Source: a virus. Taken from it: a DNA stretch of 60,358 nt. Position numbers and translations under genes: made by a program. The notes under the pieces are model-generated. The model was given only the letters and a program-made list of their open reading frames with translations. It searched no databases and was not told the origin of the DNA. This document shows, one piece after another, positions 1 to 60,358 of this stretch. The stretch lies in the IMG/VR virus record IMGVR_UViG_3300020439_001546, positions 1-60,358 of that record; one strand, written 5' to 3'. Each line of letters starts with the position of its first letter. The first letter of the stretch is position 1.

Positions 1-61
1 TCCTTTCGCCCTCTAAAGATTTAGGACTCGTTATGAAATTTCTAACTCTTTGATTTGTCAT
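1..61 (-). CDS. Partial gene, N-terminal 20 codons only
   Basis: An ATG at 61 overlaps the TGA of the upstream gene (ATGA overlap, 58-61) and reads MTNQRVRNFI... without a stop to the window edge. The tight coupling suggests it continues the same glycan-related operon. Too little is visible to assign a function. Confidence 0.6.
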   Translation of the reverse strand, partial: MTNQRVRNFITSPKSLEGER

Positions 62-792
62 TTTATTTCTTCATGCAATCCTTTGTCTGTACCTTCGTTT
101 TTCATAGCGTTCGCAAGATCTTCATAACATTCAAAGTTAAGGTAGTTCTGCCTCACTACAGACCTAGGCATAATTGTCACACCTTTAGCTGTAAAGATGC
201 AAGTTTGTTTCAAATGTTGATTTAAGGATTCATTGACAAAACTAAGCGAATTGCTGGGTAAAACGCTTCCTGCGTTTATATGAACGAAGTATTGGTAATT
301 AACTATTCTTTGGAAGGTTTCTTTTTCCACATCTCTAATGTTAGAAAGTACATGCGTAATAGATTCTGTCGGTACGCTTGATCTAGCTGTATCCACTGCG
401 TTCATAATCTGGTTTGCAGACCTTTTGAAATTTGAGCAAATAACAACTTTTATATTATCTTTCCTGTAGTCAACCTTGCATATACTATCAATTGTTTTTA
501 GTAAGTCTTCGTAATTGCAATCAACCAAATCGTTTACTATAATACCAAACGTTGGAGATACTTCATTAAGTGCTTTAGATACAAGATCTTCGCATGGTTC
601 TGCCCACTCAGACTCTCTTCTTATATTGCAGACTTGGTTTAGCTGCCACTGCTGATCTGCGGTAAATGTAGCTTTACCTAGAGCTTTAAGTCTTTCTAGC
701 CTGCCCGCCAAGCAGTATTGAGCATTTTCATCTACATAGAAAACACAACCAGAGCAGGTTTGCAGTTTAATTTTCTTTTGTTGTTGTTCCAA
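58..792 (-). CDS. Hypothetical protein with N-terminal Cys cluster, possibly GT-A-like
   Basis: A 244-residue protein in the glycosyltransferase island. The first ~55 residues carry four cysteines (CSGC, then single Cys near residues 28 and 55). This resembles the Cys-rich N-terminus of the two-domain glycosyltransferase at 13678-15774. The rest alternates beta-like and helical segments (IIVNDLVDC, IKVVICSN, YFVHINAGSVLP) as in a GT-A fold, but no clear DxD motif is visible. It is separated by 5 nt from the next gene upstream and overlaps the downstream partial gene. A glycosyltransferase role is inferred from context and weak pattern only. Confidence 0.6.
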   Translation of the reverse strand: MEQQQKKIKLQTCSGCVFYVDENAQYCLAGRLERLKALGKATFTADQQWQLNQVCNIRRESEWAEPCEDLVSKALNEVSPTFGIIVNDLVDCNYEDLLKTIDSICKVDYRKDNIKVVICSNFKRSANQIMNAVDTARSSVPTESITHVLSNIRDVEKETFQRIVNYQYFVHINAGSVLPSNSLSFVNESLNQHLKQTCIFTAKGVTIMPRSVVRQNYLNFECYEDLANAMKNEGTDKGLHEEIK

Positions 793-797
793 GAGTC

Positions 798-1214
798 CTA
801 CCCTCTTACAGCTTTGACTTCATAATGCAGACCGTTGATAGTGGCAGACATGACTCTCAATCCAAACTGCTGAATTGCTTCAGAAACAACATTAGCCGAG
901 GCGACGGATCTTAAATTACTTATCACGCTGGAGGCTTCCTCAATGTCGAGCGAGCCGTTTGTTATCATTTTGGCCAACACTCTGCCATCTGTACCGCCGA
1001 CTACTAGCTCACCCCCTATACGCAGCTTGGATGCCATAGCTTTTATCAACTCTAAACGAGAGGTTGACGAGAAGCTATCAAAAATGTCGGAAGCCACAAT
1101 TGATTTGCATTGGTTGTCAACTATTTGTGTTAAATCAATATTGCCGTCCTCTATGAAAACATGCTGATAATTTTGAATTGGCTCTTGATCTTTTCTTAGT
1201 ATTTGTAATCTCAT
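798..1214 (-). CDS. Methyltransferase-like C-terminal half, degenerate
   Basis: A 138-residue protein. Residues ~45-85 (SIVASDIFDSF...LELIKAMASKLRIGGELVVGG) resemble the beta4-helix-beta5 part of class I SAM-dependent methyltransferases, where a predicted Asp strand is followed by an LxxGG turn. The N-terminal glycine-rich SAM-binding loop is missing. It may therefore be a non-catalytic relic, a partner subunit, or a separate fold. It overlaps the upstream glycosyltransferase gene by 4 nt, so it is probably co-translated with the glycan genes. Confidence 0.55.
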   Translation of the reverse strand: MRLQILRKDQEPIQNYQHVFIEDGNIDLTQIVDNQCKSIVASDIFDSFSSTSRLELIKAMASKLRIGGELVVGGTDGRVLAKMITNGSLDIEEASSVISNLRSVASANVVSEAIQQFGLRVMSATINGLHYEVKAVRG

Positions 1215-2188
1215 ATTGTTACCCCGTAGGCTTTGTCAAAAATGTTGTTCCACTCTGTGATGAATCGGTCTTCTGAAAATTTTTCTTGAATTGTCTTTCT
1301 CGCGGCTTGTCCCATAGTCTTTGCCAACTCTTTGTCTCCTAGGAGCTGTTCAACATAACCCCTAAGTTCTGTTTCGTCATTGGACATAAACCCGTTTACA
1401 CCGTGTTCTATAATATTAGGTATATCACAAGTTTCCGTTGTCACAATAGCACAACCGCAAGACATAGCCTCCAACATAGAGGTTGGCACAGGACTCAAAG
1501 TGCTAGGGTTGATATATACAAGAGAACTTTGATATTCTTTTATTAACTCCTCCACAGATTCACTTTGCTTAGATAGCCCCTCTGTTTCTCCCACTACTTT
1601 TCTTGGTAGGCCAGAAGTTATCCTTTCCCACCCTTGGTAATTTAGGGCATAATCTCTATTAATAAAATCGTGTGCGACAGTGAGAACTCCGGCTCTTTCT
1701 GTCTCGTCACTTGGTTTAAACGTTTCAGAGTCAATAGAATGATATACAACCTCTCCCTGCATCCCCCACGCCTTCTTAGAGTGCTCTGTTATAAAAACGT
1801 CTATATCACCCTTCATATTTTGAAAGGCCGTTAGCTGCTCTCTGGGCCAGCTAGGGAGGGGTAGCGTGTGCTCTAGAGAAACAATGGGTATCTGAAGAGA
1901 ATGATTTATTTGCAACGCCGTTTGCATTTGGCCAAATTTACTATTCGACAAGATAAAGTCAAAAGTCACGGCTGGATACAATGAATTTTTTGGCAGCACA
2001 TAATAGTTTTCTGGCATGGGTGCATGTCCTGAAAACCAATCCTTACCGCCGTCGTACGTGAAAGCATAGAAGTTATGGCCAGTTTTAGCTAACTGAGTTT
2101 GGTATCTTTCATGGGTGTTGAAAGTTAATATGTTATACTGTTTATCAGTCTTCTGTACTTTCCTAATAATGTTTTGTGTTTTAAGCAT
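1211..2188 (-). CDS. Glycosyltransferase, GT4-like (GT-B fold)
   Basis: A 325-residue protein ending in a typical GT4 donor-binding half. It shows YHSIDSETFKP followed by SSLVYINPSTLSPVPTSMLEAMSCG (the E-x7-E-type loop with LEAMSCGCAIV), then the NGF and C-terminal helix pattern AARKTIQEKFS. GT4 enzymes transfer a sugar from an activated nucleotide sugar with retention. The N-terminal acceptor half is shorter than usual. It overlaps the preceding glycosyltransferase gene by 8 nt. Donor and acceptor are unknown. Confidence 0.85.
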   Translation of the reverse strand: MLKTQNIIRKVQKTDKQYNILTFNTHERYQTQLAKTGHNFYAFTYDGGKDWFSGHAPMPENYYVLPKNSLYPAVTFDFILSNSKFGQMQTALQINHSLQIPIVSLEHTLPLPSWPREQLTAFQNMKGDIDVFITEHSKKAWGMQGEVVYHSIDSETFKPSDETERAGVLTVAHDFINRDYALNYQGWERITSGLPRKVVGETEGLSKQSESVEELIKEYQSSLVYINPSTLSPVPTSMLEAMSCGCAIVTTETCDIPNIIEHGVNGFMSNDETELRGYVEQLLGDKELAKTMGQAARKTIQEKFSEDRFITEWNNIFDKAYGVTI

Positions 2189-3311
2189 CGAGTTCCTCTT
2201 TCATAGTATTTCCAACTTGCTCAAAGTCAAAATCCTTGATGATTGACAGACCATCTTTTTGCGATGATTGCTCGTAACGTACTGGATTGTCTAACCAACT
2301 ACTGTAAGCGGTACGCATAGCAGATGTAACTTGTTTATGGCACGGGACAAAGTAGAAATCCTTTCCGAGATTTGTTTCTCCAGATCTATTTTTCTGAGTA
2401 TAACATTGAAACGCACCACTTATTAAGTTTTGTGAAGTCCTTTTTAGAGAGGTTGTGACCACATCTTTGTTCCCGCCAATATCGCTTGCTATCACGCTAC
2501 TACCAAATGCGTATGCATCTAGTACATGTATGGGCCAAGCATTTCCAGCGTCTAAACTAATAAAACAATCTCCATATTTATGAACAGTATTAAAATTGTC
2601 CATAGTATCGGATACGTCCGCCACAATGGTATCTTTACAGTACCTAGAAATATCTTTGTTTAATCCCAACTGACTTTTGACATCTATTGCAACTGAGTCA
2701 ATTTGCTGCTGCGTTAGGGCGTTTGAAACTAGGGTTAAGCAGACCTTTTCGGACTCATCAAACTCTGAATGAAAGCATGTTAAAATATGCCTAAGCTGGT
2801 TTATGTCAGATCCTATAATGGCGTAAAACTTAAACTTTCCTACGTTTTGAGGTACGGTTATATCCCTTGTTTGTTGCTGTGCTTTTTTAGCATCAAACGC
2901 AAACGGCACACACTTAAGTTCGGGCTTCTTCTCAATACCCGCAAAGGCGTTTTTCAAAAATTCTAAATTCTGAGTATTTGGAAGCCAGATCTCATCCAAC
3001 AAGCTCATTTTTTCTACCGCAGATGTATGACCTAGTTGCACAAAGTTTGTACCTAAAATTCCGACATTCTTTTTAAACTTGGACGTTCCAACAATATGTT
3101 CTGGGAAAACATGCTGTATACAGACATCTCGATCTTCCAGAGATTTTGACTCCAATGATTTAAACTTGGCATCAAGCTGCTTACTCTTGCCCATTGATAT
3201 GCCTTGACAGGCAACGTCTACGCCTGCTTTGTCTAGGGCTAGTATGTTGTTCCTTGTTATTTCGCCCCAATCACTATCTTCTTTATAATATCCTATATAT
3301 AATACCTTCAT
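2181..3311 (-). CDS. Glycosyltransferase-like protein (GT-B type)
   Basis: A 376-residue protein. It starts MKVLYIGYYKEDSDWG with an early beta strand and glycine turn like the N-terminus of GT-B enzymes. Around residues 255-300, CFISLDAGNAWPIHVLDAYAFGSSVIASDIGGN matches the donor-binding region of GT4-type enzymes (exxAxG..VIasdigG). It overlaps both neighbours by 4-8 nt and sits in a run of glycosyltransferases. The exact family and substrate cannot be read from the sequence. Confidence 0.75.
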   Translation of the reverse strand: MKVLYIGYYKEDSDWGEITRNNILALDKAGVDVACQGISMGKSKQLDAKFKSLESKSLEDRDVCIQHVFPEHIVGTSKFKKNVGILGTNFVQLGHTSAVEKMSLLDEIWLPNTQNLEFLKNAFAGIEKKPELKCVPFAFDAKKAQQQTRDITVPQNVGKFKFYAIIGSDINQLRHILTCFHSEFDESEKVCLTLVSNALTQQQIDSVAIDVKSQLGLNKDISRYCKDTIVADVSDTMDNFNTVHKYGDCFISLDAGNAWPIHVLDAYAFGSSVIASDIGGNKDVVTTSLKRTSQNLISGAFQCYTQKNRSGETNLGKDFYFVPCHKQVTSAMRTAYSSWLDNPVRYEQSSQKDGLSIIKDFDFEQVGNTMKEELDA

Positions 3312-4069
3312 ATCTGTCCTTCTAAATTATAGTGTTCAATGAACTTCATACCCGCCGTGTTAAAATCCCCATGAAAACCAAATGAGTTATAACTAAACAA
3401 CACTGTTCTCGCAAAATTTCCGTGCGGTGTGGGGTGTTCTTTGGAAAATTGTGCTGCAAGATTTGGCGGTGCAAATTTGATCCCTGCGGAGGTCATGGTG
3501 TCATGGTTGAAAACACAAATGTTGAGGTCTTCGTTCTTATGTTGCCAGCCTAACTTGGCTGATTCTTCAACAAACTTGCGTGTTCTCAGGGAAAATCCTC
3601 CGTTGCCAACAACGTTCGGAATTTTCTCTATGCGACCAGCAACCATGTCGCTCGCTTGTATTATATTCATCGGCCAAGGAGCACCTATATAATCATACTT
3701 TAGGAATCGGTTATCCCATTTGCCGATATCTATTATAGTCGAATCATGCTGAACATTCAAACAAAAATCATCTAAAATATACTTATTTGTCTGTTGAACA
3801 AAAGATTCGCAGAATCCTATACGATTCTTATCATCATCCTGCATGTTATCGTTAAGTTCTACATGCATGTCACAGACTTCGATACTGTGTTTGTTGATAA
3901 TATCTTCAAACAAGCTAAGGTCTGTTTTGGAGCTGTCGGTAATCAGTACGGATTTTTTAAATCTTACTTGATCTAAAGCAATCAGCATAGATCTTAACGA
4001 TTTTCTAACATGCTCTTCTCCCCAACAAAAAGTGAAGAGGCACACATCCGGTAAAGATAATTTAGTCAT
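3308..4069 (-). CDS. DUF5672-like glycosyltransferase family protein
   Basis: A 253-residue protein. Residues ~125-170 carry DYIGAPWP..., then VVGNGGFSLRTRKF, the hallmark of a GT-A-related family found with LPS and capsule glycosyltransferases (DUF5672-like). NVQHDSTII earlier resembles the position of a DxD-type segment. ATGA-type overlap with the downstream gene and 8-nt overlap with the upstream methyltransferase indicate one operon. Donor and acceptor are unknown. Confidence 0.75.
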   Translation of the reverse strand: MTKLSLPDVCLFTFCWGEEHVRKSLRSMLIALDQVRFKKSVLITDSSKTDLSLFEDIINKHSIEVCDMHVELNDNMQDDDKNRIGFCESFVQQTNKYILDDFCLNVQHDSTIIDIGKWDNRFLKYDYIGAPWPMNIIQASDMVAGRIEKIPNVVGNGGFSLRTRKFVEESAKLGWQHKNEDLNICVFNHDTMTSAGIKFAPPNLAAQFSKEHPTPHGNFARTVLFSYNSFGFHGDFNTAGMKFIEHYNLEGQI

Positions 4070-4670
4070 TTCTTTTTAAAACCCCTAGTCCGTTGGGATC
4101 ATTTGTATGCCACTCATGAATCTCCCAGTTTGGATTGCCCTCTAGAAATTCATCAATTGCACGTTGCATACCTTCGTAGTGCTTTGTTTTATCCCCGTAG
4201 TGACTTTCACCCTTGTGTGCAAACAAAACCACGTCGTGTAAGGCAATGTATTTTTTTACTTTTGATGCGTGTAAATCAAGTTCTGCTTTCAAATGATCGT
4301 AGCAGTGCCAAGTGTCAATAAAAAGAAAATCTGTTTCTTCAATCTCAATATCCAAAGTGCTTTGATTCCAAAACGAAAATTCCTTTTCCAACGCATCGGC
4401 TAGCTCGTGCAACAACAAAAGGCTTTTAGGTGTTTGATCCCAACCTTCTAAATCATGAGGGTTTCTAATATCAACAGAAATAATTTTATCCACAGAGGAT
4501 TTTAGAAAAGCCCAAGTAGAAACTACACCTCGGATGCCAAACTCATAAGCCGACGAGCACTCATTTAATAGTCTAAGTAAAATAGGTAGATGTTCCGAAA
4601 TGTCACTTTTCCTAAGAAGTTCTATTTTATAGTATCTATCCACTAAGGCCTGTGCTTCTTTTTTATCCAT
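4062..4670 (-). CDS. Class I SAM-dependent methyltransferase-like (Methyltransf_24 type)
   Basis: A 202-residue protein. SAYEFGIRGVVSTWAFL corresponds to motif I, ISVDIRNP to the motif II acidic strand end, and DFLFIDTWHCYDHLKAEL to the typical FIDg.H.Y segment of Methyltransf_24 proteins, followed by KKYIALHDVVLF. These proteins often methylate sugars in surface-glycan loci. It lies between two glycosyltransferase-type genes with 8-nt overlaps on both sides. Substrate unknown. Confidence 0.75.
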   Translation of the reverse strand: MDKKEAQALVDRYYKIELLRKSDISEHLPILLRLLNECSSAYEFGIRGVVSTWAFLKSSVDKIISVDIRNPHDLEGWDQTPKSLLLLHELADALEKEFSFWNQSTLDIEIEETDFLFIDTWHCYDHLKAELDLHASKVKKYIALHDVVLFAHKGESHYGDKTKHYEGMQRAIDEFLEGNPNWEIHEWHTNDPNGLGVLKRND

Positions 4671-5418
4671 TCATCTTCTCCAATTTTTCTCTCATGGTTT
4701 TATCGTCACAACCTAATTTTTTTCTACCGGCATCACCATTAATGTAAATATTTGGTAAGTGGTGAATAAGGTTTTCGTCAAACTCTGAGATGCATATTAA
4801 TTTTTTAAGGAAACAGTTTTCGTATATCTCTGTGTTGACCCTGCATTTATAACTATATCGGTTTTTTTCTGTTATGAACTGCGTGATATCATATAGGTGC
4901 ATAATATCTAGTAATTTTTGCTTTGATATCAAGAAAGATGCTTGATGGACATTAGTGAAGTGGGCGAACTTTTTACCTTCATAAATTTCTACGGAATCAA
5001 AATCCCAGTCGTAGTGGGCGTGAAGGGCAGGATACCATTTACCTTGTTCGTTTTCTTCGTATTGAATTAAGCCGCTAATCTTATTCGAGGGTAAAACCTG
5101 TTCGTATTCTATATACTTGTCTAGATGGCTTTCCTTCCATAGGTGGTCATTTTCGGAAAAAATTATGTAGTCATACTTGTAAGCTTTGTCGGCAATAGTA
5201 GTTCTACACGTTAAAGGTAGAAGCTCATAGTCATCCATGCTAATCAGTATTTCTTTAACGCCCTGTATACCTAGCTCTATATTTGTATGGACAAAGATAT
5301 CAACGTCGTATTTTTTAAACGACTGAAACTCTGACACTACTTGCTTGAGATAGGATATTTGTTCGTCGCCGTAGTTTACTAAGACAACTAGTAGGGACTT
5401 ATTTCCAGTACTCATAGA
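4663..5418 (-). CDS. GT-A-like glycosyltransferase
   Basis: I chose the ATG at 5418 (MSTGNKSLLVVLVNYG) because AAGGA lies just upstream. An alternative ATG at 5436 would overlap the epimerase gene more. The protein has ~251 residues. VVLVNYG at the N-terminus and YDYIIFSENDHLW around residue 100 look like the first strand and the D-x-D-like metal site (here ENDH) of GT-A glycosyltransferases. The middle part contains HQASFLISKQKLLD. It lies in the glycan operon; substrate unknown. Confidence 0.7.
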   Translation of the reverse strand, partial: SMSTGNKSLLVVLVNYGDEQISYLKQVVSEFQSFKKYDVDIFVHTNIELGIQGVKEILISMDDYELLPLTCRTTIADKAYKYDYIIFSENDHLWKESHLDKYIEYEQVLPSNKISGLIQYEENEQGKWYPALHAHYDWDFDSVEIYEGKKFAHFTNVHQASFLISKQKLLDIMHLYDITQFITEKNRYSYKCRVNTEIYENCFLKKLICISEFDENLIHHLPNIYINGDAGRKKLGCDDKTMREKLEKMNG

Positions 5419-6400
5419 TTCCTTTGGTAACTTCATAGTCCATAAGTTTCTGAGATCTTTGTGGTTGGGACATAGCCCACTTGAACATCATGTCGATCAA
5501 ATCCTCCAGATCTGTTTCGTCTACAAAACCAAGAAGATCCTTAGCTAAGTCGTGACTACAATGAGCGTGCTTAACTTCGTGGCGAGGTTCTACATACTGT
5601 TTTTCTGCTTTGAAGCCGTTTTTAAGGGCGACTCTTTGCACTGTATCAGCAAGCTCGTTGATCGAATATGTTTTGTCGGCACCTAAATTAAAGAGGTGTC
5701 CGCTGAACGAATCAATAAGTTTTTCAAACGGTGCCATGTAGTACTTCACATCGGAAAACGCACGGGTTTGCTCGCCATCACCATAAATTAACATAGGCTC
5801 TCCAGCCAACACTCGACGAATAAAAATGCCAGCTACGTTACGATACTTGTCCCAAATGTTTTGGTAAATACCCACGATATTGTGGGGTCTAATAATAGTA
5901 TATTCGAGACCGTGTTGCTCGTGTGCAACCTTAATGTCTTGCTCCACACAGTATTTTGCTATACCGTATGGATCTATAGGTGCGGGTGCCATTCTCTCAA
6001 AAAATGGAGGATGGTGACGACCGTAAGTAGCCATTGAAGATGTAAAGATTAATTTTGAGTCAGAGTTGATGCAAGCATTAATGACGTTGGCACTGGCTAG
6101 TATGTTATTGGTGTAATTAAAGTGTCTTATGAAGGGCGATAAACCTTCTGCTGCGTATGCTGCAAAGTGATAACAAGCAATCGGTTTTTCTGTCTCAAAG
6201 ATATGGTTTAGTCTATTTAGAGATTCAGCCTCAGATAAGTTAAACGGGCAGAACTCAAAGTTCTCATGGTCGGCCAGATAATCTTCGTAGCCACCGCTAA
6301 GGTCATCAATACCAACAACCTTATAACCAGCTGACAGTAGGTGCCTGCTAAAGTGGGCACCAAGTAATCCTGCACAACCAGTAATCACAACCGATCTCAT
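5399..6400 (-). CDS. NAD-dependent nucleotide-sugar epimerase (SDR extended, GalE-like)
   Basis: The start is placed at ATG 6400 (MRSVVITGCAGLLGAHF), which overlaps the upstream TGA as ATGA; an in-frame ATG at 6448 would put 16 unrelated residues ahead of the Rossmann strand. The 333-residue protein shows the GxxGxxG nucleotide site near the N-terminus, VGIDDLSGG after beta2, FTSSMATYG, then PYGIAKY with catalytic Tyr and Lys, and IIRPHNIVG. This is the UDP-glucose 4-epimerase/dehydratase superfamily. It probably supplies a sugar donor for the neighbouring glycosyltransferases. The specific sugar cannot be deduced. Confidence 0.9.
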   Translation of the reverse strand: MRSVVITGCAGLLGAHFSRHLLSAGYKVVGIDDLSGGYEDYLADHENFEFCPFNLSEAESLNRLNHIFETEKPIACYHFAAYAAEGLSPFIRHFNYTNNILASANVINACINSDSKLIFTSSMATYGRHHPPFFERMAPAPIDPYGIAKYCVEQDIKVAHEQHGLEYTIIRPHNIVGIYQNIWDKYRNVAGIFIRRVLAGEPMLIYGDGEQTRAFSDVKYYMAPFEKLIDSFSGHLFNLGADKTYSINELADTVQRVALKNGFKAEKQYVEPRHEVKHAHCSHDLAKDLLGFVDETDLEDLIDMMFKWAMSQPQRSQKLMDYEVTKGIYEYWK

Positions 6401-8082
6401 TGAATGATACCTCTTTCTTTCATTGTCTGTATTCTCTTCTCTTCCCAATTATTTCTTCTTATACATTGACCATGCATTTGATTGTAGGCCATGTCGAAAT
6501 TAAACTCTTGACGGTTATTAACCCCATCAAACGCTTGACTAGATTCATTAAAGTACATACCACCTGTGGAGCCGGTAGCACTCTTATAAAGAAGGTCTCT
6601 AGTAAGTCTTGCTTCAAAGAAACTGTTTAGTTTGCTGGGATCACCTAAAACTTTTTCTATCAACCATCTCGATATATCTGTCGTAGCTGCCTGTTGCAGT
6701 GTTTCTTCTGGAGGGCGAGCTTCTGGTTGATGAATACGTGGAGGAGAAGCCCAAGTACGCTCTATTGGCAATGGTTCAAAGCTATCAAAGAATTTCTCCC
6801 ATTGAGATCCGCTAAGGTGCCATTGATAATATTTGTTGAAGCTCTCTCTTGTTTTTTTGCCCATGCTATGTCTTTCTTCTTCGCTTTTAGAGAAAAACTC
6901 AGCAAAGATTGCGGCGGCGGCATCGTTATCAGGAACCGCTCTGAGGCACCCTGTTTCTAACTCTTTATACAGAGCCGCAGGTTTAATTGGGTAGCCTTCT
7001 AGCTTTCTGAGCACGCTCTCCATAGCGGAGTAGTCCGTACCGCACACCGGAACCCCGCAGGCGGCGGCTTCTACCTGCGGCAAGCCAAACCCTTCACAGT
7101 TAGCATACTGAGTATATAAGTCAAATAAATTAATAATATCCGACAAATCTTCATATGAAGCACCGTTCCTGACATTAGAAAGTGTGCTTCCCCACTTGCC
7201 TGTAAACGGTGATTGCGTTACAGCACCTTTAAACAGCGAGGGGAAGGGTTTTTGCGTCTCGGGACATATGTATGTGAACAGGACATTGGAGGACAAATCA
7301 TTTTCTATAATAAGCTCCGGAATGTCCCACCCCAAATCAGGATAAGAAGTGTGGCAGTAGAGGTAGTATCGCTTATCCTCTGATTGGTCTAAGAATTTCT
7401 TAAACGCCTTAAAGAGGTCGGGGTATAGTTTGCGTCTCTGATTACGCATGACAGTTCCGATAATTTTATAATCTGGATTGATTCCATACTTTAGCTTATG
7501 TGCCTTCTTGTCTTCTACCGGTTTGTATGCGGGATGAGCTGACGGAGGAGCAGAGCCTATATAGTTAATTTTGCCGCCAGACTGATCCTGTAGAATACCT
7601 CCCGCCCAATCTGAATAAGTGAGACAGGCGTCGGCAGATTGATAGGTCGCTATCCACTGTCTAGCCTGCGGTCTTGCGTCAACCGTGGGCATCACGCACC
7701 ACTTGAAAAATGGTCGATAAGGGCTTCGCTCTGCAAAATCAAGCATCCAAAAGTCGCGAATATCGCAAACAACGTCAGGCATAAAGTCCAAGCAGACGTG
7801 TTCAAATATCCACTCGCCAAACTGGTTGGTACCAGAAGCGTTGTAGGCATCTAGCTCTTCTTTTGTGGCCCTTGGTTCAAACTCTGTATTCGGTGCCACT
7901 CCGTAATATTTCCACGGGATAGAAGAAGCTCGTGGGTCGTTTCGCTGTCCATAAGAACCCATTTCAGCCAATTCGTATTTTCCAGTGCTATGAAGATAAT
8001 TCAATATTTCCCTAGTATAGGTTGCATAGCCAGTATTTAGAAAAGTGGCTTCACTACAGAACAGTATGCGTTTTTTTCTCAT
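6397..8082 (-). CDS. Large GT4-family glycosyltransferase with C-terminal extension
   Basis: A 561-residue protein. The N-terminus RILFCSEATFLNTGYATYTREIL matches GT-B acceptor domains. CEGFGLPQVEAAACGVPVCGTDYSAM around residues 325-350 is the GT4 donor motif (EGfGlp..EAaAcG.PV). The last ~130 residues after WEKFFDSFEPLPIERTW are not typical of GT4 and are rich in polar residues and Asn/Gln; they may target the enzyme to a partner. It is followed without a gap by the epimerase gene. Confidence 0.88.
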   Translation of the reverse strand: MRKKRILFCSEATFLNTGYATYTREILNYLHSTGKYELAEMGSYGQRNDPRASSIPWKYYGVAPNTEFEPRATKEELDAYNASGTNQFGEWIFEHVCLDFMPDVVCDIRDFWMLDFAERSPYRPFFKWCVMPTVDARPQARQWIATYQSADACLTYSDWAGGILQDQSGGKINYIGSAPPSAHPAYKPVEDKKAHKLKYGINPDYKIIGTVMRNQRRKLYPDLFKAFKKFLDQSEDKRYYLYCHTSYPDLGWDIPELIIENDLSSNVLFTYICPETQKPFPSLFKGAVTQSPFTGKWGSTLSNVRNGASYEDLSDIINLFDLYTQYANCEGFGLPQVEAAACGVPVCGTDYSAMESVLRKLEGYPIKPAALYKELETGCLRAVPDNDAAAAIFAEFFSKSEEERHSMGKKTRESFNKYYQWHLSGSQWEKFFDSFEPLPIERTWASPPRIHQPEARPPEETLQQAATTDISRWLIEKVLGDPSKLNSFFEARLTRDLLYKSATGSTGGMYFNESSQAFDGVNNRQEFNFDMAYNQMHGQCIRRNNWEEKRIQTMKERGIIQ

Positions 8083-8083
8083 T

Positions 8084-8395
8084 TTATTCCTTGTCTAAAC
8101 ATCCAAAGTCGAATTGATTTACTCTAAATACGATCAGACTGTCGTCTTCCGGCTCCATGTTCCTAGCAGAGGCATTTACAGTTACTTTCATGCCCTCTTT
8201 GCCAAGCTTGGCAATTGTTCTTCCACCACTGTCCCACGCCCTAAGTCTAAGAAATGTGGGGTATCTTTTCTTCTCACCTCTTTTATTTCTTACATACTCA
8301 TATGTAATTAAGGTGAACTCACAATACTCCGTATATTCATCTCTTTTTATTTCTGGGTCATCGTATAGATACCCAGTAAAAACACAGTTATTCAT
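8084..8395 (-). CDS. ssb: Single-stranded DNA-binding protein-like OB-fold protein
   Basis: A 103-residue protein beginning MNNCVFTGYLYDDPEIKR, followed by YCEFTLITYEYVR...YPTFLRLRAWDSGGRTIAKLGKEGMKVTVNASARN. This is the bacterial SSB pattern: a gxL..dPe strand, f.L.....r, t.fl.v.aw...a......kG..v.v.g. It lacks the acidic C-terminal tail tip of canonical SSB. It lies directly downstream of the split DNA polymerase. A second SSB-like gene is at 42315-42650, so the two may divide roles. Confidence 0.8.
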   Translation of the reverse strand: MNNCVFTGYLYDDPEIKRDEYTEYCEFTLITYEYVRNKRGEKKRYPTFLRLRAWDSGGRTIAKLGKEGMKVTVNASARNMEPEDDSLIVFRVNQFDFGCLDKE

Positions 8396-8410
8396 ACTGT
8401 CTCCTTTATA

Positions 8411-8430
8411 CCGTATAATAGTCTATACGG
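8411..8430. promoter_or_regulatory. Inverted repeat between polymerase C-half and ssb genes
   Basis: Perfect 7-nt arms (ccgtata / tatacgg) flank a 6-nt centre in the 48-nt gap between the polymerase C-half and the SSB-like gene. On the minus strand the centre reads TAGACTATTATAC, close to the GACTATAAT seen at clear promoters of this phage, but no good -35 lies at the right distance. It could be an operator, an activator-dependent promoter, or an mRNA hairpin. The AAAGGAG ribosome site for the SSB-like gene follows. Confidence 0.4.
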
Positions 8431-8443
8431 ACATATAATACCA

Positions 8444-10003
8444 TTATATTTCATGAATTTTATTAACAATAAATGAGTTATCCTTCGACACATCTCCACA
8501 AAGTAGCAGGTTGTTACCTTCGTAAATTATGTACTGATATTTGTCTCGGGTTTCTGGGAAAACAACTACACTATCTAGGCAACAGGTATTGTCTTCAATT
8601 GTGAGGAACGCCATTTTGCGACCCTTTGTTTTGCCCTTTTTAACTGTAGTGGTAGCAACTCTATTGACATTTGCAGCAATACACAAGTCCTTGCCGGTTT
8701 TACCGTTTAGAACATCTTTGCATAAAGTGTTTGCGATTGATGTATCCGCTGCGTCGATACGGGACAAAGATACTGGGCATCCAAGAAACTTGTTTTCCTG
8801 CTCAATGATCCAAGCTGGGTCATCTTCTAAGCTGTAGGGGGGATTGTTGATGAAGTTGGCTTCATTACTAACAATCTGAGATCTATCAGTCTTGCTAGTA
8901 CCTCCACCCTCTTTCTTGGTCGGAGCTAAATCTATAAAACAATCATACAGATTTGTCCACCTCTTTTTAGGGTAGTTGTTAATCACCCAATTAGTTTCGG
9001 CTTTAGTTAGCTCTCTAAAGATTAAATACTCGTATAAAGCCTTATTTCTGGACGTGTTTGTAGCCTTTGTAGAAAAGAACCCAATAGAGCACAACGCTTT
9101 GAAAGCTGTTGCATTGATCTTTGGTGAAAGATAGACAATAATGTCCATCCATGAGAAATCTCTTGGGGACTTGTTGATCTCTTCAGAGGTTTCCTCAATA
9201 GCCTTGATAACCTTATCTCCAGTCACACCAGTAAGAGATTTAATATCTTTGACTCCAAAATAAATACCATCTTCTTGAATGTTAAACTTAACACCAAAAG
9301 AAGAAATCTTTGGTATCTTAACCTCAAGATCAAATAGCTTGGCCTCTGACACTAATTCGTAAATTTCTTGATGTGGGTCTTGCTTCTCATTCGCATAGTA
9401 TAGGTAGGACAAAAAGAACTCTTTAGTGTTATTCGCCTTATACCAAGCAGACCAGAATGAGTTGACAGCATAAGCTACCGCATGGGACTTGTTAAAGGAA
9501 TATCTGGATGACTTCTCAATCCAGCCAAAAATTTCGGATGCGGTATCTCCGTCAACCAAACCAACTGATTCACAACCATCAACAAAGTCGCCCCTAATTG
9601 AAGCCATGAGTTCAGCATCTTTCTTACCAATGGCTTTACGCAAATCGTCCGCTTTCTTCAGGTCAAATCCAGCCAGCTTTTGAGCTATAAGCATGGACTG
9701 CTCTTGATACACAAGAACTCCGTAGGTAGGCTTCAGTATATTTTCTAGCGATTCGTGAAGATAGCTAACTTCTTCTTCTTTGTGTTTTCTATCTACGAAA
9801 CGCTGAGTCATAGACTTGCCGTCAATAATAGCTTTCAAACAACCCGGCCTAATTAGTGCAATAAGTGCGGCTAATTCCTCAAGGTTCTCTGGTGCTAACC
9901 TCTTGGACCAAGCACGCCCAAGATTGCTTTCTAGTTGGAACACTCCTTTGGTAAGACCGTCTTTGAAGAGATTCCAAGTTTTCTCATCTGTATAATCAAT
10001 CAT
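8444..10003 (-). CDS. dnaE: DNA polymerase III alpha subunit, C-terminal half (split gene)
   Basis: A 519-residue protein matching DnaE from just after the palm to the OB domain. It starts MIDYTDEKTWNLFKDG, then GVFQLES near residue 20, ALIALIRPG, YGVLVYQEQSM, AIGKKDAELM and FNKSHAVAYA near residue 173 (fingers), a helix-hairpin-helix-like region with FGVKDIKSLTGV, and an OB-like segment near the C-terminus (KMAFLTIEDNTCCLDSVVVFP). The tau-binding C-terminal tail of bacterial DnaE seems to be absent. The catalytic aspartates are in the other half, encoded at 10686-12308. Both parts must assemble to form a polymerase (inference). Confidence 0.92.
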   Translation of the reverse strand: MIDYTDEKTWNLFKDGLTKGVFQLESNLGRAWSKRLAPENLEELAALIALIRPGCLKAIIDGKSMTQRFVDRKHKEEEVSYLHESLENILKPTYGVLVYQEQSMLIAQKLAGFDLKKADDLRKAIGKKDAELMASIRGDFVDGCESVGLVDGDTASEIFGWIEKSSRYSFNKSHAVAYAVNSFWSAWYKANNTKEFFLSYLYYANEKQDPHQEIYELVSEAKLFDLEVKIPKISSFGVKFNIQEDGIYFGVKDIKSLTGVTGDKVIKAIEETSEEINKSPRDFSWMDIIVYLSPKINATAFKALCSIGFFSTKATNTSRNKALYEYLIFRELTKAETNWVINNYPKKRWTNLYDCFIDLAPTKKEGGGTSKTDRSQIVSNEANFINNPPYSLEDDPAWIIEQENKFLGCPVSLSRIDAADTSIANTLCKDVLNGKTGKDLCIAANVNRVATTTVKKGKTKGRKMAFLTIEDNTCCLDSVVVFPETRDKYQYIIYEGNNLLLCGDVSKDNSFIVNKIHEI

Positions 10004-10014
10004 TTAATTCAACT

Positions 10015-10689
10015 CTAAACAAAAAGTTTACCGTCAGCAAAAGCCTTTTCAAATTTCATATTTCTGTATACCGCACGTCGAGACTTTTGCAATTTAATAA
10101 ATATGTTGGCGGTATCTTTAACGTCCTGTAGGGCGTCGTGAGCATTTTCACTTGATAACCCCATTCGCTCTCTCAAGCTGTCCATACTAATCGACTTGAC
10201 ATTAGGGTCACCCTCAGTCCATAGCCATACGTCATCCATAACATCAATCTTATAAATTTGATGGAATAACTTTTGGCACTGTCTTTTGTCGTCGTATGGG
10301 CCATATTCCTTACACAAACGATTAACGATATGCATATCATAACCTATGATATTAAAGCCTGCTGGGACTGGAGCGAAGTAGGGAGTACCTTTCCAGTTGT
10401 ACTTGTTTACAAAAGCACAAAACTTTTTCCACACACCTTTCGGTAGCGGTGCTTTAGCAAGCTTTTCTCTGGTTTGCCCCGTGACTTTTAACGCACCTTC
10501 TTCTAGTGGGTCAACACCAGCGGCTAGAGCCTTATCATCATCAATAATCGGACGCATCATGCTATTAAATTCGCCCTTCAATCTAAAATTTCTTCCGTCT
10601 AACGCGATGGCAGCAATCTGTGTCGGTTGACACCGCATAGGATTTCTACCGCCCGTTTCAAAGTCAAAAACAATTATGTCACGATTCAT
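10015..10689 (-). CDS. DEDDh 3'-5' exonuclease (proofreading, DnaQ-like)
   Basis: A 224-residue protein. IIVFDFETGG gives the ExoI motif with DxE, FNIIGYDMHIVNRL the ExoII motif, and HDALQDVKDT near residue 185 the ExoIII motif with catalytic His and Asp of the DEDDh type. It is the expected proofreading partner of a C-family polymerase. The gene sits exactly between the two halves of that polymerase, with an ATGA overlap to the N-half gene and 11 nt before the C-half gene, so all three should be made together. Confidence 0.9.
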   Translation of the reverse strand: MNRDIIVFDFETGGRNPMRCQPTQIAAIALDGRNFRLKGEFNSMMRPIIDDDKALAAGVDPLEEGALKVTGQTREKLAKAPLPKGVWKKFCAFVNKYNWKGTPYFAPVPAGFNIIGYDMHIVNRLCKEYGPYDDKRQCQKLFHQIYKIDVMDDVWLWTEGDPNVKSISMDSLRERMGLSSENAHDALQDVKDTANIFIKLQKSRRAVYRNMKFEKAFADGKLFV

Positions 10690-12308
10690 ACTAACTCCTT
10701 AATCATCATTAGTTTATCCAAAAGGTTAATGCCTAAAACATCAAACTTTACATGTCCGAGAGCCTCTAGGTCGGCCATTTCAAGACCAGCGATCTTCTCT
10801 GTTCCGCTTTTAGGGTTAACCATAGGGCAAACTTTATACAACTCATCAGCAGAGATAACCACACCCGCAGCGTGTTTACCTTGTGTTTTAAATGTACCTT
10901 CAATATCAATTGCTTGTTGGAAGTATTCTGAATAGTCTCCCTCTAAGTATCCAGCATCATTCACAAAACAATAGTCACGCAAGTCGTCTGGATTGTTTAG
11001 TAAAGCCCACTTGATGATAGAGCGATCCTCTTCGTCCATCTCTGCAAGTTGATCGGAAATAGCTGCCTCGTCAGGAATAGACTTGGTGATTTCGTTCATC
11101 TCGCTAAAACCGCAGGCATTATTAACACGTAAGACTTCTTTGAGGGCACTACGTCCCTGTAGTCTACCAAACGTGAGCATCTGACTAACATTGTTTTGTC
11201 CATACTTATCTTTAAGGTATGAGATAATTTCATCACGCTTACCACCCGGTACATCCATGTCAATATCTGGAAGTGAAATGTGATCTTCTGTGTTTCGTCC
11301 AGCGTTGTAGAATCTTTCAAACAGTAGGTCAAACTCGATAGGATCAATCTGAGTGATTCCAATAAGGTAAGAGATTAGGCAACCAGCGGCAGATCCTCTT
11401 CCCGGTCCAACAGTCCAACCTTGAGAGACGCAGTAGTTAATAACATCCCAAACAATTAGAAAGTAACCAAACAATTTAGCTTCTTCGATAACCGCATACT
11501 CAGATCTAAAACGGTCGCCGTAAACTTTCTTAAGCTCATCATCTTTAATTTTATGAGATAATAGCTTCTGCCAGCCCTCCCTAGCTAAGGTTCTTAGATA
11601 ATCTTTTTGGGTTTCTCCATTTGGGGTTTGGAACTTTGGAAGTATTGGTTGACTCAAGATATTATAGTTTTCACACTTATTAAAAATCTCGTCAAACGTA
11701 TCCATCGAAGGATCTTCTACCAGTATCTTGGAAATCTCACTTTTATCTTTCAAATAGAAATCATTAGACTCAAAGAACACGCTGTTTTCTACAGGCTCTC
11801 TATTAGCTAAAGCCTTTTGTACTTTTGGCATAGTTGTCTTCATTTTAGAACACAAAAGAATCCTATGCAATGGTGCCTGATTTTTATTAGTATAATAGAT
11901 ATCCATAAAAGAGTCGGTCTTTGCGTAGAAGTCGTCGCCTTTAATTGGTGACACAGACTCACTTTTGGCAACAGAAATCAAGTTACCTTTACCGCATAGC
12001 CTGATTAGAGACCCGTTGTCTACGTCTCCCTCAGCAGAAATGGAAGACACGATCTGAATAAGGTCTAGCCATCCATCTTTATTCTTAGCAAATAGTGTGA
12101 AGTCGTCAAAAGCACAACCGATAATTGGTTTGATGTTATTTTTGACGCAAGCCTTATAGAAAGTGACGGCACCAGATATCGACTTGTAGTCAGCAATACC
12201 ACAAGCGGAATAGGAATTTTCAGAACATTTGCTCGCTAGTTCTGTTGGCTTGGAAAAGCCTCTCTGTAAAGAGTAGTGTGTGAAATTACACAATGGGAAC
12301 CACTTCAT
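10686..12308 (-). CDS. dnaE: DNA polymerase III alpha subunit, N-terminal half (split gene)
   Basis: A 540-residue protein. Residues 1-70 are a PHP-like domain (FTHYSLQRGFSKPTELA...GIADYKSISGAVTFYKA...IKPIIG) in which the HxH and other metal ligands of active PHP domains are not conserved. The polymerase core follows: GPGRGSAAGCLISYLIG near 300, LPDIDMDV near 349 with the two catalytic Asp, and KFDVLGINLL near 521 with the third Asp. The protein then stops at IKELV. Compared with E. coli DnaE, only a short linker seems to be missing before the second half begins. No intein or frameshift signature is visible. Confidence 0.93.
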   Translation of the reverse strand: MKWFPLCNFTHYSLQRGFSKPTELASKCSENSYSACGIADYKSISGAVTFYKACVKNNIKPIIGCAFDDFTLFAKNKDGWLDLIQIVSSISAEGDVDNGSLIRLCGKGNLISVAKSESVSPIKGDDFYAKTDSFMDIYYTNKNQAPLHRILLCSKMKTTMPKVQKALANREPVENSVFFESNDFYLKDKSEISKILVEDPSMDTFDEIFNKCENYNILSQPILPKFQTPNGETQKDYLRTLAREGWQKLLSHKIKDDELKKVYGDRFRSEYAVIEEAKLFGYFLIVWDVINYCVSQGWTVGPGRGSAAGCLISYLIGITQIDPIEFDLLFERFYNAGRNTEDHISLPDIDMDVPGGKRDEIISYLKDKYGQNNVSQMLTFGRLQGRSALKEVLRVNNACGFSEMNEITKSIPDEAAISDQLAEMDEEDRSIIKWALLNNPDDLRDYCFVNDAGYLEGDYSEYFQQAIDIEGTFKTQGKHAAGVVISADELYKVCPMVNPKSGTEKIAGLEMADLEALGHVKFDVLGINLLDKLMMIKELV

Positions 12309-12348
12309 GGTCTCTCCTTCAATATTTTAAACTCAATTCTTACACTGT

Positions 12349-12377
12349 ATTATAGTCTACGGATAGCTATTTTGCAA
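12349..12377 (-). promoter_or_regulatory. Sigma70-type promoter for the polymerase operon
   Basis: On the minus strand TTGCAA and TATAAT are separated by 17 nt, in front of the polymerase N-half gene. The -35 overlaps the end of the upstream CMP-sugar synthetase gene. AAGGAG precedes the ATG at 12308. Confidence 0.65.
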
Positions 12378-13020
12378 ATGCTTTCCATAGAATTTGTGCG
12401 ATTTTAAATTCTTCTTCTGTATCAATATCTACATATAGCTGGTTTGCTATAAACGGATTTGCATTTGGTCCAAACACATAGCGGTATTTTTCCATAGTCT
12501 GTTGAGTTGTGACACCTAGTATAGTTACTGTAAACTTGGGATCTAAATCTTGAGAATAGGGATGCCAAGGCCCCGCATTAAAATTATCTGGTTTAAACTT
12601 ATTATTCAGCAGGAAGTGCTTAAATGGCCTCACAACCATTGTGCTATCAAATCCATCATCCAGAGACTGCACCCCATGTGTTATAAGGTCGTCCGCTGTG
12701 TGGCTAATAAAAAAAGTTATTTCCGTAGCTAACCAGAAACATATCGGCTCATCTTTAGATACAAGGGGTTTAATTTTTTGCGATATTTCATAGTTCAAAT
12801 CTGACCATCCAGAGTCGCTTGGTGAAAGGTCAACTCTTTCTGCGTTATGCCTCTTTGCTATTTCTTCAGTAGCGTCAGAATGTATTGCCGCTAGAACAAT
12901 GTCGTGTCCCTTAAACTGATCAATGGTTAAATCTAGAATAGACTGTTGGCCAATAAACGGCTTTGTGTTTTTATTATGACACCGTTCCGAGTGCTCTCTA
13001 TAGGGAATAACTATCTTCAT
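12367..13020 (-). CDS. CMP-sugar synthetase-like cytidylyltransferase (NeuA family)
   Basis: A 217-residue protein. KIVIPYREHSERCHNKNTKPF matches the N-terminal signature of acylneuraminate/KDO cytidylyltransferases (IPAR.gSkrlpgKNi). YVDIDTEEEF near residue 200 matches the vDIDt..D motif. Such enzymes make CMP-sialic acid or related CMP-sugars from CTP. The gene abuts the GT29-like sialyltransferase gene, sharing one base, which supports a donor plus transferase pair. Length is close to family size. The central part (AGPWHPYSQDLDP) is less typical, so the actual sugar is uncertain. Confidence 0.75.
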   Translation of the reverse strand: MKIVIPYREHSERCHNKNTKPFIGQQSILDLTIDQFKGHDIVLAAIHSDATEEIAKRHNAERVDLSPSDSGWSDLNYEISQKIKPLVSKDEPICFWLATEITFFISHTADDLITHGVQSLDDGFDSTMVVRPFKHFLLNNKFKPDNFNAGPWHPYSQDLDPKFTVTILGVTTQQTMEKYRYVFGPNANPFIANQLYVDIDTEEEFKIAQILWKAFAK

Positions 13021-13691
13021 TAATCTAACCTATTTATGAACCCATCTTTGATAAATCTATCCAGTAAAAAAACTTCAAACTCTCTGTCTATACCCACGCT
13101 CGACCAGTTGTGCTTATAGTCACGGTCGAAGTAGTAGCTACAGTATGAATTAGTATTACTATTACCCATACCAACTATTGACACATTTTTGTATTTTTTA
13201 ATGCAGTTTATGATACATGACGTGCCGGTAGTTAAGCCATGTACAACCTCTTTGTTAAACGATATCAAATTAAATGAGGATGTGTCAATTTCATTTTCTA
13301 GAGTTGGCTGGAAAAATATGTCTGCCGTAGATAATAGCCTATTGATATTCTTTATCTTTTCGGACGGCGTTGTTTTTATCCCCTCCATATCCGTAATCTC
13401 AGACCAAAAATTTTTATAATACCGCATCATCAGAGATTTTCCTGCTTGGGTTTCCCATCTGTTGGCGTATTCCTCTAGCTGTTCCTGCGTCTCGTCAATC
13501 TTGTTATTAAGAATCAAGCTAAAATTTACGAAGCAAACGCTTGTTTTTGTTCCGACATCTTTTTCGTATCCACTTATAGGGGGCATGTTTACCCTTAACA
13601 CTATGTCGTGTGCATCTATAGCATCGCCAAGCCCTTTGCCCAAAAGACTATCCGACTTCCCCACGACGCAAACCGTTCTAGTATCTTTCAT
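13020..13691 (-). CDS. Sialyltransferase-like glycosyltransferase (GT29 family)
   Basis: The start is set at ATG 13691 (MKDTRTVCVVGKSD), preceded by GGGGAG; the upstream in-frame ATG at 13766 would overlap the neighbour by 89 nt. The ~223-residue protein shows a sialylmotif-L-like stretch: CVVGKSDSLLGKGLGDAID, then HDIVLRVN and GYEKDVGTKTS. A motif-S-like stretch follows: HGLTTGTSCIINC, then KNVSIVGMG. The C-terminal HNWSSVGIDREFE may correspond to motif VS. GT29 enzymes transfer sialic acid from CMP-Neu5Ac and are known mainly from eukaryotes, with scattered bacterial and environmental members. Confidence 0.78.
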   Translation of the reverse strand: MKDTRTVCVVGKSDSLLGKGLGDAIDAHDIVLRVNMPPISGYEKDVGTKTSVCFVNFSLILNNKIDETQEQLEEYANRWETQAGKSLMMRYYKNFWSEITDMEGIKTTPSEKIKNINRLLSTADIFFQPTLENEIDTSSFNLISFNKEVVHGLTTGTSCIINCIKKYKNVSIVGMGNSNTNSYCSYYFDRDYKHNWSSVGIDREFEVFLLDRFIKDGFINRLD

Positions 13692-15774
13692 TGAGGCTCC
13701 CCAATAACAATCTCCATTGTTCAACAAAAGCGTCTTGCATAGCCCTAGCTTTCTTATAGCACTCATCTACAATCATATCAGACTTATTTCTATTATTAAA
13801 TATGGCTATAATCGAGTTAGCAACGTCTTCTGCTGTCGTTTCTTGCCCCAGTGTGTCTTGTTCTCCAAGGTGTTGGTATTTGTAATTTAGCTTAAAGCAG
13901 GGCATTTCGGAAAGTATCCCAGTGTTTGTTCCGAGTACTGGTATACGATACATCATCGCTTCTACAGGCGAAAGACCAAACCCCTCGTACCTACTGGGCT
14001 GGACATATAGGTCGGCAGCATTAAGGAGGGTAGAGACATCATTCTGGGAGGGTAGAATACTAACATTTATCCTAGATGCGGCTAGTTCATAAATATACTT
14101 AACATATTCCTCGTTATATCTTTCCCATACGCCGTCTGCGGGTTGAGTCCAATTTACAAGCCTTGGCGAACCGGTTCTAACACTTAGTCTAGAAAGTTTA
14201 TTTTTGGGCAATCCCGATCCTGCGATTACTATCTTGTAGTTGCTTGGCAGCAGGTCCGACGATTTAATCAATGCCTCTAAGTTTTTTTGCGGGTTAATTC
14301 TCGATAGACATACAATGAGTTTTTCATGGTTCTGAATCTTAAGGTATTTTCTGTCTTCAAACCTACTTTCTCTGACATTAATTCTGCTAGGATCGGGAGC
14401 ATTGTTTATTACCACTATGTCTTCGTCTAGGTAGTCTATACTGTTTTTTGTTAAATATGTTTTGAGACCACTTTTACATCGTTGACTAACGCAAACTATT
14501 TTTAGAGGGTTGACAGCGAGGGCATTTTTGTATTCCCATTCTATCGGGTTGTGGACAACTGATATTATTTTTTTATTAGATAAGTTTGAGCAGTCTCTTA
14601 ACACTGTATCTATAGGTGCGATTTCTATTTTATTAAAGTGACCAAAGGGTTGGTGATATTCGGGTTGTTTAAACTGGTGGATATGATGACCCATCAACCA
14701 GCAAATTATTATATCCGAACATTCCCCTTGCTCGTCGTCATAGTAGTGTATTATTTGTGAGTCTGCCACACTATTTGAGAACTGCTCATTCCAACGCTCA
14801 ACACCTCCACCGATAGGTTTCTTCCCACCCATGAGCAGGGATACTTTAGGGTCTGGCTCTGAATCAGAGAATATTGAAAGAAACCGCAGCCTCTTGTCTT
14901 GTTGCTTTACGTTGTTGACATGTATGAAATGAGATTTACAACTCCTAGACCAGAATTTAGGCCCAGCTTCAAACTCACAATTCCACTCAAAACTAAGCCT
15001 GTTTAATAATTCTTCAGGAACAAGGCAAGATAGTAAGACTTGATCAAAGCACCATTCTTTTATATAGCATTTTTTCGGTTGGCGGTAGAGTTCCGCCAGT
15101 GACTGTGGTATTACAAGCACTCCACCGTTCAGCATATTATCTACGCTAGATTCATACGGTTTATCTAGGATGTTAGCAAAGACCCACTTTTCTATGCTCC
15201 GTAGCCATCCTAAATCTTTCTGTTTGTTCGTAACATCTTTAAATTCATCATATGCAGAAATTTTGTCGTCGGGCGTGTTTTTGAATATATTTGGAGAACC
15301 TGACTTAATAAAAACGTCACAGTCTAGATATAGAGTCTTCTTATATTTTTTTGTTACTTGATAGATTCTATACTTATTGGCCATTGGCCAATCTTCGTTT
15401 TGATCTCCAGTCAACTCAATATAATCTGCGTTGCACTGCTTGGCATATTCGACAATACTTTCTCTAGTAACACTCAAGTGTTCTAGGGCGTAATCATTTG
15501 CAGCGACAACACAAACCGCATACTCGCTCTGTTGCGGTGGTAGCTCGTCATAGAAGTTTATCAAGCTGGCAAGATGGGGGTCTGTTGATTGGACCAGAGT
15601 TCTTACAGACTTGCGAGTTCTTTCAAAATGTTCCTCCCTGTCGTACTGGGAGCAGTCCTGACACCATTTCCAATTGGGCGGCATAGTGCCCATCTCCTTC
15701 TCGAAGACTGGGCACCAACCGGGTTTGTCACAGATACATTGTGACAGATCCAACTTTTCTACCATGCTCGGCAA
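13678..15774 (-). CDS. Two-domain glycosyltransferase (GT-A/GT8-like + GT4) with Cys-rich N-terminus
   Basis: A 698-residue fusion. Residues 1-45 hold a cysteine cluster (CICDKPGWCPVF..., WCQDC). Residues ~80-290 look like a GT8-type GT-A domain, with KTLYLDCDVFI as the DxD metal site, NGGVLVIP and an HVNN near its end. Residues ~330-690 form a GT4-like domain, with VSQRCK, LIVCLSRINPQKNLEALI and PSRYEGFGLSPVEAMMYRIPVLGTNTG. The two active sites could add two sugars in sequence to one acceptor (inference). The gene overlaps the capsid-type gene upstream by 16 nt. Confidence 0.88.
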   Translation of the reverse strand: MPSMVEKLDLSQCICDKPGWCPVFEKEMGTMPPNWKWCQDCSQYDREEHFERTRKSVRTLVQSTDPHLASLINFYDELPPQQSEYAVCVVAANDYALEHLSVTRESIVEYAKQCNADYIELTGDQNEDWPMANKYRIYQVTKKYKKTLYLDCDVFIKSGSPNIFKNTPDDKISAYDEFKDVTNKQKDLGWLRSIEKWVFANILDKPYESSVDNMLNGGVLVIPQSLAELYRQPKKCYIKEWCFDQVLLSCLVPEELLNRLSFEWNCEFEAGPKFWSRSCKSHFIHVNNVKQQDKRLRFLSIFSDSEPDPKVSLLMGGKKPIGGGVERWNEQFSNSVADSQIIHYYDDEQGECSDIIICWLMGHHIHQFKQPEYHQPFGHFNKIEIAPIDTVLRDCSNLSNKKIISVVHNPIEWEYKNALAVNPLKIVCVSQRCKSGLKTYLTKNSIDYLDEDIVVINNAPDPSRINVRESRFEDRKYLKIQNHEKLIVCLSRINPQKNLEALIKSSDLLPSNYKIVIAGSGLPKNKLSRLSVRTGSPRLVNWTQPADGVWERYNEEYVKYIYELAASRINVSILPSQNDVSTLLNAADLYVQPSRYEGFGLSPVEAMMYRIPVLGTNTGILSEMPCFKLNYKYQHLGEQDTLGQETTAEDVANSIIAIFNNRNKSDMIVDECYKKARAMQDAFVEQWRLLLGSLNERY

Positions 15775-16823
15775 CTCCAGTACCTTGCCTTCCAGCGTGG
15801 ACCGGGGTTGTCGCAGTTGTGCCTAGCACGGAAATTCTTTCTCCTACCGGGAATATTCTTTTTAATTTTCATGTTAGGGTCTCCAAAGTTTACCTTAACA
15901 ACATTTCCCTTTTGGTTTTTAACATATACGCTAAACTTCTTTGGTCCGCTAGGAGTTCTAAAGGGTTTACCCAGCTTAACTTTTCTGCCCTGATACTCAG
16001 CCGCCTGAGCTGGTATTAAGGTTCTTCCGTTCTTTTTATAGATACCTTTTCTTTCGTACTGGTATATCTCGCCAGTTTTAGGATCTCTATACTTAAACAC
16101 TTCTGCCTTAGACTTGCGTGGATGTCCTTTTGGTAATAGATCGTTATCGGTCGTATAGTTTGGGTTAGAGGGTCTACCACTTCTAAGCAACTTCAGGAAG
16201 GCGTTCACGCGAGCAATAGCCCAGCCATGACGACTCATCTTTGGGGCGTGGCTTGTAGAGAAGGCTCCTGCACCACGACGGTAAACGGCCTTGAGCATAC
16301 CCAGTGTAGCCTTGGAGCCTTTTCCTTTTGCGTTGTGCTCCTTAACTTTCTGTGCTAACTGTGCTGTTACCTCTTTACTAAAAGTAATTTTACCGCTAGG
16401 ATTCTTGGCACTGTCAGGCTTATTCTTTTTAGAGCCTTTCTTTTGATCTTTTTTTGGTGCTGGAGTTCTACGGGGATCTTTTGGTCCCGGTTTGTCTGCT
16501 TCCGCAAACTCAGCATACGTAAGGTGCTCTTCGGACTGGGCACGCTTAAGCTGCTCTTGGGTTGGTCTACCTTCTTTTTCAGTTTTAGCAGGCTTATAGT
16601 TTTTACCTTCTCGTTCTTTCTTGCGTCTGATGTTTTCCCAAAGTCCCGGTTTAGCAATTGAAATATCAATCTCCTCTACTTCCGATTCTTCGTGATACAC
16701 CTCTTCAGCAGAAACATAATCTTCTTCTGCTGGCACATAATAATTGTCCTCCGTAAGTTCCTCTTCTGATCCGTAAGATTCAAAGTAGTAAAACTCATCA
16801 GCTTCTGAAATATAGTCAGGCAT
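15759..16823 (-). CDS. Phage structural or head-associated protein with C-terminal basic/aromatic domain
   Basis: A 354-residue protein with an acidic N-terminal third (runs of E, D and Y), a Lys/Pro-rich linker, a middle segment (LGMLKAVYRRGAGAFSTSH...HGWAIARVNAFLKLLRSG) and a C-terminal domain (GKPFRTPSGPKKFSVYVKN, VKVNFGDPNMKIKK, RRKNFRARHNCDNPGPRWKARYWSC). Similar middle and C-terminal modules recur in proteins of large marine phages, often near head genes. A virion or head-processing role is likely but not proven; no catalytic motif is evident. Confidence 0.65.
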   Translation of the reverse strand: MPDYISEADEFYYFESYGSEEELTEDNYYVPAEEDYVSAEEVYHEESEVEEIDISIAKPGLWENIRRKKEREGKNYKPAKTEKEGRPTQEQLKRAQSEEHLTYAEFAEADKPGPKDPRRTPAPKKDQKKGSKKNKPDSAKNPSGKITFSKEVTAQLAQKVKEHNAKGKGSKATLGMLKAVYRRGAGAFSTSHAPKMSRHGWAIARVNAFLKLLRSGRPSNPNYTTDNDLLPKGHPRKSKAEVFKYRDPKTGEIYQYERKGIYKKNGRTLIPAQAAEYQGRKVKLGKPFRTPSGPKKFSVYVKNQKGNVVKVNFGDPNMKIKKNIPGRRKNFRARHNCDNPGPRWKARYWSCRAW

Positions 16824-16832
16824 TAGTAACTC

Positions 16833-17498
16833 CTAAAAGTTTGGTAGTTCTGGAAAAAGTTTGTATCGAATATCTTCCCAAACGGCACCAGCAATAATCA
16901 TTGAGGCTTCGTTGTCAGAGGGGTAGTGTACGCCCATTAGCATCCTAGCCATTCCAGCCAATTGAACCTTATCAAAGAATTGGTCTGAAAATTGTGGGTA
17001 TTTCGCCGCCAATATGTAGGCACTCAGTGCAGCGTAAGCGGTGTGTCCCGATGGATAGGCTGGAGTTTGTGCAGTCTTAGAGTCTCTGAGTGTTATGTTC
17101 AATCCGTATTTATCAGCAATCTGGTAGGGCCTCGGCCTGTTATGTCTATGTTTTAAATTAAGAATGATAGGCTTTAATATGTTCCAAGACTTGTCAAATA
17201 TCTCCTTTGGAAACTCTACATTTAGTTGTTTTAAAGTTGTATGAAAAAGATCATTCGGTTCTTCATCAACAAGTTTAATTAAGTCTAGTTGTGAGTTGGA
17301 AACACTCTTGGTTAAGTTAGAAAGATAGATTAATTCTTTCCTTGTGGTTTCGCTGTTATTATCCGGAGGATCTGGAAGTATATCATCCCAACCTATTGTA
17401 ACCTGTTTAGACACCTTCCAAGTCCTTGGCTTGTCGGTATACTTCATGTTTTTAAGTTGTTCAGATATAAATTTATCTGCACCAATTATATAACTCAT
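16833..17498 (-). CDS. PAP2-family phosphatase (acid phosphatase type)
   Basis: A 221-residue protein. The three PAP2 motifs appear in order: KHRHNRPRP near 117, YPSGHTAYAAL near 148, and ARMLMGVHYPSDNEA near 183, giving the phosphate-binding Lys/Arg and both catalytic His. PAP2 enzymes dephosphorylate lipid phosphates or small phosphoesters. No signal peptide or multi-span membrane domain is evident, so it resembles soluble bacterial acid phosphatases or haloperoxidase relatives. It overlaps a small membrane-anchored protein gene by 4 nt and lies beside the DUF1501 cassette. Confidence 0.88.
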   Translation of the reverse strand: MSYIIGADKFISEQLKNMKYTDKPRTWKVSKQVTIGWDDILPDPPDNNSETTRKELIYLSNLTKSVSNSQLDLIKLVDEEPNDLFHTTLKQLNVEFPKEIFDKSWNILKPIILNLKHRHNRPRPYQIADKYGLNITLRDSKTAQTPAYPSGHTAYAALSAYILAAKYPQFSDQFFDKVQLAGMARMLMGVHYPSDNEASMIIAGAVWEDIRYKLFPELPNF

Positions 17499-17782
17499 TT
17501 GTTTACCAGTTTTGAATTTTCTTTGAATTTGTCACATAGGGGGCAGAGCATTTGATCTCCGGGGTTGTGCATGTTTCTGTCGTGATGTATCATCAATATC
17601 CCCTGAAGTAGCTGGGTATCTCTCATCATGGATTGCTCTTGTAAAACTTTTATGCTATTGCCGGGGTCTGGAGCTATGATCACGTTTGGCTCTCTAAGTT
17701 CCCTGAACATATAAGCACTAAAAGCTAAATTGCATAAACTTACCGCAAACAGCACGTATGCTGCACATCTAAAAAATTTCAT
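17495..17782 (-). CDS. Small membrane-anchored protein with C-terminal CPLC motif
   Basis: A 95-residue protein with an N-terminal hydrophobic segment (residues 6-27, uncleaved anchor or signal) and then a periplasmic-type tail with HHDRNMHNPGDQMLCPLCDKF. The CxxC could bind metal or be redox active. It is encoded between the third DUF1501 gene and the PAP2 gene with a 4-nt overlap to the latter. Family not recognised. Confidence 0.65.
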   Translation of the reverse strand: MKFFRCAAYVLFAVSLCNLAFSAYMFRELREPNVIIAPDPGNSIKVLQEQSMMRDTQLLQGILMIHHDRNMHNPGDQMLCPLCDKFKENSKLVNK

Positions 17783-17793
17783 TTTGACACCTG

Positions 17794-19008
17794 TTAAGAA
17801 AATAGTTCAGAAATTACTTTTCCTGAGTTAGCTATTTTCATAGGTCGTCCACTGTTACTTGTATAAGTAGTCTGTAACGAAATGCCAAGAGCCTTACAAA
17901 TTGAGGCCATGACATCTTGGGAGGAATAAGGTTCTGTCTCCACCCGTGTACCATCTTTATTTGTTGCACCAACAGCTATGCCGCCATTCATACCAGCACC
18001 GCCCACGACCACACTCCAGCTTCTTGCCCAGTGATCTCGACCAGCGTTTTGATTAATACGTGGAGTTCTACTAAATTCGCCCATCCATATGATAGCTGTA
18101 TCCTCCAATAACCCTCTTTGCTCTAAATCCTCTACTAATGCACTCATACCCTGATCTAGCATTGGTAACTTTGTATCTCTTAATGTTGGGAATATGTTTT
18201 GGTGGTTATCCCAGCCGCCTAGTCCAACCTCTATAAACGGCACGCCAACCTCTACTAAACGCCTAGCCATTAGGCATCCTTTACCAAAGCTATTGTCTCC
18301 GTATCTTTCTTTAACGTTCTCTGGCTCGCCTTCAACTTTCATAGCATCCATTTCGGAGCTTGTCAAAACATTGAATGTCTTACGTAGAACTTTTTGGTGT
18401 TCTTTTGCTAAAGCCCCTCTGCTGCTATTGATAAAGTTGGTTTCTATTATATCTAACGCCTGTGCCCTCTGATAAAATCTTTGATCTATCTTCATGTTGA
18501 GATTTCTAATTCTACCGTCACTATTTACAACGAACGGAGAATACTCTGCACCCAAGAATCCAGCACCGGCACTTGGGCCATTTACAGATACGAATTGAGG
18601 TATCATAAGCTCTGGCTTTTCCAGTTCTTTAGACAGGACCGACCCATAGCTAGGATGAACCATATTTGGGTTGGGGACATAACCGGTGTGCATGTAGTAA
18701 CGACCACGCATGTGATCGGCTTCACGAGTGCTCATGCTACGAACAATAGCCATGTTGTGCATCTGCTTTGCCATTAGTGGCATATGCTCAGAAATCTCAA
18801 CGTCACCGGTCGTTGATATTGGCTTAAATGGCCCGCCGGTTGGAGCGTCAGGTTTTAAGTCCCATATATCCATAGTGGACGGTCCACCGCCCATCCATAG
18901 TAGGATGGCCGATTTTCCGTTTTTCTTTAGCTGCTGCTCATTTGCTTTAAGTGTTTGCGTCAGAGCAGCAACTCCCGCTAGGGATGTTAGAAATTCTCTT
19001 CTTTTCAT
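17794..19008 (-). CDS. DUF1501 protein with Tat-type signal (copy 3 of 3)
   Basis: The start is set at ATG 19008 (MKRREFLTSLAGVAAL), giving 404 residues. The 47 extra residues of the longest frame overlap the upstream gene and look unrelated. RREFL plus a hydrophobic stretch is a Tat-type signal. Body motifs are LLWMGGGPSTMDIWDLKP, MHTGYVPNP, YGDNSFGKGCLMARRLVE, WDNHQNIFP, and GEFSRTPRINQNAGRDHW with VVGGAGMNGG. These are typical of DUF1501, a family in the alkaline-phosphatase/sulfatase superfamily of unknown activity, abundant in Planctomycetota. It is likely exported folded by the host Tat system. Confidence 0.9.
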   Translation of the reverse strand: MKRREFLTSLAGVAALTQTLKANEQQLKKNGKSAILLWMGGGPSTMDIWDLKPDAPTGGPFKPISTTGDVEISEHMPLMAKQMHNMAIVRSMSTREADHMRGRYYMHTGYVPNPNMVHPSYGSVLSKELEKPELMIPQFVSVNGPSAGAGFLGAEYSPFVVNSDGRIRNLNMKIDQRFYQRAQALDIIETNFINSSRGALAKEHQKVLRKTFNVLTSSEMDAMKVEGEPENVKERYGDNSFGKGCLMARRLVEVGVPFIEVGLGGWDNHQNIFPTLRDTKLPMLDQGMSALVEDLEQRGLLEDTAIIWMGEFSRTPRINQNAGRDHWARSWSVVVGGAGMNGGIAVGATNKDGTRVETEPYSSQDVMASICKALGISLQTTYTSNSGRPMKIANSGKVISELFS

Positions 19009-19009
19009 A

Positions 19010-19387
19010 TTAAAACCTAAAGTGAAAGAACAATCCGCTAAACGGAGATGGGTAAACTGGGACAGGTTGTGGCTGCACAATAACTGGAGGCCCATAATAG
19101 TAATGGTGAATCGTTGGTGGATACACCCTGTACTGGTATGGATAAACATACGGTCTGCCGATTATAATACTTCCGTGCCTGTAGTTATGACTAGGCTTAA
19201 CTTGAGGCTGTTGAGGCCTTTGCCACTCTTGCTTTCCAAAGCCTCCGGGCCTTTGCGGTTGAGGTCTTGTAAAATCTCTAGGAACACTCTTTACGACTGG
19301 CGGCTTAATAACTTTACGTTCAGGTTGTTGTGCCTCAGCCGACAGAGGGATGAACAAAAGAGATAGTAGAACTACTAAGTATTTCAT
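19010..19387 (-). CDS. Secreted Pro/Gln/Tyr-rich low-complexity protein
   Basis: The start is set at ATG 19387 (MKYLVVLLSLLFIPLSAEAQQ), a clear Sec signal peptide ending AEA; AGGAG lies just upstream. The mature ~105 residues are rich in P, Q, Y, H and R (PQPQRPGGFGKQEWQRPQQPQ, HHYYYGPPVIVQPQP) and end HFRF. Such composition suggests an extracellular matrix-like or wall-binding protein. It sits between two DUF1501 genes and may share export timing with them. No family recognised. Confidence 0.7.
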   Translation of the reverse strand: MKYLVVLLSLLFIPLSAEAQQPERKVIKPPVVKSVPRDFTRPQPQRPGGFGKQEWQRPQQPQVKPSHNYRHGSIIIGRPYVYPYQYRVYPPTIHHYYYGPPVIVQPQPVPVYPSPFSGLFFHFRF

Positions 19388-19397
19388 TTTAATCTCC

Positions 19398-19586
19398 TTA
19401 TACGCAGTTCGGGCACTCGCATCCGTCGCCACATTCACATTCAGATTCTACACATGGACAATCGTTGTCACAGACTTCGCAAATCACTGGTTGCTCCTTG
19501 TTAAACATGTTTTTAATTTCATCTTTATTAATTAAACAAATTGCAGCTACAATAATAACCGCCAAGAATGGTATCTTAAACTTCAT
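19398..19586 (-). CDS. Single-pass membrane protein with Cys-rich metal-binding-like tail
   Basis: The start is set at ATG 19586, seven bases after an AAGGAG site. The 62-residue protein has one hydrophobic segment (residues 4-19), then a short acidic/Cys tail with ten cysteines in CEVCDNDCPC, CEC and CECPNC patterns. The density resembles metallothionein- or ferredoxin-like metal centres, but no known family is matched. Located between DUF1501 copies, it may handle metal or redox at the membrane for them (inference). Confidence 0.7.
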   Translation of the reverse strand: MKFKIPFLAVIIVAAICLINKDEIKNMFNKEQPVICEVCDNDCPCVESECECGDGCECPNCV

Positions 19587-19596
19587 AGTAGTCTCC

Positions 19597-20853
19597 TTAG
19601 ACAATAATATCTGTTAAAATTTTGCCTCCATCCACAATCTCGATGGGGCGATCACCGGGAGCCATTAGCTCTTTATCAGCGACTATTCCTAGTCTGTTGT
19701 AGATAGTAGCCGCCCAGTCTTCTATGTTGACTGGATTTTGATCTGGCTCGCTTGCGGTAGCATTTGAGGTTCCATATGTCATTCCTCCTTTGATTCCACC
19801 TCCAGCAAGCACTGTGCTGAATACTTTTGGCCAGTGGTCTCTTCCTGCACGGTTGTTTATCTTTGGAGTTCTTCCAAACTCAGAGACTACACAAACTAAA
19901 GTAGACTCTAGTAACCCACGCTGATCCAAGTCTTCGATAAGGCTTGCAAACCCTTGATCAAAAGCTGGCAACTGACTGTTCATGCCGTTAGCTATGTTGT
20001 CGTGCATGTCCCACCCACCGTATGTAAGTGTTACGAATCGTGTTCCAAACTCAACAAGTCTTCTAGCCAAGAGCATCCTTGCTCCGGCTGTATTCCTACC
20101 ATACTTATCTCTAATGTTCGCTGGTTCTTTTTCTATGTCAAAGGCGTCCTTTGCGTTTTGATCTCCTATCAAGCTGTATGCACGTTCATAAAAAGAATTC
20201 ATAGCTTTAACTGAGTCGGCGTTCTGCTTTTTGTTAAAGTTGGTATTTACCACATTAAGCACACGCTGCCTTCTTGTAAATCTTTCATCTGGAACCGGAA
20301 GTTGAAGATCTCTAACTTGGAAGTCGCTGCTAGCAGGGTCAGATCCCAAGCCAAATCCAGAATATGAACTACTCAGATATCCAGTACCTGCATATTCGTT
20401 AGGTTGGTTTGGTATGCAGACATACGGAGGAAGGTTTTTGCGAGGCCCAAACTCATGTGCAACCACTGAACCCATTGATGGGTATTGAAGGGCTGGGCTA
20501 GGTCTATAGCCAGTAAACATATTGTGTGTGCCACGTTCATGAGCAGCTTCTCCATGAGTTAGACTTCTTATAATGGTTAGCTTATCTGTGACTTTAGAGG
20601 TCTTTTTTAAAAGCTCGCCTATTCTAATACCCGGAGCAACCGTATCTATACTTCCAAGTGGGCCTCGATATTCAAGAGGGGCGAAAGGCTTAGGATCAAA
20701 AGTTTCCTGATGAGCCATTCCTCCCGGCAAATAAATAAATATAATACTCTTAGCTGGCCCCTCTTTGCTATCATAGTGCTTCTGATCAGCCATAGCCAAA
20801 GATGCACCAAAACTTCCTAAAATTCCAGCATGTAAAAAAGATCTTCTATCCAT
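19597..20853 (-). CDS. DUF1501 protein with Tat-type signal (copy 2 of 3)
   Basis: A 418-residue protein starting MDRRSFLHAGILGSFGASLAMA, a twin-arginine signal. Family features are IIFIYLPGGMAHQETFDPKP, FTGYRPSPALQYPSMG, YGRNTAGARMLLARRLVE, TLTYGGWDMHDNI, and VSEFGRTPKINNRAGRDHW, then AGGGIKGG. The ATG at 20853 overlaps the stop of copy 1 by one base, so the genes are translated as a unit. Sequence differs widely from the other copies, so the duplication is not recent. Confidence 0.9.
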   Translation of the reverse strand: MDRRSFLHAGILGSFGASLAMADQKHYDSKEGPAKSIIFIYLPGGMAHQETFDPKPFAPLEYRGPLGSIDTVAPGIRIGELLKKTSKVTDKLTIIRSLTHGEAAHERGTHNMFTGYRPSPALQYPSMGSVVAHEFGPRKNLPPYVCIPNQPNEYAGTGYLSSSYSGFGLGSDPASSDFQVRDLQLPVPDERFTRRQRVLNVVNTNFNKKQNADSVKAMNSFYERAYSLIGDQNAKDAFDIEKEPANIRDKYGRNTAGARMLLARRLVEFGTRFVTLTYGGWDMHDNIANGMNSQLPAFDQGFASLIEDLDQRGLLESTLVCVVSEFGRTPKINNRAGRDHWPKVFSTVLAGGGIKGGMTYGTSNATASEPDQNPVNIEDWAATIYNRLGIVADKELMAPGDRPIEIVDGGKILTDIIV

Positions 20854-22112
20854 TATAATATAACCTTTGCTTCTCCTTCGAGTAAATATCTTGGTCGTCC
20901 AGACATGTCAGTACGCTGGATTCCGTGTTCAATTCCAAAGTGGTGGAACAGTGTGGCTTGTAGATCGAGTGGGCCAACAGGATTTTCTACAGGACTGTAT
21001 GATCTATCAGCTTCCCCAATCGTTCTGCCAGATTGATATTTACCACCCGCCATCATCATGGGTGTAATGGCAGGCCAGTGATCACGGCCAGCATTTGCAT
21101 TGATCTTAGTTCTGCCGAATTCTCCAGTTACAACCAATAAAACCTTTTCGTTTAAGCCTCTGTCCCAAAGGTCTTGCAAGAAACCTGCAATCGCCTTGTC
21201 AATAGGTGCAACTTTACTTTTAAGGGCGTTGGAAATATTGCTGTGCATGTCCCAACCACCGTAGTGTAATGTGACGAATTTAGTTCCATGTTCTACTAAT
21301 CTTCTTGCCAAGAGCATCTGTTCACCAATGTCATTGGCTTTTTCAGAGCCGTAAAGAGCTTTTGTTGCTTCTGACTCTTGATCTGTAGCAAACGCATCTT
21401 TGGCTGAACCAAGAATTACGTCGTATGCCTGACCTTTATAGAAGCCAACTGATTCAGCACCTCTTCCAGATATATCCTTAGCTGCTGAACCTAACGCCCC
21501 CAGAAGTTGCTTTCTGTTGCTGAATCTGTCGAGTTCGATCCGTGGTGTGAGATTGTCTTTATTGGACGGATCAAATGGCTTAAATGCTCCACCCAGCCAA
21601 GCACCTTCATCACCTTCAATTTTGCCTTGCTTAACATATGTTGGCACTCCATTTTGAGGGTGGTTTGTTCCATAAACAGATGAGATTAAAGAACCAAAGG
21701 AGGGGTATTTTGCGGTAGAGGTAGTAGTTCTTTCTGGATTGTAGTGTCCAGTCATCATAAAGTGTGTCCCCTGTCTGTGGGAAGAGTCTTTATGACTGAA
21801 GGAGTTTACTACGTTTAACTTTGATGTATGTTTAGACAGTTCGTACCAATCTTCTCCTAGGGTTATGTTAGTCTTTGCGTCATGCCTTGCCCCGTTTACT
21901 GGTTGCCATTCTGTTGGCACTGTGTCTTTTGGTGCATGGAATGTCTCAAACTGTGTGGGACCACCACCAAGCCAAACCCATACTACTGCCTTGTCATCAT
22001 AGCTTTGTGCGTTTGCGGCGAAAGCCTGATCTGAAAATCCAACGGCTGACATGCCAGCCCCAATAGATCCAATCCTAAGAAAATCTCTCCTGTTAAACAT
22101 AAAGTCAATCAT
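20853..22112 (-). CDS. DUF1501 protein with Tat-type signal (copy 1 of 3)
   Basis: A 419-residue protein starting MIDFMFNRRDFLRIGSIGAG; an alternative start at the fifth codon (22100) would still keep the RRDFLRIG Tat motif. Family features are VWVWLGGGPTQFETFHAP, MMTGHYNP, YPSFGSLIS, GEQMLLARRLVEHG, TLHYGGWDMHSNI, and TGEFGRTKINANAGRDHW, then MAGGKYQSG. It is first in the transcription order of the three-gene series and follows the PD-(D/E)XK nuclease gene after 12 nt. Confidence 0.9.
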   Translation of the reverse strand: MIDFMFNRRDFLRIGSIGAGMSAVGFSDQAFAANAQSYDDKAVVWVWLGGGPTQFETFHAPKDTVPTEWQPVNGARHDAKTNITLGEDWYELSKHTSKLNVVNSFSHKDSSHRQGTHFMMTGHYNPERTTTSTAKYPSFGSLISSVYGTNHPQNGVPTYVKQGKIEGDEGAWLGGAFKPFDPSNKDNLTPRIELDRFSNRKQLLGALGSAAKDISGRGAESVGFYKGQAYDVILGSAKDAFATDQESEATKALYGSEKANDIGEQMLLARRLVEHGTKFVTLHYGGWDMHSNISNALKSKVAPIDKAIAGFLQDLWDRGLNEKVLLVVTGEFGRTKINANAGRDHWPAITPMMMAGGKYQSGRTIGEADRSYSPVENPVGPLDLQATLFHHFGIEHGIQRTDMSGRPRYLLEGEAKVIL

Positions 22113-22124
22113 TTTATCATCTTT

Positions 22125-23162
22125 CTAGCCCGGAGCTTCATAAAAACCAATATTAAACCCTTCTCTTGTGCAATCCTCCACGGTTTTTTCCATTCCGTGT
22201 TGTTTGAGGTGCTTCTCTATATATATACACATTTTTTCGTCAGTACCCTCCCAATTGTTCTTGCAAAAATGACAAAGATATTTGCATTTCCAGTGGCTTC
22301 TGGTTTTGTCTAGGGGTTTTGGGTTGACATTCTGTCTAATTTCCTCGACTCTATTCTTCAGCATTTCTAGAAATCTGGTCTCATCCTCTGGGCCAAAACA
22401 AAGACTGAATGGTTTAGGGTCTCTTTCTCCGTCTTTGTCTTTGTAAAAGAATATACTCATGATCCTATTTGGGAAATCAGGGTATAGTTTAGATATAGCG
22501 TAAAAGTACAGTAGTAATTGTGCATCTTTTTCTAATTTTTCATAATCCTTCACCTCTCCAGTTGCCCAATCCATACGACGACCTGTTTTCCAGTCTACGA
22601 CCTCTATTGTTTCGTCATCAATTTTGGTAACTAGGTCGATTGTCCCCTTAATAGCAAGCTGCCCCTTTACTATTTCGCCATTAATCTCGTATTCAAACTT
22701 AGCCCAATCTTCTTCGATTGGTATGTCAAAATGTGGCTCAGGATGGTGAATGTTCCTAAGCCTTGGGTCAAATTGGCCGTCATTGTGATTCAAAAAAGTC
22801 CACACAGTTTCAGCTATGTCCCTTCTATCTTTTGGGCCAAACTTGTGCTTCGAGTTTTTTGCGTAGCAATCTATGGATATTTCAATTAATTCATTAACAA
22901 AATCATCGGTATATAATCTATCTTTATGTACCCTGATCTTACCAGCAGCGTCATCTTCAACTACCAAGTACTTTTTTCTAGAATTGTCTTGTTGAAATTT
23001 CTTTAACCCTGCCAATATCTCCATAGCCTTATGAGCCATCGTTCCCATGTCGGCCTTTTTACCGCTATCTGACTGATGCCCTAAAACATAGGTTATAAAG
23101 TACTGCATTTCACAGTACGAATAATTATTATAGCTTGAACTTCTAACATAGGTAACTAACAT
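22125..23162 (-). CDS. PD-(D/E)XK nuclease, RecB/Cas4-like, with probable Fe-S cluster
   Basis: A 345-residue protein. GTMAHKAMEIL is the conserved His helix, IKGTIDLVTKIDDETIEVVDWKTGR holds the catalytic D...DxK (Asp near 200, Lys near 212), and QLLLYFYAI the following helix, as in RecB/Cas4/AddB nucleases. One N-terminal Cys (YSYCEMQYF) and the C-terminal group WKCKYLCHFC plus a later Cys could ligate a 4Fe-4S cluster. It probably works in replication or recombination with the UvsX-like recombinase and primase genes upstream. Confidence 0.85.
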   Translation of the reverse strand: MLVTYVRSSSYNNYSYCEMQYFITYVLGHQSDSGKKADMGTMAHKAMEILAGLKKFQQDNSRKKYLVVEDDAAGKIRVHKDRLYTDDFVNELIEISIDCYAKNSKHKFGPKDRRDIAETVWTFLNHNDGQFDPRLRNIHHPEPHFDIPIEEDWAKFEYEINGEIVKGQLAIKGTIDLVTKIDDETIEVVDWKTGRRMDWATGEVKDYEKLEKDAQLLLYFYAISKLYPDFPNRIMSIFFYKDKDGERDPKPFSLCFGPEDETRFLEMLKNRVEEIRQNVNPKPLDKTRSHWKCKYLCHFCKNNWEGTDEKMCIYIEKHLKQHGMEKTVEDCTREGFNIGFYEAPG

Positions 23163-23170
23163 TGATTCTC

Positions 23171-23878
23171 CTAAAAGTTAAGGTAAAATTCTTTAACCTT
23201 CACTATTAAATCATCAATGCTATTATCTTTATTATTTATGCAGCTTGTGAAGGGATAATCGTCCAACGCTACTTCGCTAGAGTGATCATCGTCATATATA
23301 TTTCTTGTTAATCTCAACAGGCGTCCGCCAGCCCGTTCAATTGCTTTTGCTTCGTTTGGAAATCTAACGTCTGCTATAATAGCTAACTCAGATTGCTCCG
23401 CCTGTATCTTTCTTATACAGGAGTCTACCCAGATTGGTTCATACATCTTGCGGCAAACGTCTGTGCCAAAAAACTGCATGAACTCACGAGCGGTCATTGG
23501 TCCTTCGTTTGTGGTGACTCCCGGTATATTCTCCCACAGCAAATGCTCCTGCACTTGATTCTTCTGCTCATCTGTCCCAAAGACGCACTCATATGGAATA
23601 TTGAACAGTTCAACACAAATCCTCTTCAGTTCATCTGCGAAGCTATAGAGTTTTACGAAAGGCCACATGTTATATTCTGCGTACTCGGAGAATGCTCTAT
23701 CTTGACGGGTTACATCAAACTCTCCCCATCCCCCTTCTGTCTGTACTAAGAGTTCCCCAGAAGCACCAATGTTCCAGTCCTCAATATTATTAAGCCTCTT
23801 TAAAACTACTCCATGTAATATATTGGCTGTGGTATTTTTACCCGCCTGTTTCCTTCCTGATATTCCAAGTATCTTCAT
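23171..23878 (-). CDS. Deoxynucleoside monophosphate kinase (T4 gp1-like)
   Basis: The start at ATG 23878 forms an ATGA overlap with the primase stop (an ATG three codons earlier is possible). The ~235-residue protein begins MKILGISGRKQAGKNTTANIL with a P-loop. It contains SFADELKRICVELF, REFMQFFGTDVCRKM near the middle, and AIIADVRFPNEAKAIERAGGRLLRLTR, a pattern of phage dNMP kinases. It would raise dNMPs to dNDPs, feeding the same pathway as NrdAB, ThyX and dCMP deaminase in this window. Confidence 0.88.
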   Translation of the reverse strand: MKILGISGRKQAGKNTTANILHGVVLKRLNNIEDWNIGASGELLVQTEGGWGEFDVTRQDRAFSEYAEYNMWPFVKLYSFADELKRICVELFNIPYECVFGTDEQKNQVQEHLLWENIPGVTTNEGPMTAREFMQFFGTDVCRKMYEPIWVDSCIRKIQAEQSELAIIADVRFPNEAKAIERAGGRLLRLTRNIYDDDHSSEVALDDYPFTSCINNKDNSIDDLIVKVKEFYLNF

Positions 23879-24918
23879 CAATAGCATCCATTTAAATTTG
23901 AAAGTATTTGTTCTTTTATACTGTCTATAGACATGACCCCTAGATCGTTTGACCTTATATGCGGAAACGAAAGACTGAAGAGCCTGTTTAAATCCCTGTT
24001 GATTTTTATCTTAGACTCTCGTCCAGCTTGATCATTGTCGGTTATAATAATTAATTTTGTTATCCCAGCCTGTAGTATTAACGACTTCTGTTTTTCAGAT
24101 ATATCTTTACCAAAAAGACCGGCAGCATTTCTTACTCCCGCTTCAAAAAGTTTCCAAACATCTCCCTGCCCCTCGACTAAGAACAGGCAATGTTTACTTT
24201 TAGCAGCTCTGATGGCCTCGTCGTAATTGTACAGATAGTCTGTTTTTCTAATCCCTTCTGAAAACAGGTACTTTGGTTGAAGCCAGTTATTTGTAGCCCT
24301 AGCTATATATCCCACTTGCGACTCATTGTATCTGATCGGTATAATTGAACGGTGTCTCATAGGAGAATCGTTATTGGAACAATCCTCCACGCCGAAATGC
24401 TTTAATGTATTCCTGTTAAATCCTCTGCTTTCAAAATACGGGGAGTGACCAATGGTGGGAACACAGTCAAATTCACAAGCAGCATTATCTTGCCAATCTT
24501 TTGTTTTGAAGTTATTTACTAGGCTTACAAAATCATCTTCAGGTACGACTGCTTTTTTAACCTTGGAAGATTTAGCGTTATCAACGTTGTATATCTTACA
24601 TATGTGTCTCAACGCATCTGAAAATGACGACGGTTCATCACGACTCTGTAAGACACCTCTAACGAAAGCAAAGATATCTGTTCCAAACTCTTCTTGGCAC
24701 CCTCTCGTCCAACATCTCCACATTTGTTTATCTAAAGATATTGATAGTGCGTTTGGGTTATCGCTACCCTCGTGTATAGGGCAGCTCATAAATATATTAT
24801 CTCCATCTTGGGTATATTCCAAACCGAAACTATCCAAAAGTAGATCAATATCGGTAAATATTATTTTTTTTACATGATTTAAATCAAGCGTTTTAGGCTT
24901 GGTTTTTTGTGAACTCAT
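23878..24918 (-). CDS. dnaG: DnaG-type primase (zinc finger + Toprim)
   Basis: A 346-residue protein. The N-terminal CHC2-like zinc finger reads FMSCPIHEG...MWRCWTRGCQEEFGTDIFAFV. The catalytic Toprim domain has CLFLVEGQGDVWKLFEAGV with the Glu, and IIITDNDQAGRESKIKI with the D-x-D. It is much shorter than bacterial DnaG and lacks a long helicase-binding C-terminus. It follows the DnaB-like helicase gene with one small membrane protein gene in between. Confidence 0.9.
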   Translation of the reverse strand: MSSQKTKPKTLDLNHVKKIIFTDIDLLLDSFGLEYTQDGDNIFMSCPIHEGSDNPNALSISLDKQMWRCWTRGCQEEFGTDIFAFVRGVLQSRDEPSSFSDALRHICKIYNVDNAKSSKVKKAVVPEDDFVSLVNNFKTKDWQDNAACEFDCVPTIGHSPYFESRGFNRNTLKHFGVEDCSNNDSPMRHRSIIPIRYNESQVGYIARATNNWLQPKYLFSEGIRKTDYLYNYDEAIRAAKSKHCLFLVEGQGDVWKLFEAGVRNAAGLFGKDISEKQKSLILQAGITKLIIITDNDQAGRESKIKINRDLNRLFSLSFPHIRSNDLGVMSIDSIKEQILSNLNGCY

Positions 24919-25054
24919 ACCATAAGAATCCTGAATTAGCCGCAGCGTAAGAAAACCACACTAAAGCGTGGGGAAAATCTTTCTGCCTTACATTATCAAT
25001 ACCACACGCTAAGTAGCATAGCGTAGAAATCCCAATCGCCCAAGTAGCAAGCAT
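24893..25054 (-). CDS. Small membrane protein, 53 aa
   Basis: Begins MLATWAIGISTLCYLACGID with ATG 25054-25052, preceded by GGAGGAAG and joined to the helicase stop as TAATG. It ends with GFLWYEFTKNQA and overlaps the primase start by 26 nt. It has one or two hydrophobic helices. The strong ribosome site and coupled start make it a real gene despite its size. Function unknown. Confidence 0.75.
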   Translation of the reverse strand: MLATWAIGISTLCYLACGIDNVRQKDFPHALVWFSYAAANSGFLWYEFTKNQA

Positions 25055-26505
25055 TAATCTTCCTCCCATATTTGATCATCAAACGGTGCATCTGCCCCTT
25101 CTATAACATCGCCATCAGGTGAAGATCTCATCTCATCTCTAGTCCTTAGCTCATTTAGTTTTGAGTGAGCACCCAACATATTTAGGTTTATGTAGTTACC
25201 ATCTAGTAATCCCGCACCATGACGTGCTTTTAAGGTAACTAGCTTTCTATTTCCTCCATTTGGACCGTCCTCAGCTAGCTCCTCTGCGGACTTCAATTTA
25301 AATATGGAGAAAGATGTGCATAGCCAAATAAGTCTGTCAGAGCCGCTCACAGCGTCTGTGGACTCTTTAGTTATTCCGTCTCTGTTTAGCTGTACGAATG
25401 ATAAACATGGAAAATCGTACTTGACAGCTAGATTATGCAGGTTTGTAATTTGAAAGCCTAACGCTTGATACTCTTGCATATTGTTATTAATTGAGCTGGA
25501 CGACATTAGTTTTAAGTAGTCGTAAACAACAAGGCAATCGTTTGTCCTGCCGTTCTCGTCTTGACCCACCTCTTGAATGATCCAGCGTTTAATTGTATTT
25601 AAGATAGTTTCAAACGGAGCACCCGCAACACTGACGTATGTATATGGAATATCTCTAATCTCGTCAATAGCACTACGAACAGCTATAAACTTTTCGTCGT
25701 CCTCAGCAAACTTTCCCGTGGATATTTCCTCAATAGGAACACCGCTTATATTGGAAAGTATTCTGTTGAGGTGATCTTCTTTGCTCATCTCGGTATCTAA
25801 CATCAAAACCGGTGTGCCGTTGCGAGCATTGTACAGTGCTACATTATCAGCAAACACCGACTTGCCAACGCCGGGACGAGCAGATACAAGATCAACACAC
25901 TTGCGGCGTAGGCCACCACCGATAACAGCATCAAACCTAGGGAAACCGCTTGGTAGTCCGATTTGGTCACACTTATTCTCCACTAAAAAGTCAATGTATT
26001 CGTCTATATTGTCGCCCAGCATCTCGGGCTTTTGACCTACTTCGTCATCCCGTAGAAAGTCCGTAATTGGATTCTCAAGCAATCCTACGATGTGATCTAT
26101 GTCCTCATCGCCCTTGATGTTGTCTATATCGTTAGATATCTTCTTGGCAATAAGTTTGGCTTTTCTTGCTAGCTCAAACTTTTTAACCTGTGCTGCAAAA
26201 TGAAGGACGTTTTGCTTGCTAACAGGAAATTCCATCAAGGAATGAATATACTGAAGTTCTTGTCTGGTGTTTACAGAATCCGAAAGGCTCAGTTGTTCGG
26301 CAGCGGACAACACCGCTGGCAGATCAACATGTGCATCTGACTGTAAGACCTTTTCGATACACTTGAACAGAACTTGGTTATTCTGATGTGCAAAGCTATT
26401 ATGGGTTACAATATCTGATAGTTCAACATATGCCTCAAGTCCATACGAGAACAGGCTCGCAAGCAATGCTCTCTCTGAACCGAGGTCGCTCAATTGTGAG
26501 TTCAT
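25054..26505 (-). CDS. dnaB: Replicative DNA helicase, DnaB-like
   Basis: A 483-residue protein. The N-terminal helical domain (SERALLASLFSYG, NNQVLFKCIEKV) is followed by a RecA-type core: GGGLRRKCVDLVSARPGVGKSVFADN (Walker A near 212), PVLMLDTEMSKEDHLNRIL, CLVVYDYLKLM (Walker B), CLSFVQLNRDG (Gln sensor) and AVSGSDRLIW. This is the ring helicase that unwinds ahead of the fork and works with the primase encoded next. The C-terminus is acidic. Confidence 0.93.
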   Translation of the reverse strand: MNSQLSDLGSERALLASLFSYGLEAYVELSDIVTHNSFAHQNNQVLFKCIEKVLQSDAHVDLPAVLSAAEQLSLSDSVNTRQELQYIHSLMEFPVSKQNVLHFAAQVKKFELARKAKLIAKKISNDIDNIKGDEDIDHIVGLLENPITDFLRDDEVGQKPEMLGDNIDEYIDFLVENKCDQIGLPSGFPRFDAVIGGGLRRKCVDLVSARPGVGKSVFADNVALYNARNGTPVLMLDTEMSKEDHLNRILSNISGVPIEEISTGKFAEDDEKFIAVRSAIDEIRDIPYTYVSVAGAPFETILNTIKRWIIQEVGQDENGRTNDCLVVYDYLKLMSSSSINNNMQEYQALGFQITNLHNLAVKYDFPCLSFVQLNRDGITKESTDAVSGSDRLIWLCTSFSIFKLKSAEELAEDGPNGGNRKLVTLKARHGAGLLDGNYINLNMLGAHSKLNELRTRDEMRSSPDGDVIEGADAPFDDQIWEED

Positions 26506-26508
26506 TAA

Positions 26509-26934
26509 TTATCTTCCTATGCAGCGATCACATCTTGGAAACTCGCCGTAAATTAGATTTGGGTTTGTATTAAATTTCTTACCGCAAACATGGCACTCAA
26601 CTGAGACTTGCTTTGCGGGTTTTCTTCTCCTTGGGGTCTTCATCTTTTCAAACTTTTCGTAATCAAAGTCTTCATCGGGATCTTCGCCGTAGTCAACCCA
26701 CTGATTTTGTTTAAACTTCACTGGTACTTTTCCATTCGGTTTAGCATTACCTGTAGACACTGTAAAATCCTCTTTAACTCTACGCTGAGTTGGGCTGTCA
26801 GTGTCTTTAACATTTTCTACTTGTTCTTTCACGTCATCACTCTTAACATTACTATTCAGTAGTCCTTCGACCAGTTGATCTTTCTGTTCAGGTGTTAAGG
26901 AGTTCAGAAGTGCTTTTACTATATCATCGCTCAT
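26509..26934 (-). CDS. Hypothetical protein with C-terminal zinc-ribbon
   Basis: A 141-residue protein with a helical N-terminal piece (DIVKALLNSLTPEQKDQLVEGLL), a charged linker rich in K, E and P, and a C-terminal C2C2 element, CHVCGKKF...FPRCDRC. It may bind nucleic acid or a replication partner. Located between the helicase and recombinase genes. Not recognised further. Confidence 0.65.
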   Translation of the reverse strand: MSDDIVKALLNSLTPEQKDQLVEGLLNSNVKSDDVKEQVENVKDTDSPTQRRVKEDFTVSTGNAKPNGKVPVKFKQNQWVDYGEDPDEDFDYEKFEKMKTPRRRKPAKQVSVECHVCGKKFNTNPNLIYGEFPRCDRCIGR

Positions 26935-27395
26935 TTTCTCTTACCTTTTTCAATTAGTATGTCTGCCTTGCGGCGAACGTTGTACTCTCTACTTTTTAGG
27001 TTTTCCAACCTCCCCTCCGCTGTCATTTTCCATTCATTTATCTTGTGGGCCAAGTCATGATTTCTAAGGATGGTTGCAACCTTGGTGTCGTGTTTTGCGT
27101 ATTGATCCCAAGTTCCGTTGTTTATCTCGGAGGATATAATGCTTTGTAACGTGTTATCGCACCATCTCCTCACATTCTCGCACTTTGCCTTCTCCTTGGA
27201 TACATGGTCAGCAAACTGGTATAACTGGTAAGCGTGATTAAAGCAGTCGTCTTGGTTTAGCTTCTCCATGTCTTCAATAGAGAGCATTTCTGCTATTGCA
27301 AATTCTGGCCTAAATACAGTGCTAACCACATTTTTGGCTGTTATGTATGCGTCAATACCGTCTAAAAAATGTTGTAGTCTATCAGCGGCGTTCAA
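26931..27395 (-). CDS. Hypothetical helical protein in the replication module
   Basis: A 154-residue protein, mostly predicted alpha-helical with repeated heptad-like stretches (FNHAYQLYQFADHVSKEKAKCENVRRW; WKMTAEGRLENLKSREYNVRRK). It overlaps both neighbours by 4-14 nt, between a nuclease gene and the zinc-ribbon protein. A role as recombination mediator or helicase loader would fit the position but has no motif support. Confidence 0.55.
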   Translation of the reverse strand: MNAADRLQHFLDGIDAYITAKNVVSTVFRPEFAIAEMLSIEDMEKLNQDDCFNHAYQLYQFADHVSKEKAKCENVRRWCDNTLQSIISSEINNGTWDQYAKHDTKVATILRNHDLAHKINEWKMTAEGRLENLKSREYNVRRKADILIEKGKRK

Positions 27396-27798
27396 GCTTC
27401 TCTCTCCAATAATCTTCTGAGTCGTCGTACCTTAAAACGATTAATTCAATGTCGTTAACCCTGCACCACTCTGCTTTATCTTTATCTCTAGCCTTGGCTT
27501 GCAGGAATCCTGCCTTGCTTTTATGAAAGAAGGGTGTGTACTTAAAATGTTGTTGACCGTGAACCTCCACACCTATTTTAACATTTGGAATTAGAAAGTC
27601 AAGGTATAGAACAGATTTTTTTGATGGTTTAACAGTTCCCGGTAACTTCACCTCTTCCAATATCGAATAACCTTTGAATATTTCTTTAATCAATTCTCTG
27701 GCTTTGATGTGAAAAAAGGATCTTTTGCTTCGGTCGTTGTCTATATATTTTTTAAGGTCGAGATTATATTCTCGGCCATTTAAGCCCGTTACCTTCAT
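27382..27798 (-). CDS. PD-(D/E)XK endonuclease-like protein (DUF559/Vsr-like)
   Basis: A 138-residue protein. LYLDFLIPNVKIGVEVHGQQHFKYTPF gives the D...ExHG core seen in Vsr/DUF559-type nucleases, followed by KARDKDKAEWCRVNDIELIVLRYDD, the K-x2-K-x5-G/N-I-x-L-I-x-L-R-Y pattern. It could cleave or process DNA ends beside the recombinase. It overlaps the RecA-like gene by 4 nt. Confidence 0.78.
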   Translation of the reverse strand: MKVTGLNGREYNLDLKKYIDNDRSKRSFFHIKARELIKEIFKGYSILEEVKLPGTVKPSKKSVLYLDFLIPNVKIGVEVHGQQHFKYTPFFHKSKAGFLQAKARDKDKAEWCRVNDIELIVLRYDDSEDYWREKLERR

Positions 27799-28913
27799 AG
27801 AAACACTTCCCTAATCTGCTGATAGATAAAGTTGGTAATGTCTTCATTTGTTTCTAGAAAGTTTGTTACACGCTCCATACCTTGAAACTTGAAAGCTTTT
27901 GTTACGGCCTCCTCGTCTTCTGGATCGACTTCGTTTTCTATGAGCCAGCTTTTGATCGTTGGGTCTTCTCTATTTTCTACCGCACAGGTAATTGTATACC
28001 AAGCTCCGCTACGGTCAATCATGGCAAATTCACTTGCGATCTGTGCCACTTCTTGGCATTCGTCAATACCTACACCATATCTAATCCAACTTTCTGTAGT
28101 TTTAAGTGGCGTACCTCCAGCAGCAGAAGTTTTTATCAACCAGTTGGCAATTTGTCCTACGTGATTGCCTGAGTCTTTTGGAACCTCCCATTTACCCCGA
28201 TGGGTTATCACCATGTTTGTACCAGCCTGATACTGTAACATATTACCGCAATCAGCCATCTTACTCGGTGAGTATCTACTACCGCCAGTATTAGCAATGT
28301 TATGTGTGATAAAGATACAAATGGCCTTCATTCTAGCGACATCACCGCTAATACGCTTAAAGAACATGGAAAGTAAACGCGGTAAGGCATTACGAACACC
28401 CGTTCTAATTTCTCCATCAAGTTCGTCTTGGGGAACCATGCTGGAAGTAGAATCTACAATCGCTACAAGGTCGGGTGTACCCTTGATGTATTTCTCTAGC
28501 GAGTTAAGATATCTTTCAGCAGAGACTAAAGGTTCTTTATCTGTGGCCTGAACAATTTTAATTTTAGACACATCGAGATCTTTGATCCCCTTGAAGTTTT
28601 CTTTAGTCAGTCTACCTTCGGTATTAAAGTATATTACATTCTTGCCTTCTTTCTGAGCTTTAGCGGCAAAGTAGAGGGCTGTGGTCGTCTTTCCGGTTTT
28701 AGGATCTCCGGTCATAACTACGCAGCTACCTTCTCTAAGACCTCCACCAAGAGCTATATCTAAAGCGGGAGAAATACCTATGGTCTTGTAATTTTCTAGA
28801 GAGGCTAGGACTTCGGTTCCTGATTCTACTATCGCACCATATTTCTTGTTTATCTCATTGCTGATTGGATCGTCTTCAAATTGAATCGTCTTCGATTTCT
28901 TTGCCATTTTCAA
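27795..28913 (-). CDS. uvsX: RecA/UvsX-like recombinase
   Basis: A 372-residue protein. GGGLREGSCVVMTGDPKTGKTTTAL carries Walker A near residue 72, NVIYFNTEGRL the catalytic Glu strand, VAIVDSTSSMVPQDEL Walker B, and CIFITHNIANTGG a loop L2-like part, followed by YQAGTNMVITHRG. The size and layout fit phage UvsX-type recombinases. An ATG two codons inside (28907) is an alternative start. It should drive strand exchange for recombination-dependent replication and repair. Confidence 0.9.
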   Translation of the reverse strand: MKMAKKSKTIQFEDDPISNEINKKYGAIVESGTEVLASLENYKTIGISPALDIALGGGLREGSCVVMTGDPKTGKTTTALYFAAKAQKEGKNVIYFNTEGRLTKENFKGIKDLDVSKIKIVQATDKEPLVSAERYLNSLEKYIKGTPDLVAIVDSTSSMVPQDELDGEIRTGVRNALPRLLSMFFKRISGDVARMKAICIFITHNIANTGGSRYSPSKMADCGNMLQYQAGTNMVITHRGKWEVPKDSGNHVGQIANWLIKTSAAGGTPLKTTESWIRYGVGIDECQEVAQIASEFAMIDRSGAWYTITCAVENREDPTIKSWLIENEVDPEDEEAVTKAFKFQGMERVTNFLETNEDITNFIYQQIREVFL

Positions 28914-29355
28914 TATCCCTTAGTTTGTCAAGAATGTTTTTGCGACCGAGGCTTTTCTTGCGATGTTTTGCATTTTTCTTTACATCCATCTTCTGAGCTT
29001 TTTTCGGTCTGTCATTTAATAATAGCTGGTAACGCTTAATTATACCAATAGCTTTTGGGTGATTAAGAGAAAAAATACGTTTGAAGTCATCAGAGAGAAC
29101 AGCTTTGACTAAAGCTTCTTCGGTGATAGACTTGTCTTTGAGTATTTTATTAGCAGCGAACAACTGTCTTTTGAAAGTCCAGTCCCAAGGTTTCTTACTC
29201 CAAAACTTGTAGGGTAGAGATCCTACGTTTTTATTCTCTGCGTTTTTACGACACATAATTTCTGCGACGTAAGCTGAACATGTACAGTATTCACCCGTGC
29301 TTTCATGTTTGTACTTGCTCTTCTCCGTTCGCTTCCTTTTCTTTTTTGCCGACAT
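28876..29355 (-). CDS. Basic hypothetical protein
   Basis: A 159-residue protein with a strongly basic N-terminus (KKKRKRTEKSKYKH), a CTCSAYVAEIMCRK cysteine group, WDWTFKRQLFAANKIL, and a basic C-terminal region. Its length and position just before the recombinase recall a UvsY-like mediator, but no family signature supports this. It overlaps the recombinase start by 38 nt and its own N-terminus overlaps the upstream gene by 53 nt. Confidence 0.6.
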   Translation of the reverse strand: MSAKKKRKRTEKSKYKHESTGEYCTCSAYVAEIMCRKNAENKNVGSLPYKFWSKKPWDWTFKRQLFAANKILKDKSITEEALVKAVLSDDFKRIFSLNHPKAIGIIKRYQLLLNDRPKKAQKMDVKKNAKHRKKSLGRKNILDKLRDIENGKEIEDDSI

Positions 29356-29752
29356 TATAAATCAAAGCCTCCTCAAAGCAATTTTCTAGATCGTCAATAT
29401 ATTCTTTTTCGGCTATAAGTTCTGGCACTAGCCACATCTGTTTGTAAACCTTGCCATTCTTAAGAACACCTACAGTGTAATAGTTTGTAGACTCTGCCCC
29501 TAACGCACCCATTACAGATCGAATGAGATATATACCCTCGGCACCATCTATATTCAATACGCACTTGTGAGACCTAAACTGAAGATGCATTTCTTCAACA
29601 TTTACTTCATTCCTCATACAATACTGTTTAATGTCCCTCCAAGTGTCATATTCATCAAAGAAGAAATGTTCTCCGTCAGATGTCATTACTTTTACCCAGA
29701 CCCTTCTAAGGTTGCAAGTCTGGTAGTGTTCCTTCCATTTGGCTTCATCCAT
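29303..29752 (-). CDS. Hypothetical protein
   Basis: A 149-residue protein with mixed alpha/beta pattern: RVWVKVMTSDGEHFFFDEYDTW, LQFRSHKCVLNIDGAEGIYLIRSVMGALG, YYTVGVLKNGKVYKQMWLVPELI. Not recognised. It sits 4 nt from the next gene upstream in the replication-recombination run. Confidence 0.6.
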   Translation of the reverse strand: MDEAKWKEHYQTCNLRRVWVKVMTSDGEHFFFDEYDTWRDIKQYCMRNEVNVEEMHLQFRSHKCVLNIDGAEGIYLIRSVMGALGAESTNYYTVGVLKNGKVYKQMWLVPELIAEKEYIDDLENCFEEALIYNVGKKEKEANGEEQVQT

Positions 29753-29756
29753 GTAA

Positions 29757-30047
29757 CTATTTCCTTATACTCGTTACGCAGGATGATCTCTTCTTGGCGT
29801 TGAACTCCGGTCTTTTTGCGTCAGCCATTTCGGAGGCAGATTGCGTCATGACCGTTGACCCCTTATCGTTTCTACCAAACTGCTGATACAACAGGCTATC
29901 TTTCTTTTTCTTGGGTAGTGCGTCCAAAAACTTCTTTACGCTGGACTTGGCTCTATCCAAGTCTTTGCATAGAGAGTCTATATCATTTTCTGAATGGTTT
30001 TCTAGGTAAAATTTTTCAGCCTTGCTTAACGGTCCTTTTTTAGTCAT
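29757..30047 (-). CDS. Small basic hypothetical protein
   Basis: A 96-residue protein. KAEKFYLENHSENDIDSLCKDL looks like a short helix-turn-helix-type start (lsk.E.~fI..n), and GSTVMTQSASEMADAKRP is a conserved-looking tail. The gene overlaps the next one upstream by 8 nt. DNA binding is possible but unproven. Confidence 0.6.
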   Translation of the reverse strand: MTKKGPLSKAEKFYLENHSENDIDSLCKDLDRAKSSVKKFLDALPKKKKDSLLYQQFGRNDKGSTVMTQSASEMADAKRPEFNAKKRSSCVTSIRK

Positions 30048-30372
30048 TTAAAAATCCTCTCTGAGCTTTGGTTAAATATATAGAATTGTTTGTTTTTAGA
30101 TAGGTCATATAATAGTCAAAAGTATTTTTAGATACTCTTTTGATGTTAGTTTCAATAACCTTTTCTCTTTTGCCGTATGGCCCGTTTGGGTCAAATAAGT
30201 TGCTTTGATGAACTCTAGCAAAATAAGTTTCAGTGCCATCTTCTTTTTTTATTACTTTGGCGTAATGAGAAACTTTATATTTCTTTTCTTTTTCTATGGA
30301 AGCTCCGGTCTTATCAAACAATAAAACTTTGTTGGTGTTTTTTTCTATAAAACCTTTGTCTACATATTTCAT
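30040..30372 (-). CDS. Hypothetical protein
   Basis: A 110-residue Lys-rich protein with a beta-rich first half (NKVLLFDKTGASI, YKVSHYAKVIKKEDGTETYFARV) and a helical end (NTFDYYMTYLKTNNSIYLTKAQRGFL). Four-nt overlap with the zinc-ribbon gene upstream. No family recognised. Confidence 0.55.
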   Translation of the reverse strand: MKYVDKGFIEKNTNKVLLFDKTGASIEKEKKYKVSHYAKVIKKEDGTETYFARVHQSNLFDPNGPYGKREKVIETNIKRVSKNTFDYYMTYLKTNNSIYLTKAQRGFLND

Positions 30373-30725
30373 TTTTTACCCTCCATTATATATTTCGCTT
30401 TCTGTTTATTAGTCATTGAATTAATTTCTTTAGGTGAAGCATCTCCATGTTTATGATACCAAGCTTTAGGTGCTTCTGGTGTAGCTTCCTTCTTCTTGTG
30501 TGCTTCTTCGGATATTTTGCTTTTGTTTACGCGAGCGTTCTTGTCTGCAATGCTACCTATCGTATTAGAACCCTTGACAAAAGCGTGAACGCCACCAGAA
30601 ATAACCCTGTAGAGGGTAGGTTCGTTGCACTCGGGGCAAAATGAAAGAGGCTTGTCGTCAAAAGCCTGTTTAACATCTGTTAATTTGTGAGAACAGTTCT
30701 CACATTCGTAATCATATAAAGGCAT
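30369..30725 (-). CDS. FmdB-like zinc-ribbon protein
   Basis: A 118-residue protein starting MPLYDYECENCSHKLTDV..., then LSFCPECNEPTLYRVISG: the FmdB-type N-terminal zinc ribbon with two CxxC pairs. The C-terminal half is Lys/Glu-rich and ends in a helix. FmdB-like proteins are common small putative regulators in bacteria and phages. The gene abuts phoH with no gap. Confidence 0.8.
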   Translation of the reverse strand: MPLYDYECENCSHKLTDVKQAFDDKPLSFCPECNEPTLYRVISGGVHAFVKGSNTIGSIADKNARVNKSKISEEAHKKKEATPEAPKAWYHKHGDASPKEINSMTNKQKAKYIMEGKK

Positions 30726-31391
30726 TTAATTCTCCAATGCAGTTAGTACCCTGCCTATTATGTCGTTTCTTTGTATGTCCTCATATCCAAGCTCACAGAT
30801 GCCAACCCCTTTTACTCCGCTTAGTCTGGATATGCAGTAGTCTAAACCGCTCCTACCTCTCAGATCGTCTTGATTGATGTCGCCGTTTATGAGTACCTTG
30901 CTATTCTTACCCATGCGGGTTATGAACATCTTAATTTGCTCTACTGTACAGTTCTGTGCCTCATCAAGAATCATGTAGGCGTTATGAAAGGTTGATCCCC
31001 TCATAATCTCCAAAGGCTTGTAAAGTATTTGTCCATCATTATCATAGTGTCCATAGTAAGATCTTCCAAGGAAAAATTTTAGGTTTTCTTTCATTGGGAG
31101 CAAGTAAGGTGCGATTTTTTCACCGAGTTCTCCCGGTAGCGAGCCTATGTCTTTACCTGTACAAACTAAAGGTCTCGTGATAATAATTTGCTCTATGTCA
31201 GCTCTATGTAGGTGTTCAGCAGCTATGCCAGCGGCGATAAAAGACTTGCCCGAACCCGATGGTCCAGAACAAAAGACTATATCGTTTTCAATAATGGATC
31301 TTATGTATTCTTTTTGATTCTCTGTTTTGGCTTCGAGTTTTTGTACTTTAGGTCTATTATCTTCTTTGCGTGTTCTTCTGGATCTTGCCAT
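30726..31391 (-). CDS. phoH: PhoH-like ATPase
   Basis: A 221-residue protein with an N-terminal basic tail, Walker A FCSGPSGSGKSFIAAGIAAE near 45, IIITRPLV, AYMILDEAQNCTVEQIKMFITRMG (Walker B near 142) and VLINGDINQDDL. It is a PhoH family P-loop ATPase/helicase, widespread in marine phages. The phage role is unclear, with RNA or phosphate stress links known in bacteria. Confidence 0.92.
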   Translation of the reverse strand: MARSRRTRKEDNRPKVQKLEAKTENQKEYIRSIIENDIVFCSGPSGSGKSFIAAGIAAEHLHRADIEQIIITRPLVCTGKDIGSLPGELGEKIAPYLLPMKENLKFFLGRSYYGHYDNDGQILYKPLEIMRGSTFHNAYMILDEAQNCTVEQIKMFITRMGKNSKVLINGDINQDDLRGRSGLDYCISRLSGVKGVGICELGYEDIQRNDIIGRVLTALEN

Positions 31392-31414
31392 TTATTTTAC
31401 CTTGTAACTAAATT

Positions 31415-31861
31415 TTATAGGTCGGTTTCTTTAACAAAGATTCCGTCTACCATCCTACCTTTTCTGTCCTTGATGTCGTCCCAAGCCTTAGATAGACAGT
31501 CGGTAAGACTAAGTTTGTTCCGTTCAGCGATGTTAAGCAAAACGACAATCATATCCCCAATGTCGTCAGACACATCCTTACCTTTACAAATGTTATCGGA
31601 AAGCTCACCGGCCTCCTGTATTAGTTTAGCAAACTGGTCTTTGTCTGTTGACCCCTCTATTAAATTCCTGTCGTGGTGCCAGCCAACGATTTTATTTACG
31701 TAGTCGTCGGTAGAGAGATTTTCTTCCACTGTTATTTCCTCCGGATAACTAGAAAAGTATACGTCTTCCTTTATGCCGTGTACAGTTTCAAGCGTGTACC
31801 AACTTTTAAGTTGTTCAAGTCTAGCTTTTTGGTCTGGATGTATATCCTTTTTGTCTGTCAT
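31415..31861 (-). CDS. mazG: MazG-like nucleotide pyrophosphohydrolase
   Basis: A 148-residue protein. The C-terminal two thirds match the all-alpha NTP-PPase fold: DQFAKLIQEAGELSDNICKG (ExxE), then DDIGDMIVVLLNIAERN (DxxxD), then CLSKAWDDIKDRKGRMVDG. It would hydrolyse dNTP/NTP or (p)ppGpp-type substrates. It overlaps nrdB by 4 nt in the nucleotide-metabolism block. Confidence 0.85.
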   Translation of the reverse strand: MTDKKDIHPDQKARLEQLKSWYTLETVHGIKEDVYFSSYPEEITVEENLSTDDYVNKIVGWHHDRNLIEGSTDKDQFAKLIQEAGELSDNICKGKDVSDDIGDMIVVLLNIAERNKLSLTDCLSKAWDDIKDRKGRMVDGIFVKETDL

Positions 31862-32931
31862 AGTTTCATATCTCCAAAGTCCATGTCGTCCAAATCGTTT
31901 TTACTAGCACCTATTTTGTAGCTAGTGATCTCGTGTTCTTGAGGTGCAACCTGAACACTCTCACTTTGCATCCATGCTTGTGTCCATCCAGCAATGGGGT
32001 TTTTGCCAACGTTCTCGTATGGCAATCCGATGGTTTTTCTTCTAGACATACACAGCCAATCAATATACTGGTGTAAGACCGTTTCGTTTAACCCTATGAT
32101 TGAGCCGTCTTTAAACAGGTAAGAAGCCCACTCCTTCTCTTCTTTAGCGGCGTTTTCAAACATTGCAACAGCGTCCTCTTGGCACTGTTTTGCTACATTA
32201 ACAAACCCTTCTGATTCCTCCTTGTGGAGAATCTTAAGGATAGCTTGAGTATTTGCTAAGTGTAATGCTTCGTCACGTTTTATCAACTTAATAATGTCAG
32301 CATTGCCTACCATCTTCTTATTTTCTGCAAACGCAAAACTACAAATAAAACTAACATAAAACCTAATCGCTTCAAGAATATTAATGCTAACTATGGTCAT
32401 ATAAATTTGCTTCTTGAGTTCAGACGGTTTTGTTGTTTCGCAAGCCATTCCCATTAGATTATTATAATCCCTAATCGCACCGTTGGCACGCTTCATAATT
32501 TCCTTATCTTCATAAATGCCTCCAAAAATTTCTGAACTGTCTGCAAAAACATTTTGAATAATATAGCTGTAGCTTTGAGAGTGGATTTTTTCAAAGAACT
32601 GCCACGTCATCAAGCAGGCTTCGAGTTCAGTATTTGTCACGAACTCCAGTAGCGTGGGAACGCCTCTACAAATCACGCTATCAAGCATGGTTTGGTATTT
32701 TAAATTAGATGTAAAGATAAACTTCTCATTATCTGACATCTCCTTAAAGTCGCCGCGATCCTTTTTAAGCTCAATCTCTTCCGGTCTCCAGAAGTTCATC
32801 ATCTGTTTACTATCCAACTCTCTAAAGACTGGATACTTAACGATGTCGTAACGTTGCACTCCTAAGTCCTTACCCAAGAATAACGGTTGATTCATTGGGT
32901 CTACGCTCTTTGTATTAAAGATGGTTTTCAT
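31858..32931 (-). CDS. nrdB: Ribonucleotide reductase small subunit (class I)
   Basis: ATG 32931 makes an ATGA overlap with nrdA; an ATG three codons earlier is also possible. The ~357-residue protein shows FWRPEEIEL, KFIFTSNLKYQTMLDSV, TNTELEACLMTWQFFEKIHSQSYSYI (metal-binding Glu/His helix), YVSFICSFAFAENKKM and RDEALHLANTQAIL (second E...H site), as in NrdB. It carries the metal centre and, usually, the tyrosyl radical. The C-terminus ends with an acidic tail that could dock to NrdA. Confidence 0.93.
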   Translation of the reverse strand: MKTIFNTKSVDPMNQPLFLGKDLGVQRYDIVKYPVFRELDSKQMMNFWRPEEIELKKDRGDFKEMSDNEKFIFTSNLKYQTMLDSVICRGVPTLLEFVTNTELEACLMTWQFFEKIHSQSYSYIIQNVFADSSEIFGGIYEDKEIMKRANGAIRDYNNLMGMACETTKPSELKKQIYMTIVSINILEAIRFYVSFICSFAFAENKKMVGNADIIKLIKRDEALHLANTQAILKILHKEESEGFVNVAKQCQEDAVAMFENAAKEEKEWASYLFKDGSIIGLNETVLHQYIDWLCMSRRKTIGLPYENVGKNPIAGWTQAWMQSESVQVAPQEHEITSYKIGASKNDLDDMDFGDMKL

Positions 32932-35156
32932 ATCGCACATGCTCCAGAGTCACAGTTCATGCCTTTTTCTGTATCGCCGTCTCCGTCTGGCGTGTTGGCA
33001 TAATAGAAATTTTTAAGACCGTATTTATATCCGTATATCTGATCTTTTATTAAAACGCTAAGAGGAATATTGCCATCCTCGTAATGGCTATAGTTATAAT
33101 ATAGGTTTGTACTCATGCTCATATCTACAAACTTTTGTATGACAGCAGCTACATTCATAATAGCTATGTTATCGGTCATTTCCCACGCTAAAGTATAATG
33201 ATTCTTTCTGGTTCTATAATTAGGAACTAATTGCTTCAGAACTCCATTTTTTGCTTTTTTGTGAATAAGTAAGCTCCGTACTGGCTCAATTCCATTGGTA
33301 GAGTTTTGAATAACGGAGCTAGACTCACAAGGCATAATAGCAGATAAAGTAGAGTGTCGTAAGCCATGTTCTTCAACCCTTTCACGCAACCCCTCCCAAT
33401 CCATATTGTATTTAGGTTTAATTAATTCGTCCACTTCTTTTTTATACCAGTCAATAGGCAGTAGGCCGTGAGCGTATTTAGTGTCCCCAAACTTCTCACA
33501 CGGCCCCTTCTCTTCAGCAAGTTCGCAACTGGCATTGATGAGGTTCCACTGGATTTGCTCCATTGTTTCATGAACTAGCTCTAGTGCTGCCTTGTCTGCG
33601 TAGGATAATTTGTTCTTGGCTAGGAATCCGGCCAGATTAGTTATCCCAACGCCGAGAGACCTTCTGTTTTTGGTAAAATTTTCACCAGCTAAAACGGGAT
33701 AGTCTTGGTAATCAATGACCGCTTCAAGCGTTCTTACAGCCATTCTGCAAGCATCTTCTATGTCCTTTTCGCTACTGAGTTCTAAAAGGTTTAGGGCGGA
33801 AAGAATGCATATTCCAATTTCTCCATCCGGATCATCTATAGCGTTAATTGGTTTTGTTGGATGAATAATTTCTTGGCAAAGATTACTCATATAACACGGA
33901 ATATCCCACGATCCGTGTGCATTAGCTGAGTCAATATTCATGCTGTATATACGTCCAGTCTCAAGCCTTTCTCTTGCAAAGATTTCTGCTATCTTACGAG
34001 CAGGTACTTTCTTTTTAAATTTTAGTGAGCGAGCGTTTTCATACTTAGTGTATAGTTTTTCAAACTCCTCATTATTGCCGAACGCCTCGTATAAACCCTT
34101 GGCTTCGTCCGGACTAAAAAGTGTAATGTCCTCATTTGCTATGAGTCGATCATAGAAAAGTTTGCAGAATTGGATGCTGTAGTCTAGTTTGCGAACACGG
34201 TTATCGTCTGTACCGGCGTTGTTCTTCAGGACCATAACGTCTTCGATTTCATAGTGCCAAAACGGGACATGCACCGTAGCGGAGCCTCCACGTAATCCGT
34301 TTTGCGACGTTGATTTAACAGCCGATTCAAAGTTCTTCAAGTACGGTATTAAACCGGTGTGAATAACTTCACCACCTCTGATGGGAGAGTTGATTGGCCT
34401 CATACGCCCTATGTTCAACCCAATCCCCGCTCTTCTAGCTGTGTACTTTCCGACAGCATGTATGCTAGAGAATATAGCATCAAGGTTGTCGTCAACATCA
34501 ACCAAAACACAGGATGCGAACTGCCGAATATTTGTGCGAACGCCAGCCATGATAGGTGTAGGAAGATTAATTTTAAACGTGGAATAGCAATCATAAGCCT
34601 TCTTAACCTCTTGAGTAGAGTCAAATAAACACATTGCTATGGCCATGTAAGCAAATTGCGGAGTTTCATATATGGCGTCGGTACTTCTATTTTTGACGAG
34701 ATATTTGTCTATCAACTGTTGTAGGCCAGCATATGTAAACAGATCGTCCCTGCTATGGTTTATATACTTGCCTAGCGAATCTATCTGTGCGTTTGTCCAC
34801 TTTTGCAGGATGTGAGGATCGTACATTCCATTGTCAACATTTCTCTGCAAGAAAAGTAAGAAGTCTGTAGGCTGATCTCCGTAACCCCAAACTTTCTTTC
34901 TTAACTGCATATTTAAAAGTCGAGCCGCAACGTATTGGTAATTTGGATTAGATTCGGATATTAAATCGTTCGCAGACTTAATCAAAACCTGATGAATTTC
35001 TGAGCTACTAATCCCGTCGTAAATAGAGAGATTTGCGTTCATACAGATATCTGAAAACGATACTCCATTGATACCTTTGGTAGCCCATTGAACGACTTTG
35101 TGAATTTTTTCTACAGAGAAAGCTTCTTTTTCTCCGCTTGTTTTAGTGACTTGCAT
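32928..35156 (-). CDS. nrdA: Ribonucleotide reductase large subunit (class I)
   Basis: A 742-residue protein. It has an ATP-cone-like N-terminus (VTKTSGEKEAFSVEKIHKVV), YVAARLLNMQLRK, FASCVLVDVDDNLDAIF, a glycine-rich substrate loop (RRAGIGLNIGRMRPINSPIRGG), YMSNLCQEIHPT, and MPCESSSVIQNSTNGIEP with the active-site region. The C-terminal redox tail has two Cys (CDSGACAI). With NrdB, it reduces NDPs to dNDPs. The N-terminal ATP-cone suggests allosteric control. A promoter lies upstream at 35194-35222. Confidence 0.94.
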   Translation of the reverse strand: MQVTKTSGEKEAFSVEKIHKVVQWATKGINGVSFSDICMNANLSIYDGISSSEIHQVLIKSANDLISESNPNYQYVAARLLNMQLRKKVWGYGDQPTDFLLFLQRNVDNGMYDPHILQKWTNAQIDSLGKYINHSRDDLFTYAGLQQLIDKYLVKNRSTDAIYETPQFAYMAIAMCLFDSTQEVKKAYDCYSTFKINLPTPIMAGVRTNIRQFASCVLVDVDDNLDAIFSSIHAVGKYTARRAGIGLNIGRMRPINSPIRGGEVIHTGLIPYLKNFESAVKSTSQNGLRGGSATVHVPFWHYEIEDVMVLKNNAGTDDNRVRKLDYSIQFCKLFYDRLIANEDITLFSPDEAKGLYEAFGNNEEFEKLYTKYENARSLKFKKKVPARKIAEIFARERLETGRIYSMNIDSANAHGSWDIPCYMSNLCQEIIHPTKPINAIDDPDGEIGICILSALNLLELSSEKDIEDACRMAVRTLEAVIDYQDYPVLAGENFTKNRRSLGVGITNLAGFLAKNKLSYADKAALELVHETMEQIQWNLINASCELAEEKGPCEKFGDTKYAHGLLPIDWYKKEVDELIKPKYNMDWEGLRERVEEHGLRHSTLSAIMPCESSSVIQNSTNGIEPVRSLLIHKKAKNGVLKQLVPNYRTRKNHYTLAWEMTDNIAIMNVAAVIQKFVDMSMSTNLYYNYSHYEDGNIPLSVLIKDQIYGYKYGLKNFYYANTPDGDGDTEKGMNCDSGACAI

Positions 35157-35193
35157 TTAACATAGTATCCTTTATAATGATTGTACACACCCT

Positions 35194-35222
35194 ATTTTAA
35201 TGTAGGCTCGTCTGTTTGTCAA
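35194..35222 (-). promoter_or_regulatory. Sigma70-type promoter for the nrd operon
   Basis: On the minus strand, TTGACA and TAAAAT are separated by 17 nt. The spacer starts AACAGACGA, similar to the AATAGACGA of the promoters near 42.2 and 52.1 kb. It lies just after a terminator and before nrdA. Confidence 0.75.
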
Positions 35223-35234
35223 GTGTGTAGATAC

Positions 35235-35265
35235 AAAAACCCCGCAATAAATGAATAAAGCGGGG
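35235..35265 (-). terminator. Rho-independent terminator
   Basis: Minus-strand stem GCCCCGC / GCGGGG with a 14-nt loop followed by TTTTT. It closes the transcript of the small membrane genes upstream, right before the nrd promoter. Confidence 0.85.
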
Positions 35266-35272
35266 CTGTAGT

Positions 35273-35446
35273 TTACTTGGTTATCTTTATCTCTACATTA
35301 TCACCCACTTGAATGAGGATAATGTCTTTTCCGTTCTCCTTTGTGAAAGAAATCATATCTAAAATTGCTGTGGCTTTGTCTATATCTCTTTGCTCTATAT
35401 TTATACGCTCTAGTACTGATTCGAGAATCTTGTCTGTGATACCCAT
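35273..35446 (-). CDS. Small hypothetical protein, 57 aa
   Basis: ATG 35446 forms a TAATG junction with the upstream gene. The longest frame starts at 35464. It reads MGITDKILESVLERINIEQRD... and then a beta-like end (DIILIQVGDNVEIKIT). Terminator follows. Not recognised. Confidence 0.6.
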   Translation of the reverse strand: MGITDKILESVLERINIEQRDIDKATAILDMISFTKENGKDIILIQVGDNVEIKITK

Positions 35447-35916
35447 TAGTTGTTGACGCTCCAAGCTATAGCATTTAAGCAGTCACACAAGTCTTTTCTT
35501 TTGTTGTCTGTTAAGGCTAAGTCTTCTTTGCCGAGAGTGTTCATTATGGCCTTATCTACCTCTTCTCCTAACAGCGGATATTTATCTTTAAGTTTGAGAC
35601 CGGCAAAATTTAGACCGCCCGCCCTTATATTAAACTCTCTAAAAACACCAGTTGTCTTAACAAATCCTGGGTCTGTCTTGACAACGCTGGAAAGTTCAGA
35701 GAAAAAATCGCCTATCTGTTTAGCATCCTGTTTCTCTATGTCCATATCAGTAATATTCTGAACTAGAGTTTTGTATTCAATGGTAGGGGGATCAATCTTA
35801 GAGGATGGTATGTTTACTATTTCTACATTTTCTTTTATATAGGAGTACACACCTTCTCCGAAAAGGCCGACCACAAGTAATGCGGCAGCAAGTATAAGTC
35901 TCAATTTTTTAGACAT
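35446..35916 (-). CDS. Membrane-anchored or exported hypothetical protein
   Basis: A 156-residue protein with an N-terminal hydrophobic segment (LILAAALLVVGLFGEGVY), likely signal anchor, then a soluble domain ending DLCDCLNAIAWSVNN. The middle part repeats Asp/Lys-rich helices (DAKQIGDFFSELSSVVKTD). It overlaps the next gene by 8 nt and is part of a run of small membrane proteins that leads out of the protease gene. Confidence 0.6.
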   Translation of the reverse strand: MSKKLRLILAAALLVVGLFGEGVYSYIKENVEIVNIPSSKIDPPTIEYKTLVQNITDMDIEKQDAKQIGDFFSELSSVVKTDPGFVKTTGVFREFNIRAGGLNFAGLKLKDKYPLLGEEVDKAIMNTLGKEDLALTDNKRKDLCDCLNAIAWSVNN

Positions 35917-36199
35917 TCTTGCCTCCTGAGTTTAACAGCGGGAAGATAGAGTCTAGTTGCTCAACAGCTTGATGTAGTTGAGCCTTTTTGCAAACCTCTT
36001 TTAGGTCTTCCCATTCTTTTACAACCTCTACAAGGCTGGGTGAATGTGGTGAAACCTCTGGCTCTAATCTATCTAAAATAGATTTGTTTTTACCAGCTGT
36101 TAAAAATACGTCCTTGAGGTATGCCCAAACGGGGCCAGCGAATACACTCAACCCCAATGCCGCAGCTAAAGACACCACGATAATCTGAAAGCTGTTCAT
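35909..36199 (-). CDS. Small single-pass membrane protein
   Basis: A 96-residue protein. IIVVSLAAALGLSVFAGPVWAYL is a transmembrane segment, followed by a charged helical tail (EVVKEWEDLKEVCKKAQLHQAVEQLD). The layout resembles spanin- or Rz-like inner-membrane partners, but no hallmark confirms that. Four-nt overlap with the gene upstream. Confidence 0.6.
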   Translation of the reverse strand: MNSFQIIVVSLAAALGLSVFAGPVWAYLKDVFLTAGKNKSILDRLEPEVSPHSPSLVEVVKEWEDLKEVCKKAQLHQAVEQLDSIFPLLNSGGKNV

Positions 36200-36546
36200 T
36201 TCTGCTCCTCTATACTGTTAATTAACTGAGTTAGTTCCGTCTCAGACAAGGAGGCTCCTGCCTCCAACATAGCGTTAAACATGGCTCTTCGTTGTGACTT
36301 ACTCGTAAACCGTTTTCTTATTTCTCTTTTAAGTATTATTTTATGAAGAACGCTTCCGCCCTTGACGGCCTTAGACACACCTTTGGAAGAGTAGCACATA
36401 TATAATAGCTTAACCACGGATATAATACAATTACAAATTGCCATAATAGTAAATGGATCAAAAGAAAAAGATGTATCTTTGGCTTGAGCGTAGCTCAAAA
36501 CTTTTGTGGAAATTTTTAGTTGAATCTCTGGGAGTTCACTGTTCAT
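36196..36546 (-). CDS. Small hypothetical protein with a hydrophobic helix
   Basis: The longer frame begins with a TTG codon at 36558. I prefer ATG 36546, which overlaps the upstream stop as ATGA and has GGAG six bases before it; ATG 36549 is the alternative. The protein has FTIMAICNCIISVVKLLYMCY (hydrophobic), then a very basic stretch (KREIRKRFTSKSQRR), and ends TQLINSIEEQK. Function unknown. Confidence 0.55.
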   Translation of the reverse strand: MNSELPEIQLKISTKVLSYAQAKDTSFSFDPFTIMAICNCIISVVKLLYMCYSSKGVSKAVKGGSVLHKIILKREIRKRFTSKSQRRAMFNAMLEAGASLSETELTQLINSIEEQK

Positions 36547-36857
36547 CATCGTCTCCAAAATATTTTTCTAAGTAAACCCTGTTTCCGAGCCGGTACGCAG
36601 TTTTGAGTTGTGGTCGGCGTTACTGGTTCTGATTCTACCGCTTCGCATTTACTGCAACCGGGACACTCCGTCTTATGACCATCGCCCTGTATGATCCATC
36701 CAGAGCCATCACACTCATCTTCAATGACTTCTATCTGTTTTATCATTGTTGCTTTAGCTAGATTTGTAGAAATGTATGGCCTGAAATTAAGACTGTCTGA
36801 TGTGCCAGAAGAAAAAAACGCAACCGCCATGACAACAGAACTAAATTGTCTAAACAT
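36546..36857 (-). CDS. Exported small protein with DnaJ-like zinc motif
   Basis: ATG 36857 is preceded by AAGGAG; the longer frame to 36920 overlaps the protease gene. The ~103-residue protein has an N-terminal hydrophobic segment (FSSVVMAVAFFSS), then ECDGSGWIIQGDGHKTECPGC, with CDGSG and CPGC resembling the CxxCxGxG repeats of DnaJ zinc domains, and a basic C-terminus (LLRKIFWRR). Family unknown. Confidence 0.6.
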   Translation of the reverse strand: MFRQFSSVVMAVAFFSSGTSDSLNFRPYISTNLAKATMIKQIEVIEDECDGSGWIIQGDGHKTECPGCSKCEAVESEPVTPTTTQNCVPARKQGLLRKIFWRR

Positions 36858-36867
36858 AACACGCTCC

Positions 36868-37794
36868 TTATAGGTAGGAAGTTGTACCGTAGTTTGGTAG
36901 GTCTCTAGCCGGAAAACCATTCACATCGCTAAAGACCCAAGACCCTTGCTGTGCCAGCATTCCTCTGGCGTCCTTTTCTCTTATCCAAAAACTTCCGTCC
37001 GGTTGCCCGTGAACTTTTGGGCCGCTATTCCATTTGCCCCAACTGTTCTGAACTAGGAAGAGGGTTTCTCGAAAACGTTTTCTAGTATCGTCACAAGCGA
37101 TCCAAGCCATAGCATGGTTCCAGCCAGAACCACGCTTGGCGATGCCGTTAGCATCCCTACGACTACTGAACCCATACCCAGAGCATACGCTAATAGCATA
37201 CCCATTAGAAAGTGCATCCCTAGCCTCTTCAATTGTGGTTATCATTGAAATAGTTTTTACCTGATGCTTCTTAGCTTCTGTCGAATAAATCTTAGAAGGT
37301 ATCTGATGTCTAGCACCAAGTGTTGAGTTATATTTAGATAGATCTACATCCCCGTAGTCTTTTCTCAATAGAATGCCGCCCTTAGAGTGGACGTACTTAG
37401 CAGCTCCAGAGCAGGTCATGCCTTGTCCACGATGCCCTCTGGATTGATAAATTGCTTCAGTAGCACTGCGAGTTTCAAAAGATTCTGACTCGCCCTTTAT
37501 GTCTATTTCCACTGCTCTTGTGATGTCTACCGCATTTCTAGTGGAGTGAGAAACGCAATCACCTGTTGTCTGCCTTTCAGAAGGGCCAAAAGCTGGGTCA
37601 AACTTCAATAAAGATTTAAACGGTAGGGAGAGTTTGCCTTCTCCGCTACCGTATAATCTAAAAGCAGTTGCACCAAATAATGGAGTCTTGAGTTTTCCAA
37701 GAAGCTCTGCCGTTTCTTCTGGGTCGCAGACGCTTCCTGTAAAACCATTTCTATAGGCATCCAACAGTTCTTTTGGACTGTTGAAGTCAGCCAT
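36868..37794 (-). CDS. Papain-like cysteine peptidase (C1 family-like)
   Basis: A 308-residue protein. The catalytic Cys lies in RQTTGDCVSHSTRNAVDI near residue 80 (Q...GxC). The His lies in SGWNHAMAWIACDD near 229, and the Asn in LVQNSWGKWN near 250, the order and context of C1 peptidases. There is no propeptide or signal peptide. GSFWIREKDARGML matches the C-terminal strand of the family. Possible roles are virion maturation, host protein cleavage, or lysis support. It is followed by small membrane proteins and preceded by a holin-like gene. Confidence 0.85.
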   Translation of the reverse strand: MADFNSPKELLDAYRNGFTGSVCDPEETAELLGKLKTPLFGATAFRLYGSGEGKLSLPFKSLLKFDPAFGPSERQTTGDCVSHSTRNAVDITRAVEIDIKGESESFETRSATEAIYQSRGHRGQGMTCSGAAKYVHSKGGILLRKDYGDVDLSKYNSTLGARHQIPSKIYSTEAKKHQVKTISMITTIEEARDALSNGYAISVCSGYGFSSRRDANGIAKRGSGWNHAMAWIACDDTRKRFRETLFLVQNSWGKWNSGPKVHGQPDGSFWIREKDARGMLAQQGSWVFSDVNGFPARDLPNYGTTSYL

Positions 37795-37796
37795 TA

Positions 37797-38009
37797 TTAT
37801 TCCTCGTCTTTATTGTCTTTAAGCCACTTGATAGCGGTGTCTAAGCCAACGGCGACGATAGGTACAAATAATGTACCGAGAGTACCTAAATCAATTTGAT
37901 CTAGATTTCCAGCGATATAAGTAAGAGCGGCTGCTCCACCAACCAACGCTGCATTTTTGCCGATCTTAGAAATGTCGGCCCAATTTAATGTAAACTTTTT
38001 AGAACCCAT
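37797..38009 (-). CDS. Holin-like small membrane protein
   Basis: A 70-residue protein with two hydrophobic stretches, AALVGGAAALTYIAG and LGTLFVPIVAVGLDTAI, and a charged C-terminus (KWLKDNKDEE). This is the size and two-helix layout of many phage holins. No endolysin is recognised beside it, so holin is only a tentative call. Confidence 0.5.
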   Translation of the reverse strand: MGSKKFTLNWADISKIGKNAALVGGAAALTYIAGNLDQIDLGTLGTLFVPIVAVGLDTAIKWLKDNKDEE

Positions 38010-38010
38010 T

Positions 38011-38595
38011 CTAGTTCTCCTTGTAAAGATGAATTAAAAACCCTTGATGAGACTTTTCACTTATTCTATATGGGTATCCTAGAAAGTGAATTTTCTGTCC
38101 GTTAACCGATTCAGTCTCGATATCGACCCTCCTGCACATCTCTATGCAAGAATTGAACTCCTTTAAAAACTCTTCTCTGGAATCTTCGTCTACTATAGAG
38201 ATCCAGTCAAGCCCTTCAGTAAAGTCGCCGTTGTCGTTGGTGAGATCACGAAAAGATTGGTTACTCCAAGTGACTCTTCCAAAACTATCTGTTTCAAATA
38301 GTGGCCTATCTGTGTAATGTAGGGCAGCTTTTGATCTCTGGTCTAAAACTTTTTGTGTTATCTCTATCCTTTGGCAGGTGTCTTTTAAGCAATTTACCGC
38401 ATCCTTCATTGAGCCACCACCATTGGGAGTGACTTCATTCTTAATGGTATCTATAGACTTTTTTATTTCTTTGTGGTCATCCATTAGTTGTATAGCTGGC
38501 TTCAATAATTTTTTCCATAGAAAAATGCTTATCGAAGTTACTATTCCGGCTAACGTGCTAACCATCGCTAATGATTCTGCATCAAAGGCAAACAT
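38011..38595 (-). CDS. Membrane-anchored PAS-domain protein
   Basis: A 194-residue protein. N-terminal transmembrane helix (MVSTLAGIVTSISIFLW), then a coiled region (DHKEIKKSIDTIKNEV...DTCQRIEITQKVL). Then comes a PAS fold from ~95 to 190: PLFETDSFGRVTWSNQSFRDLT, DWISIVDEDSREEFLKEFNSCI, HFLGYPYRI. PAS domains sense ligands or redox and mediate dimerisation. No kinase or output domain is present. It lies between a probable virion protein and a holin-like gene; unusual for a phage. Confidence 0.7.
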   Translation of the reverse strand: MFAFDAESLAMVSTLAGIVTSISIFLWKKLLKPAIQLMDDHKEIKKSIDTIKNEVTPNGGGSMKDAVNCLKDTCQRIEITQKVLDQRSKAALHYTDRPLFETDSFGRVTWSNQSFRDLTNDNGDFTEGLDWISIVDEDSREEFLKEFNSCIEMCRRVDIETESVNGQKIHFLGYPYRISEKSHQGFLIHLYKEN

Positions 38596-38612
38596 GACTT
38601 ACTCCTAGTGCT

Positions 38613-38646
38613 AAAAATAGCCCGCCCCCTCGAAAGGGGGAGGGCT
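38613..38646 (-). terminator. Rho-independent terminator
   Basis: Minus-strand hairpin with a 12-bp stem (one mismatch) of AGCCC and CCCCC paired to GGGGG and GGGCT around a TTCG loop, followed by ATTTTT. It lies right after the Gly/Thr-rich protein gene. Confidence 0.9.
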
Positions 38647-38669
38647 TAATTTAGTAAGCAGATAATATA

Positions 38670-39326
38670 TTAAGACTCAGGCGTGTCCTTGGCCTTGTAA
38701 TCATCTTGCTTAGGATTCTTGCCACCTTGCATGTAAACAAGTTCACCGGGTACAGATCTAGTAGTGTTGGCTTCATTGTCGTTAGCAGCTGAACTACCAT
38801 CAGCAGGAGTAACCAAGTTTTGGTTAGTTCCAGCACCGGTTCTTGTTACAAAACCGTTGATAGTTGTGGACGGTTGAGCATATACATCAATGTCAGTCGT
38901 ACCAATCTTCTTACGTTTATTGTTTGACGTGACATTATCTCTGGTGCCATTCATTCCGTTTCCGTCAGAATCGCCTTGAGACAAGACAGTATTTGCTGCA
39001 TTGTTGAGGGTAGTGGAAACATTGCCGCCTTTAACAACCCATTGCGTTGCTGTAGCATTGTAACCGATTGTTCCGGTACCACCGCCACCGCTACCTCTAG
39101 CAGTTTGAACTCCAGCTCTATCTGTCGTTGCACTGCCAGTGCCATCGTTAGCGACTATTTTAGAACCATGTGCTTCACCAAAATCGTCCGCAATGTCTGC
39201 CAGACTTAAATTTTTGGTCATAACACCAGCGGCATTGCTACCACCGTGAATGACGGTACCACCATCAACTTTTTCTGCGGTGCCGACAGCTTCATCGCCA
39301 GCACCACTTGGACGTACAGTAGGCAT
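38670..39326 (-). CDS. Gly/Ala/Thr-rich probable virion protein
   Basis: A 218-residue protein with low complexity: many G, A, T, N and D, few aromatic residues and no Cys (for example GSGGGGTGTIGYNATATQW, NTVLSQGDSDGNGMNG). It is isolated in a transcription unit with AAAGGAG before the ATG and a strong terminator after it, which suggests high expression. Such composition fits decoration or fibre-type virion proteins. Not matched to a family. Confidence 0.55.
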   Translation of the reverse strand: MPTVRPSGAGDEAVGTAEKVDGGTVIHGGSNAAGVMTKNLSLADIADDFGEAHGSKIVANDGTGSATTDRAGVQTARGSGGGGTGTIGYNATATQWVVKGGNVSTTLNNAANTVLSQGDSDGNGMNGTRDNVTSNNKRKKIGTTDIDVYAQPSTTINGFVTRTGAGTNQNLVTPADGSSAANDNEANTTRSVPGELVYMQGGKNPKQDDYKAKDTPES

Positions 39327-39405
39327 AAGAGAATCTCCTTTAAAAAAAATAAAATAAAATAGTGTTTAGATTCCTCTTATCCGTTTAGTGTCCAATTCCT
39401 ACATA

Positions 39406-39876
39406 TTATACACATTTAGATAGAGAGGTTCTCAGTTTTTTAAGATTTTTTTTCAATCTTATCCTAATAGTTTCGCCGCAAACGCCTCTAGCATGAGCCA
39501 TCTCTTTAATGGTCATATTGTTATAAAATCTATCGAATATTAGGTCTGGATCATCACATTGCTGTATCTCGTCGAGCATGTCAATACGCTCGATGTCGTT
39601 TGTTGAATCGCTTACGGAATTAGGTATAAGATTGTGCGTCTTATCTATGTTAAACTTTCGCTGGGTAAGACACTCAAAAACCACGCCCTTATGCACGTAA
39701 GAGGTGAGCTTGCACTTAGATTTTTCGTCATATTTTTCCTTAGCCTTCCATAGGGCTGATAGTATACACGACTGTATTTCATCCCTTGAAAGACTTCCGG
39801 AGAAAGATGATGCGGCTTTGTTTGCAACTTTAATAACGTCCTCGTTGTCGAGAAGTTGTTCAATATTTTTTATCAA
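39406..39876 (-). CDS. Sigma-70-like factor (possible late sigma)
   Basis: A 156-residue protein. Residues 30-75 resemble sigma region 2 (DEIQSCILSALWKAKEKYDEKSKCKLTSYVHKGVVFECL). Residues 115-150 form a region 4-like helix-turn-helix (DRFYNNMTIKEMAHARGVCGETIRIRLKKNLKKLRTSL). Its size and layout are like small phage sigma factors such as T4 gp55-type. No phage RNA polymerase is visible, so it may redirect the host enzyme. The promoter it reads is unknown. Confidence 0.72.
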   Translation of the reverse strand: MIKNIEQLLDNEDVIKVANKAASSFSGSLSRDEIQSCILSALWKAKEKYDEKSKCKLTSYVHKGVVFECLTQRKFNIDKTHNLIPNSVSDSTNDIERIDMLDEIQQCDDPDLIFDRFYNNMTIKEMAHARGVCGETIRIRLKKNLKKLRTSLSKCV

Positions 39877-39877
39877 T

Positions 39878-40333
39878 TTAATTTCCTTTATTAGTTAAGT
39901 TTTCCTCAATGTCTTTTCGTACTTCTTTAAAATTAAACATTTTGCCTATACCAACAAAAAATCGGTATCTGCTAACTATCTTTAGCACTTCAACCCCTTC
40001 TGTTTTATTAAGCTCCTCTTTAACATCTTCAGTTATATTGAAATTAGTGTACCCCATCCAGCAGTCAAAATTGCTGGCAAGAGTGGCGTTCTCTATCATG
40101 TTTTCGTCTACTGGTAACTGTACTGTTTCAGTGTGAGGCTGGATGAAGTCTTCTCCGGATTCTAGCAACATCTGAAGTTCCTCATCAGTTAATTCTTTTA
40201 GTACATCTTCTTCGACGGTTGATTTTAGGTTTTGCTGGAGTGTCTTATAAAGTTGTACTATCAGAGGGTTTTGGATTTGTTCTTCTAGTACGTTCTCGTA
40301 TTTTTGCCATCCTATTTTTTTAGTTTTTTTCAT
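39878..40333 (-). CDS. Hypothetical protein
   Basis: A 151-residue, acidic, mainly helical protein (VEEDVLKELTDEELQMLLESGEDF) with a C-terminal GIGKMFNFKEVRKDIEENL. It ends one base before the sigma-like gene starts and may be co-expressed with it. No family recognised. Confidence 0.55.
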   Translation of the reverse strand: MKKTKKIGWQKYENVLEEQIQNPLIVQLYKTLQQNLKSTVEEDVLKELTDEELQMLLESGEDFIQPHTETVQLPVDENMIENATLASNFDCWMGYTNFNITEDVKEELNKTEGVEVLKIVSRYRFFVGIGKMFNFKEVRKDIEENLTNKGN

Positions 40334-40342
40334 GGCTAGCTC

Positions 40343-40678
40343 CTATAGCATGTCTGAAGGTTTAATACAGGGTTCGTTTTCACTCTCCTTCACACCTTCC
40401 TTTACTTTCTTTTCCAGAGCTTCTACCAGTGACTCAGATCTAATGATTACATCAGCTAACAACGTCTCTAGCTCTTTTGACTTTCCTTCTGCGAGAAAAG
40501 CGTCCTTCACTATATTAATGGTTTGAATTTGAAACTGTGTCGATGGTATAGAGGCAAGTAAAGTTCCTAGTTGCTTGAGGGTTTGAGGCTCGTAGTCGTT
40601 AATATCTACGTCTACAAAGTATTCACCATCCTCATCGACTCTGTACGAAACAGATATAATAGTGTTCTTTTCGTTCAT
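40343..40678 (-). CDS. Hypothetical protein
   Basis: A 111-residue acidic protein with a beta-rich start (IISVSYRVDEDGEYFVDVDIND) and a helical remainder (ELETLLADVIIRSESLVEALEKKV). It overlaps the glycosyltransferase gene by 4 nt. No family recognised. Confidence 0.55.
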   Translation of the reverse strand: MNEKNTIISVSYRVDEDGEYFVDVDINDYEPQTLKQLGTLLASIPSTQFQIQTINIVKDAFLAEGKSKELETLLADVIIRSESLVEALEKKVKEGVKESENEPCIKPSDML

Positions 40679-41721
40679 TGTTGTAATATATCCAGTATCT
40701 TGTTTGCGGTATTATCCCAAGAAAATTTTACTGCGGTCTCAATTCCAGCTTCGTTAACCGTGCATTTTTTATTGTCTATGAAATTTAGCATCTTTGTCGT
40801 TAGGTCAGATATGGTGTCTTCATCTATTTTTGCCCAATTACCCTGACCAAAAAACCATTTTCCGTCAACCGCTGGCTCTACGTCTCTTATCGTCACCAAC
40901 CCGCTGTTTTCTTGAGTGCAAAACTCAGTGTGGGCAGAATAATCTGTTGTAATGACATGCTTTCCTAGCGACATCATTTCCAGTAACTCTAGGTTCCACC
41001 CTTCACCACGAGAGGGAAACACACCACAGTCCACCTGAGACATTATATTATACACCTCTGCCTGTGTCTCAGCCCTTGGAATAATCTTTACATTTGGATG
41101 AGAATACAAATTTTGCCATTTATTTTCTTCCTCTGGGGAGTTAAAAGGGTTACTACACATCATCCAAAGCTCAACGTCTGTATCATGCTTTAGCACACTT
41201 TTAAACGCATCTATAAGTATATCGTGACCCTTTCTTACCTCCCATTTTCCGCAGTTAAAAAATATCGTTTTGCTATGAGTTCTAGGTAGACAGGATTTAA
41301 AAATATCTCTATCTACGCCAAGAGGTACAACGTCAATAAAAGGTACGTATGTTTGATCGAGACATACATTTTTTGCCCACTCTGAACAAACCATTAATCT
41401 ATCACAAGAATTTAGATGATGCTTTTCTAAATCGCTAAACGTATCTAACTCAAAGATAGGAAATCCAACAAACTTTCCTGAACCTATGCGTTCCGCCATT
41501 TGGTTCTGATGCCAAATCTTCACACAGGGTGCGTAAGCGTCAAATCTTTTAGATGTTTCTACCGCACTTGTCACTGTATCTGCGTCTGCTTGACTGGTAA
41601 CTTGCGGTTGCCCGATGGGGAATAGCGAAACTTCTGCCTTCTTCTGTAAAGACTTGAGTATATTTAGTCCAGCTACACCGTAGCCAAGTTGATTGATTGG
41701 TGCTTGTAAGTTAATTTTCAT
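40675..41721 (-). CDS. Glycosyltransferase, GT4-like
   Basis: A 348-residue protein. The N-terminus INLQAPINQLGYGVAGLNIL resembles GT-B enzymes, FFNCGKWEVRKGHDILIDAF is the start of the donor domain, and GVFPSRGEGWNLELLEMMSLGKHVITTDYSAHTEF carries the E-x7-E motif. It is separate from the main glycan islands and sits with a membrane protein gene (4-nt overlap). Acceptor unknown. Confidence 0.85.
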   Translation of the reverse strand: MKINLQAPINQLGYGVAGLNILKSLQKKAEVSLFPIGQPQVTSQADADTVTSAVETSKRFDAYAPCVKIWHQNQMAERIGSGKFVGFPIFELDTFSDLEKHHLNSCDRLMVCSEWAKNVCLDQTYVPFIDVVPLGVDRDIFKSCLPRTHSKTIFFNCGKWEVRKGHDILIDAFKSVLKHDTDVELWMMCSNPFNSPEEENKWQNLYSHPNVKIIPRAETQAEVYNIMSQVDCGVFPSRGEGWNLELLEMMSLGKHVITTDYSAHTEFCTQENSGLVTIRDVEPAVDGKWFFGQGNWAKIDEDTISDLTTKMLNFIDNKKCTVNEAGIETAVKFSWDNTANKILDILQQ

Positions 41722-42122
41722 TTTTGAATAACCTCTAGGACTACTTGTTCGGGGGTTAATGTTGGGTTGTATGTCAGGATGTCATCAACTAATCTGTTTG
41801 CTTCTGCTCTCTTGTAACCAAGGGAGACGAGACCAGAAGCTGCTTCCTGTCCGTCTTTTGTCTTGTGTGGTTTGACCTGTTTCACTGGCGTTTTGACTTC
41901 TGGTTTGTCGTCTTCTTTGAGTACAAGGTGTGCCATCAAATATTCTTCATCTCCGGTGGCGGCAGCAAATAAGTCTTGATCGTCAATCTCGACTTCTTGA
42001 TTTAACTTAGGTACACCTTCACGTATTATACCTTGAATGAAACATGCAGACCAAAATACACCTAATAAGGTCGCAAAAAAACTAGCTAAGATTTGGACTA
42101 TCTCTGGATTCTCTACACCCAT
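41718..42122 (-). CDS. Membrane protein with RuvA C-terminal-like helical domain
   Basis: A 134-residue protein. An N-terminal transmembrane helix (IVQILASFFATLLGVFWSACF) and an acidic/Lys linker are followed by AASGLVSLGYKRAEANRLVDDIL, then LTPEQVVLEVIQK, which resembles the UBA-like domain III of RuvA (aL..LGy...ea...v). RuvA domain III contacts RuvB in resolving junctions. Here it would be tethered to the membrane, and no RuvB is visible. The link is by pattern only. Confidence 0.55.
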   Translation of the reverse strand: MGVENPEIVQILASFFATLLGVFWSACFIQGIIREGVPKLNQEVEIDDQDLFAAATGDEEYLMAHLVLKEDDKPEVKTPVKQVKPHKTKDGQEAASGLVSLGYKRAEANRLVDDILTYNPTLTPEQVVLEVIQK

Positions 42123-42168
42123 AACTCTGTTTTACCTATATAAACTGTTGTAAATCTCACTACGCTCA

Positions 42169-42208
42169 ATTATATACTATATCGTCTATTTGTCAAGTGC
42201 TCTTTAGA
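42169..42208 (-). promoter_or_regulatory. Strong sigma70-type promoter with upstream TCTAAAGA box
   Basis: Minus strand: TCTAAAGA, 4 nt, TTGACA, 16 nt (AATAGACGATATAGTA), TATAAT. It drives the membrane RuvA-C-like protein and downstream genes. The terminator at 42217-42253 lies immediately before it. Confidence 0.85.
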
Positions 42209-42216
42209 CTTTTTAA

Positions 42217-42253
42217 TAAAAAAGCCCCGCCAAACAAATTGCTTGACGAGGCT
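42217..42253 (-). terminator. Rho-independent terminator
   Basis: A 13-bp minus-strand stem with G-U pairs (AGCCTCGTCAAGC with GTTTGGCGGGGCT) and a 5-nt loop, followed by TTTTTTA. It ends the transcript containing ssb; a strong promoter begins just beyond. Confidence 0.88.
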
Positions 42254-42314
42254 ACGATAGCATTACATACGGTTCACATCGTCCTGACCGCTTGCCAGTA
42301 AAGGCATACTATCT

Positions 42315-42650
42315 TTAGTCCGAGCTTCTTGGAGTAATCTGTGCTGGATCTGGGCCAAGAGAGATCTCATCTGCCATAATACATACAGAACTCTTTTTCT
42401 GCTGATTTTCATCTTCATAATCATCAATCTTTAGCTTACCCGTGATAGAAACAAGCCTGCCCTTCATAAGCATAGGATTGAGATTTTCTGCCATTTTACC
42501 AAAGCACAACACGTTGATAAAGAGAGTGTCATCGTTTCGACGATCATTCACCGCTAGTCTAAACTTAGACATAGAGGTTCCCTTTTTTGTAGTTGTAAAC
42601 TCTGCGTCTTTAGTGAGCCGTCCGGCTCCATTCCAACAATTCTGATTCAT
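42315..42650 (-). CDS. ssb: Single-stranded DNA-binding protein
   Basis: A 111-residue SSB/OB protein: MNQNCWNGAGRLTKDAEF, then KFRLAVNDRRNDDTLFINVLCFGKMAENL, MKGRLVSITGKLKIDDYED and SSVCIMADEISL. The usual acidic C-terminal tip is reduced (PRSSD). It is the more canonical of two SSB-like genes in the window. It should coat single-stranded DNA at the fork. Confidence 0.88.
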   Translation of the reverse strand: MNQNCWNGAGRLTKDAEFTTTKKGTSMSKFRLAVNDRRNDDTLFINVLCFGKMAENLNPMLMKGRLVSITGKLKIDDYEDENQQKKSSVCIMADEISLGPDPAQITPRSSD

Positions 42651-42652
42651 AA

Positions 42653-42970
42653 TTAAACTCCTAAAGCTGATCGAATCTTTCCTCGTACTACTTGAGCGTT
42701 ACCACGATTTGAAACGCTCGTGGTTGCGTTATAAACATGCGTAGTAAATTCGCGTGTCAAACCCAATGCTTTACCTGCCTTGAGTGTTTCTCGCTTGTTT
42801 GTTCCAAAGACTTCGCCGGTCTCACGAAAAGCCAGAACCGTAACTGGATTAAACGTAAGTCCACGCCCCTTTCCTCTTGTCGTAGAACCAACAATCGTGT
42901 TTTGCTCTACTCCAAAATTGTAAGACTTTGGCAGTGAAGCCAAAGATGTGTAAAACTCTTTACTTTCCAT
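42653..42970 (-). CDS. Hypothetical protein
   Basis: A 105-residue protein, basic and Gly/Thr-rich: VGSTTRGKGRGLTFNPVTVLAFRETGEVFGTNKRE, then NRGNAQVVRGKIRSALGV. It lies 2 nt before ssb and overlaps a coiled-coil gene by 11 nt. Not recognised. Confidence 0.55.
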   Translation of the reverse strand: MESKEFYTSLASLPKSYNFGVEQNTIVGSTTRGKGRGLTFNPVTVLAFRETGEVFGTNKRETLKAGKALGLTREFTTHVYNATTSVSNRGNAQVVRGKIRSALGV

Positions 42971-43178
42971 AACTATCTCCTAAAAAGGTTTGACTCTGTG
43001 GAATTGGATTTTCCACGTTAGAATTTTCTTGTGCTTCAAGGGTTTGTTTCCCCTCTGTGAGGTATTGTTGCAGTTTGACAATCTCTGCATCAATAAGTTG
43101 TTTTTTCTCGTTTAGTTGCACAATCTCTCTTTCTACGTTAGCTAGATGTGCGGCAACCATTTCTTTCATATCTGCCAT
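42960..43178 (-). CDS. Small coiled-coil protein, 72 aa
   Basis: Residues 5-50 form a heptad-like coiled coil (MVAAHLANVEREIVQLNEKKQLIDAEIVKLQQYL). The end is polar. The ATG at 43178 has a GGAG ribosome site. Function unknown; a strong promoter lies upstream. Confidence 0.6.
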   Translation of the reverse strand: MADMKEMVAAHLANVEREIVQLNEKKQLIDAEIVKLQQYLTEGKQTLEAQENSNVENPIPQSQTFLGDSYGK

Positions 43179-43212
43179 TTTGGACTCCTGTAAGTTTGTC
43201 TCGGTTTACTAT

Positions 43213-43241
43213 ATTATAGTCTCGGTTTGAGTAAAAGTCAA
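43213..43241 (-). promoter_or_regulatory. Sigma70-type promoter
   Basis: Minus strand TTGACT, 17 nt, TATAAT, with AAGAACCC upstream of the -35 (related to the TCTAAAGAACC box of other promoters). It just touches the end of the deaminase gene and drives the coiled-coil and ssb genes. Confidence 0.8.
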
Positions 43242-43783
43242 CTGGGTTCTTCATTTTTTTTAAAAGTTTCTAGAATACATTCCAGTACATCTGTGCCTAG
43301 CGAGCTTTTGGGTATATACTTTAGCTCCAACTGGTCACTAAGTAGTTTAAGGATTGTGTCATATCTCTCGGAATATATCTCCATTTTCGGTGATGAGATA
43401 TCTGAGAAGATAACTTTCTTAATCCCACACTGGTGAAGCATTTGCACACACGATAAACACGGAACCGCTGTTACATAACACTCTGAATCAATCGTTGATA
43501 CGCCGTTTTTAGCGGCATTATAAACAGCGTTAGCTTCGGCATGTATCATAAACGGATACTTGTCGGGTCTTTTCCTAGGTAGTACTGAGTCGTCTATACC
43601 TGAAATAAAACCATTGTAACCTGTCGATATAATTCTTTTGTTCTTAACTAATACGGCCCCACATTGTGTTTGTAGGTCATGACTTCTTTTAGACCATAAC
43701 GCCGCACTTAGAATAAATGAAGTCTCCCAACTGCTAGGCTTATGACTCTGTAGGATTAGGTTAGACAATTTTCTTTTTATCAT
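43238..43783 (-). CDS. dCMP deaminase-like zinc enzyme
   Basis: A 181-residue protein. FMIHAEANAVYNAAKNG has the HAE metal site, and TAVPCLSCVQMLHQCGIKKVIFSD the PCxxC site of the cytidine/deoxycytidylate deaminase superfamily. CGAVLVKNKRIISTGYNG precedes them as expected. It converts dCMP to dUMP, the substrate of the ThyX encoded at 45242-45919. Confidence 0.88.
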   Translation of the reverse strand: MIKRKLSNLILQSHKPSSWETSFILSAALWSKRSHDLQTQCGAVLVKNKRIISTGYNGFISGIDDSVLPRKRPDKYPFMIHAEANAVYNAAKNGVSTIDSECYVTAVPCLSCVQMLHQCGIKKVIFSDISSPKMEIYSERYDTILKLLSDQLELKYIPKSSLGTDVLECILETFKKNEEPS

Positions 43784-44196
43784 TAGTCCTCGTCCTGTTT
43801 TTTGAACATATCCCTAATCTTCTTAGGTATGTTTTTTGCTACAGTCTCTCCTTCTTTGGTTAGATGATAATAAAAGTTACCATCCTCTCCTATCAACTGA
43901 TCCACTAAACCCTCCTTCATCAGTTCAATTAAGATTGCAGTGGTATTGTCTTCTTGATACTTTTTGGCTTTTTTCATAAAGTCTAGAAGTTGAGGTTCCT
44001 TGCCCACGTTAAACTCAAGCACGTCGTACACCACGTCATAATGCTTTTTTTTAGGTGTCAGTTTGTCTAGCTCGTCTGCGTAATTCAATGCCCGATCAAG
44101 ATCGTAATAGACTCCTTGAGGTTCAATGGAAAAAGACTTACCGGATTTAGTGGTAAAAGACTCAAACGATACTAGAACGTACACCGTATTATTCAT
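43783..44196 (-). CDS. Hypothetical protein with winged-helix-like C-terminus
   Basis: The start is taken at ATG 44196 (MNNTVYVLVSFESF); the longer frame begins at 44241 inside the upstream gene. The ~137-residue protein has a beta-rich start, a middle acidic part, and LIELMKEGLVDQLIGEDGNFYYHLTKEGETVAKNI, a winged-helix-like pattern. It could bind DNA. The choice of start is uncertain because the Shine-Dalgarno site is weak. Confidence 0.55.
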   Translation of the reverse strand: MNNTVYVLVSFESFTTKSGKSFSIEPQGVYYDLDRALNYADELDKLTPKKKHYDVVYDVLEFNVGKEPQLLDFMKKAKKYQEDNTTAILIELMKEGLVDQLIGEDGNFYYHLTKEGETVAKNIPKKIRDMFKKQDED

Positions 44197-44407
44197 GGAG
44201 CTTTCTGATCCTTTGAACAGCTGAGATTCTATCGGTAGCATCTACGTAGTTATCTAATGCTTGATCTAAATTCTGAAGGAAATCGCCCGTAGAGTGATCT
44301 CCAATACCAACAGCCTTTTCTAGTAGTAGGCTAAACTGTAATAGGGAAGCCTCTACGTCCGACTCTGCCTTTTTTTCCAAATAATTCAACGCTTTTTCTT
44401 TACTCAT
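44189..44407 (-). CDS. Small helical protein, 72 aa
   Basis: Helical, acidic: EKALNYLEKKAESDVEASLLQFSLLLEKAVGIGD, then LDQALDNYVDATDRISAVQRI. Four-nt overlap with the upstream gene. Not recognised. Confidence 0.55.
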   Translation of the reverse strand: MSKEKALNYLEKKAESDVEASLLQFSLLLEKAVGIGDHSTGDFLQNLDQALDNYVDATDRISAVQRIRKLHE

Positions 44408-44628
44408 TTGTATCTCCTGTCTGAGTATCTATTAGGGTCAGCGGTACCGTTATCTAATCTTTTCTTTTCGGTTACATAACAACCGTTGTCATCTTTACAC
44501 ACTACCTGTTCTTCCGAAACGGAATAGTCTAGGTCACTATGATCTACAACCATTGACTTGTGAGAGCCAAACCAGCTGGGCGTAGTTACACTATTGCCTG
44601 TTTGATGTCTCTTTTTACCTTTTGCCAT
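44404..44628 (-). CDS. Small hypothetical protein, 74 aa
   Basis: ATG 44628 has GGAG seven bases upstream; a longer frame to 44664 overlaps the SNase gene. Basic N-terminus (MAKGKKRHQTG), then polar residues with two Cys (VVCKDDNGCYV). Not recognised. Confidence 0.55.
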   Translation of the reverse strand: MAKGKKRHQTGNSVTTPSWFGSHKSMVVDHSDLDYSVSEEQVVCKDDNGCYVTEKKRLDNGTADPNRYSDRRYK

Positions 44629-44629
44629 C

Positions 44630-44944
44630 TTAATCTCCATAGGGCCAAATTTTGGCCAGTTCATCAGTTACACCTTGAATATGTACAATCCAGCGACCGT
44701 ACTTACCTGTTTTTTCTGTTTTAATTATTATCTTATCCTCATAAGGAAAAGAGGCGGCAGCTTTGTTTAGTAGCTCCCTACACTTTTGAGTAGCAAGTAG
44801 GAAGTCTTTCTGCCCTCGTTCGGGCGTATCAACGCCAGCAAGTCTAGTTCTGATCTTTATCTTGACGCTGAATCCCAAGTCAACAATGAAGTCAACCGTG
44901 TCTCCGTCTACTACTCTATCAACTATTGCTTTATATTCATACAT
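44630..44944 (-). CDS. Staphylococcal-nuclease-like (SNase) protein
   Basis: ATG 44944 is preceded by AGGAAAG; a longer frame begins at 44965. The 104-residue protein has VVDGDTVDFIVDLGF, then IRTRLAGVDTPERGQ with Arg and Glu of the active site, and KTGKYGRWIVHI with the second Arg. These are the key residues of thermonuclease-type OB-fold nucleases, which cleave DNA and RNA with Ca2+. No signal peptide is seen, so it may act on host or phage DNA inside the cell. Confidence 0.85.
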   Translation of the reverse strand: MYEYKAIVDRVVDGDTVDFIVDLGFSVKIKIRTRLAGVDTPERGQKDFLLATQKCRELLNKAAASFPYEDKIIIKTEKTGKYGRWIVHIQGVTDELAKIWPYGD

Positions 44945-44954
44945 AATCACTTTC

Positions 44955-45245
44955 CTAATATTCAAGTTCTGGTAAGAGCCTGACTTTTGGCTCTGCTATA
45001 AAATTAGTATGTAACGAGTAGTAAGCAAGGCAAATAGCCGAAAAGCACAATATTATTATACCAAAAAATTTCAGCATGTCAATATCAATACTCGCTTTTA
45101 TCTTTACTTTATTTTTCTTTACTTTGATTTTAGTTTTTGGGGGAGTCCATTTAGGCTTTATCCCTCTGTTGTGTTGAAGCATCTCAGAAATCGCCTTATC
45201 CGCTGACTTCTGTGTTTGACTTCTTACTCTTGGGTCAGTTTTCAA
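44955..45245 (-). CDS. Basic single-pass membrane protein
   Basis: A 96-residue protein with a Lys-rich cytoplasmic part (WTPPKTKIKVKKNKVKIK), a transmembrane segment (FFGIIILCFSAICLAYYSL) and a short outside tail. It overlaps the ThyX gene by 4 nt. Function unknown. Confidence 0.6.
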   Translation of the reverse strand: MKTDPRVRSQTQKSADKAISEMLQHNRGIKPKWTPPKTKIKVKKNKVKIKASIDIDMLKFFGIIILCFSAICLAYYSLHTNFIAEPKVRLLPELEY

Positions 45246-45919
45246 TTTCTGCCATTCCAGATAGCTTCTAGTGTAAACTTAAATGGTTCGCCCTCAATCG
45301 TGGCAACCAAATCCCACATCTTCTGTGCGATCTCACGAATCTCTTTTTGTGCGTGTTCGCTATTTCTTAGCTGTATAAAGTTAGCAAAGCTACGCATGTT
45401 AAACATAACGTCAGCTTGAATTTGACTATTGTAAGTCTTGAAGAATCTTGCTGACTCTTTTGCTCTCTTACGTCCCAAGATTGGTTCAAGGTCTGCGATA
45501 CATTGGTGGTAAAGTTCATTACCCAACTCTGTATAGTTCTTCAATACGTCAGTCCAACAATTCACACGGAAACTTGCAAAACCATCATCAGGCCAATTAG
45601 AAACTTCAATATCATTCCAGTCCTCTGGAATGTAGTACTTATCTTCTTTTAATTCTTTATACCTAGCAGACTCAGCGTTAAGAGAACTAATGCGGTGCTT
45701 AAGTAGATGAATATGACTGGCAATATCAGTATCAACAAGGAAATGCACCACTCCTTTCTCGAATGGGGTTTCATGTCCGTTGATCCAGAGCATTTCGATA
45801 AGTCTTTGTATTCGTCCTCTTTTTTCATCTGTCAAATCTCTGCTCGTACTTGTCCATGCACTGCAAGCAATAGTTTCATCTGAGCCGTAGTAACCCAGTA
45901 ATTCAATCTTATTTTTCAT
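45242..45919 (-). CDS. thyX: Flavin-dependent thymidylate synthase
   Basis: A 225-residue protein. HETPFEKGVVHFLVDTDI and LLKHRISSLNAESARYKEL match ThyX; the signature RHRxxSxxxxSxRY has Lys in place of the first Arg here. FFKTYNSQIQADVMFNMRSFANFIQLRNSEHAQKEIREIA is the C-terminal FAD/dUMP region. It makes dTMP from dUMP with methylene-THF and FAD. It overlaps the nucleotidyltransferase gene downstream by 11 nt. Confidence 0.92.
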   Translation of the reverse strand: MKNKIELLGYYGSDETIACSAWTSTSRDLTDEKRGRIQRLIEMLWINGHETPFEKGVVHFLVDTDIASHIHLLKHRISSLNAESARYKELKEDKYYIPEDWNDIEVSNWPDDGFASFRVNCWTDVLKNYTELGNELYHQCIADLEPILGRKRAKESARFFKTYNSQIQADVMFNMRSFANFIQLRNSEHAQKEIREIAQKMWDLVATIEGEPFKFTLEAIWNGRN

Positions 45920-46352
45920 TTGCTACTTTTTGTAATAGTGTGCTTGATGATTCGGTTTTAATGCCACCGACATTATAAATCATTTTAATATCAAGTTCCT
46001 CACAAACTTCTGCTTCAGGAACAGTGCCTTGACCTCTATCTCCACCGTTCATAAAATAAATGTCGCTAACGAAAGGGTCGTCACAGTATTGTTTGTGTAT
46101 GGATTTTATTGATCTGCAAACAGTTGAGTCATCGTCAATCGAAACCATAGCTTTGTTCACATAAGCTAACGCTCTTACTATTCTCAACCTAGAGCCTTCA
46201 TCCATAAATTGCTTAGAACCCTTAATATCAACTTGTCGGTCACTATTAACAATGACATAAAGCAAGTCGCATCTTTCTTTTGCACCTTCAATATAATCTA
46301 GGTGGCCGGTATGGATAGGGTTAAAGTAGCCTGATATAATTCCTACTCTCAT
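45909..46352 (-). CDS. HxGH-motif nucleotidyltransferase (cytidylyltransferase-like)
   Basis: A 147-residue protein. GIISGYFNPIHTGHLDYIEGAKERCDLLYVIVNSD shows the HTGH motif and following helix. YFMNGGDRGQGTVPEAEVCEELDIKMIYNVGG, then ESSSTLLQ corresponds to the RfaE/GCT-like C-terminal segment (GGD...E...gG..sST.l). Likely makes an ADP- or CMP-sugar or alcohol. It is cotranscribed with the isomerase-like cupin. Confidence 0.85.
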   Translation of the reverse strand: MRVGIISGYFNPIHTGHLDYIEGAKERCDLLYVIVNSDRQVDIKGSKQFMDEGSRLRIVRALAYVNKAMVSIDDDSTVCRSIKSIHKQYCDDPFVSDIYFMNGGDRGQGTVPEAEVCEELDIKMIYNVGGIKTESSSTLLQKVANEK

Positions 46353-46834
46353 TCTGATCTCCCGTAGTCGTCTTCGATTCTGATGATGTCATCTTCTTGA
46401 CAGTCGCCAGTTTGTAACTCCAAAATTACTAATGGTGTGACACCCTCGTTTGAGATTCTGTGCACCTCAAGTTTACCTATCTCAACCCTGTCGCCAGCGG
46501 AAACAGTCCACACGCAATTTCCAACTTGCATTTCGCCTACCCCAGAAAGTATGTGCCAGACTTCCATTCTGTTGCGATGAAGTTGTAGGCTAAGTCTCTG
46601 GTCTCGATTTACAACAATCTTTTTGACCTTGTATCCTTCTTCGTCCAATAAGTTCTCAAATGAACCCCAAGGTCTTGTCTCTTTTCTTTTATCTCCAGAG
46701 AAGCTACCCACTTGAATAACTTGTTCTTCTTTATCTAATTCTTCTGCAAAGAAACTCGTTTTCCCACATGAGTAACATTCGTATGGAACTTTACTCATGA
46801 TTGCTCCACAACAACTAAGTCTGAACTGTCTCAT
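46349..46834 (-). CDS. Mannose-6-phosphate isomerase-like cupin with N-terminal zinc knuckle
   Basis: ATG 46834 makes an ATGA overlap with the upstream gene. The ~161-residue protein starts with CCGAIM...YECYSCGK, a possible zinc knuckle. The type II PMI cupin follows: ETRPWGSFENLLDEEGYKVKKIVVNRDQRLSLQLHRNR, then WHILSGVGEMQVG, GDRVEIGKLEVHRI and QTGDCQEDDIIRIEDDYGR. This domain isomerises fructose-6-P to mannose-6-P or binds the sugar. Its partner could be the phosphomannomutase at 47914-48615. Confidence 0.85.
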   Translation of the reverse strand: MRQFRLSCCGAIMSKVPYECYSCGKTSFFAEELDKEEQVIQVGSFSGDKRKETRPWGSFENLLDEEGYKVKKIVVNRDQRLSLQLHRNRMEVWHILSGVGEMQVGNCVWTVSAGDRVEIGKLEVHRISNEGVTPLVILELQTGDCQEDDIIRIEDDYGRSE

Positions 46835-47454
46835 GACCAATCCTCCTCTTTAAACCACTCGCTAAAATCTTTTTGCTCTAACACGACTCCGTACTTACCA
46901 CCCATATAGTGTATCGGCTTAAAAAGAGCCTTAGCTTTAGCGTAATTATATAATTCTTTAACTTTGTCTTTCCACATTACCCCCCATTTAAACTGATGAG
47001 AGTTGGACTCTAATAACTTGATATGCTTATCGACATCGTAGGAGCCTCTAGGTTTTCTAAGGTTAGCACCACCCCTCTTAGAGTTGTAGATAAACAATAT
47101 GCTTGCACCCTCTTTTACGTATGATTTTAGATCATTTTCTTTTAGGGTGAACTTACCCGCCGTTGGAACCCACTTTATTTCTAAGGGGTGGCGGTAAAGG
47201 TCTACTCTGTTTTTATAGTCTGCGTAAAGAACATTGCCCGTGATGTTGTAATCGGCACCAGCAGTGTTACCGCTGGCTATAAACTCACCATTGTTACCAC
47301 ACCCATTATTGTCCCAGCTTTCAATAGAGATGGCTGGATGGTCAGACACTCTGTCTACCCAACCCGTAAAAAAGTACCTCTCTATCATCGTTGAGAACTT
47401 GATGTCTTTTTTGAATGTATTTTTATCTCTGTGGTCGAATCTAGTTGACACCAA
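46831..47454 (-). CDS. Hypothetical protein, possible nuclease-like core
   Basis: A 207-residue protein with VLYADYKNRVDLYRHPLEIKWVP around residues 75-97, which has the D-x(n)-E-x-K spacing of a PD-(D/E)XK core, and LFIYNSKRGGANLRK later. The first part is rich in Gly and Asn. A restriction-endonuclease-like role is a guess. It overlaps the zinc-cupin gene by 4 nt. Confidence 0.5.
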   Translation of the reverse strand: MVSTRFDHRDKNTFKKDIKFSTMIERYFFTGWVDRVSDHPAISIESWDNNGCGNNGEFIASGNTAGADYNITGNVLYADYKNRVDLYRHPLEIKWVPTAGKFTLKENDLKSYVKEGASILFIYNSKRGGANLRKPRGSYDVDKHIKLLESNSHQFKWGVMWKDKVKELYNYAKAKALFKPIHYMGGKYGVVLEQKDFSEWFKEEDWS

Positions 47455-47665
47455 AAAACTCCTTGATTATAGTCCAGACTGATCGTTTTCTTTTAGGCGG
47501 CTTGGCACTTGCCTCAAATCGCCGTCTTCGTAATTCCATTATACTGTATTGTTCCAGTTCGTCAAGTGCCTCGCGGTTTTTTTCTAAAAATAAATTCTGC
47601 GACCTCATTAACTGGCTATCCGTTAAGCCTGAGTCACCCCTGATGTTGGCTCTTATTTTACTCAT
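47441..47665 (-). CDS. Small basic hypothetical protein, 74 aa
   Basis: Sequence KIRANIRGDSGLTDSQLMRSQ, a helical middle (FLEKNREALDELEQYSIMELRRRR) and a basic C-terminus (KPPKRKRSVWTIIKEFFG). A promoter lies inside it (47539-47566). Not recognised. Confidence 0.55.
   Translation of the reverse strand: MSKIRANIRGDSGLTDSQLMRSQNLFLEKNREALDELEQYSIMELRRRRFEASAKPPKRKRSVWTIIKEFFGVN
47539..47566 (-). promoter_or_regulatory. Internal sigma70-type promoter
   Basis: Minus strand TTGACG, 16 nt, TATAAT, inside the 74-residue gene. It would drive the gene at 46831-47454, the cupin, the nucleotidyltransferase and thyX. Confidence 0.6.
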
Positions 47666-47921
47666 TGTCTATGCCCATTACGTAAATTGGAGTGTTCTTA
47701 CCAACGTAAGAACCTAAAGTGTTATATTCGATCCAGTCAAGAGCGTCTTCGTAGTTCATGTTTTTGTCATTCATCATGACCTCAACCATGCTCGCATAAC
47801 AATAGACGACTCTCGCAGAATCGAATCCGGCAGCAACGCCAATTATAGCATCGTCAAAACCGTCTGCAAATATTAACTCTTTTCCGTAAATATCTGAAAG
47901 TTCTTGCTTAGTCTTACGCAT
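47658..47921 (-). CDS. Hypothetical protein
   Basis: An 87-residue protein: LIFADGFDDAIIGVAAGFDSARVVYCYASMVEVMM, then DALDWIEYNTLGSYVG and TPIYVMGI. Similar small proteins of this type occur in T4-like and marine phages, but no function is known to me. Eight-nt overlaps on both sides. Confidence 0.6.
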   Translation of the reverse strand: MRKTKQELSDIYGKELIFADGFDDAIIGVAAGFDSARVVYCYASMVEVMMNDKNMNYEDALDWIEYNTLGSYVGKNTPIYVMGIDNE

Positions 47922-48615
47922 AATAACTGTTTATAATATACCTCGTGTCTACCCAGCCATCGACTTGATGAAACTTGTCTGCTGCTCTTGAAATGGTGTA
48001 GTCATTTCCACCTTGCTGACACCTATCACCGAAGAAAACCGTGTCATCTGTCATACGGTCTATGACTTGACTCTTATCTTTTCCTTTTGGGTAAATGTCT
48101 ATGCTGATTTCCCCACCAATATCGAACTGTAGCCTTGGATACCTCAATGAAAGCCAGTCTATATTTTTCTGTCTTTCGTTGGTAGCACCGTCCCAGAGTG
48201 CATACGCCTTTCTTTGGTCTGGAGTCGCTGTTCTTCCTATGGTGGAAAAATTTGCCATACCTGCACGTTCTTCAATATTTTCTTTGGCTTTACCAAACCA
48301 AGGACTTTTCTCGGCTAAGATTAAAAGATCAAGTCTTAGATGTGCTGAGATTCGCCATTGTGATTCGTATATTAAAGAGTTACGGACGAACAGTTGATTA
48401 CCACAGTTTTGATAGACTCCGTTCATTAGTCGGTATAAAGAGATTCCGATCTGTTCTACGGTCTTTCTTTTGTCTGATCCCGTTACTAAAAAAACTTCAT
48501 CACCCTTATCCTGTGAGCGGACGACCCACTCGCCAAAGTATTTGGAAAAATCTGGATTGACTGGTTCTCTGGGGTTGGTGAGAGTTCCATCTACATCAAA
48601 TAAAAACTGCGTCAT
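47914..48615 (-). CDS. Phosphomannomutase-like HAD phosphatase (eukaryotic PMM type)
   Basis: A 233-residue protein. TQFLFDVDGTLTNPREPV is the HAD motif I in the PMM form (FDxDGTLT.PR). EVFLVTGSDKRKTVEQIG follows, with QNCGNQLF, and the cap region QFDIGGEISIDIYPKGKDKSQVIDRM and FFGDRCQQGGNDYTI match the C-terminal PMM motif (SidifP.GwDKt, FGDkt..GGNDyeI). PMM converts mannose-6-P to mannose-1-P. This form is usual in eukaryotes and some bacteria; it pairs with the isomerase-like cupin. Confidence 0.88.
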   Translation of the reverse strand: MTQFLFDVDGTLTNPREPVNPDFSKYFGEWVVRSQDKGDEVFLVTGSDKRKTVEQIGISLYRLMNGVYQNCGNQLFVRNSLIYESQWRISAHLRLDLLILAEKSPWFGKAKENIEERAGMANFSTIGRTATPDQRKAYALWDGATNERQKNIDWLSLRYPRLQFDIGGEISIDIYPKGKDKSQVIDRMTDDTVFFGDRCQQGGNDYTISRAADKFHQVDGWVDTRYIINSYYA

Positions 48616-48797
48616 AACTTTTTAAATATCTCTACGAAAAAATTTATCAGAAATGGCTGGAAAAATATTATAGCCAAGATGACCACTACAAATATAAAAC
48701 CTCCCCAATCTGTCTCTTCTCTGCGATTCACAGTCTCAAGCCAGCGGTCGTAATCACGCTTGGGGTTAGTCTTCGGCGGCTGGTAAGGGTTCTTCAT
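48612..48797 (-). CDS. Small membrane protein, 61 aa
   Basis: A basic N-terminal half (YQPPKTNPKRDYDRWLETV), then a membrane segment (FIFVVVILAIIFFQPFLINFFVEIF). Four-nt overlap with the phosphomannomutase gene. Function unknown. Confidence 0.6.
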   Translation of the reverse strand: MKNPYQPPKTNPKRDYDRWLETVNRREETDWGGFIFVVVILAIIFFQPFLINFFVEIFKKL

Positions 48798-49071
48798 TTA
48801 GCTTTTTGAAGTTAGAGGCAAATTCCTTAAACAGCTTGATACCTTCTTCTCTGCTCGTCTGCCTTGCTATTATTTCCATTTCTCTTGGAGCCATTTCAAC
48901 AAAACTCTCCATTGTCATCTGAAGGTCTGTGATGACACGTTGGTTATCTGCATACATCGAAGTCTGTTGACGAATCCTTTTGTCTAAAGAGTATGTTTCC
49001 CAACAGAGTAATCCTAAAAAGGCCAGCAATACAAAATTAAATTTAGTACTTATATTAGGTTTATCATTCAC
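48766..49071 (-). CDS. Small single-pass membrane protein
   Basis: GTG start at 49071, read as MNDKPNIST, overlapping the TGA of the tiny gene upstream (GTGA). The 101-residue protein has FVLLAFLGLLCWETYSL as a membrane helix, then a helical acidic domain. It ends PLPAAED. Function unknown. Confidence 0.6.
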   Translation of the reverse strand: MNDKPNISTKFNFVLLAFLGLLCWETYSLDKRIRQQTSMYADNQRVITDLQMTMESFVEMAPREMEIIARQTSREEGIKLFKEFASNFKKLNEEPLPAAED

Positions 49072-49184
49072 TTCTTTCTCCTTTTAATGACTTTGTTTTC
49101 TTCGTGCCTCAGAAGGAGGAACATCAGAGCCGCTATAGTTATCTCGATAGTCCATGCCAAAAGGCCAGCTTTTACTGCATCCAT
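49068..49184 (-). CDS. Tiny membrane protein, 38 aa
   Basis: MDAVKAGLLAWTIEIT... with one membrane helix (ITIAALMFLLL) and a basic tail (KVIKRRKK). TAATG junction with the upstream gene and GTGA junction with the downstream gene, so coupling supports it. Confidence 0.7.
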   Translation of the reverse strand: MDAVKAGLLAWTIEITIAALMFLLLRHEENKVIKRRKK

Positions 49185-49465
49185 TATGTAAACTTAAAAA
49201 CTAAGTAGCCAACGATTACAGCGGCAATAATTAAAAAGAGCCATTTTCTTTTTGATGCAACTGCATAAATCTTTTCTTTAAGTGCATTTATTTTTTCAAG
49301 GCGATAACTCCTCTTGGCTTCTAGTTTCTTTCGCCTCTCTTCCCAGCGTTGGCGGCGAAGTTCAAGTCTTTCCTCTCGCTTGGTTTTTTCCTCTGGCGTT
49401 TCATTTTCTGGGGCTACCTCTAGGTCATCACCACCTCGGACAAAATCTAGTATCCATTTTATCAT
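49184..49465 (-). CDS. Charged coiled protein with C-terminal membrane anchor
   Basis: A 93-residue protein: Glu/Arg/Lys-rich helix (KTKREERLELRRQRWEERRKKLEAKR) and a C-terminal transmembrane segment (WLFLIIAAVIVGYLVFKF). Tail-anchored layout. Function unknown. Confidence 0.6.
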   Translation of the reverse strand: MIKWILDFVRGGDDLEVAPENETPEEKTKREERLELRRQRWEERRKKLEAKRSYRLEKINALKEKIYAVASKRKWLFLIIAAVIVGYLVFKFT

Positions 49466-49472
49466 TACCTAT

Positions 49473-49712
49473 CTATTTATTCTCCTCATAATTTTGTTTG
49501 TTGTCTTCGTAATATTTTCTGTTTTCTAATACAGAAGTTGCCTCATGCTCATGCTTGAAGTAATGCTTGAATTGTTTGTACAGTGCCTTGACTTGTTCAA
49601 ACGCTTCATTCTCGTCAATCTTACCTCCCTGTTCTAAGTCGCAGATGATTGACATCTGTATACTAAAGGCTCTAAACGGATCGTCATACTTTTCAAACTT
49701 GAATTTACTCAT
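49473..49712 (-). CDS. Small acidic helical protein
   Basis: ATG 49712 overlaps the dipeptidase stop as ATGA (longer frame to 49718). MSKFKFEKYDDPFRAFSIQMSI..., then GGKIDENEAFEQVKALYKQFKHYFKHEHEA. Resembles small phage proteins with an IDENEA-type helix pair; function unknown. Confidence 0.6.
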   Translation of the reverse strand: MSKFKFEKYDDPFRAFSIQMSIICDLEQGGKIDENEAFEQVKALYKQFKHYFKHEHEATSVLENRKYYEDNKQNYEENK

Positions 49713-50953
49713 CTCCAACCTTCACGCAACACTCTTAGTGCATTGCCTCCTAAAAATTTAGATATAATTTCATCTGAATACTTTTGTTCTCCACCCTTGC
49801 CTGTTAAACACTTCAAATACTTGGTGATCCTCGGTAGTTCTGACATATCTGTGATCTCGTCTGGCGGATCAGTAAAGCCGTCAAAGTCTGTCCCAATACC
49901 AATAATGTCTGAACCTCCGATCTTCATAGCATGTTCCAGAGTTCTCTCAATGTACTTGATACCAAGAGGTGTGTCAATGGGGCTTATCCAATAGTTCATA
50001 AAGATAACACCGAGAACTCCACCGTGAGTAGCAAACCATTGTAGCTCCCAGTCGTGTAGGTTGTACGGGTCTGGATTAATCTCAAATACTCCAGAGTGAC
50101 TGCTTATAACTCGATTCTGTCTGTCCCCAACTATATCGTAGACTTCGGCTCTAGCCTTTGGCGTACAGTGTGCAATGTCAATAATCATCTTGAGGTCACA
50201 CATACGTTCCACAACCTTCTTACCGATTGGTGAGAGGCCAACATTCATATCCCAAGCACCCATGAGGTATTTCCAGTTGTTTCTTTTTATTCCGTAGTTA
50301 GGGTACGGAAAGACTGGATGTGCCACTAGATTCGGATAGAAGTGAGCGAGCGTCAGATAAGCTACTCCCCTCTCGGCAAAATAATCTAAGTGCTGTAATA
50401 TCTCGGTTTCCTTTACCTTCATGTCTGAAGAAGTCTCGCAATCAATCCCCTGTAAACTGTGACCACCTTCTATGGAGTGAATCATAGCAATATGGTTGCC
50501 TTCGAGACATTGAGAAAGCTCCTGATTATTTTTAACCATACAGATCAACGGCTTCTGCCCATTACCAGATTTAGTGGGTATGTTTTTGTTGTATTCGGTT
50601 ATCTGATCCTCCATGTCATTCATCATGTTGACGGTAGCATCAAAATAAAACGGGTCAAATACCCTCCTCCTAACTTCTGGTGCTAATGCTAACGCCCACT
50701 TAACAAGACTCTGATCCTCTAGCCATTCCCTCTCTGGAATATAACAAGTGGATAAAACAATGTCTACACCCCCTTGCTCCAAAAGTGGAAAGGTGGAACG
50801 CTGACTTAGAGGCCAAAACGCTCTCTTGAAAAGTCCTGCTAAAAACTTAGTTTTGCTTTTAGATAAGTCCCTGTCAAGTAAAAACCTTTTTAGCACAGCA
50901 TGGTTGTGTAGATCAACTACAGTAGAATTTTTATGTAAGTCTTGCCAGTTCAT
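49709..50953 (-). CDS. Membrane dipeptidase-like protein (peptidase M19)
   Basis: ATG 50953 is preceded by AGGTGA; a GTG at 50962 is the alternative. The ~414-residue protein has VVDLHNHAVL near the start (HxH metal site), AMIHSIEGGHSL with the bridging Glu, LTLAHFYPN, IIDIAHCTPKA, VISSHSGVF and IIGIGTDFDGF near residue 375. These are the ordered motifs of renal-dipeptidase family M19, which hydrolyse dipeptides, including D-amino-acid ones. No signal peptide or anchor is visible. Confidence 0.85.
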   Translation of the reverse strand: MNWQDLHKNSTVVDLHNHAVLKRFLLDRDLSKSKTKFLAGLFKRAFWPLSQRSTFPLLEQGGVDIVLSTCYIPEREWLEDQSLVKWALALAPEVRRRVFDPFYFDATVNMMNDMEDQITEYNKNIPTKSGNGQKPLICMVKNNQELSQCLEGNHIAMIHSIEGGHSLQGIDCETSSDMKVKETEILQHLDYFAERGVAYLTLAHFYPNLVAHPVFPYPNYGIKRNNWKYLMGAWDMNVGLSPIGKKVVERMCDLKMIIDIAHCTPKARAEVYDIVGDRQNRVISSHSGVFEINPDPYNLHDWELQWFATHGGVLGVIFMNYWISPIDTPLGIKYIERTLEHAMKIGGSDIIGIGTDFDGFTDPPDEITDMSELPRITKYLKCLTGKGGEQKYSDEIISKFLGGNALRVLREGWR

Positions 50954-50954
50954 T

Positions 50955-51449
50955 TTAATCACCTATGTATTCATGGGAGTAGCAGACACGAAGTGATAGC
51001 GACTCCTTCACCATATTATTATAGTTCTTTTTTCTATTTAGATTGTCTGGTCTAGCCTTACCGTTTTTACTGGTTGGTCGCCAGACATCCTCTCTATTCC
51101 TGTACTCTCCTAGTTTTATATTTGCGGTTTTTGAAAAGAACCTTTTATCTTCTAATCTTAGAATTTTACCTATACACTCCGACATCCTGTTGCCGATACC
51201 CATACCCTGATAGTCGGAGAGGACAACAAGTCTATGTTCTCGCCAAGCGTTCTTTAAAGAACCACTAGGCATAGCTAAAACTGAATTAAACGCTACGGGA
51301 TTTCCCCATAGATACGCAACCCAACATCTAGCCGCTTTGTTCAGTGAGTCTCCTAAATAGTGATGCTTTTTAAATAATGCCCAGTATCTTTCCTTTAAGT
51401 CTTTTGGTATTTCGTATACTTCTAATTCTATGGCTGGTCTTTTGAACAT
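50955..51449 (-). CDS. GNAT-type acetyltransferase-like protein paired with ABC-ATPase
   Basis: A 164-residue protein. LYEIPKDLKERYWALFKKHHYLG-type start, then CWVAYLWGNPVAFNSVLAMP, HRLVVLSDYQGMGIGNRMSECIGKIL with the RxxGxG acetyl-CoA loop (QGMGIG). The C-terminal part (SKNGKARPDNLNRKK) is basic. The next gene upstream (one-base overlap) encodes an ABC-type ATPase. Together they look like a split version of the ABC-ATPase fused to predicted acetyltransferase family (COG2401-type). Mu Mom is also a GNAT-related DNA modifier, so a nucleic-acid substrate is possible (inference). Confidence 0.75.
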   Translation of the reverse strand: MFKRPAIELEVYEIPKDLKERYWALFKKHHYLGDSLNKAARCWVAYLWGNPVAFNSVLAMPSGSLKNAWREHRLVVLSDYQGMGIGNRMSECIGKILRLEDKRFFSKTANIKLGEYRNREDVWRPTSKNGKARPDNLNRKKNYNNMVKESLSLRVCYSHEYIGD

Positions 51450-52066
51450 CAGAGTATTTCTATCCTCGCTACTTTTCTTAGTAACTGTCTTGGGTCGTCG
51501 TTTACAAAACGTTCTCCACTGTCGCAGTCAAAAACCCAATCGGGTTCTATCCATTCTACTATGTCTTTGTGGCAAGAAGATAAAACTACACCTGTAATGT
51601 CTTTACTTCTGATGTATTTACTTAGGGAGACTGAAAGGCTCTTGGCTGTCTCTCTGTTTACTTCAGATGTAAACTCGTCTAGTATCATACCAGTTCCTAG
51701 CTTTCTAGCTACAATGGCACGATATTTTTCGCCGTTACTAAGGACATGAAATGGCTTGCATAAGGTGGGTACTGATGCTAACCCACACGCAAATAGCTTT
51801 TCAATAGCTTCTTCTGGAGTTTCAAAATGTGAAACAATCGCCTTATTCTTTAACCAGATGTTTTGTTTGGCTGTCACCCTAAAATGATTATGTAATATTT
51901 GGGTTTTACCACTACCGCTAGCTCCCACAATCATCCCTATATTAAACTCTTTTGGGCAGGAGAAATCTGGTATCTCCGTAGTAATTGTTCCGTCAAACTC
52001 TAGGTCGAACGCTTGAGCTACTTTCTCGGTAAATTTATCCGGTTCTATACTGACAGTTAATTTCAT
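51449..52066 (-). CDS. ABC-type ATPase (soluble), partner of GNAT-like protein
   Basis: A 205-residue protein. FNIGMIVGASGSGKTQILHNHF has Walker A near 45. HVLSNGEKYRAIVARKLGTG is the ABC signature (LSNGE), followed by MILDEFTSEVNRETAKSL with Walker B and VVLSSCHKDIVEWI with the H-loop. There is no transmembrane or substrate-binding domain. It probably powers or gates the neighbouring acetyltransferase rather than transport. Promoter at 52093-52121 is 27 nt upstream. Confidence 0.85.
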   Translation of the reverse strand: MKLTVSIEPDKFTEKVAQAFDLEFDGTITTEIPDFSCPKEFNIGMIVGASGSGKTQILHNHFRVTAKQNIWLKNKAIVSHFETPEEAIEKLFACGLASVPTLCKPFHVLSNGEKYRAIVARKLGTGMILDEFTSEVNRETAKSLSVSLSKYIRSKDITGVVLSSCHKDIVEWIEPDWVFDCDSGERFVNDDPRQLLRKVARIEIL

Positions 52067-52092
52067 GCTTATCTCCTAATTTCGGCTATATT

Positions 52093-52121
52093 ATTATAGC
52101 TTAGTATCGTCTATTTGTCAA
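52093..52121 (-). promoter_or_regulatory. Consensus sigma70-type promoter
   Basis: Minus strand TTGACA, 17 nt (AATAGACGATACTAAGC), TATAAT: both hexamers perfect. ATAACC sits before the -35, a weak version of the AGAACC box. It drives the ABC-ATPase, GNAT and dipeptidase genes. Confidence 0.9.
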
Positions 52122-52125
52122 CAGG

Positions 52126-52299
52126 TTATTCTGTTTTTTTAGAAATGTTATTGGGTTTTTCGCAACCATGCTTCTCATAAGCCCAGATAGCTTCAGAAAG
52201 AAATTTTCTATTTACAATGTTACCCTGTTCGATATGTTTATTGATTCTGTCTGCTAGACATCTAAGCATATCATTGTCTATTGTTATACTTCTAAGCAT
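52126..52299 (-). CDS. Small protein, 57 aa
   Basis: ATG 52299 with GAGAGG upstream. Reads MLRSITIDNDMLRCLADRIN, then NIVNRKFLSEAIWAYEKHG and a basic tail. A helix-rich arrangement, perhaps ribbon-helix-helix-like (short beta start, then two helices). It ends just before the promoter at 52093. Function unknown. Confidence 0.6.
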   Translation of the reverse strand: MLRSITIDNDMLRCLADRINKHIEQGNIVNRKFLSEAIWAYEKHGCEKPNNISKKTE

Positions 52300-52312
52300 C
52301 TTTTACCCTCTC

Positions 52313-52762
52313 TCATTGTAGATAATTGCCTCCCTGTAGTTTGTTCAATATATTCTCTAGCGTTTCTGCTTGAAAGAGGTTTGATGAGGCAAAAGCCCTG
52401 ATTGATTGGTCAACCTCACGTTGGTCTTTTTCGATTTGCTCAAAGGTGTGAGGAACATCATCATCCTCAATGACATCTTCCGATAAAAGCATACCTGATA
52501 TTGCTGACCTACTAGGCGGCTTGACTTCCCTCCCTTCCATTAGATTTAATATTTGAATCATGAGGTCGGCATTGTATGAGTCGGTGGCAGCGGCAATTCC
52601 CAAACTGTGAATTTGCTTTGTATTCCAATCTACAATTCTTTCCAATTCGTCTTCGTGATCGTCAGAAGCTGTCCATTGACCAGCGTAATAAGAGCCAAAG
52701 ATAAATGACCAATAGATAATCCAACCAAAAATAATTTGTGCTATTGTATAGTTATGTTTCAT
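52313..52762 (-). CDS. Membrane-anchored hypothetical protein
   Basis: A 149-residue protein with an N-terminal membrane helix (IAQIIFGWIIYWSFIFGSYYAG) and an acidic, helical cytoplasmic or periplasmic part (DQREVDQSIRAFASSNLFQAETLENILNKL). It follows a two-helix membrane protein gene with no gap. Function unknown. Confidence 0.55.
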   Translation of the reverse strand: MKHNYTIAQIIFGWIIYWSFIFGSYYAGQWTASDDHEDELERIVDWNTKQIHSLGIAAATDSYNADLMIQILNLMEGREVKPPSRSAISGMLLSEDVIEDDDVPHTFEQIEKDQREVDQSIRAFASSNLFQAETLENILNKLQGGNYLQ

Positions 52763-53002
52763 TTATTTCTCCTGATGTTTTGTTGGCCTGTTAGACCATC
52801 CAAACAAGTGACACGATAAAAATCCAGCAGTAAATCCTGCGAGAAAAGTTCTGTTTGTATGAGCATCACCAATACCTAGCCATGTGTGAATGGAATTGGA
52901 CAGGGTATATTCTGTTCCGACAAAAAGAAATACCAATATATCGGCAACTGTCCAGATCAATGCGGTCATCAAAATAATTCCCGCTAGTAGGTTTTTACTC
53001 AT
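52763..53002 (-). CDS. Small membrane protein with two or three helices
   Basis: A 79-residue protein: LLAGIILMTALIWTVADILVFLFVG, then FLAGFTAGFLSCHLFGW. Start region shares an 18-nt repeat (AGGAGTTGACAAATGAGT) with the next gene upstream. Function unknown. Confidence 0.6.
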   Translation of the reverse strand: MSKNLLAGIILMTALIWTVADILVFLFVGTEYTLSNSIHTWLGIGDAHTNRTFLAGFTAGFLSCHLFGWSNRPTKHQEK

Positions 53003-53277
53003 TTGTCAACTCCTTCATCAGCTTCAACAACTTGGTCAAGCATTTTTTTAGCAACTAAAAGATCATTAGATGAGATACATTCAATAACCTGCCTAAGTAT
53101 CTCTCTTCTAAACTCTGGCTGAGTATTGATTCTCTCAGTAACGGTCAAATTAAATGATTTGCCTATTTGATCTACTGCGTTATAAACAATGTTAGCCAGT
53201 TTTCTCTTTAAAGCCTTGATTTCATCCTGTAAATCTTTGACTCGAAATTCGAGATCTCTTACTCTTGCGTCACTCAT
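52999..53277 (-). CDS. Coiled-coil protein, 92 aa
   Basis: DLEFRVKDLQDEIKALKRKLANIVYNAVDQIG suggests an N-terminal coiled coil; the rest is helical and acidic, ending VVEADEGVDK. ATGA overlap with the next gene. Function unknown. Confidence 0.6.
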   Translation of the reverse strand: MSDARVRDLEFRVKDLQDEIKALKRKLANIVYNAVDQIGKSFNLTVTERINTQPEFRREILRQVIECISSNDLLVAKKMLDQVVEADEGVDK

Positions 53278-53287
53278 TTGTCAACTC

Positions 53288-54214
53288 CTAATATCCCATA
53301 CTTAATTCTTGTGCTTGTTGTGTAAGTTCGACACCCGCTAAAGCACGAATCGCTGCGTCTTTGGACTTGAGTTCTATGTCCCAATCGTACTGGTCACTAC
53401 ATGGCCTGTCTGTTGGCATGTCTGCATGACTGCGTGGGTTGGTCTTATCAGGATGCGACTCGCTGTAATGAAACAGAGGTCGAACATTCCAAGTGGCAGC
53501 ACACTGGTGCATACAAGCGTCTGAGTCTGTCTCTGATGGATTGCACTTGTCGTGCAGGTTGTCAAAGGTAATAGGTAAACGGAAATACTTGAGTAGATTG
53601 TCTACGTTCCAGCAACCTTTGTCCTCGTTCTCTAAAACCAGTCGGCTAGTCACAGCCTGACTGCACTGGTTTAGGCGAGACATGAAGCGAGCGGCGATGT
53701 CAGCAAGGTCGCCCTTGGTACAGTTGACATGGATATTCATAGGATTGTAATAGCTACGCTCACAACCTAGCTGATCCATAACCCAGCCGTGGTGGTTGAG
53801 TTCTAGGATGGTCTTGTCTACTGATGCTTGGTTCTCACTAGCAAGCACATTGAATTGATCTGGGTGTGCAGATAGACGCACATCCCAGAAGTTGTTGTTT
53901 TCCCATGCGGTATCGTTAAAGGTCTGCATAATAGCTTCATACTGAGGTACGTCTGAGATGTCATAGCCGAACTCAGGATGCGTCAGGACAGGAAACAGGT
54001 TGCTTGACACACGATAACCCCATCGGTTCTCCCAGCAGTGCAAGATAGCAAGTCTTGTAACCTGCACGTTATTAAGCCAGCGTGAGCCTAGCTCGTTTAG
54101 TGCGTGAGAGATACTGAACCTGCTACACAGGTCGTTATAACGCTTCCATGTCATGGTCTGGAAGGAGTGGCCTTGTGCTTTGAGTTCGTTACTGATACAA
54201 CATAAATTATACAT
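53288..54214 (-). CDS. uvsE: UV-damage endonuclease (UvdE/UvsE family)
   Basis: A 308-residue protein. The N-terminus YNLCCISNELKAQG, then RLSAHPDQFNVLAS near 115, ILELNHHGWVM, LVLENEDK near 195, ITFDNLHDKC and LFHYSESHP, match UVDE TIM-barrel metal sites. It nicks DNA 5' of UV photoproducts and other lesions. GC content and codon use look higher than in its neighbours. A consensus promoter lies upstream at 54249-54277. Confidence 0.92.
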   Translation of the reverse strand: MYNLCCISNELKAQGHSFQTMTWKRYNDLCSRFSISHALNELGSRWLNNVQVTRLAILHCWENRWGYRVSSNLFPVLTHPEFGYDISDVPQYEAIMQTFNDTAWENNNFWDVRLSAHPDQFNVLASENQASVDKTILELNHHGWVMDQLGCERSYYNPMNIHVNCTKGDLADIAARFMSRLNQCSQAVTSRLVLENEDKGCWNVDNLLKYFRLPITFDNLHDKCNPSETDSDACMHQCAATWNVRPLFHYSESHPDKTNPRSHADMPTDRPCSDQYDWDIELKSKDAAIRALAGVELTQQAQELSMGY

Positions 54215-54248
54215 ACTTGTCTCCTGTCAAATGGTTAATCGTCACTGT

Positions 54249-54291
54249 ATTATAGTATACCTATCGGTAGATGTCAATAGGTATCTTTAGA
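54249..54291 (-). promoter_or_regulatory. Consensus sigma70-type promoter with TCTAAAGA box
   Basis: Minus strand TCTAAAGA, 6 nt, TTGACA, 17 nt (TCTACCGATAGGTATAC), TATAAT: perfect hexamers. It drives the UV-damage endonuclease gene. Confidence 0.9.
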
Positions 54292-54327
54292 TTATTTTAA
54301 ATATTTCCGTACCGACTCCACATTATA

Positions 54328-54440
54328 CCTATGAAGAACTTTAAAAGCCCTCGGTGGGTATAAGTAGTGTTAGTAAGCAGTATGGTCTTCTATGCTAGTG
54401 GATTCTCAATACTAATTTCGCAACTATGCTTCTTCATAGG
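54328..54440. repeat. Long-range 11-bp inverted repeat enclosing ~91 nt
   Basis: cctatgaagaa at 54328-54338 pairs with ttcttcatagg at 54430-54440. Such an exact pair within ~100 nt is rare by chance and suggests a structured RNA or a transcript-end domain after the tRNAs. No protein coding is convincing inside it. Confidence 0.5.
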
Positions 54441-54615
54441 ACTTGGTTGACAGTGGTGGGTCATTGCCAAGATTTAATTTTTGCCATACCTCGGAACGGT
54501 CGGACGCTCTCCAGTAACTTACTCTCTTACAACGGGTCAGGAACGCAAGACTGCACCCAGTTACGTCTTTATACAATTTTTTGCAAGCCGATGATACTGA
54601 ACTACCATTATCATC
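54424..54615 (-). CDS. Possible small protein, 63 aa, or part of a structured RNA
   Basis: A frame from ATG 54615 to TAG 54424 reads MIMVVSVSSACKKLYKD..., then VSYWRASDRSEVWQKLNLG and STKSYEEA. It starts 18 nt after tRNA-Leu without a Shine-Dalgarno site. The same frame continues past the stop as a readable but stop-riddled tail (...YLYPPRAFKVLHRYN...) as far as about 54300, which may indicate a decayed gene. Weak call. Confidence 0.3.
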   Translation of the reverse strand, partial: DDNGSSVSSACKKLYKDVTGCSLAFLTRCKRVSYWRASDRSEVWQKLNLGNDPPLSTKSYEEA

Positions 54616-54632
54616 TAATCATAATTATTAAT

Positions 54633-54716
54633 CTCGATGGAGGGGATCGAACCCTCACTCCCAATATGGGAACCGGATTTTAAGTCCGATGCGTCTGCCT
54701 ATTCCGCCACATCGAG
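54633..54716 (-). tRNA. tRNA-Leu (anticodon TAA)
   Basis: Acceptor CTCGATG / CATCGAG, D-arm with GGCGGAATAGGCAGACGC, anticodon loop CTTAAAA around TAA, a long variable arm (class II) and T-loop TTCGATC. It reads UUA codons. Confidence 0.93.
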
Positions 54717-54721
54717 TATAG

Positions 54722-54793
54722 TATTCCCACAGGGAATCGAACCCCGATCTACGGTTTAGAAGACCGTTGCTTTATCCGTTAAGCTATGGGAAC
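54722..54793 (-). tRNA. tRNA-Arg (anticodon TCT)
   Basis: Acceptor GTTCCCA / TGGGAAT, D-arm AGCTTAACGGAT, anticodon loop CTTCTAA, T-arm with GGTTCGATTCC. It reads AGA. CCA is not encoded. Confidence 0.93.
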
Positions 54794-54798
54794 ATAAG

Positions 54799-54871
54799 TC
54801 CGGTAGGGTGGAATCGAACCACCGACTCCCGCTTTATAAGAACGACGCTCTAACCCCTGAGCTACTACCGG
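54799..54871 (-). tRNA. tRNA-Ile (anticodon TAT)
   Basis: Acceptor CCGGTAG / CTACCGG, D-stem GCTC, anticodon loop CTTATAA with TAT, T-arm GGTGG TTCGATT CCACC. It reads AUA. The leader from 54872 to ~54955 has a weak stem GTTGC/GCAAC and no gene. Confidence 0.9.
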
Positions 54872-54961
54872 ATGATGAGGTTAATCGCCCTGATGATTCT
54901 CAGCCCGTTGCACCTTTAAGCAACCGAACACTTAGTGAGAACAGCGGTGTCTCCAACAATT

Positions 54962-55003
54962 ATTATATTCAATCTTTCGGTATTTGTCAACCGGTTCTTT
55001 AGA
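54962..55003 (-). promoter_or_regulatory. Consensus sigma70-type promoter with TCTAAAGA box for tRNA genes
   Basis: Minus strand TCTAAAGA, 5 nt, TTGACA, 17 nt (AATACCGAAAGATTGAA), TATAAT: perfect hexamers. It fires into the tRNA-Ile/Arg/Leu array. The tmRNA terminator is 10 nt upstream. Confidence 0.92.
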
Positions 55004-55012
55004 TAATTAGAT

Positions 55013-55045
55013 AAAAAAAGCCAGCTTTGGTAACAAGGTGCTGGC
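55013..55045 (-). terminator. Rho-independent terminator of the tRNA-Glu/tmRNA transcript
   Basis: Minus-strand stem GCCAGC / GCTGGC with a 14-nt loop followed by TTTTTTT. Confidence 0.93.
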
Positions 55046-55291
55046 AAGACCCCGTGACCTACGAATAGGTCAGTCGGCCACCTAAGCGGCCATTGCGTAA
55101 TTCTCTACGCCATTTAAAGTTGTGATAGATTTTTAACGTAGCCCTTCTATCAACTACGACATGCAGTCATTACATCCACAACCAGTCGAACCCAGATCGC
55201 CCCCGTAGTTTGGTAAGTGGAGGCGGGGAGAATCGAACTCCCGTCCTGCATTGATTCAGCAATAACATCTACATGCTTATGCCCGAAGGCA
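55046..55291 (-). ncRNA. ssrA: Circularly permuted two-piece tmRNA
   Basis: Transcribed order is permuted. First comes the acceptor piece (to 55218) with AAGCATGTAG, T-arm GGGAG TTCGATT CTCCC, acceptor strand CGCCTCC and discriminator A at 55218. Then a 13-nt spacer (55205-55217). Then the 5' piece begins GGGGGCG at 55204, with GGGTTCGAC (TTCGAC hallmark). GGGGGCG pairs with CGCCTCC over 7 bp. A P2-like 8-bp helix joins 55159-55166 to 55269-55276. The tag frame ends in NGVENYAMAA (55114-55082), close to the E. coli tag end NYALAA. A TTCG hairpin (55280-55291) precedes the acceptor piece; another (55056-55071) and the terminator follow. Exact mature ends are not known. Confidence 0.88.
55082..55114 (-). 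other. tmRNA tag-peptide reading frame (C-terminal part)
   Basis: Codons AAT GGC GTA GAG AAT TAC GCA ATG GCC GCT TAG give NGVENYAMAA-stop. The C-terminal AA fits protease recognition of tmRNA tags. The resume codon is unclear; a TAA at 55133-55135 limits the tag to at most 16 residues. Confidence 0.8.
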
Positions 55292-55292
55292 G

Positions 55293-55365
55293 TACCCCGT
55301 AGGAGAATTGAACTCCTGTCTTCAGGATGAAAACCTGATGTCCTAGTCCACTAGACGAACGGGGC
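55293..55365 (-). tRNA. tRNA-Glu (anticodon TTC)
   Basis: Acceptor GCCCCGT / ACGGGGT, D-arm GTCTAGTGGACTAGGAC, anticodon loop TTTTCAT with TTC, T-arm AGGAG TTCAATT CTCCT. It reads GAA. It sits one nt before the tmRNA in the same transcript and may be cut from it by host enzymes. Confidence 0.93.
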
Positions 55366-55372
55366 GGTGATA

Positions 55373-55480
55373 CTACAATACTGTCTTATAGATCACAATT
55401 AACATTGATAAACTAATTCCAGATAGAAAGCCTAATGTGTAATCCTTCACACCTAGCTTAGTCCCAATATCCTTTACCAT
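55373..55480 (-). CDS. Tiny membrane protein, 35 aa
   Basis: MVKDIGTKLGVKDYT..., then a membrane helix (GFLSGISLSMLIVIYKTVL). Starts 3 nt after the stop of the upstream gene. Similar mini membrane proteins abound in this window. Function unknown. Confidence 0.6.
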   Translation of the reverse strand: MVKDIGTKLGVKDYTLGFLSGISLSMLIVIYKTVL

Positions 55481-55483
55481 AGA

Positions 55484-55930
55484 TTAAAATTTCCTCTCAA
55501 AAAAAACAATAGTATCTTTTACCTCTGGTTCAAATGGAACCGGAATAAACTGAATGTCATCTGCTGGCACACCCAGATCAATCTCTGGTGCTTTCAGGTC
55601 TTGCGAACGCACACCCCGTGGCGTTGGCTTAACCTCATGCCAGTGACCACGATACCAGCGGTAATGACGCATCTGAGGTAGTCTCAGGTGAGTTTTAAAC
55701 GGTGCTTTGATAATATCTCCCGTACCCTTCAAGACAGTTCCTACGCCATCTACGGCCTTCTCAGTAGCCTCTTTACAGTAACATCCAACTCCACGAATAA
55801 CATCGACTGGTCGCAACACTTTGAATGTTGTGTAAGGACGACCTTTGTGGTGGCCTTCGTGAGCATCGGCTGTAGTTACACACCCAAGCGAAGATGCAAT
55901 CAACATAGCCGTAACAAATAAACCTTTCAT
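55484..55930 (-). CDS. Exported protein with His-rich mature start
   Basis: A 148-residue protein with a Sec signal (LFVTAMLIASSLGCVTTADA), then HEGHHKGRP (His-rich, possible metal ligand), VGCYCKEAT, a glycine-rich middle (GVGTVLKGTGDIIK), and MRHYRWYRGHWHEVKP. SSLGC might be a non-canonical lipobox. Function unknown, likely periplasmic or virion exterior. Confidence 0.6.
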   Translation of the reverse strand: MKGLFVTAMLIASSLGCVTTADAHEGHHKGRPYTTFKVLRPVDVIRGVGCYCKEATEKAVDGVGTVLKGTGDIIKAPFKTHLRLPQMRHYRWYRGHWHEVKPTPRGVRSQDLKAPEIDLGVPADDIQFIPVPFEPEVKDTIVFFERKF

Positions 55931-55945
55931 AGTTTTCCTCCAAAG

Positions 55946-56017
55946 TTAAATAAAAAGTAGTGCCACTATAACAACAGTAAGCACAATTCCGTAAATTACA
56001 TTCCTAATATTTTTCAT
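55946..56017 (-). CDS. Tiny membrane peptide, 23 aa
   Basis: MKNIRNVIYGIVLTVVIVAL: a single membrane helix. ATG 56017 overlaps the upstream stop as ATGA, which supports translation. Holin- or antiholin-like size; function unknown. Confidence 0.5.
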   Translation of the reverse strand: MKNIRNVIYGIVLTVVIVALLFI

Positions 56018-56406
56018 GCCAACCCTTTATAAAAATCTAACACGAGAAAAAAAGGTAGCCCAAAATCTCGTTCCCAAAAGTTTCTCATGTCATTGACATA
56101 AAAAGTTAAAAAATAAAACAATGCGAACTGGAATAAGAACACAGGATAGATGACAAATTTGTACTTCGTTTTTATCATCGCCAACATTAGCACTACTGCT
56201 AAGATTGTCCCCACGCTTTTAATTTCTACCAGACCCGCAACTCCATGCTCCTGAATAATTTTTGATGCAAAAGGATTTCTTTCGTCAACAGGTAATGAGG
56301 TAAAGAATACAACATTCAACACGTTATCGTATACTGAGATCAAACCTGAAAGAAAAGTTAATACCGCTAGTGTAAACTTATTGCTGAAGAAATTTTTAAT
56401 ACCCAT
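56014..56406 (-). CDS. Multi-span membrane protein
   Basis: A 130-residue protein with about four helices (FTLAVLTFLSGLISVY, ILAVVLMLAMI, FVIYPVFLFQFALFYFLTFYV, and a C-terminal amphipathic end). The DERNPFASKII segment in the middle is polar. Transporter- or holin-like but not recognised. Confidence 0.55.
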   Translation of the reverse strand: MGIKNFFSNKFTLAVLTFLSGLISVYDNVLNVVFFTSLPVDERNPFASKIIQEHGVAGLVEIKSVGTILAVVLMLAMIKTKYKFVIYPVFLFQFALFYFLTFYVNDMRNFWERDFGLPFFLVLDFYKGLA

Positions 56407-56470
56407 TTATAGTGACCTAAAAGAGTTGAGGTGAGTCCTATTCTCTCCATCGTTCACTATAATATACACT

Positions 56471-56635
56471 TTATTCTTCTTCAGACCAATCAAACTCCTC
56501 TAATTCTTCATCACTATAGCTTGCGGGCATCTCATCCTCGTCGATATAGTGATATGGGTCATAATCATCGCCAGTCCTTAGCATAATTTCGTCCAAGTAT
56601 TCGCCGTAAAAGGCTCTTACCATCAAGTCAAACAT
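56471..56635 (-). CDS. Small acidic protein, 54 aa
   Basis: MFDLMVRAFYGEYLDEIMLR, then YDPYHYIDEDEMP and EELEEFDWSEEE: very acidic tail. ATG 56635 with AAGGA upstream. Acidic phage proteins of this type can be DNA mimics, but that is only a guess. Confidence 0.55.
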   Translation of the reverse strand: MFDLMVRAFYGEYLDEIMLRTGDDYDPYHYIDEDEMPASYSDEELEEFDWSEEE

Positions 56636-56702
56636 AACAAATCCTTAGAAAAAGAAAGGGGAGCAGGGCGAACCATACTCCCCATGATCTAACCAACCAC
56701 GA

Positions 56703-57524
56703 TTAGAAATCTACTCCTGATTCGTAATAGTCGTCCTCGTACTCATCCTCCATGTACACTTCTTCTTCGAGTTGCTCACGGGCAATGGCAACCACAGTGT
56801 ACTTGCTGACTCGCATCTTAGAGTAATTGCAGTCAGTTGGTACGCTAACGATGTCAGCAGGGTCGAACTTGACAAGCAGAACAACGCCGTCATTGCCAGC
56901 CCAGTCATTGGCGTACTCGTAAGTACCCACATGCAGACCAGCGGCACAACCCTCGTTGCAGTTGTCGCTAACCTTACGTCGATTCATACTGCACTCGTCA
57001 CCGATGTTATTACGGAATGAAGTACCAGTGTACCTGTCAACGTGATCGCCAGCAGTAAGAGGACGACCGTTCTTGTCTGTGCGATCTTCACCTTGATAGA
57101 TGCTGACCCCTTTGTACCCAATTAACATTCCGTCATCGGAAATTGGCAGACCCTTGTGACTACACCATGTGTAGGACTCTTGTACAGCACGATTGCTGAC
57201 GTTCTGATAGAGGCGGTCTAGGTACGAGAGCATTGGCTTGTGATCCCAGCCGTTCTTGAGCATATTGATGATACGCTCGGTTGGCTGACTCGCTACCTGC
57301 TCGTCCTCGTAATACAGGAACCCGTCACGGAATTCAAAGTTACCTTCTGACCAGTTCTCGATAACCGTACCAGTGTTGAACAGAGTTACAAACTCGTTCT
57401 CGTCACCAGCCATAACACACTCGCACAACCCGTTATACTCTGGGTGAGTATGGTCGTACTGGAATGGCTGACCTCCGAGTACAACTGTCCAATGATTGTC
57501 ATTTGATTTGATATGTGACAACAT
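56703..57524 (-). CDS. rIIB: rIIB-like protein
   Basis: A 273-residue protein. WCSHKGLPISDDGMLIGYKGVSIYQGEDRTDKNGRPL and CAAGLHVGTYEYANDWAGNDGVVLLVKFDPADIVSVPTDCNYSKMRVSKYTV match the conserved middle of T4 rIIB-type proteins. The C-terminus is acidic (EDEYEDDYYESGVDF). T4 rIIB acts with rIIA in exclusion of superinfecting or defence-related lysis. Higher GC content and codon use than neighbouring genes. Promoter at 57572-57599. Confidence 0.85.
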   Translation of the reverse strand: MLSHIKSNDNHWTVVLGGQPFQYDHTHPEYNGLCECVMAGDENEFVTLFNTGTVIENWSEGNFEFRDGFLYYEDEQVASQPTERIINMLKNGWDHKPMLSYLDRLYQNVSNRAVQESYTWCSHKGLPISDDGMLIGYKGVSIYQGEDRTDKNGRPLTAGDHVDRYTGTSFRNNIGDECSMNRRKVSDNCNEGCAAGLHVGTYEYANDWAGNDGVVLLVKFDPADIVSVPTDCNYSKMRVSKYTVVAIAREQLEEEVYMEDEYEDDYYESGVDF

Positions 57525-57571
57525 AATTCTAATCCCTTGCTAAAGTAAAGTAATGTGATTGGTTTCACTCT

Positions 57572-57613
57572 ATTATAGTATAGTTATCGTCAAAGTCAAG
57601 AGGGTTCTTTAGA
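57572..57613 (-). promoter_or_regulatory. Sigma70-type promoter with TCTAAAGA box
   Basis: Minus strand TCTAAAGA, 6 nt, TTGACT, 16 nt (TTGACGATAACTATAC), TATAAT. It drives rIIB. Confidence 0.88.
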
Positions 57614-57619
57614 TTTTTT

Positions 57620-57790
57620 TCAAAATTCTTTGTGATCCCACTCAAATTCTTTTTGTTTCCCACTCTTGCGTACTTCGATGGAGTAGAAGTCTAAGCTATC
57701 ATCCTCCATCAACTCTTTAAGGTAATTGTAAACATCATCCTTTGTAACATCTGATCTATCAAATTGTAGTTCAATCTTAACTTCAGTCAT
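57620..57790 (-). CDS. Small protein, 56 aa
   Basis: MTEVKIELQFDRSDVTKDDV, then YLKELMEDDSLDFYSIEV and a basic-acidic tail. Alternating beta-alpha-beta pattern. It overlaps the next gene upstream by 8 nt. Function unknown. Confidence 0.6.
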   Translation of the reverse strand: MTEVKIELQFDRSDVTKDDVYNYLKELMEDDSLDFYSIEVRKSGKQKEFEWDHKEF

Positions 57791-57929
57791 CTTCTGTCTC
57801 CAATTCTACAACCCAACAGGACTCGTCGCAACCATCTTGCCAGTCAATCGCGTCCTGTAGATCATCAAATATACCATAACATTTGAACCCGTCAACGGGG
57901 TTTCCAACCATATTTGTGTATTTACTCAT
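57783..57929 (-). CDS. Small Cys/Trp-rich protein, 48 aa
   Basis: MSKYTNMVGNPVDGFKCYGI, then DAIDWQDGCDESCWVVELE. Short beta-alpha-beta-like fold. ATGA overlap with the upstream gene. Function unknown. Confidence 0.55.
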   Translation of the reverse strand: MSKYTNMVGNPVDGFKCYGIFDDLQDAIDWQDGCDESCWVVELETEDD

Positions 57930-58084
57930 CCTTGTTGCTCCACATCATAGTCCTCGATGGCATAGTCCCAATCCTCTGGTAGCCCTCTGACATCTACACA
58001 CATACCGCCCTCAATGACAACTGTGATTTCGTGATACCTGTCCACTACCATCTCATGCTTGCTTAAAGTTACTGTATTACTCAT
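57926..58084 (-). CDS. Small acidic protein, 52 aa
   Basis: MSNTVTLSKHEMVVDRYHEI, then DVRGLPEDWDYAIEDYDV. Preceded by AAGGAG. First gene after the promoter at 58125-58152. Function unknown. Confidence 0.6.
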   Translation of the reverse strand: MSNTVTLSKHEMVVDRYHEITVVIEGGMCVDVRGLPEDWDYAIEDYDVEQQG

Positions 58085-58124
58085 CTTCAATCTCCTTCTC
58101 CTGTGATTGGTTAGTTGTCCTTTT

Positions 58125-58152
58125 ATTATAACATCTATCGGCTGGTTGTCAA
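58125..58152 (-). promoter_or_regulatory. Sigma70-type promoter
   Basis: Minus strand TTGACA, 16 nt (ACCAGCCGATAGATGT), TATAAT: both hexamers perfect. ATTAAAGCACC upstream partly matches the TCTAAAGAACC box. Drives the three small ORFs. Confidence 0.88.
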
Positions 58153-58174
58153 TAGGTGCTTTAATAAATTTTAA

Positions 58175-58546
58175 TTATTTCCTAATTCTTCCTATCAAAT
58201 CTTTATTTTTATCAACTGGCTCTGCGGTTTTATCCACAATCATCTGTTCATCTGGATAGTAGAAAACAAAATATGAATGTATAATCTTAGTGTTTGGGCA
58301 GAACTGCCCCATCTCATACGTTGTTTGCCATACGTTAATTCTATATCGTTGAATCTTACCTTTCTGCCATAAGAATCCGGCACGAATCTTTGATATATTT
58401 TTTAACTTGCTAAAGTTACATTGCTCCTCTAAAAAGTCTTTTAAAATTTTATTTGGTATTTCAGGCTTGCTCACCTTTGCCTCGATTGGTTCAGGTGCAA
58501 CATAGGTCTTTGGTTTACTCTTGGTTCTCACGGATAGTACCTCCAA
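58175..58546 (-). CDS. Hypothetical basic protein
   Basis: A 123-residue protein: basic N-terminus (VRTKSKPKTYVAPEPIEAKVSKP), RAGFLWQKGKIQRYRINVWQTTYEMG, then beta-rich HSYFVFYYPDEQM. The start lies within the last 32 nt of the rIIA-like gene. Function unknown. Confidence 0.55.
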   Translation of the reverse strand: MEVLSVRTKSKPKTYVAPEPIEAKVSKPEIPNKILKDFLEEQCNFSKLKNISKIRAGFLWQKGKIQRYRINVWQTTYEMGQFCPNTKIIHSYFVFYYPDEQMIVDKTAEPVDKNKDLIGRIRK

Positions 58547-60358
58547 TGTAATTTGCGATCTTGGTTTGAATGTCCTTATCAGTTGACTGCATCTCCCAGT
58601 CTGACAGGAACGTGAGCATCTCGTACTTGACGAAGAACTCGTCCATCATGTCCTGAATCATAGTATCCTTCTCCATCTCGGCTAGAGCCTCGACACGATC
58701 CTTGTTGAGAGCAGATACCCAGTCGGCTATCTCGCTGTTGCTCTGCTCCTCTACAAGTGCCACCATGTCACTGATGTCGTCATGTTGCATGTGTTCGTGC
58801 ATCTGCTTGAACGTATTGAACTGGCGAACATTGTACTCGTAGTACGTCTTGGGTGATCGTGCAATTAGCTCACGCTTGACGTAATCTGCAAGGTCGATGA
58901 AGTTACCGTCCTTGAACTGCTTGGTCTTGAGGAACGCTGACTTAAGGGCAACAACTTTTGGTGCGTCGATACCACACTTCTCCAGACGACTCAACGCACG
59001 CTGAACATCCCTATTGGAGTAGTACACACGATCACCACCTTGTGGCTCCCAACGATTGATCTCGATGTACACTATCTCGTCGCCATCAATACTTAGCTCG
59101 GCCTCGTCGAAGAAGTCTTTGTTTGACCATCCAGAGAAGTTGCGGTCAAATACGAATGTCTTGACTGTGCTACCCGCTTTGGCGTAACTCTGGCGTACAA
59201 CTTTGGGCAAGTCCTCCAAGTCCAGCAATACGTCCTCGTCGATCAAGCACTCTTTGATCTGCTCGTCTGTCAGGATAACCATTGTTAGTCTGTTCTGATC
59301 CTTGATGTACTCTCTGATACGAGTCTGCATACGGTCTTTGTGACGGTAATACTTGATGTTCTCACCTACTGGCACACGCTTGGATGTAGCCTTGTCGGTG
59401 CTACGGTAGCTACGCTGGAAGTAGGTGAACTCCTTGCTTGTCTCTGGCAAGTCGTACTGCTCAAGGTCTGCTTTAACATGCCTACCGAGATTGCCTTGAC
59501 GCAAACGGTTTGCAAGAACAGCCTGCTTGAACGGAGAGTCCAACGCTGCGATTTGCTGACTCGCTTCGGTTGCTAATTTATCTTTTACTTGCTGGAACTT
59601 ATCCTTGATAGCCTGCTTGGTCTTGTCGTCCATAGCAAGATTCTCACGGGCAGTATCAAAGCTCAACTCACCCAGATCAAACTTGAGATAACCCTTTGTT
59701 TTGAACTCGTCTAGCTCATCAGGAATCTTGTAGGCGATGTTGCCCATGAGAGCATACATACCACCCCAACTGGCAGTCAAGCCAAAGTCCTCGCCTTTGA
59801 AAGCATAGTCGTCACGGGTTTCCTCGATAGTACGCACAACACTTTTGTCGTTGATCTCTGGTACAGTACCTTCCCAGAACCGGAACACGTTAGCCGCTTC
59901 TTCTGAGAACTCGTACACCTTACCCTGTACAGAGAGAGTGACCTTCAGACCGTTCTCGCCACCCCAACCGCACTCTGATATGAGCGAAACTACTGGCTTG
60001 CGATCCTCGTCACGATAGCAGGTGTAAGTACGACAAGTCCCGTCGAGATAACTTTCTACGGTAAAACTATCTGTCATAGAGTAGGGAGACAGACTGCCGA
60101 TACCAAAGCAACCAATGACCTCGTTACTGTCACGCTTGGTGCTGATGCCAATACCAGCAAAGATGTTACGCACCTCGTCGTCTGTGAGTCCTGTGCCGTA
60201 GTCACGGATAGAGAAGTATGGCTCTAACTGTGTGGGCAGATGTACCTCAAACGGAATGTCCGTAGTACCAGCCATAACGTGGCTGTCATGTGCATTGCAA
60301 GATAGCTCACGAATAATCGCTCGCTCTTTGTGAGAGTACACCTTGTCAGCGAACATAT
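58515..60358 (-). CDS. rIIA: rIIA-like protein, GHKL ATPase (5' end beyond window)
   Basis: At least 613 residues; the true start lies outside the window. ELSCNAHDSH (GHKL N-box), DYGTGLTDDEV (G1 box) and GCFGIGSLSPYS (G2 box) are in the first 110 visible residues and match the Bergerat ATP-binding fold of T4 rIIA. The rest is long and helical with charged ends. Reading frame is open to the edge. GC content and codon use are visibly higher than in most of the window. Confidence 0.88.
   Translation of the reverse strand, partial: MFADKVYSHKERAIIRELSCNAHDSHVMAGTTDIPFEVHLPTQLEPYFSIRDYGTGLTDDEVRNIFAGIGISTKRDSNEVIGCFGIGSLSPYSMTDSFTVESYLDGTCRTYTCYRDEDRKPVVSLISECGWGGENGLKVTLSVQGKVYEFSEEAANVFRFWEGTVPEINDKSVVRTIEETRDDYAFKGEDFGLTASWGGMYALMGNIAYKIPDELDEFKTKGYLKFDLGELSFDTARENLAMDDKTKQAIKDKFQQVKDKLATEASQQIAALDSPFKQAVLANRLRQGNLGRHVKADLEQYDLPETSKEFTYFQRSYRSTDKATSKRVPVGENIKYYRHKDRMQTRIREYIKDQNRLTMVILTDEQIKECLIDEDVLLDLEDLPKVVRQSYAKAGSTVKTFVFDRNFSGWSNKDFFDEAELSIDGDEIVYIEINRWEPQGGDRVYYSNRDVQRALSRLEKCGIDAPKVVALKSAFLKTKQFKDGNFIDLADYVKRELIARSPKTYYEYNVRQFNTFKQMHEHMQHDDISDMVALVEEQSNSEIADWVSALNKDRVEALAEMEKDTMIQDMMDEFFVKYEMLTFLSDWEMQSTDKDIQTKIANYIGGTIRENQE

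Follow-up and report, generated by a model that had tools for sequence, protein, structure and literature searches.

The DNA analysed here (the window) is a linear metagenomic virus contig of 60,358 bases from IMG/VR that represents an uncultured tailed phage, with genes for rIIA and rIIB homologues, a class Ia ribonucleotide reductase, a DnaB-like helicase and a UvdE endonuclease. On its minus strand, from 55291 to about 55018-55013, the Rfam match and the sequence reveal a complete permuted (two-piece) tmRNA gene, which sits 3' of a tRNA-Glu gene and runs in the same direction (Table 1). The acceptor half (55279-55218) is encoded upstream of the mRNA-like half (55204-55020), and CCA is absent from the DNA after A55218 as well as after all four phage tRNAs of the window. 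Elsewhere in the window, a DnaE-type DNA polymerase is encoded in two frames (8444-12308, minus strand), with a gene for an RNase_T exonuclease (10015-10689) in between.

Table 1. Features of the tmRNA locus and its surroundings in the window, tmRNA parts in the order of transcription
Feature	Positions	Strand	Basis and remarks
tRNA-Glu (UUC), directly upstream of tmRNA	55292-55365	-	ARAGORN, Rfam tRNA; CCA not encoded
Hairpin TGCC-TTCG-GGCA at 5' end of acceptor piece, then TAAG	55280-55291	-	sequence
Acceptor piece	55218-55279	-	RF04321 match, sequence
P2 3' strand CATGTAG	55269-55275	-	sequence
T arm GGGAG-TTCGATT-CTCCC	55226-55242	-	sequence; T loop canonical in window
Acceptor 3' strand CGCCTCC	55219-55225	-	sequence
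Discriminator A (A73)	55218	-	sequence
13-nt spacer, removal predicted	55205-55217	-	sequence
Acceptor 5' strand GGGGGCG, pairs with CGCCTCC including G3-U70	55198-55204	-	sequence; helix 1 pairing conserved
TTCGAC hallmark of tRNA-like domain	55185-55190	-	sequence; ATCGAC in many relatives
P2 5' strand CTGCATG, pairs with CATGTAG	55160-55166	-	helix 2 covariation
PK1: CGTAG/CTACG interleaved with TGATAGA/TCTATCA	55123-55158	-	helices 3 and 4, many double changes
Tag frame GGC GTA GAG AAT TAC GCA ATG GCC GCT TAG, GVENYAMAA-stop	55082-55111	-	sequence
P5-like hairpin GGCC-GCTTAGGT-GGCC, tag stop codon in loop region	55076-55091	-	sequence, predicted fold
3' end of mRNA piece: CCTTGTTACC motif within GCCAGC/GCTGGC PK2-like helix, then seven T	55013-55053	-	helix 6 covaries
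Consensus sigma-70 promoter TTGACA-17-TATAAT before tRNA-Ile/Arg/Leu unit	54962-54990	-	12/12 consensus positions
Slot 1: geneU 43783-44241 abutting dCMP deaminase 43238-43783, empty	43238-44241	-	tblastn synteny, Pfam PF00383

Gene architecture and model scores

Three main clades of bacteria, as well as mitochondria, are known to have permuted tmRNA genes. The window gene shares with them (RF04321 and the alpha (RF01849), beta and cyano (RF01851) types) the leading acceptor half, a short spacer, the tRNA-like domain, P2, PK1 and a tag frame; unlike the alpha, beta and cyano genes it is borne by a phage and scores below the beta cut-off. RF04321 matches 55276-55082 over the full model (1-213) with 82.6 bits against a cut-off of 47 (E 2.6e-14). 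The original prediction had proposed the older lineage models as a check, and here the outcome was divided: beta_tmRNA (RF01850) matches in full length (55315-55053), but with 66.7 bits it stays under its curated cut-off of 84, while the newer RF04321, a general model, passes. Relatives scored with beta_tmRNA likewise remain under 84 (46-72 bits), and, among the best clan members listed, one relative (L067) reaches 60.9 bits with alpha_tmRNA (cut-off 50). The window gene departs from the standard order of RF00023, in which the mRNA half comes first: its halves are reversed, and the region that leads from PK2 to the acceptor half is missing. ARAGORN can overlook permuted tmRNA genes, as it does in the window: its call there (tmRNA* with tag VGDTAVLTKCSVA) is spurious, the false tag stemming from the promoter and leader region at 54872-54990. 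It is correct on the 167-kb relative G018, where it reports the tag GVENYAMAA, and it gives the same tag for the relatives L037 and L054.

Most parts of the predicted architecture were recovered. The 13-nt separation of the halves, the 7-bp acceptor pairing, which is conserved in relatives, the T arm and the TTCGAC motif all stand as described, while P2, which had been given as a helix of 8 bp, is a block of 7 bp. The predicted tag end ENYAMAA-stop is likewise present, although the full tag is longer, with nine residues and GGC as resume codon. The hairpin with which the acceptor piece begins differs in several relatives (GCCCCGTTTGGGG, GTCCACTGTGGAC, TTCCGGTTCGCCGGAA), and the spacer between the halves ranges among relatives from 5 to about 600 nt. 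As for the terminator of its own that the gene had been credited with, a stem of six GC-type base pairs with a 14-nt loop, then seven T, is indeed found at about 55038-55013, but by alignment it is a conserved helix of the tmRNA and not an addition to it; the consensus terminator scanner, which admits loops up to 8, leaves this stem unlisted. Because seven T follow it, the final tmRNA helix probably doubles as terminator. The CCTTGTTACC motif recurs in the standard-order relatives G354 and G355 and in one cyano-type phage tmRNA, and in standard-order relatives the PK2-like element that holds it is not followed by a run of T.

The sigma-70 promoter before the neighbouring tRNA unit occurs also in L038 and, slightly altered, in L033, and a leader of about 90 nt after it (promoter and leader together 54872-54990, minus strand) is common to the window and G018. 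The stretch from the promoter to tRNA-Ile (54872-54961) was considered as a further structured RNA and rejected, its fold being no better than those of shuffles (z 0.36). G018, a long relative of 166,833 bases, has the tRNA-Glu, the tmRNA, their neighbours and the tag as in the window. Cultured phages are only distantly related. The nearest cultured NrdA proteins are those of a pelagiphage and of cyanophages, whereas the nearest cultured terminases, compared with that of G018, belong to Microcystis and Bacillus phages (about 24-25% identity); a host assignment from nearest cultured proteins was given up, since the two point different ways. No full-length nucleotide match to the window tmRNA was found in 50,697 phage records, where even the best-matching places span about 12% of the query.

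Conservation of helices and tag

Covariation was assessed over 42 named pairs in 7 helices, in an alignment of 16 tmRNAs (15 phage rows and one Spirochaetota copy) from which the spacer had been removed. Standard pairs occupy 92.7% of the helix cells, and the 68 double-sided changes compare with a shuffled mean of 23.6 (0/500 shuffles as high); when the partners are slid by 1-3 columns, pairing amounts to only 37-43% and double changes to at most 9. Helix 1, the acceptor stem, is fully paired in the relatives, P2, which joins the halves, is paired in 93.8% of cells, and PK1 and the T stem vary most yet keep their pairing. A compensating change in P2 is also seen in the standard-order relative G029 (CTGCATT/AATGTAG). 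Together with the RF04321 match, this covariation bears out the central claim of the original prediction, namely a complete, circularly permuted tmRNA encoded by a phage beside tRNA-Glu.

The acceptor stem of the window gene contains a G3-U70 pair, the identity pair for alanine. A scan in which this pair was no condition found it in all acceptor arms that look genuine; a second acceptor-arm search demanded the pair and therefore offers no independent evidence for it. The lone G-C at acceptor pair 3 in the covariation table (row L123) is probably due to a misplaced gap, as the GGGCCTG/CAGGTCC of this row keeps G3-U70. Four relatives (L210, L246, L070 and L222) have non-canonical T loops (GGCAGTA, AGCCATA) with T stem and G3-U70 kept, and thus not all members of the family need equal activity. 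With few exceptions the tags end in A-(L/M/I/V)-A-A. In the last three Ala codons of 26 distinct tags the entropy is 1.5-1.9 at position 3 and 0.24-0.47 at positions 1-2, most of the residual variation coming from row L123, which was read out of frame in this analysis and whose tag, read by eye, is DVENYALAA. The tag end is under coding-type selection.

A phage tmRNA family with both gene orders

The family was collected with queries from rIIA, dCMP deaminase and UvdE and with tmRNA patterns, and then with a covariance model of the mRNA half, and comprises about 40 uncultured phage contigs. Judged by the position of the pairing acceptor arm, 29 rows of the tree have the permuted and 10 the standard order, a count that omits the doubtful G394 and includes some identical sequences from different contigs. 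Six contigs to which the script assigned no order were classed by eye: G357 has a permuted arrangement and a paired spacer, the likewise permuted G358 and G380 have a long one, and G374 and the pair G386/G387 look standard. The standard-order relatives include G028/G029, G353, G354, G355, G363, G039 and G384; ARAGORN backs the order in G028/G029 (tag VEENFALAA), and four of them match RF00023 at 62-108 bits (G029 107.7, G354 106.4, G384 102.4, G039 61.9). The acceptor halves of the standard G029 and the permuted G371 share 91% identity, whereas that of G029 reaches no more than 79% with any bacterial tmRNA in the comparison; the mRNA half of G029 is 75% identical to that of G362 as against 59%, and the tag VEENFALAA is common to G029 and G371 (locus L112). 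Both gene orders thus exist within one phage tmRNA family, with homologous halves. A trans-split tmRNA had been considered, since at first no mRNA half was seen in G028/G029 and no acceptor half in G039; this idea was dropped because the mRNA-half model led to the counterparts close by, arranged in standard order. Pattern matches in four bacterial loci (L082, L083, L086 and L087) proved to be ordinary standard tmRNAs with GGGGGCGA downstream by chance.

The genes of the family occupy two slots, one between a small gene ('geneU') and the dCMP deaminase gene, and one behind or near tRNA-Glu, close to UvdE (the latter in the window, L033 and G018, by tblastn synteny). Some permuted and standard genes share the first slot beside the same dCMP deaminase gene: in the permuted L211, geneU (5175-5576) is followed by the mRNA half (5760-5943) and the deaminase gene (5968), and in the standard L196, geneU (2230-2685) by the mRNA half (3086-3246), the acceptor half and the deaminase gene (3458). 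In L037 tRNA-Glu and tmRNA lie together in this slot, and therefore the two may travel as one cassette. In the permuted G358 and G380 (L202 4441-4977; L278 155-739, minus strand) the spacer of about 600 nt holds an endonuclease VII/HNH-like gene (PHROG 3322, 1035), an arrangement that appears to resemble a mobile element in a removable segment. The long spacers of L067 and L201 end in inverted repeats (AGAAGCACACTA...TAGTGTGTTTCT), which would lengthen the precursor's acceptor stem.

Two-piece forms make up 53 of the 133 distinct tmRNA structures of phages published in a study of the Methylophilales phage Melnitz (PMC9004378), and the current tmRNA database contains 79 sequences from phages and 11,946 of the permuted type (PMC11915505). 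The expectation that it would be noteworthy to find the complete permuted form on a phage, the main novelty claim of the earlier work on this DNA, therefore falls, and two cultured phages add to this: unannotated permuted tmRNAs missed by ARAGORN are present in Achromobacter phage JWDelta (KF787094.1; L297 473-857; 95.8 bits) and Caulobacter phage CcrRogue (JX100814.1; L298 473-791; 88.2 bits). Like Melnitz and others, the window phage has a complete permuted tmRNA that likely aids translation in infection; unlike the Melnitz-type genes, it belongs to a different, uncultured lineage and shows no riboswitch match in the window. A manA-like RNA (L039 1232-1437; 54.1 bits, cut-off 55.2) was observed shortly upstream of another permuted phage tmRNA. 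Taken alone, the window gene is a further example of the known phage two-piece tmRNAs, while the family with both orders, of which we found no counterpart in the open-licence literature, looks new.

A locus with both arrangements was encountered in the Spirochaetota MAG CP070841.1 (G053; about 3277661-3278194; L096 1212-1745), where a single acceptor half lies between two mRNA halves. The standard tmRNA of this locus scores 169.7 bits with RF00023 (tag ADEALPVAA), and the second mRNA half, just downstream, forms the permuted arrangement (RF04321 73.6 bits, tag AESNLALAA) and is 69% identical to the phage family as against 58% to the first mRNA half. This is the only one of 149 sampled Spirochaetota genomes that passes the RF04321 cut-off. 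The locus is a possible INTERMEDIATE, the kind of intermediate that could link both orders, with the proviso that in a MAG a misassembly is possible. Prophage integration was considered as the origin of the double locus, but no integrase-like gene was recognised among the ORFs listed around it, which are mostly housekeeping genes.

Proposed function and history of the gene order

We regard the window locus, with a probability of roughly 0.85, as a working phage-encoded permuted tmRNA gene whose product is processed and charged by the host, delivered by SmpB and used for tagging, within a family that has both orders. The tRNA-Glu/tmRNA transcript would be cut by tRNA-processing enzymes of the host, the spacer removed and CCA added to A55218, with the acceptor stem and P2, whose pairing is shown by covariation, holding the two pieces together. 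Following the established identity rules, host alanyl-tRNA synthetase would charge the RNA via the conserved G3-U70, and host SmpB would bring it to stalled ribosomes; SmpB itself was not found in nine phage records of the group, up to 173 kb in length, while a bacterial control genome was positive. The tag, whose end is conserved as codons, would then be added and the product destroyed by host proteases. The phage would probably benefit because ribosomes are rescued as host mRNA is broken down in infection, a role that is plausible for the phage RNA.

The lack of SmpB in these phages would also suit an RNA whose main effect is not tagging but competition with the host's tmRNA, be it for SmpB or for alanyl-tRNA synthetase, so that rescue is blocked. 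Such a molecule has a model in mycobacteriophage DS6A, whose tmRNA consists of the tRNA-like domain only; an RNA of this type is reported to be a strong inhibitor of tmRNA that may act by titrating SmpB (PMC4131195). We nevertheless judge interference of this type improbable for the window gene, whose mRNA half is complete and in whose family tag codons and PK1, needless in a pure decoy, are under selection. A slimmer chance still attaches to a recently captured host gene that is functionless or decaying in the phage: its cassette moves between two slots and some close relatives are without a tmRNA match in the DNA available, yet the phage family forms one deep clade (98/91) apart from Spirochaetota and other permuted tmRNAs, with compensatory changes across it and coding-type conservation of the tag. 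The beta-type L088 (147 bits) falls outside this clade (98/91), as do the alpha and cyano examples of the tree, in which deep nodes are weak. Apart from this grouping, the phage family differs from the alpha, beta and cyano two-piece tmRNAs in having standard-order members as well.

How the two orders came to be mixed is answered differently by different trees. Of the two groups of standard rows, G029/G353/G354/G355/G363 (100/100) and G368/G384/G039-like, each best tmRNA tree places the former among permuted rows with moderate support (83/81 and 85/83; G029 alone at 98/98 in a smaller tree), as would follow if the order had changed more than once in the phage lineage, including a return from permuted to standard, via tandem or shared-acceptor intermediates like the Spirochaetota locus. 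A precedent for a further change of order in a permuted lineage is the mitochondrial tmRNA of Jakoba libera, described as re-permuted in a passage of the database article (PMC11915505); unlike this RNA, which is without a tag frame, both phage orders keep theirs. We hold repeated change tentatively, at somewhat under even odds. The topology tests on both genes were made once the first trees had been seen. A single clade of all permuted rows was not rejected by the tmRNA data (p-AU 0.32). The dCMP deaminase tree, in turn, interleaves permuted and standard carriers, rejecting a single permuted clade (p-AU 0.00016), and splits the first standard group (p-AU 0.019), a pattern suggesting that phages have exchanged tmRNA cassettes. 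Such exchange, combined with one old change from standard to permuted and neither repeats nor reversion, would also account for the mixture, and we give it an even chance, the position of the G029 group in the best tmRNA trees being the evidence against it. Had the ancestor been permuted, those standard genes that have a longer middle region would need to have won it back, an argument in favour of a standard ancestor; with cassette exchange this difficulty does not arise.

The closely related permuted and standard genes of this family let one ask how a one-RNA gene turns into a two-piece gene and whether it can revert, and the virus group may show how such swaps in tmRNA genes arise. If the order has indeed changed repeatedly, phages would be a place to watch the permutation of RNA genes in progress.
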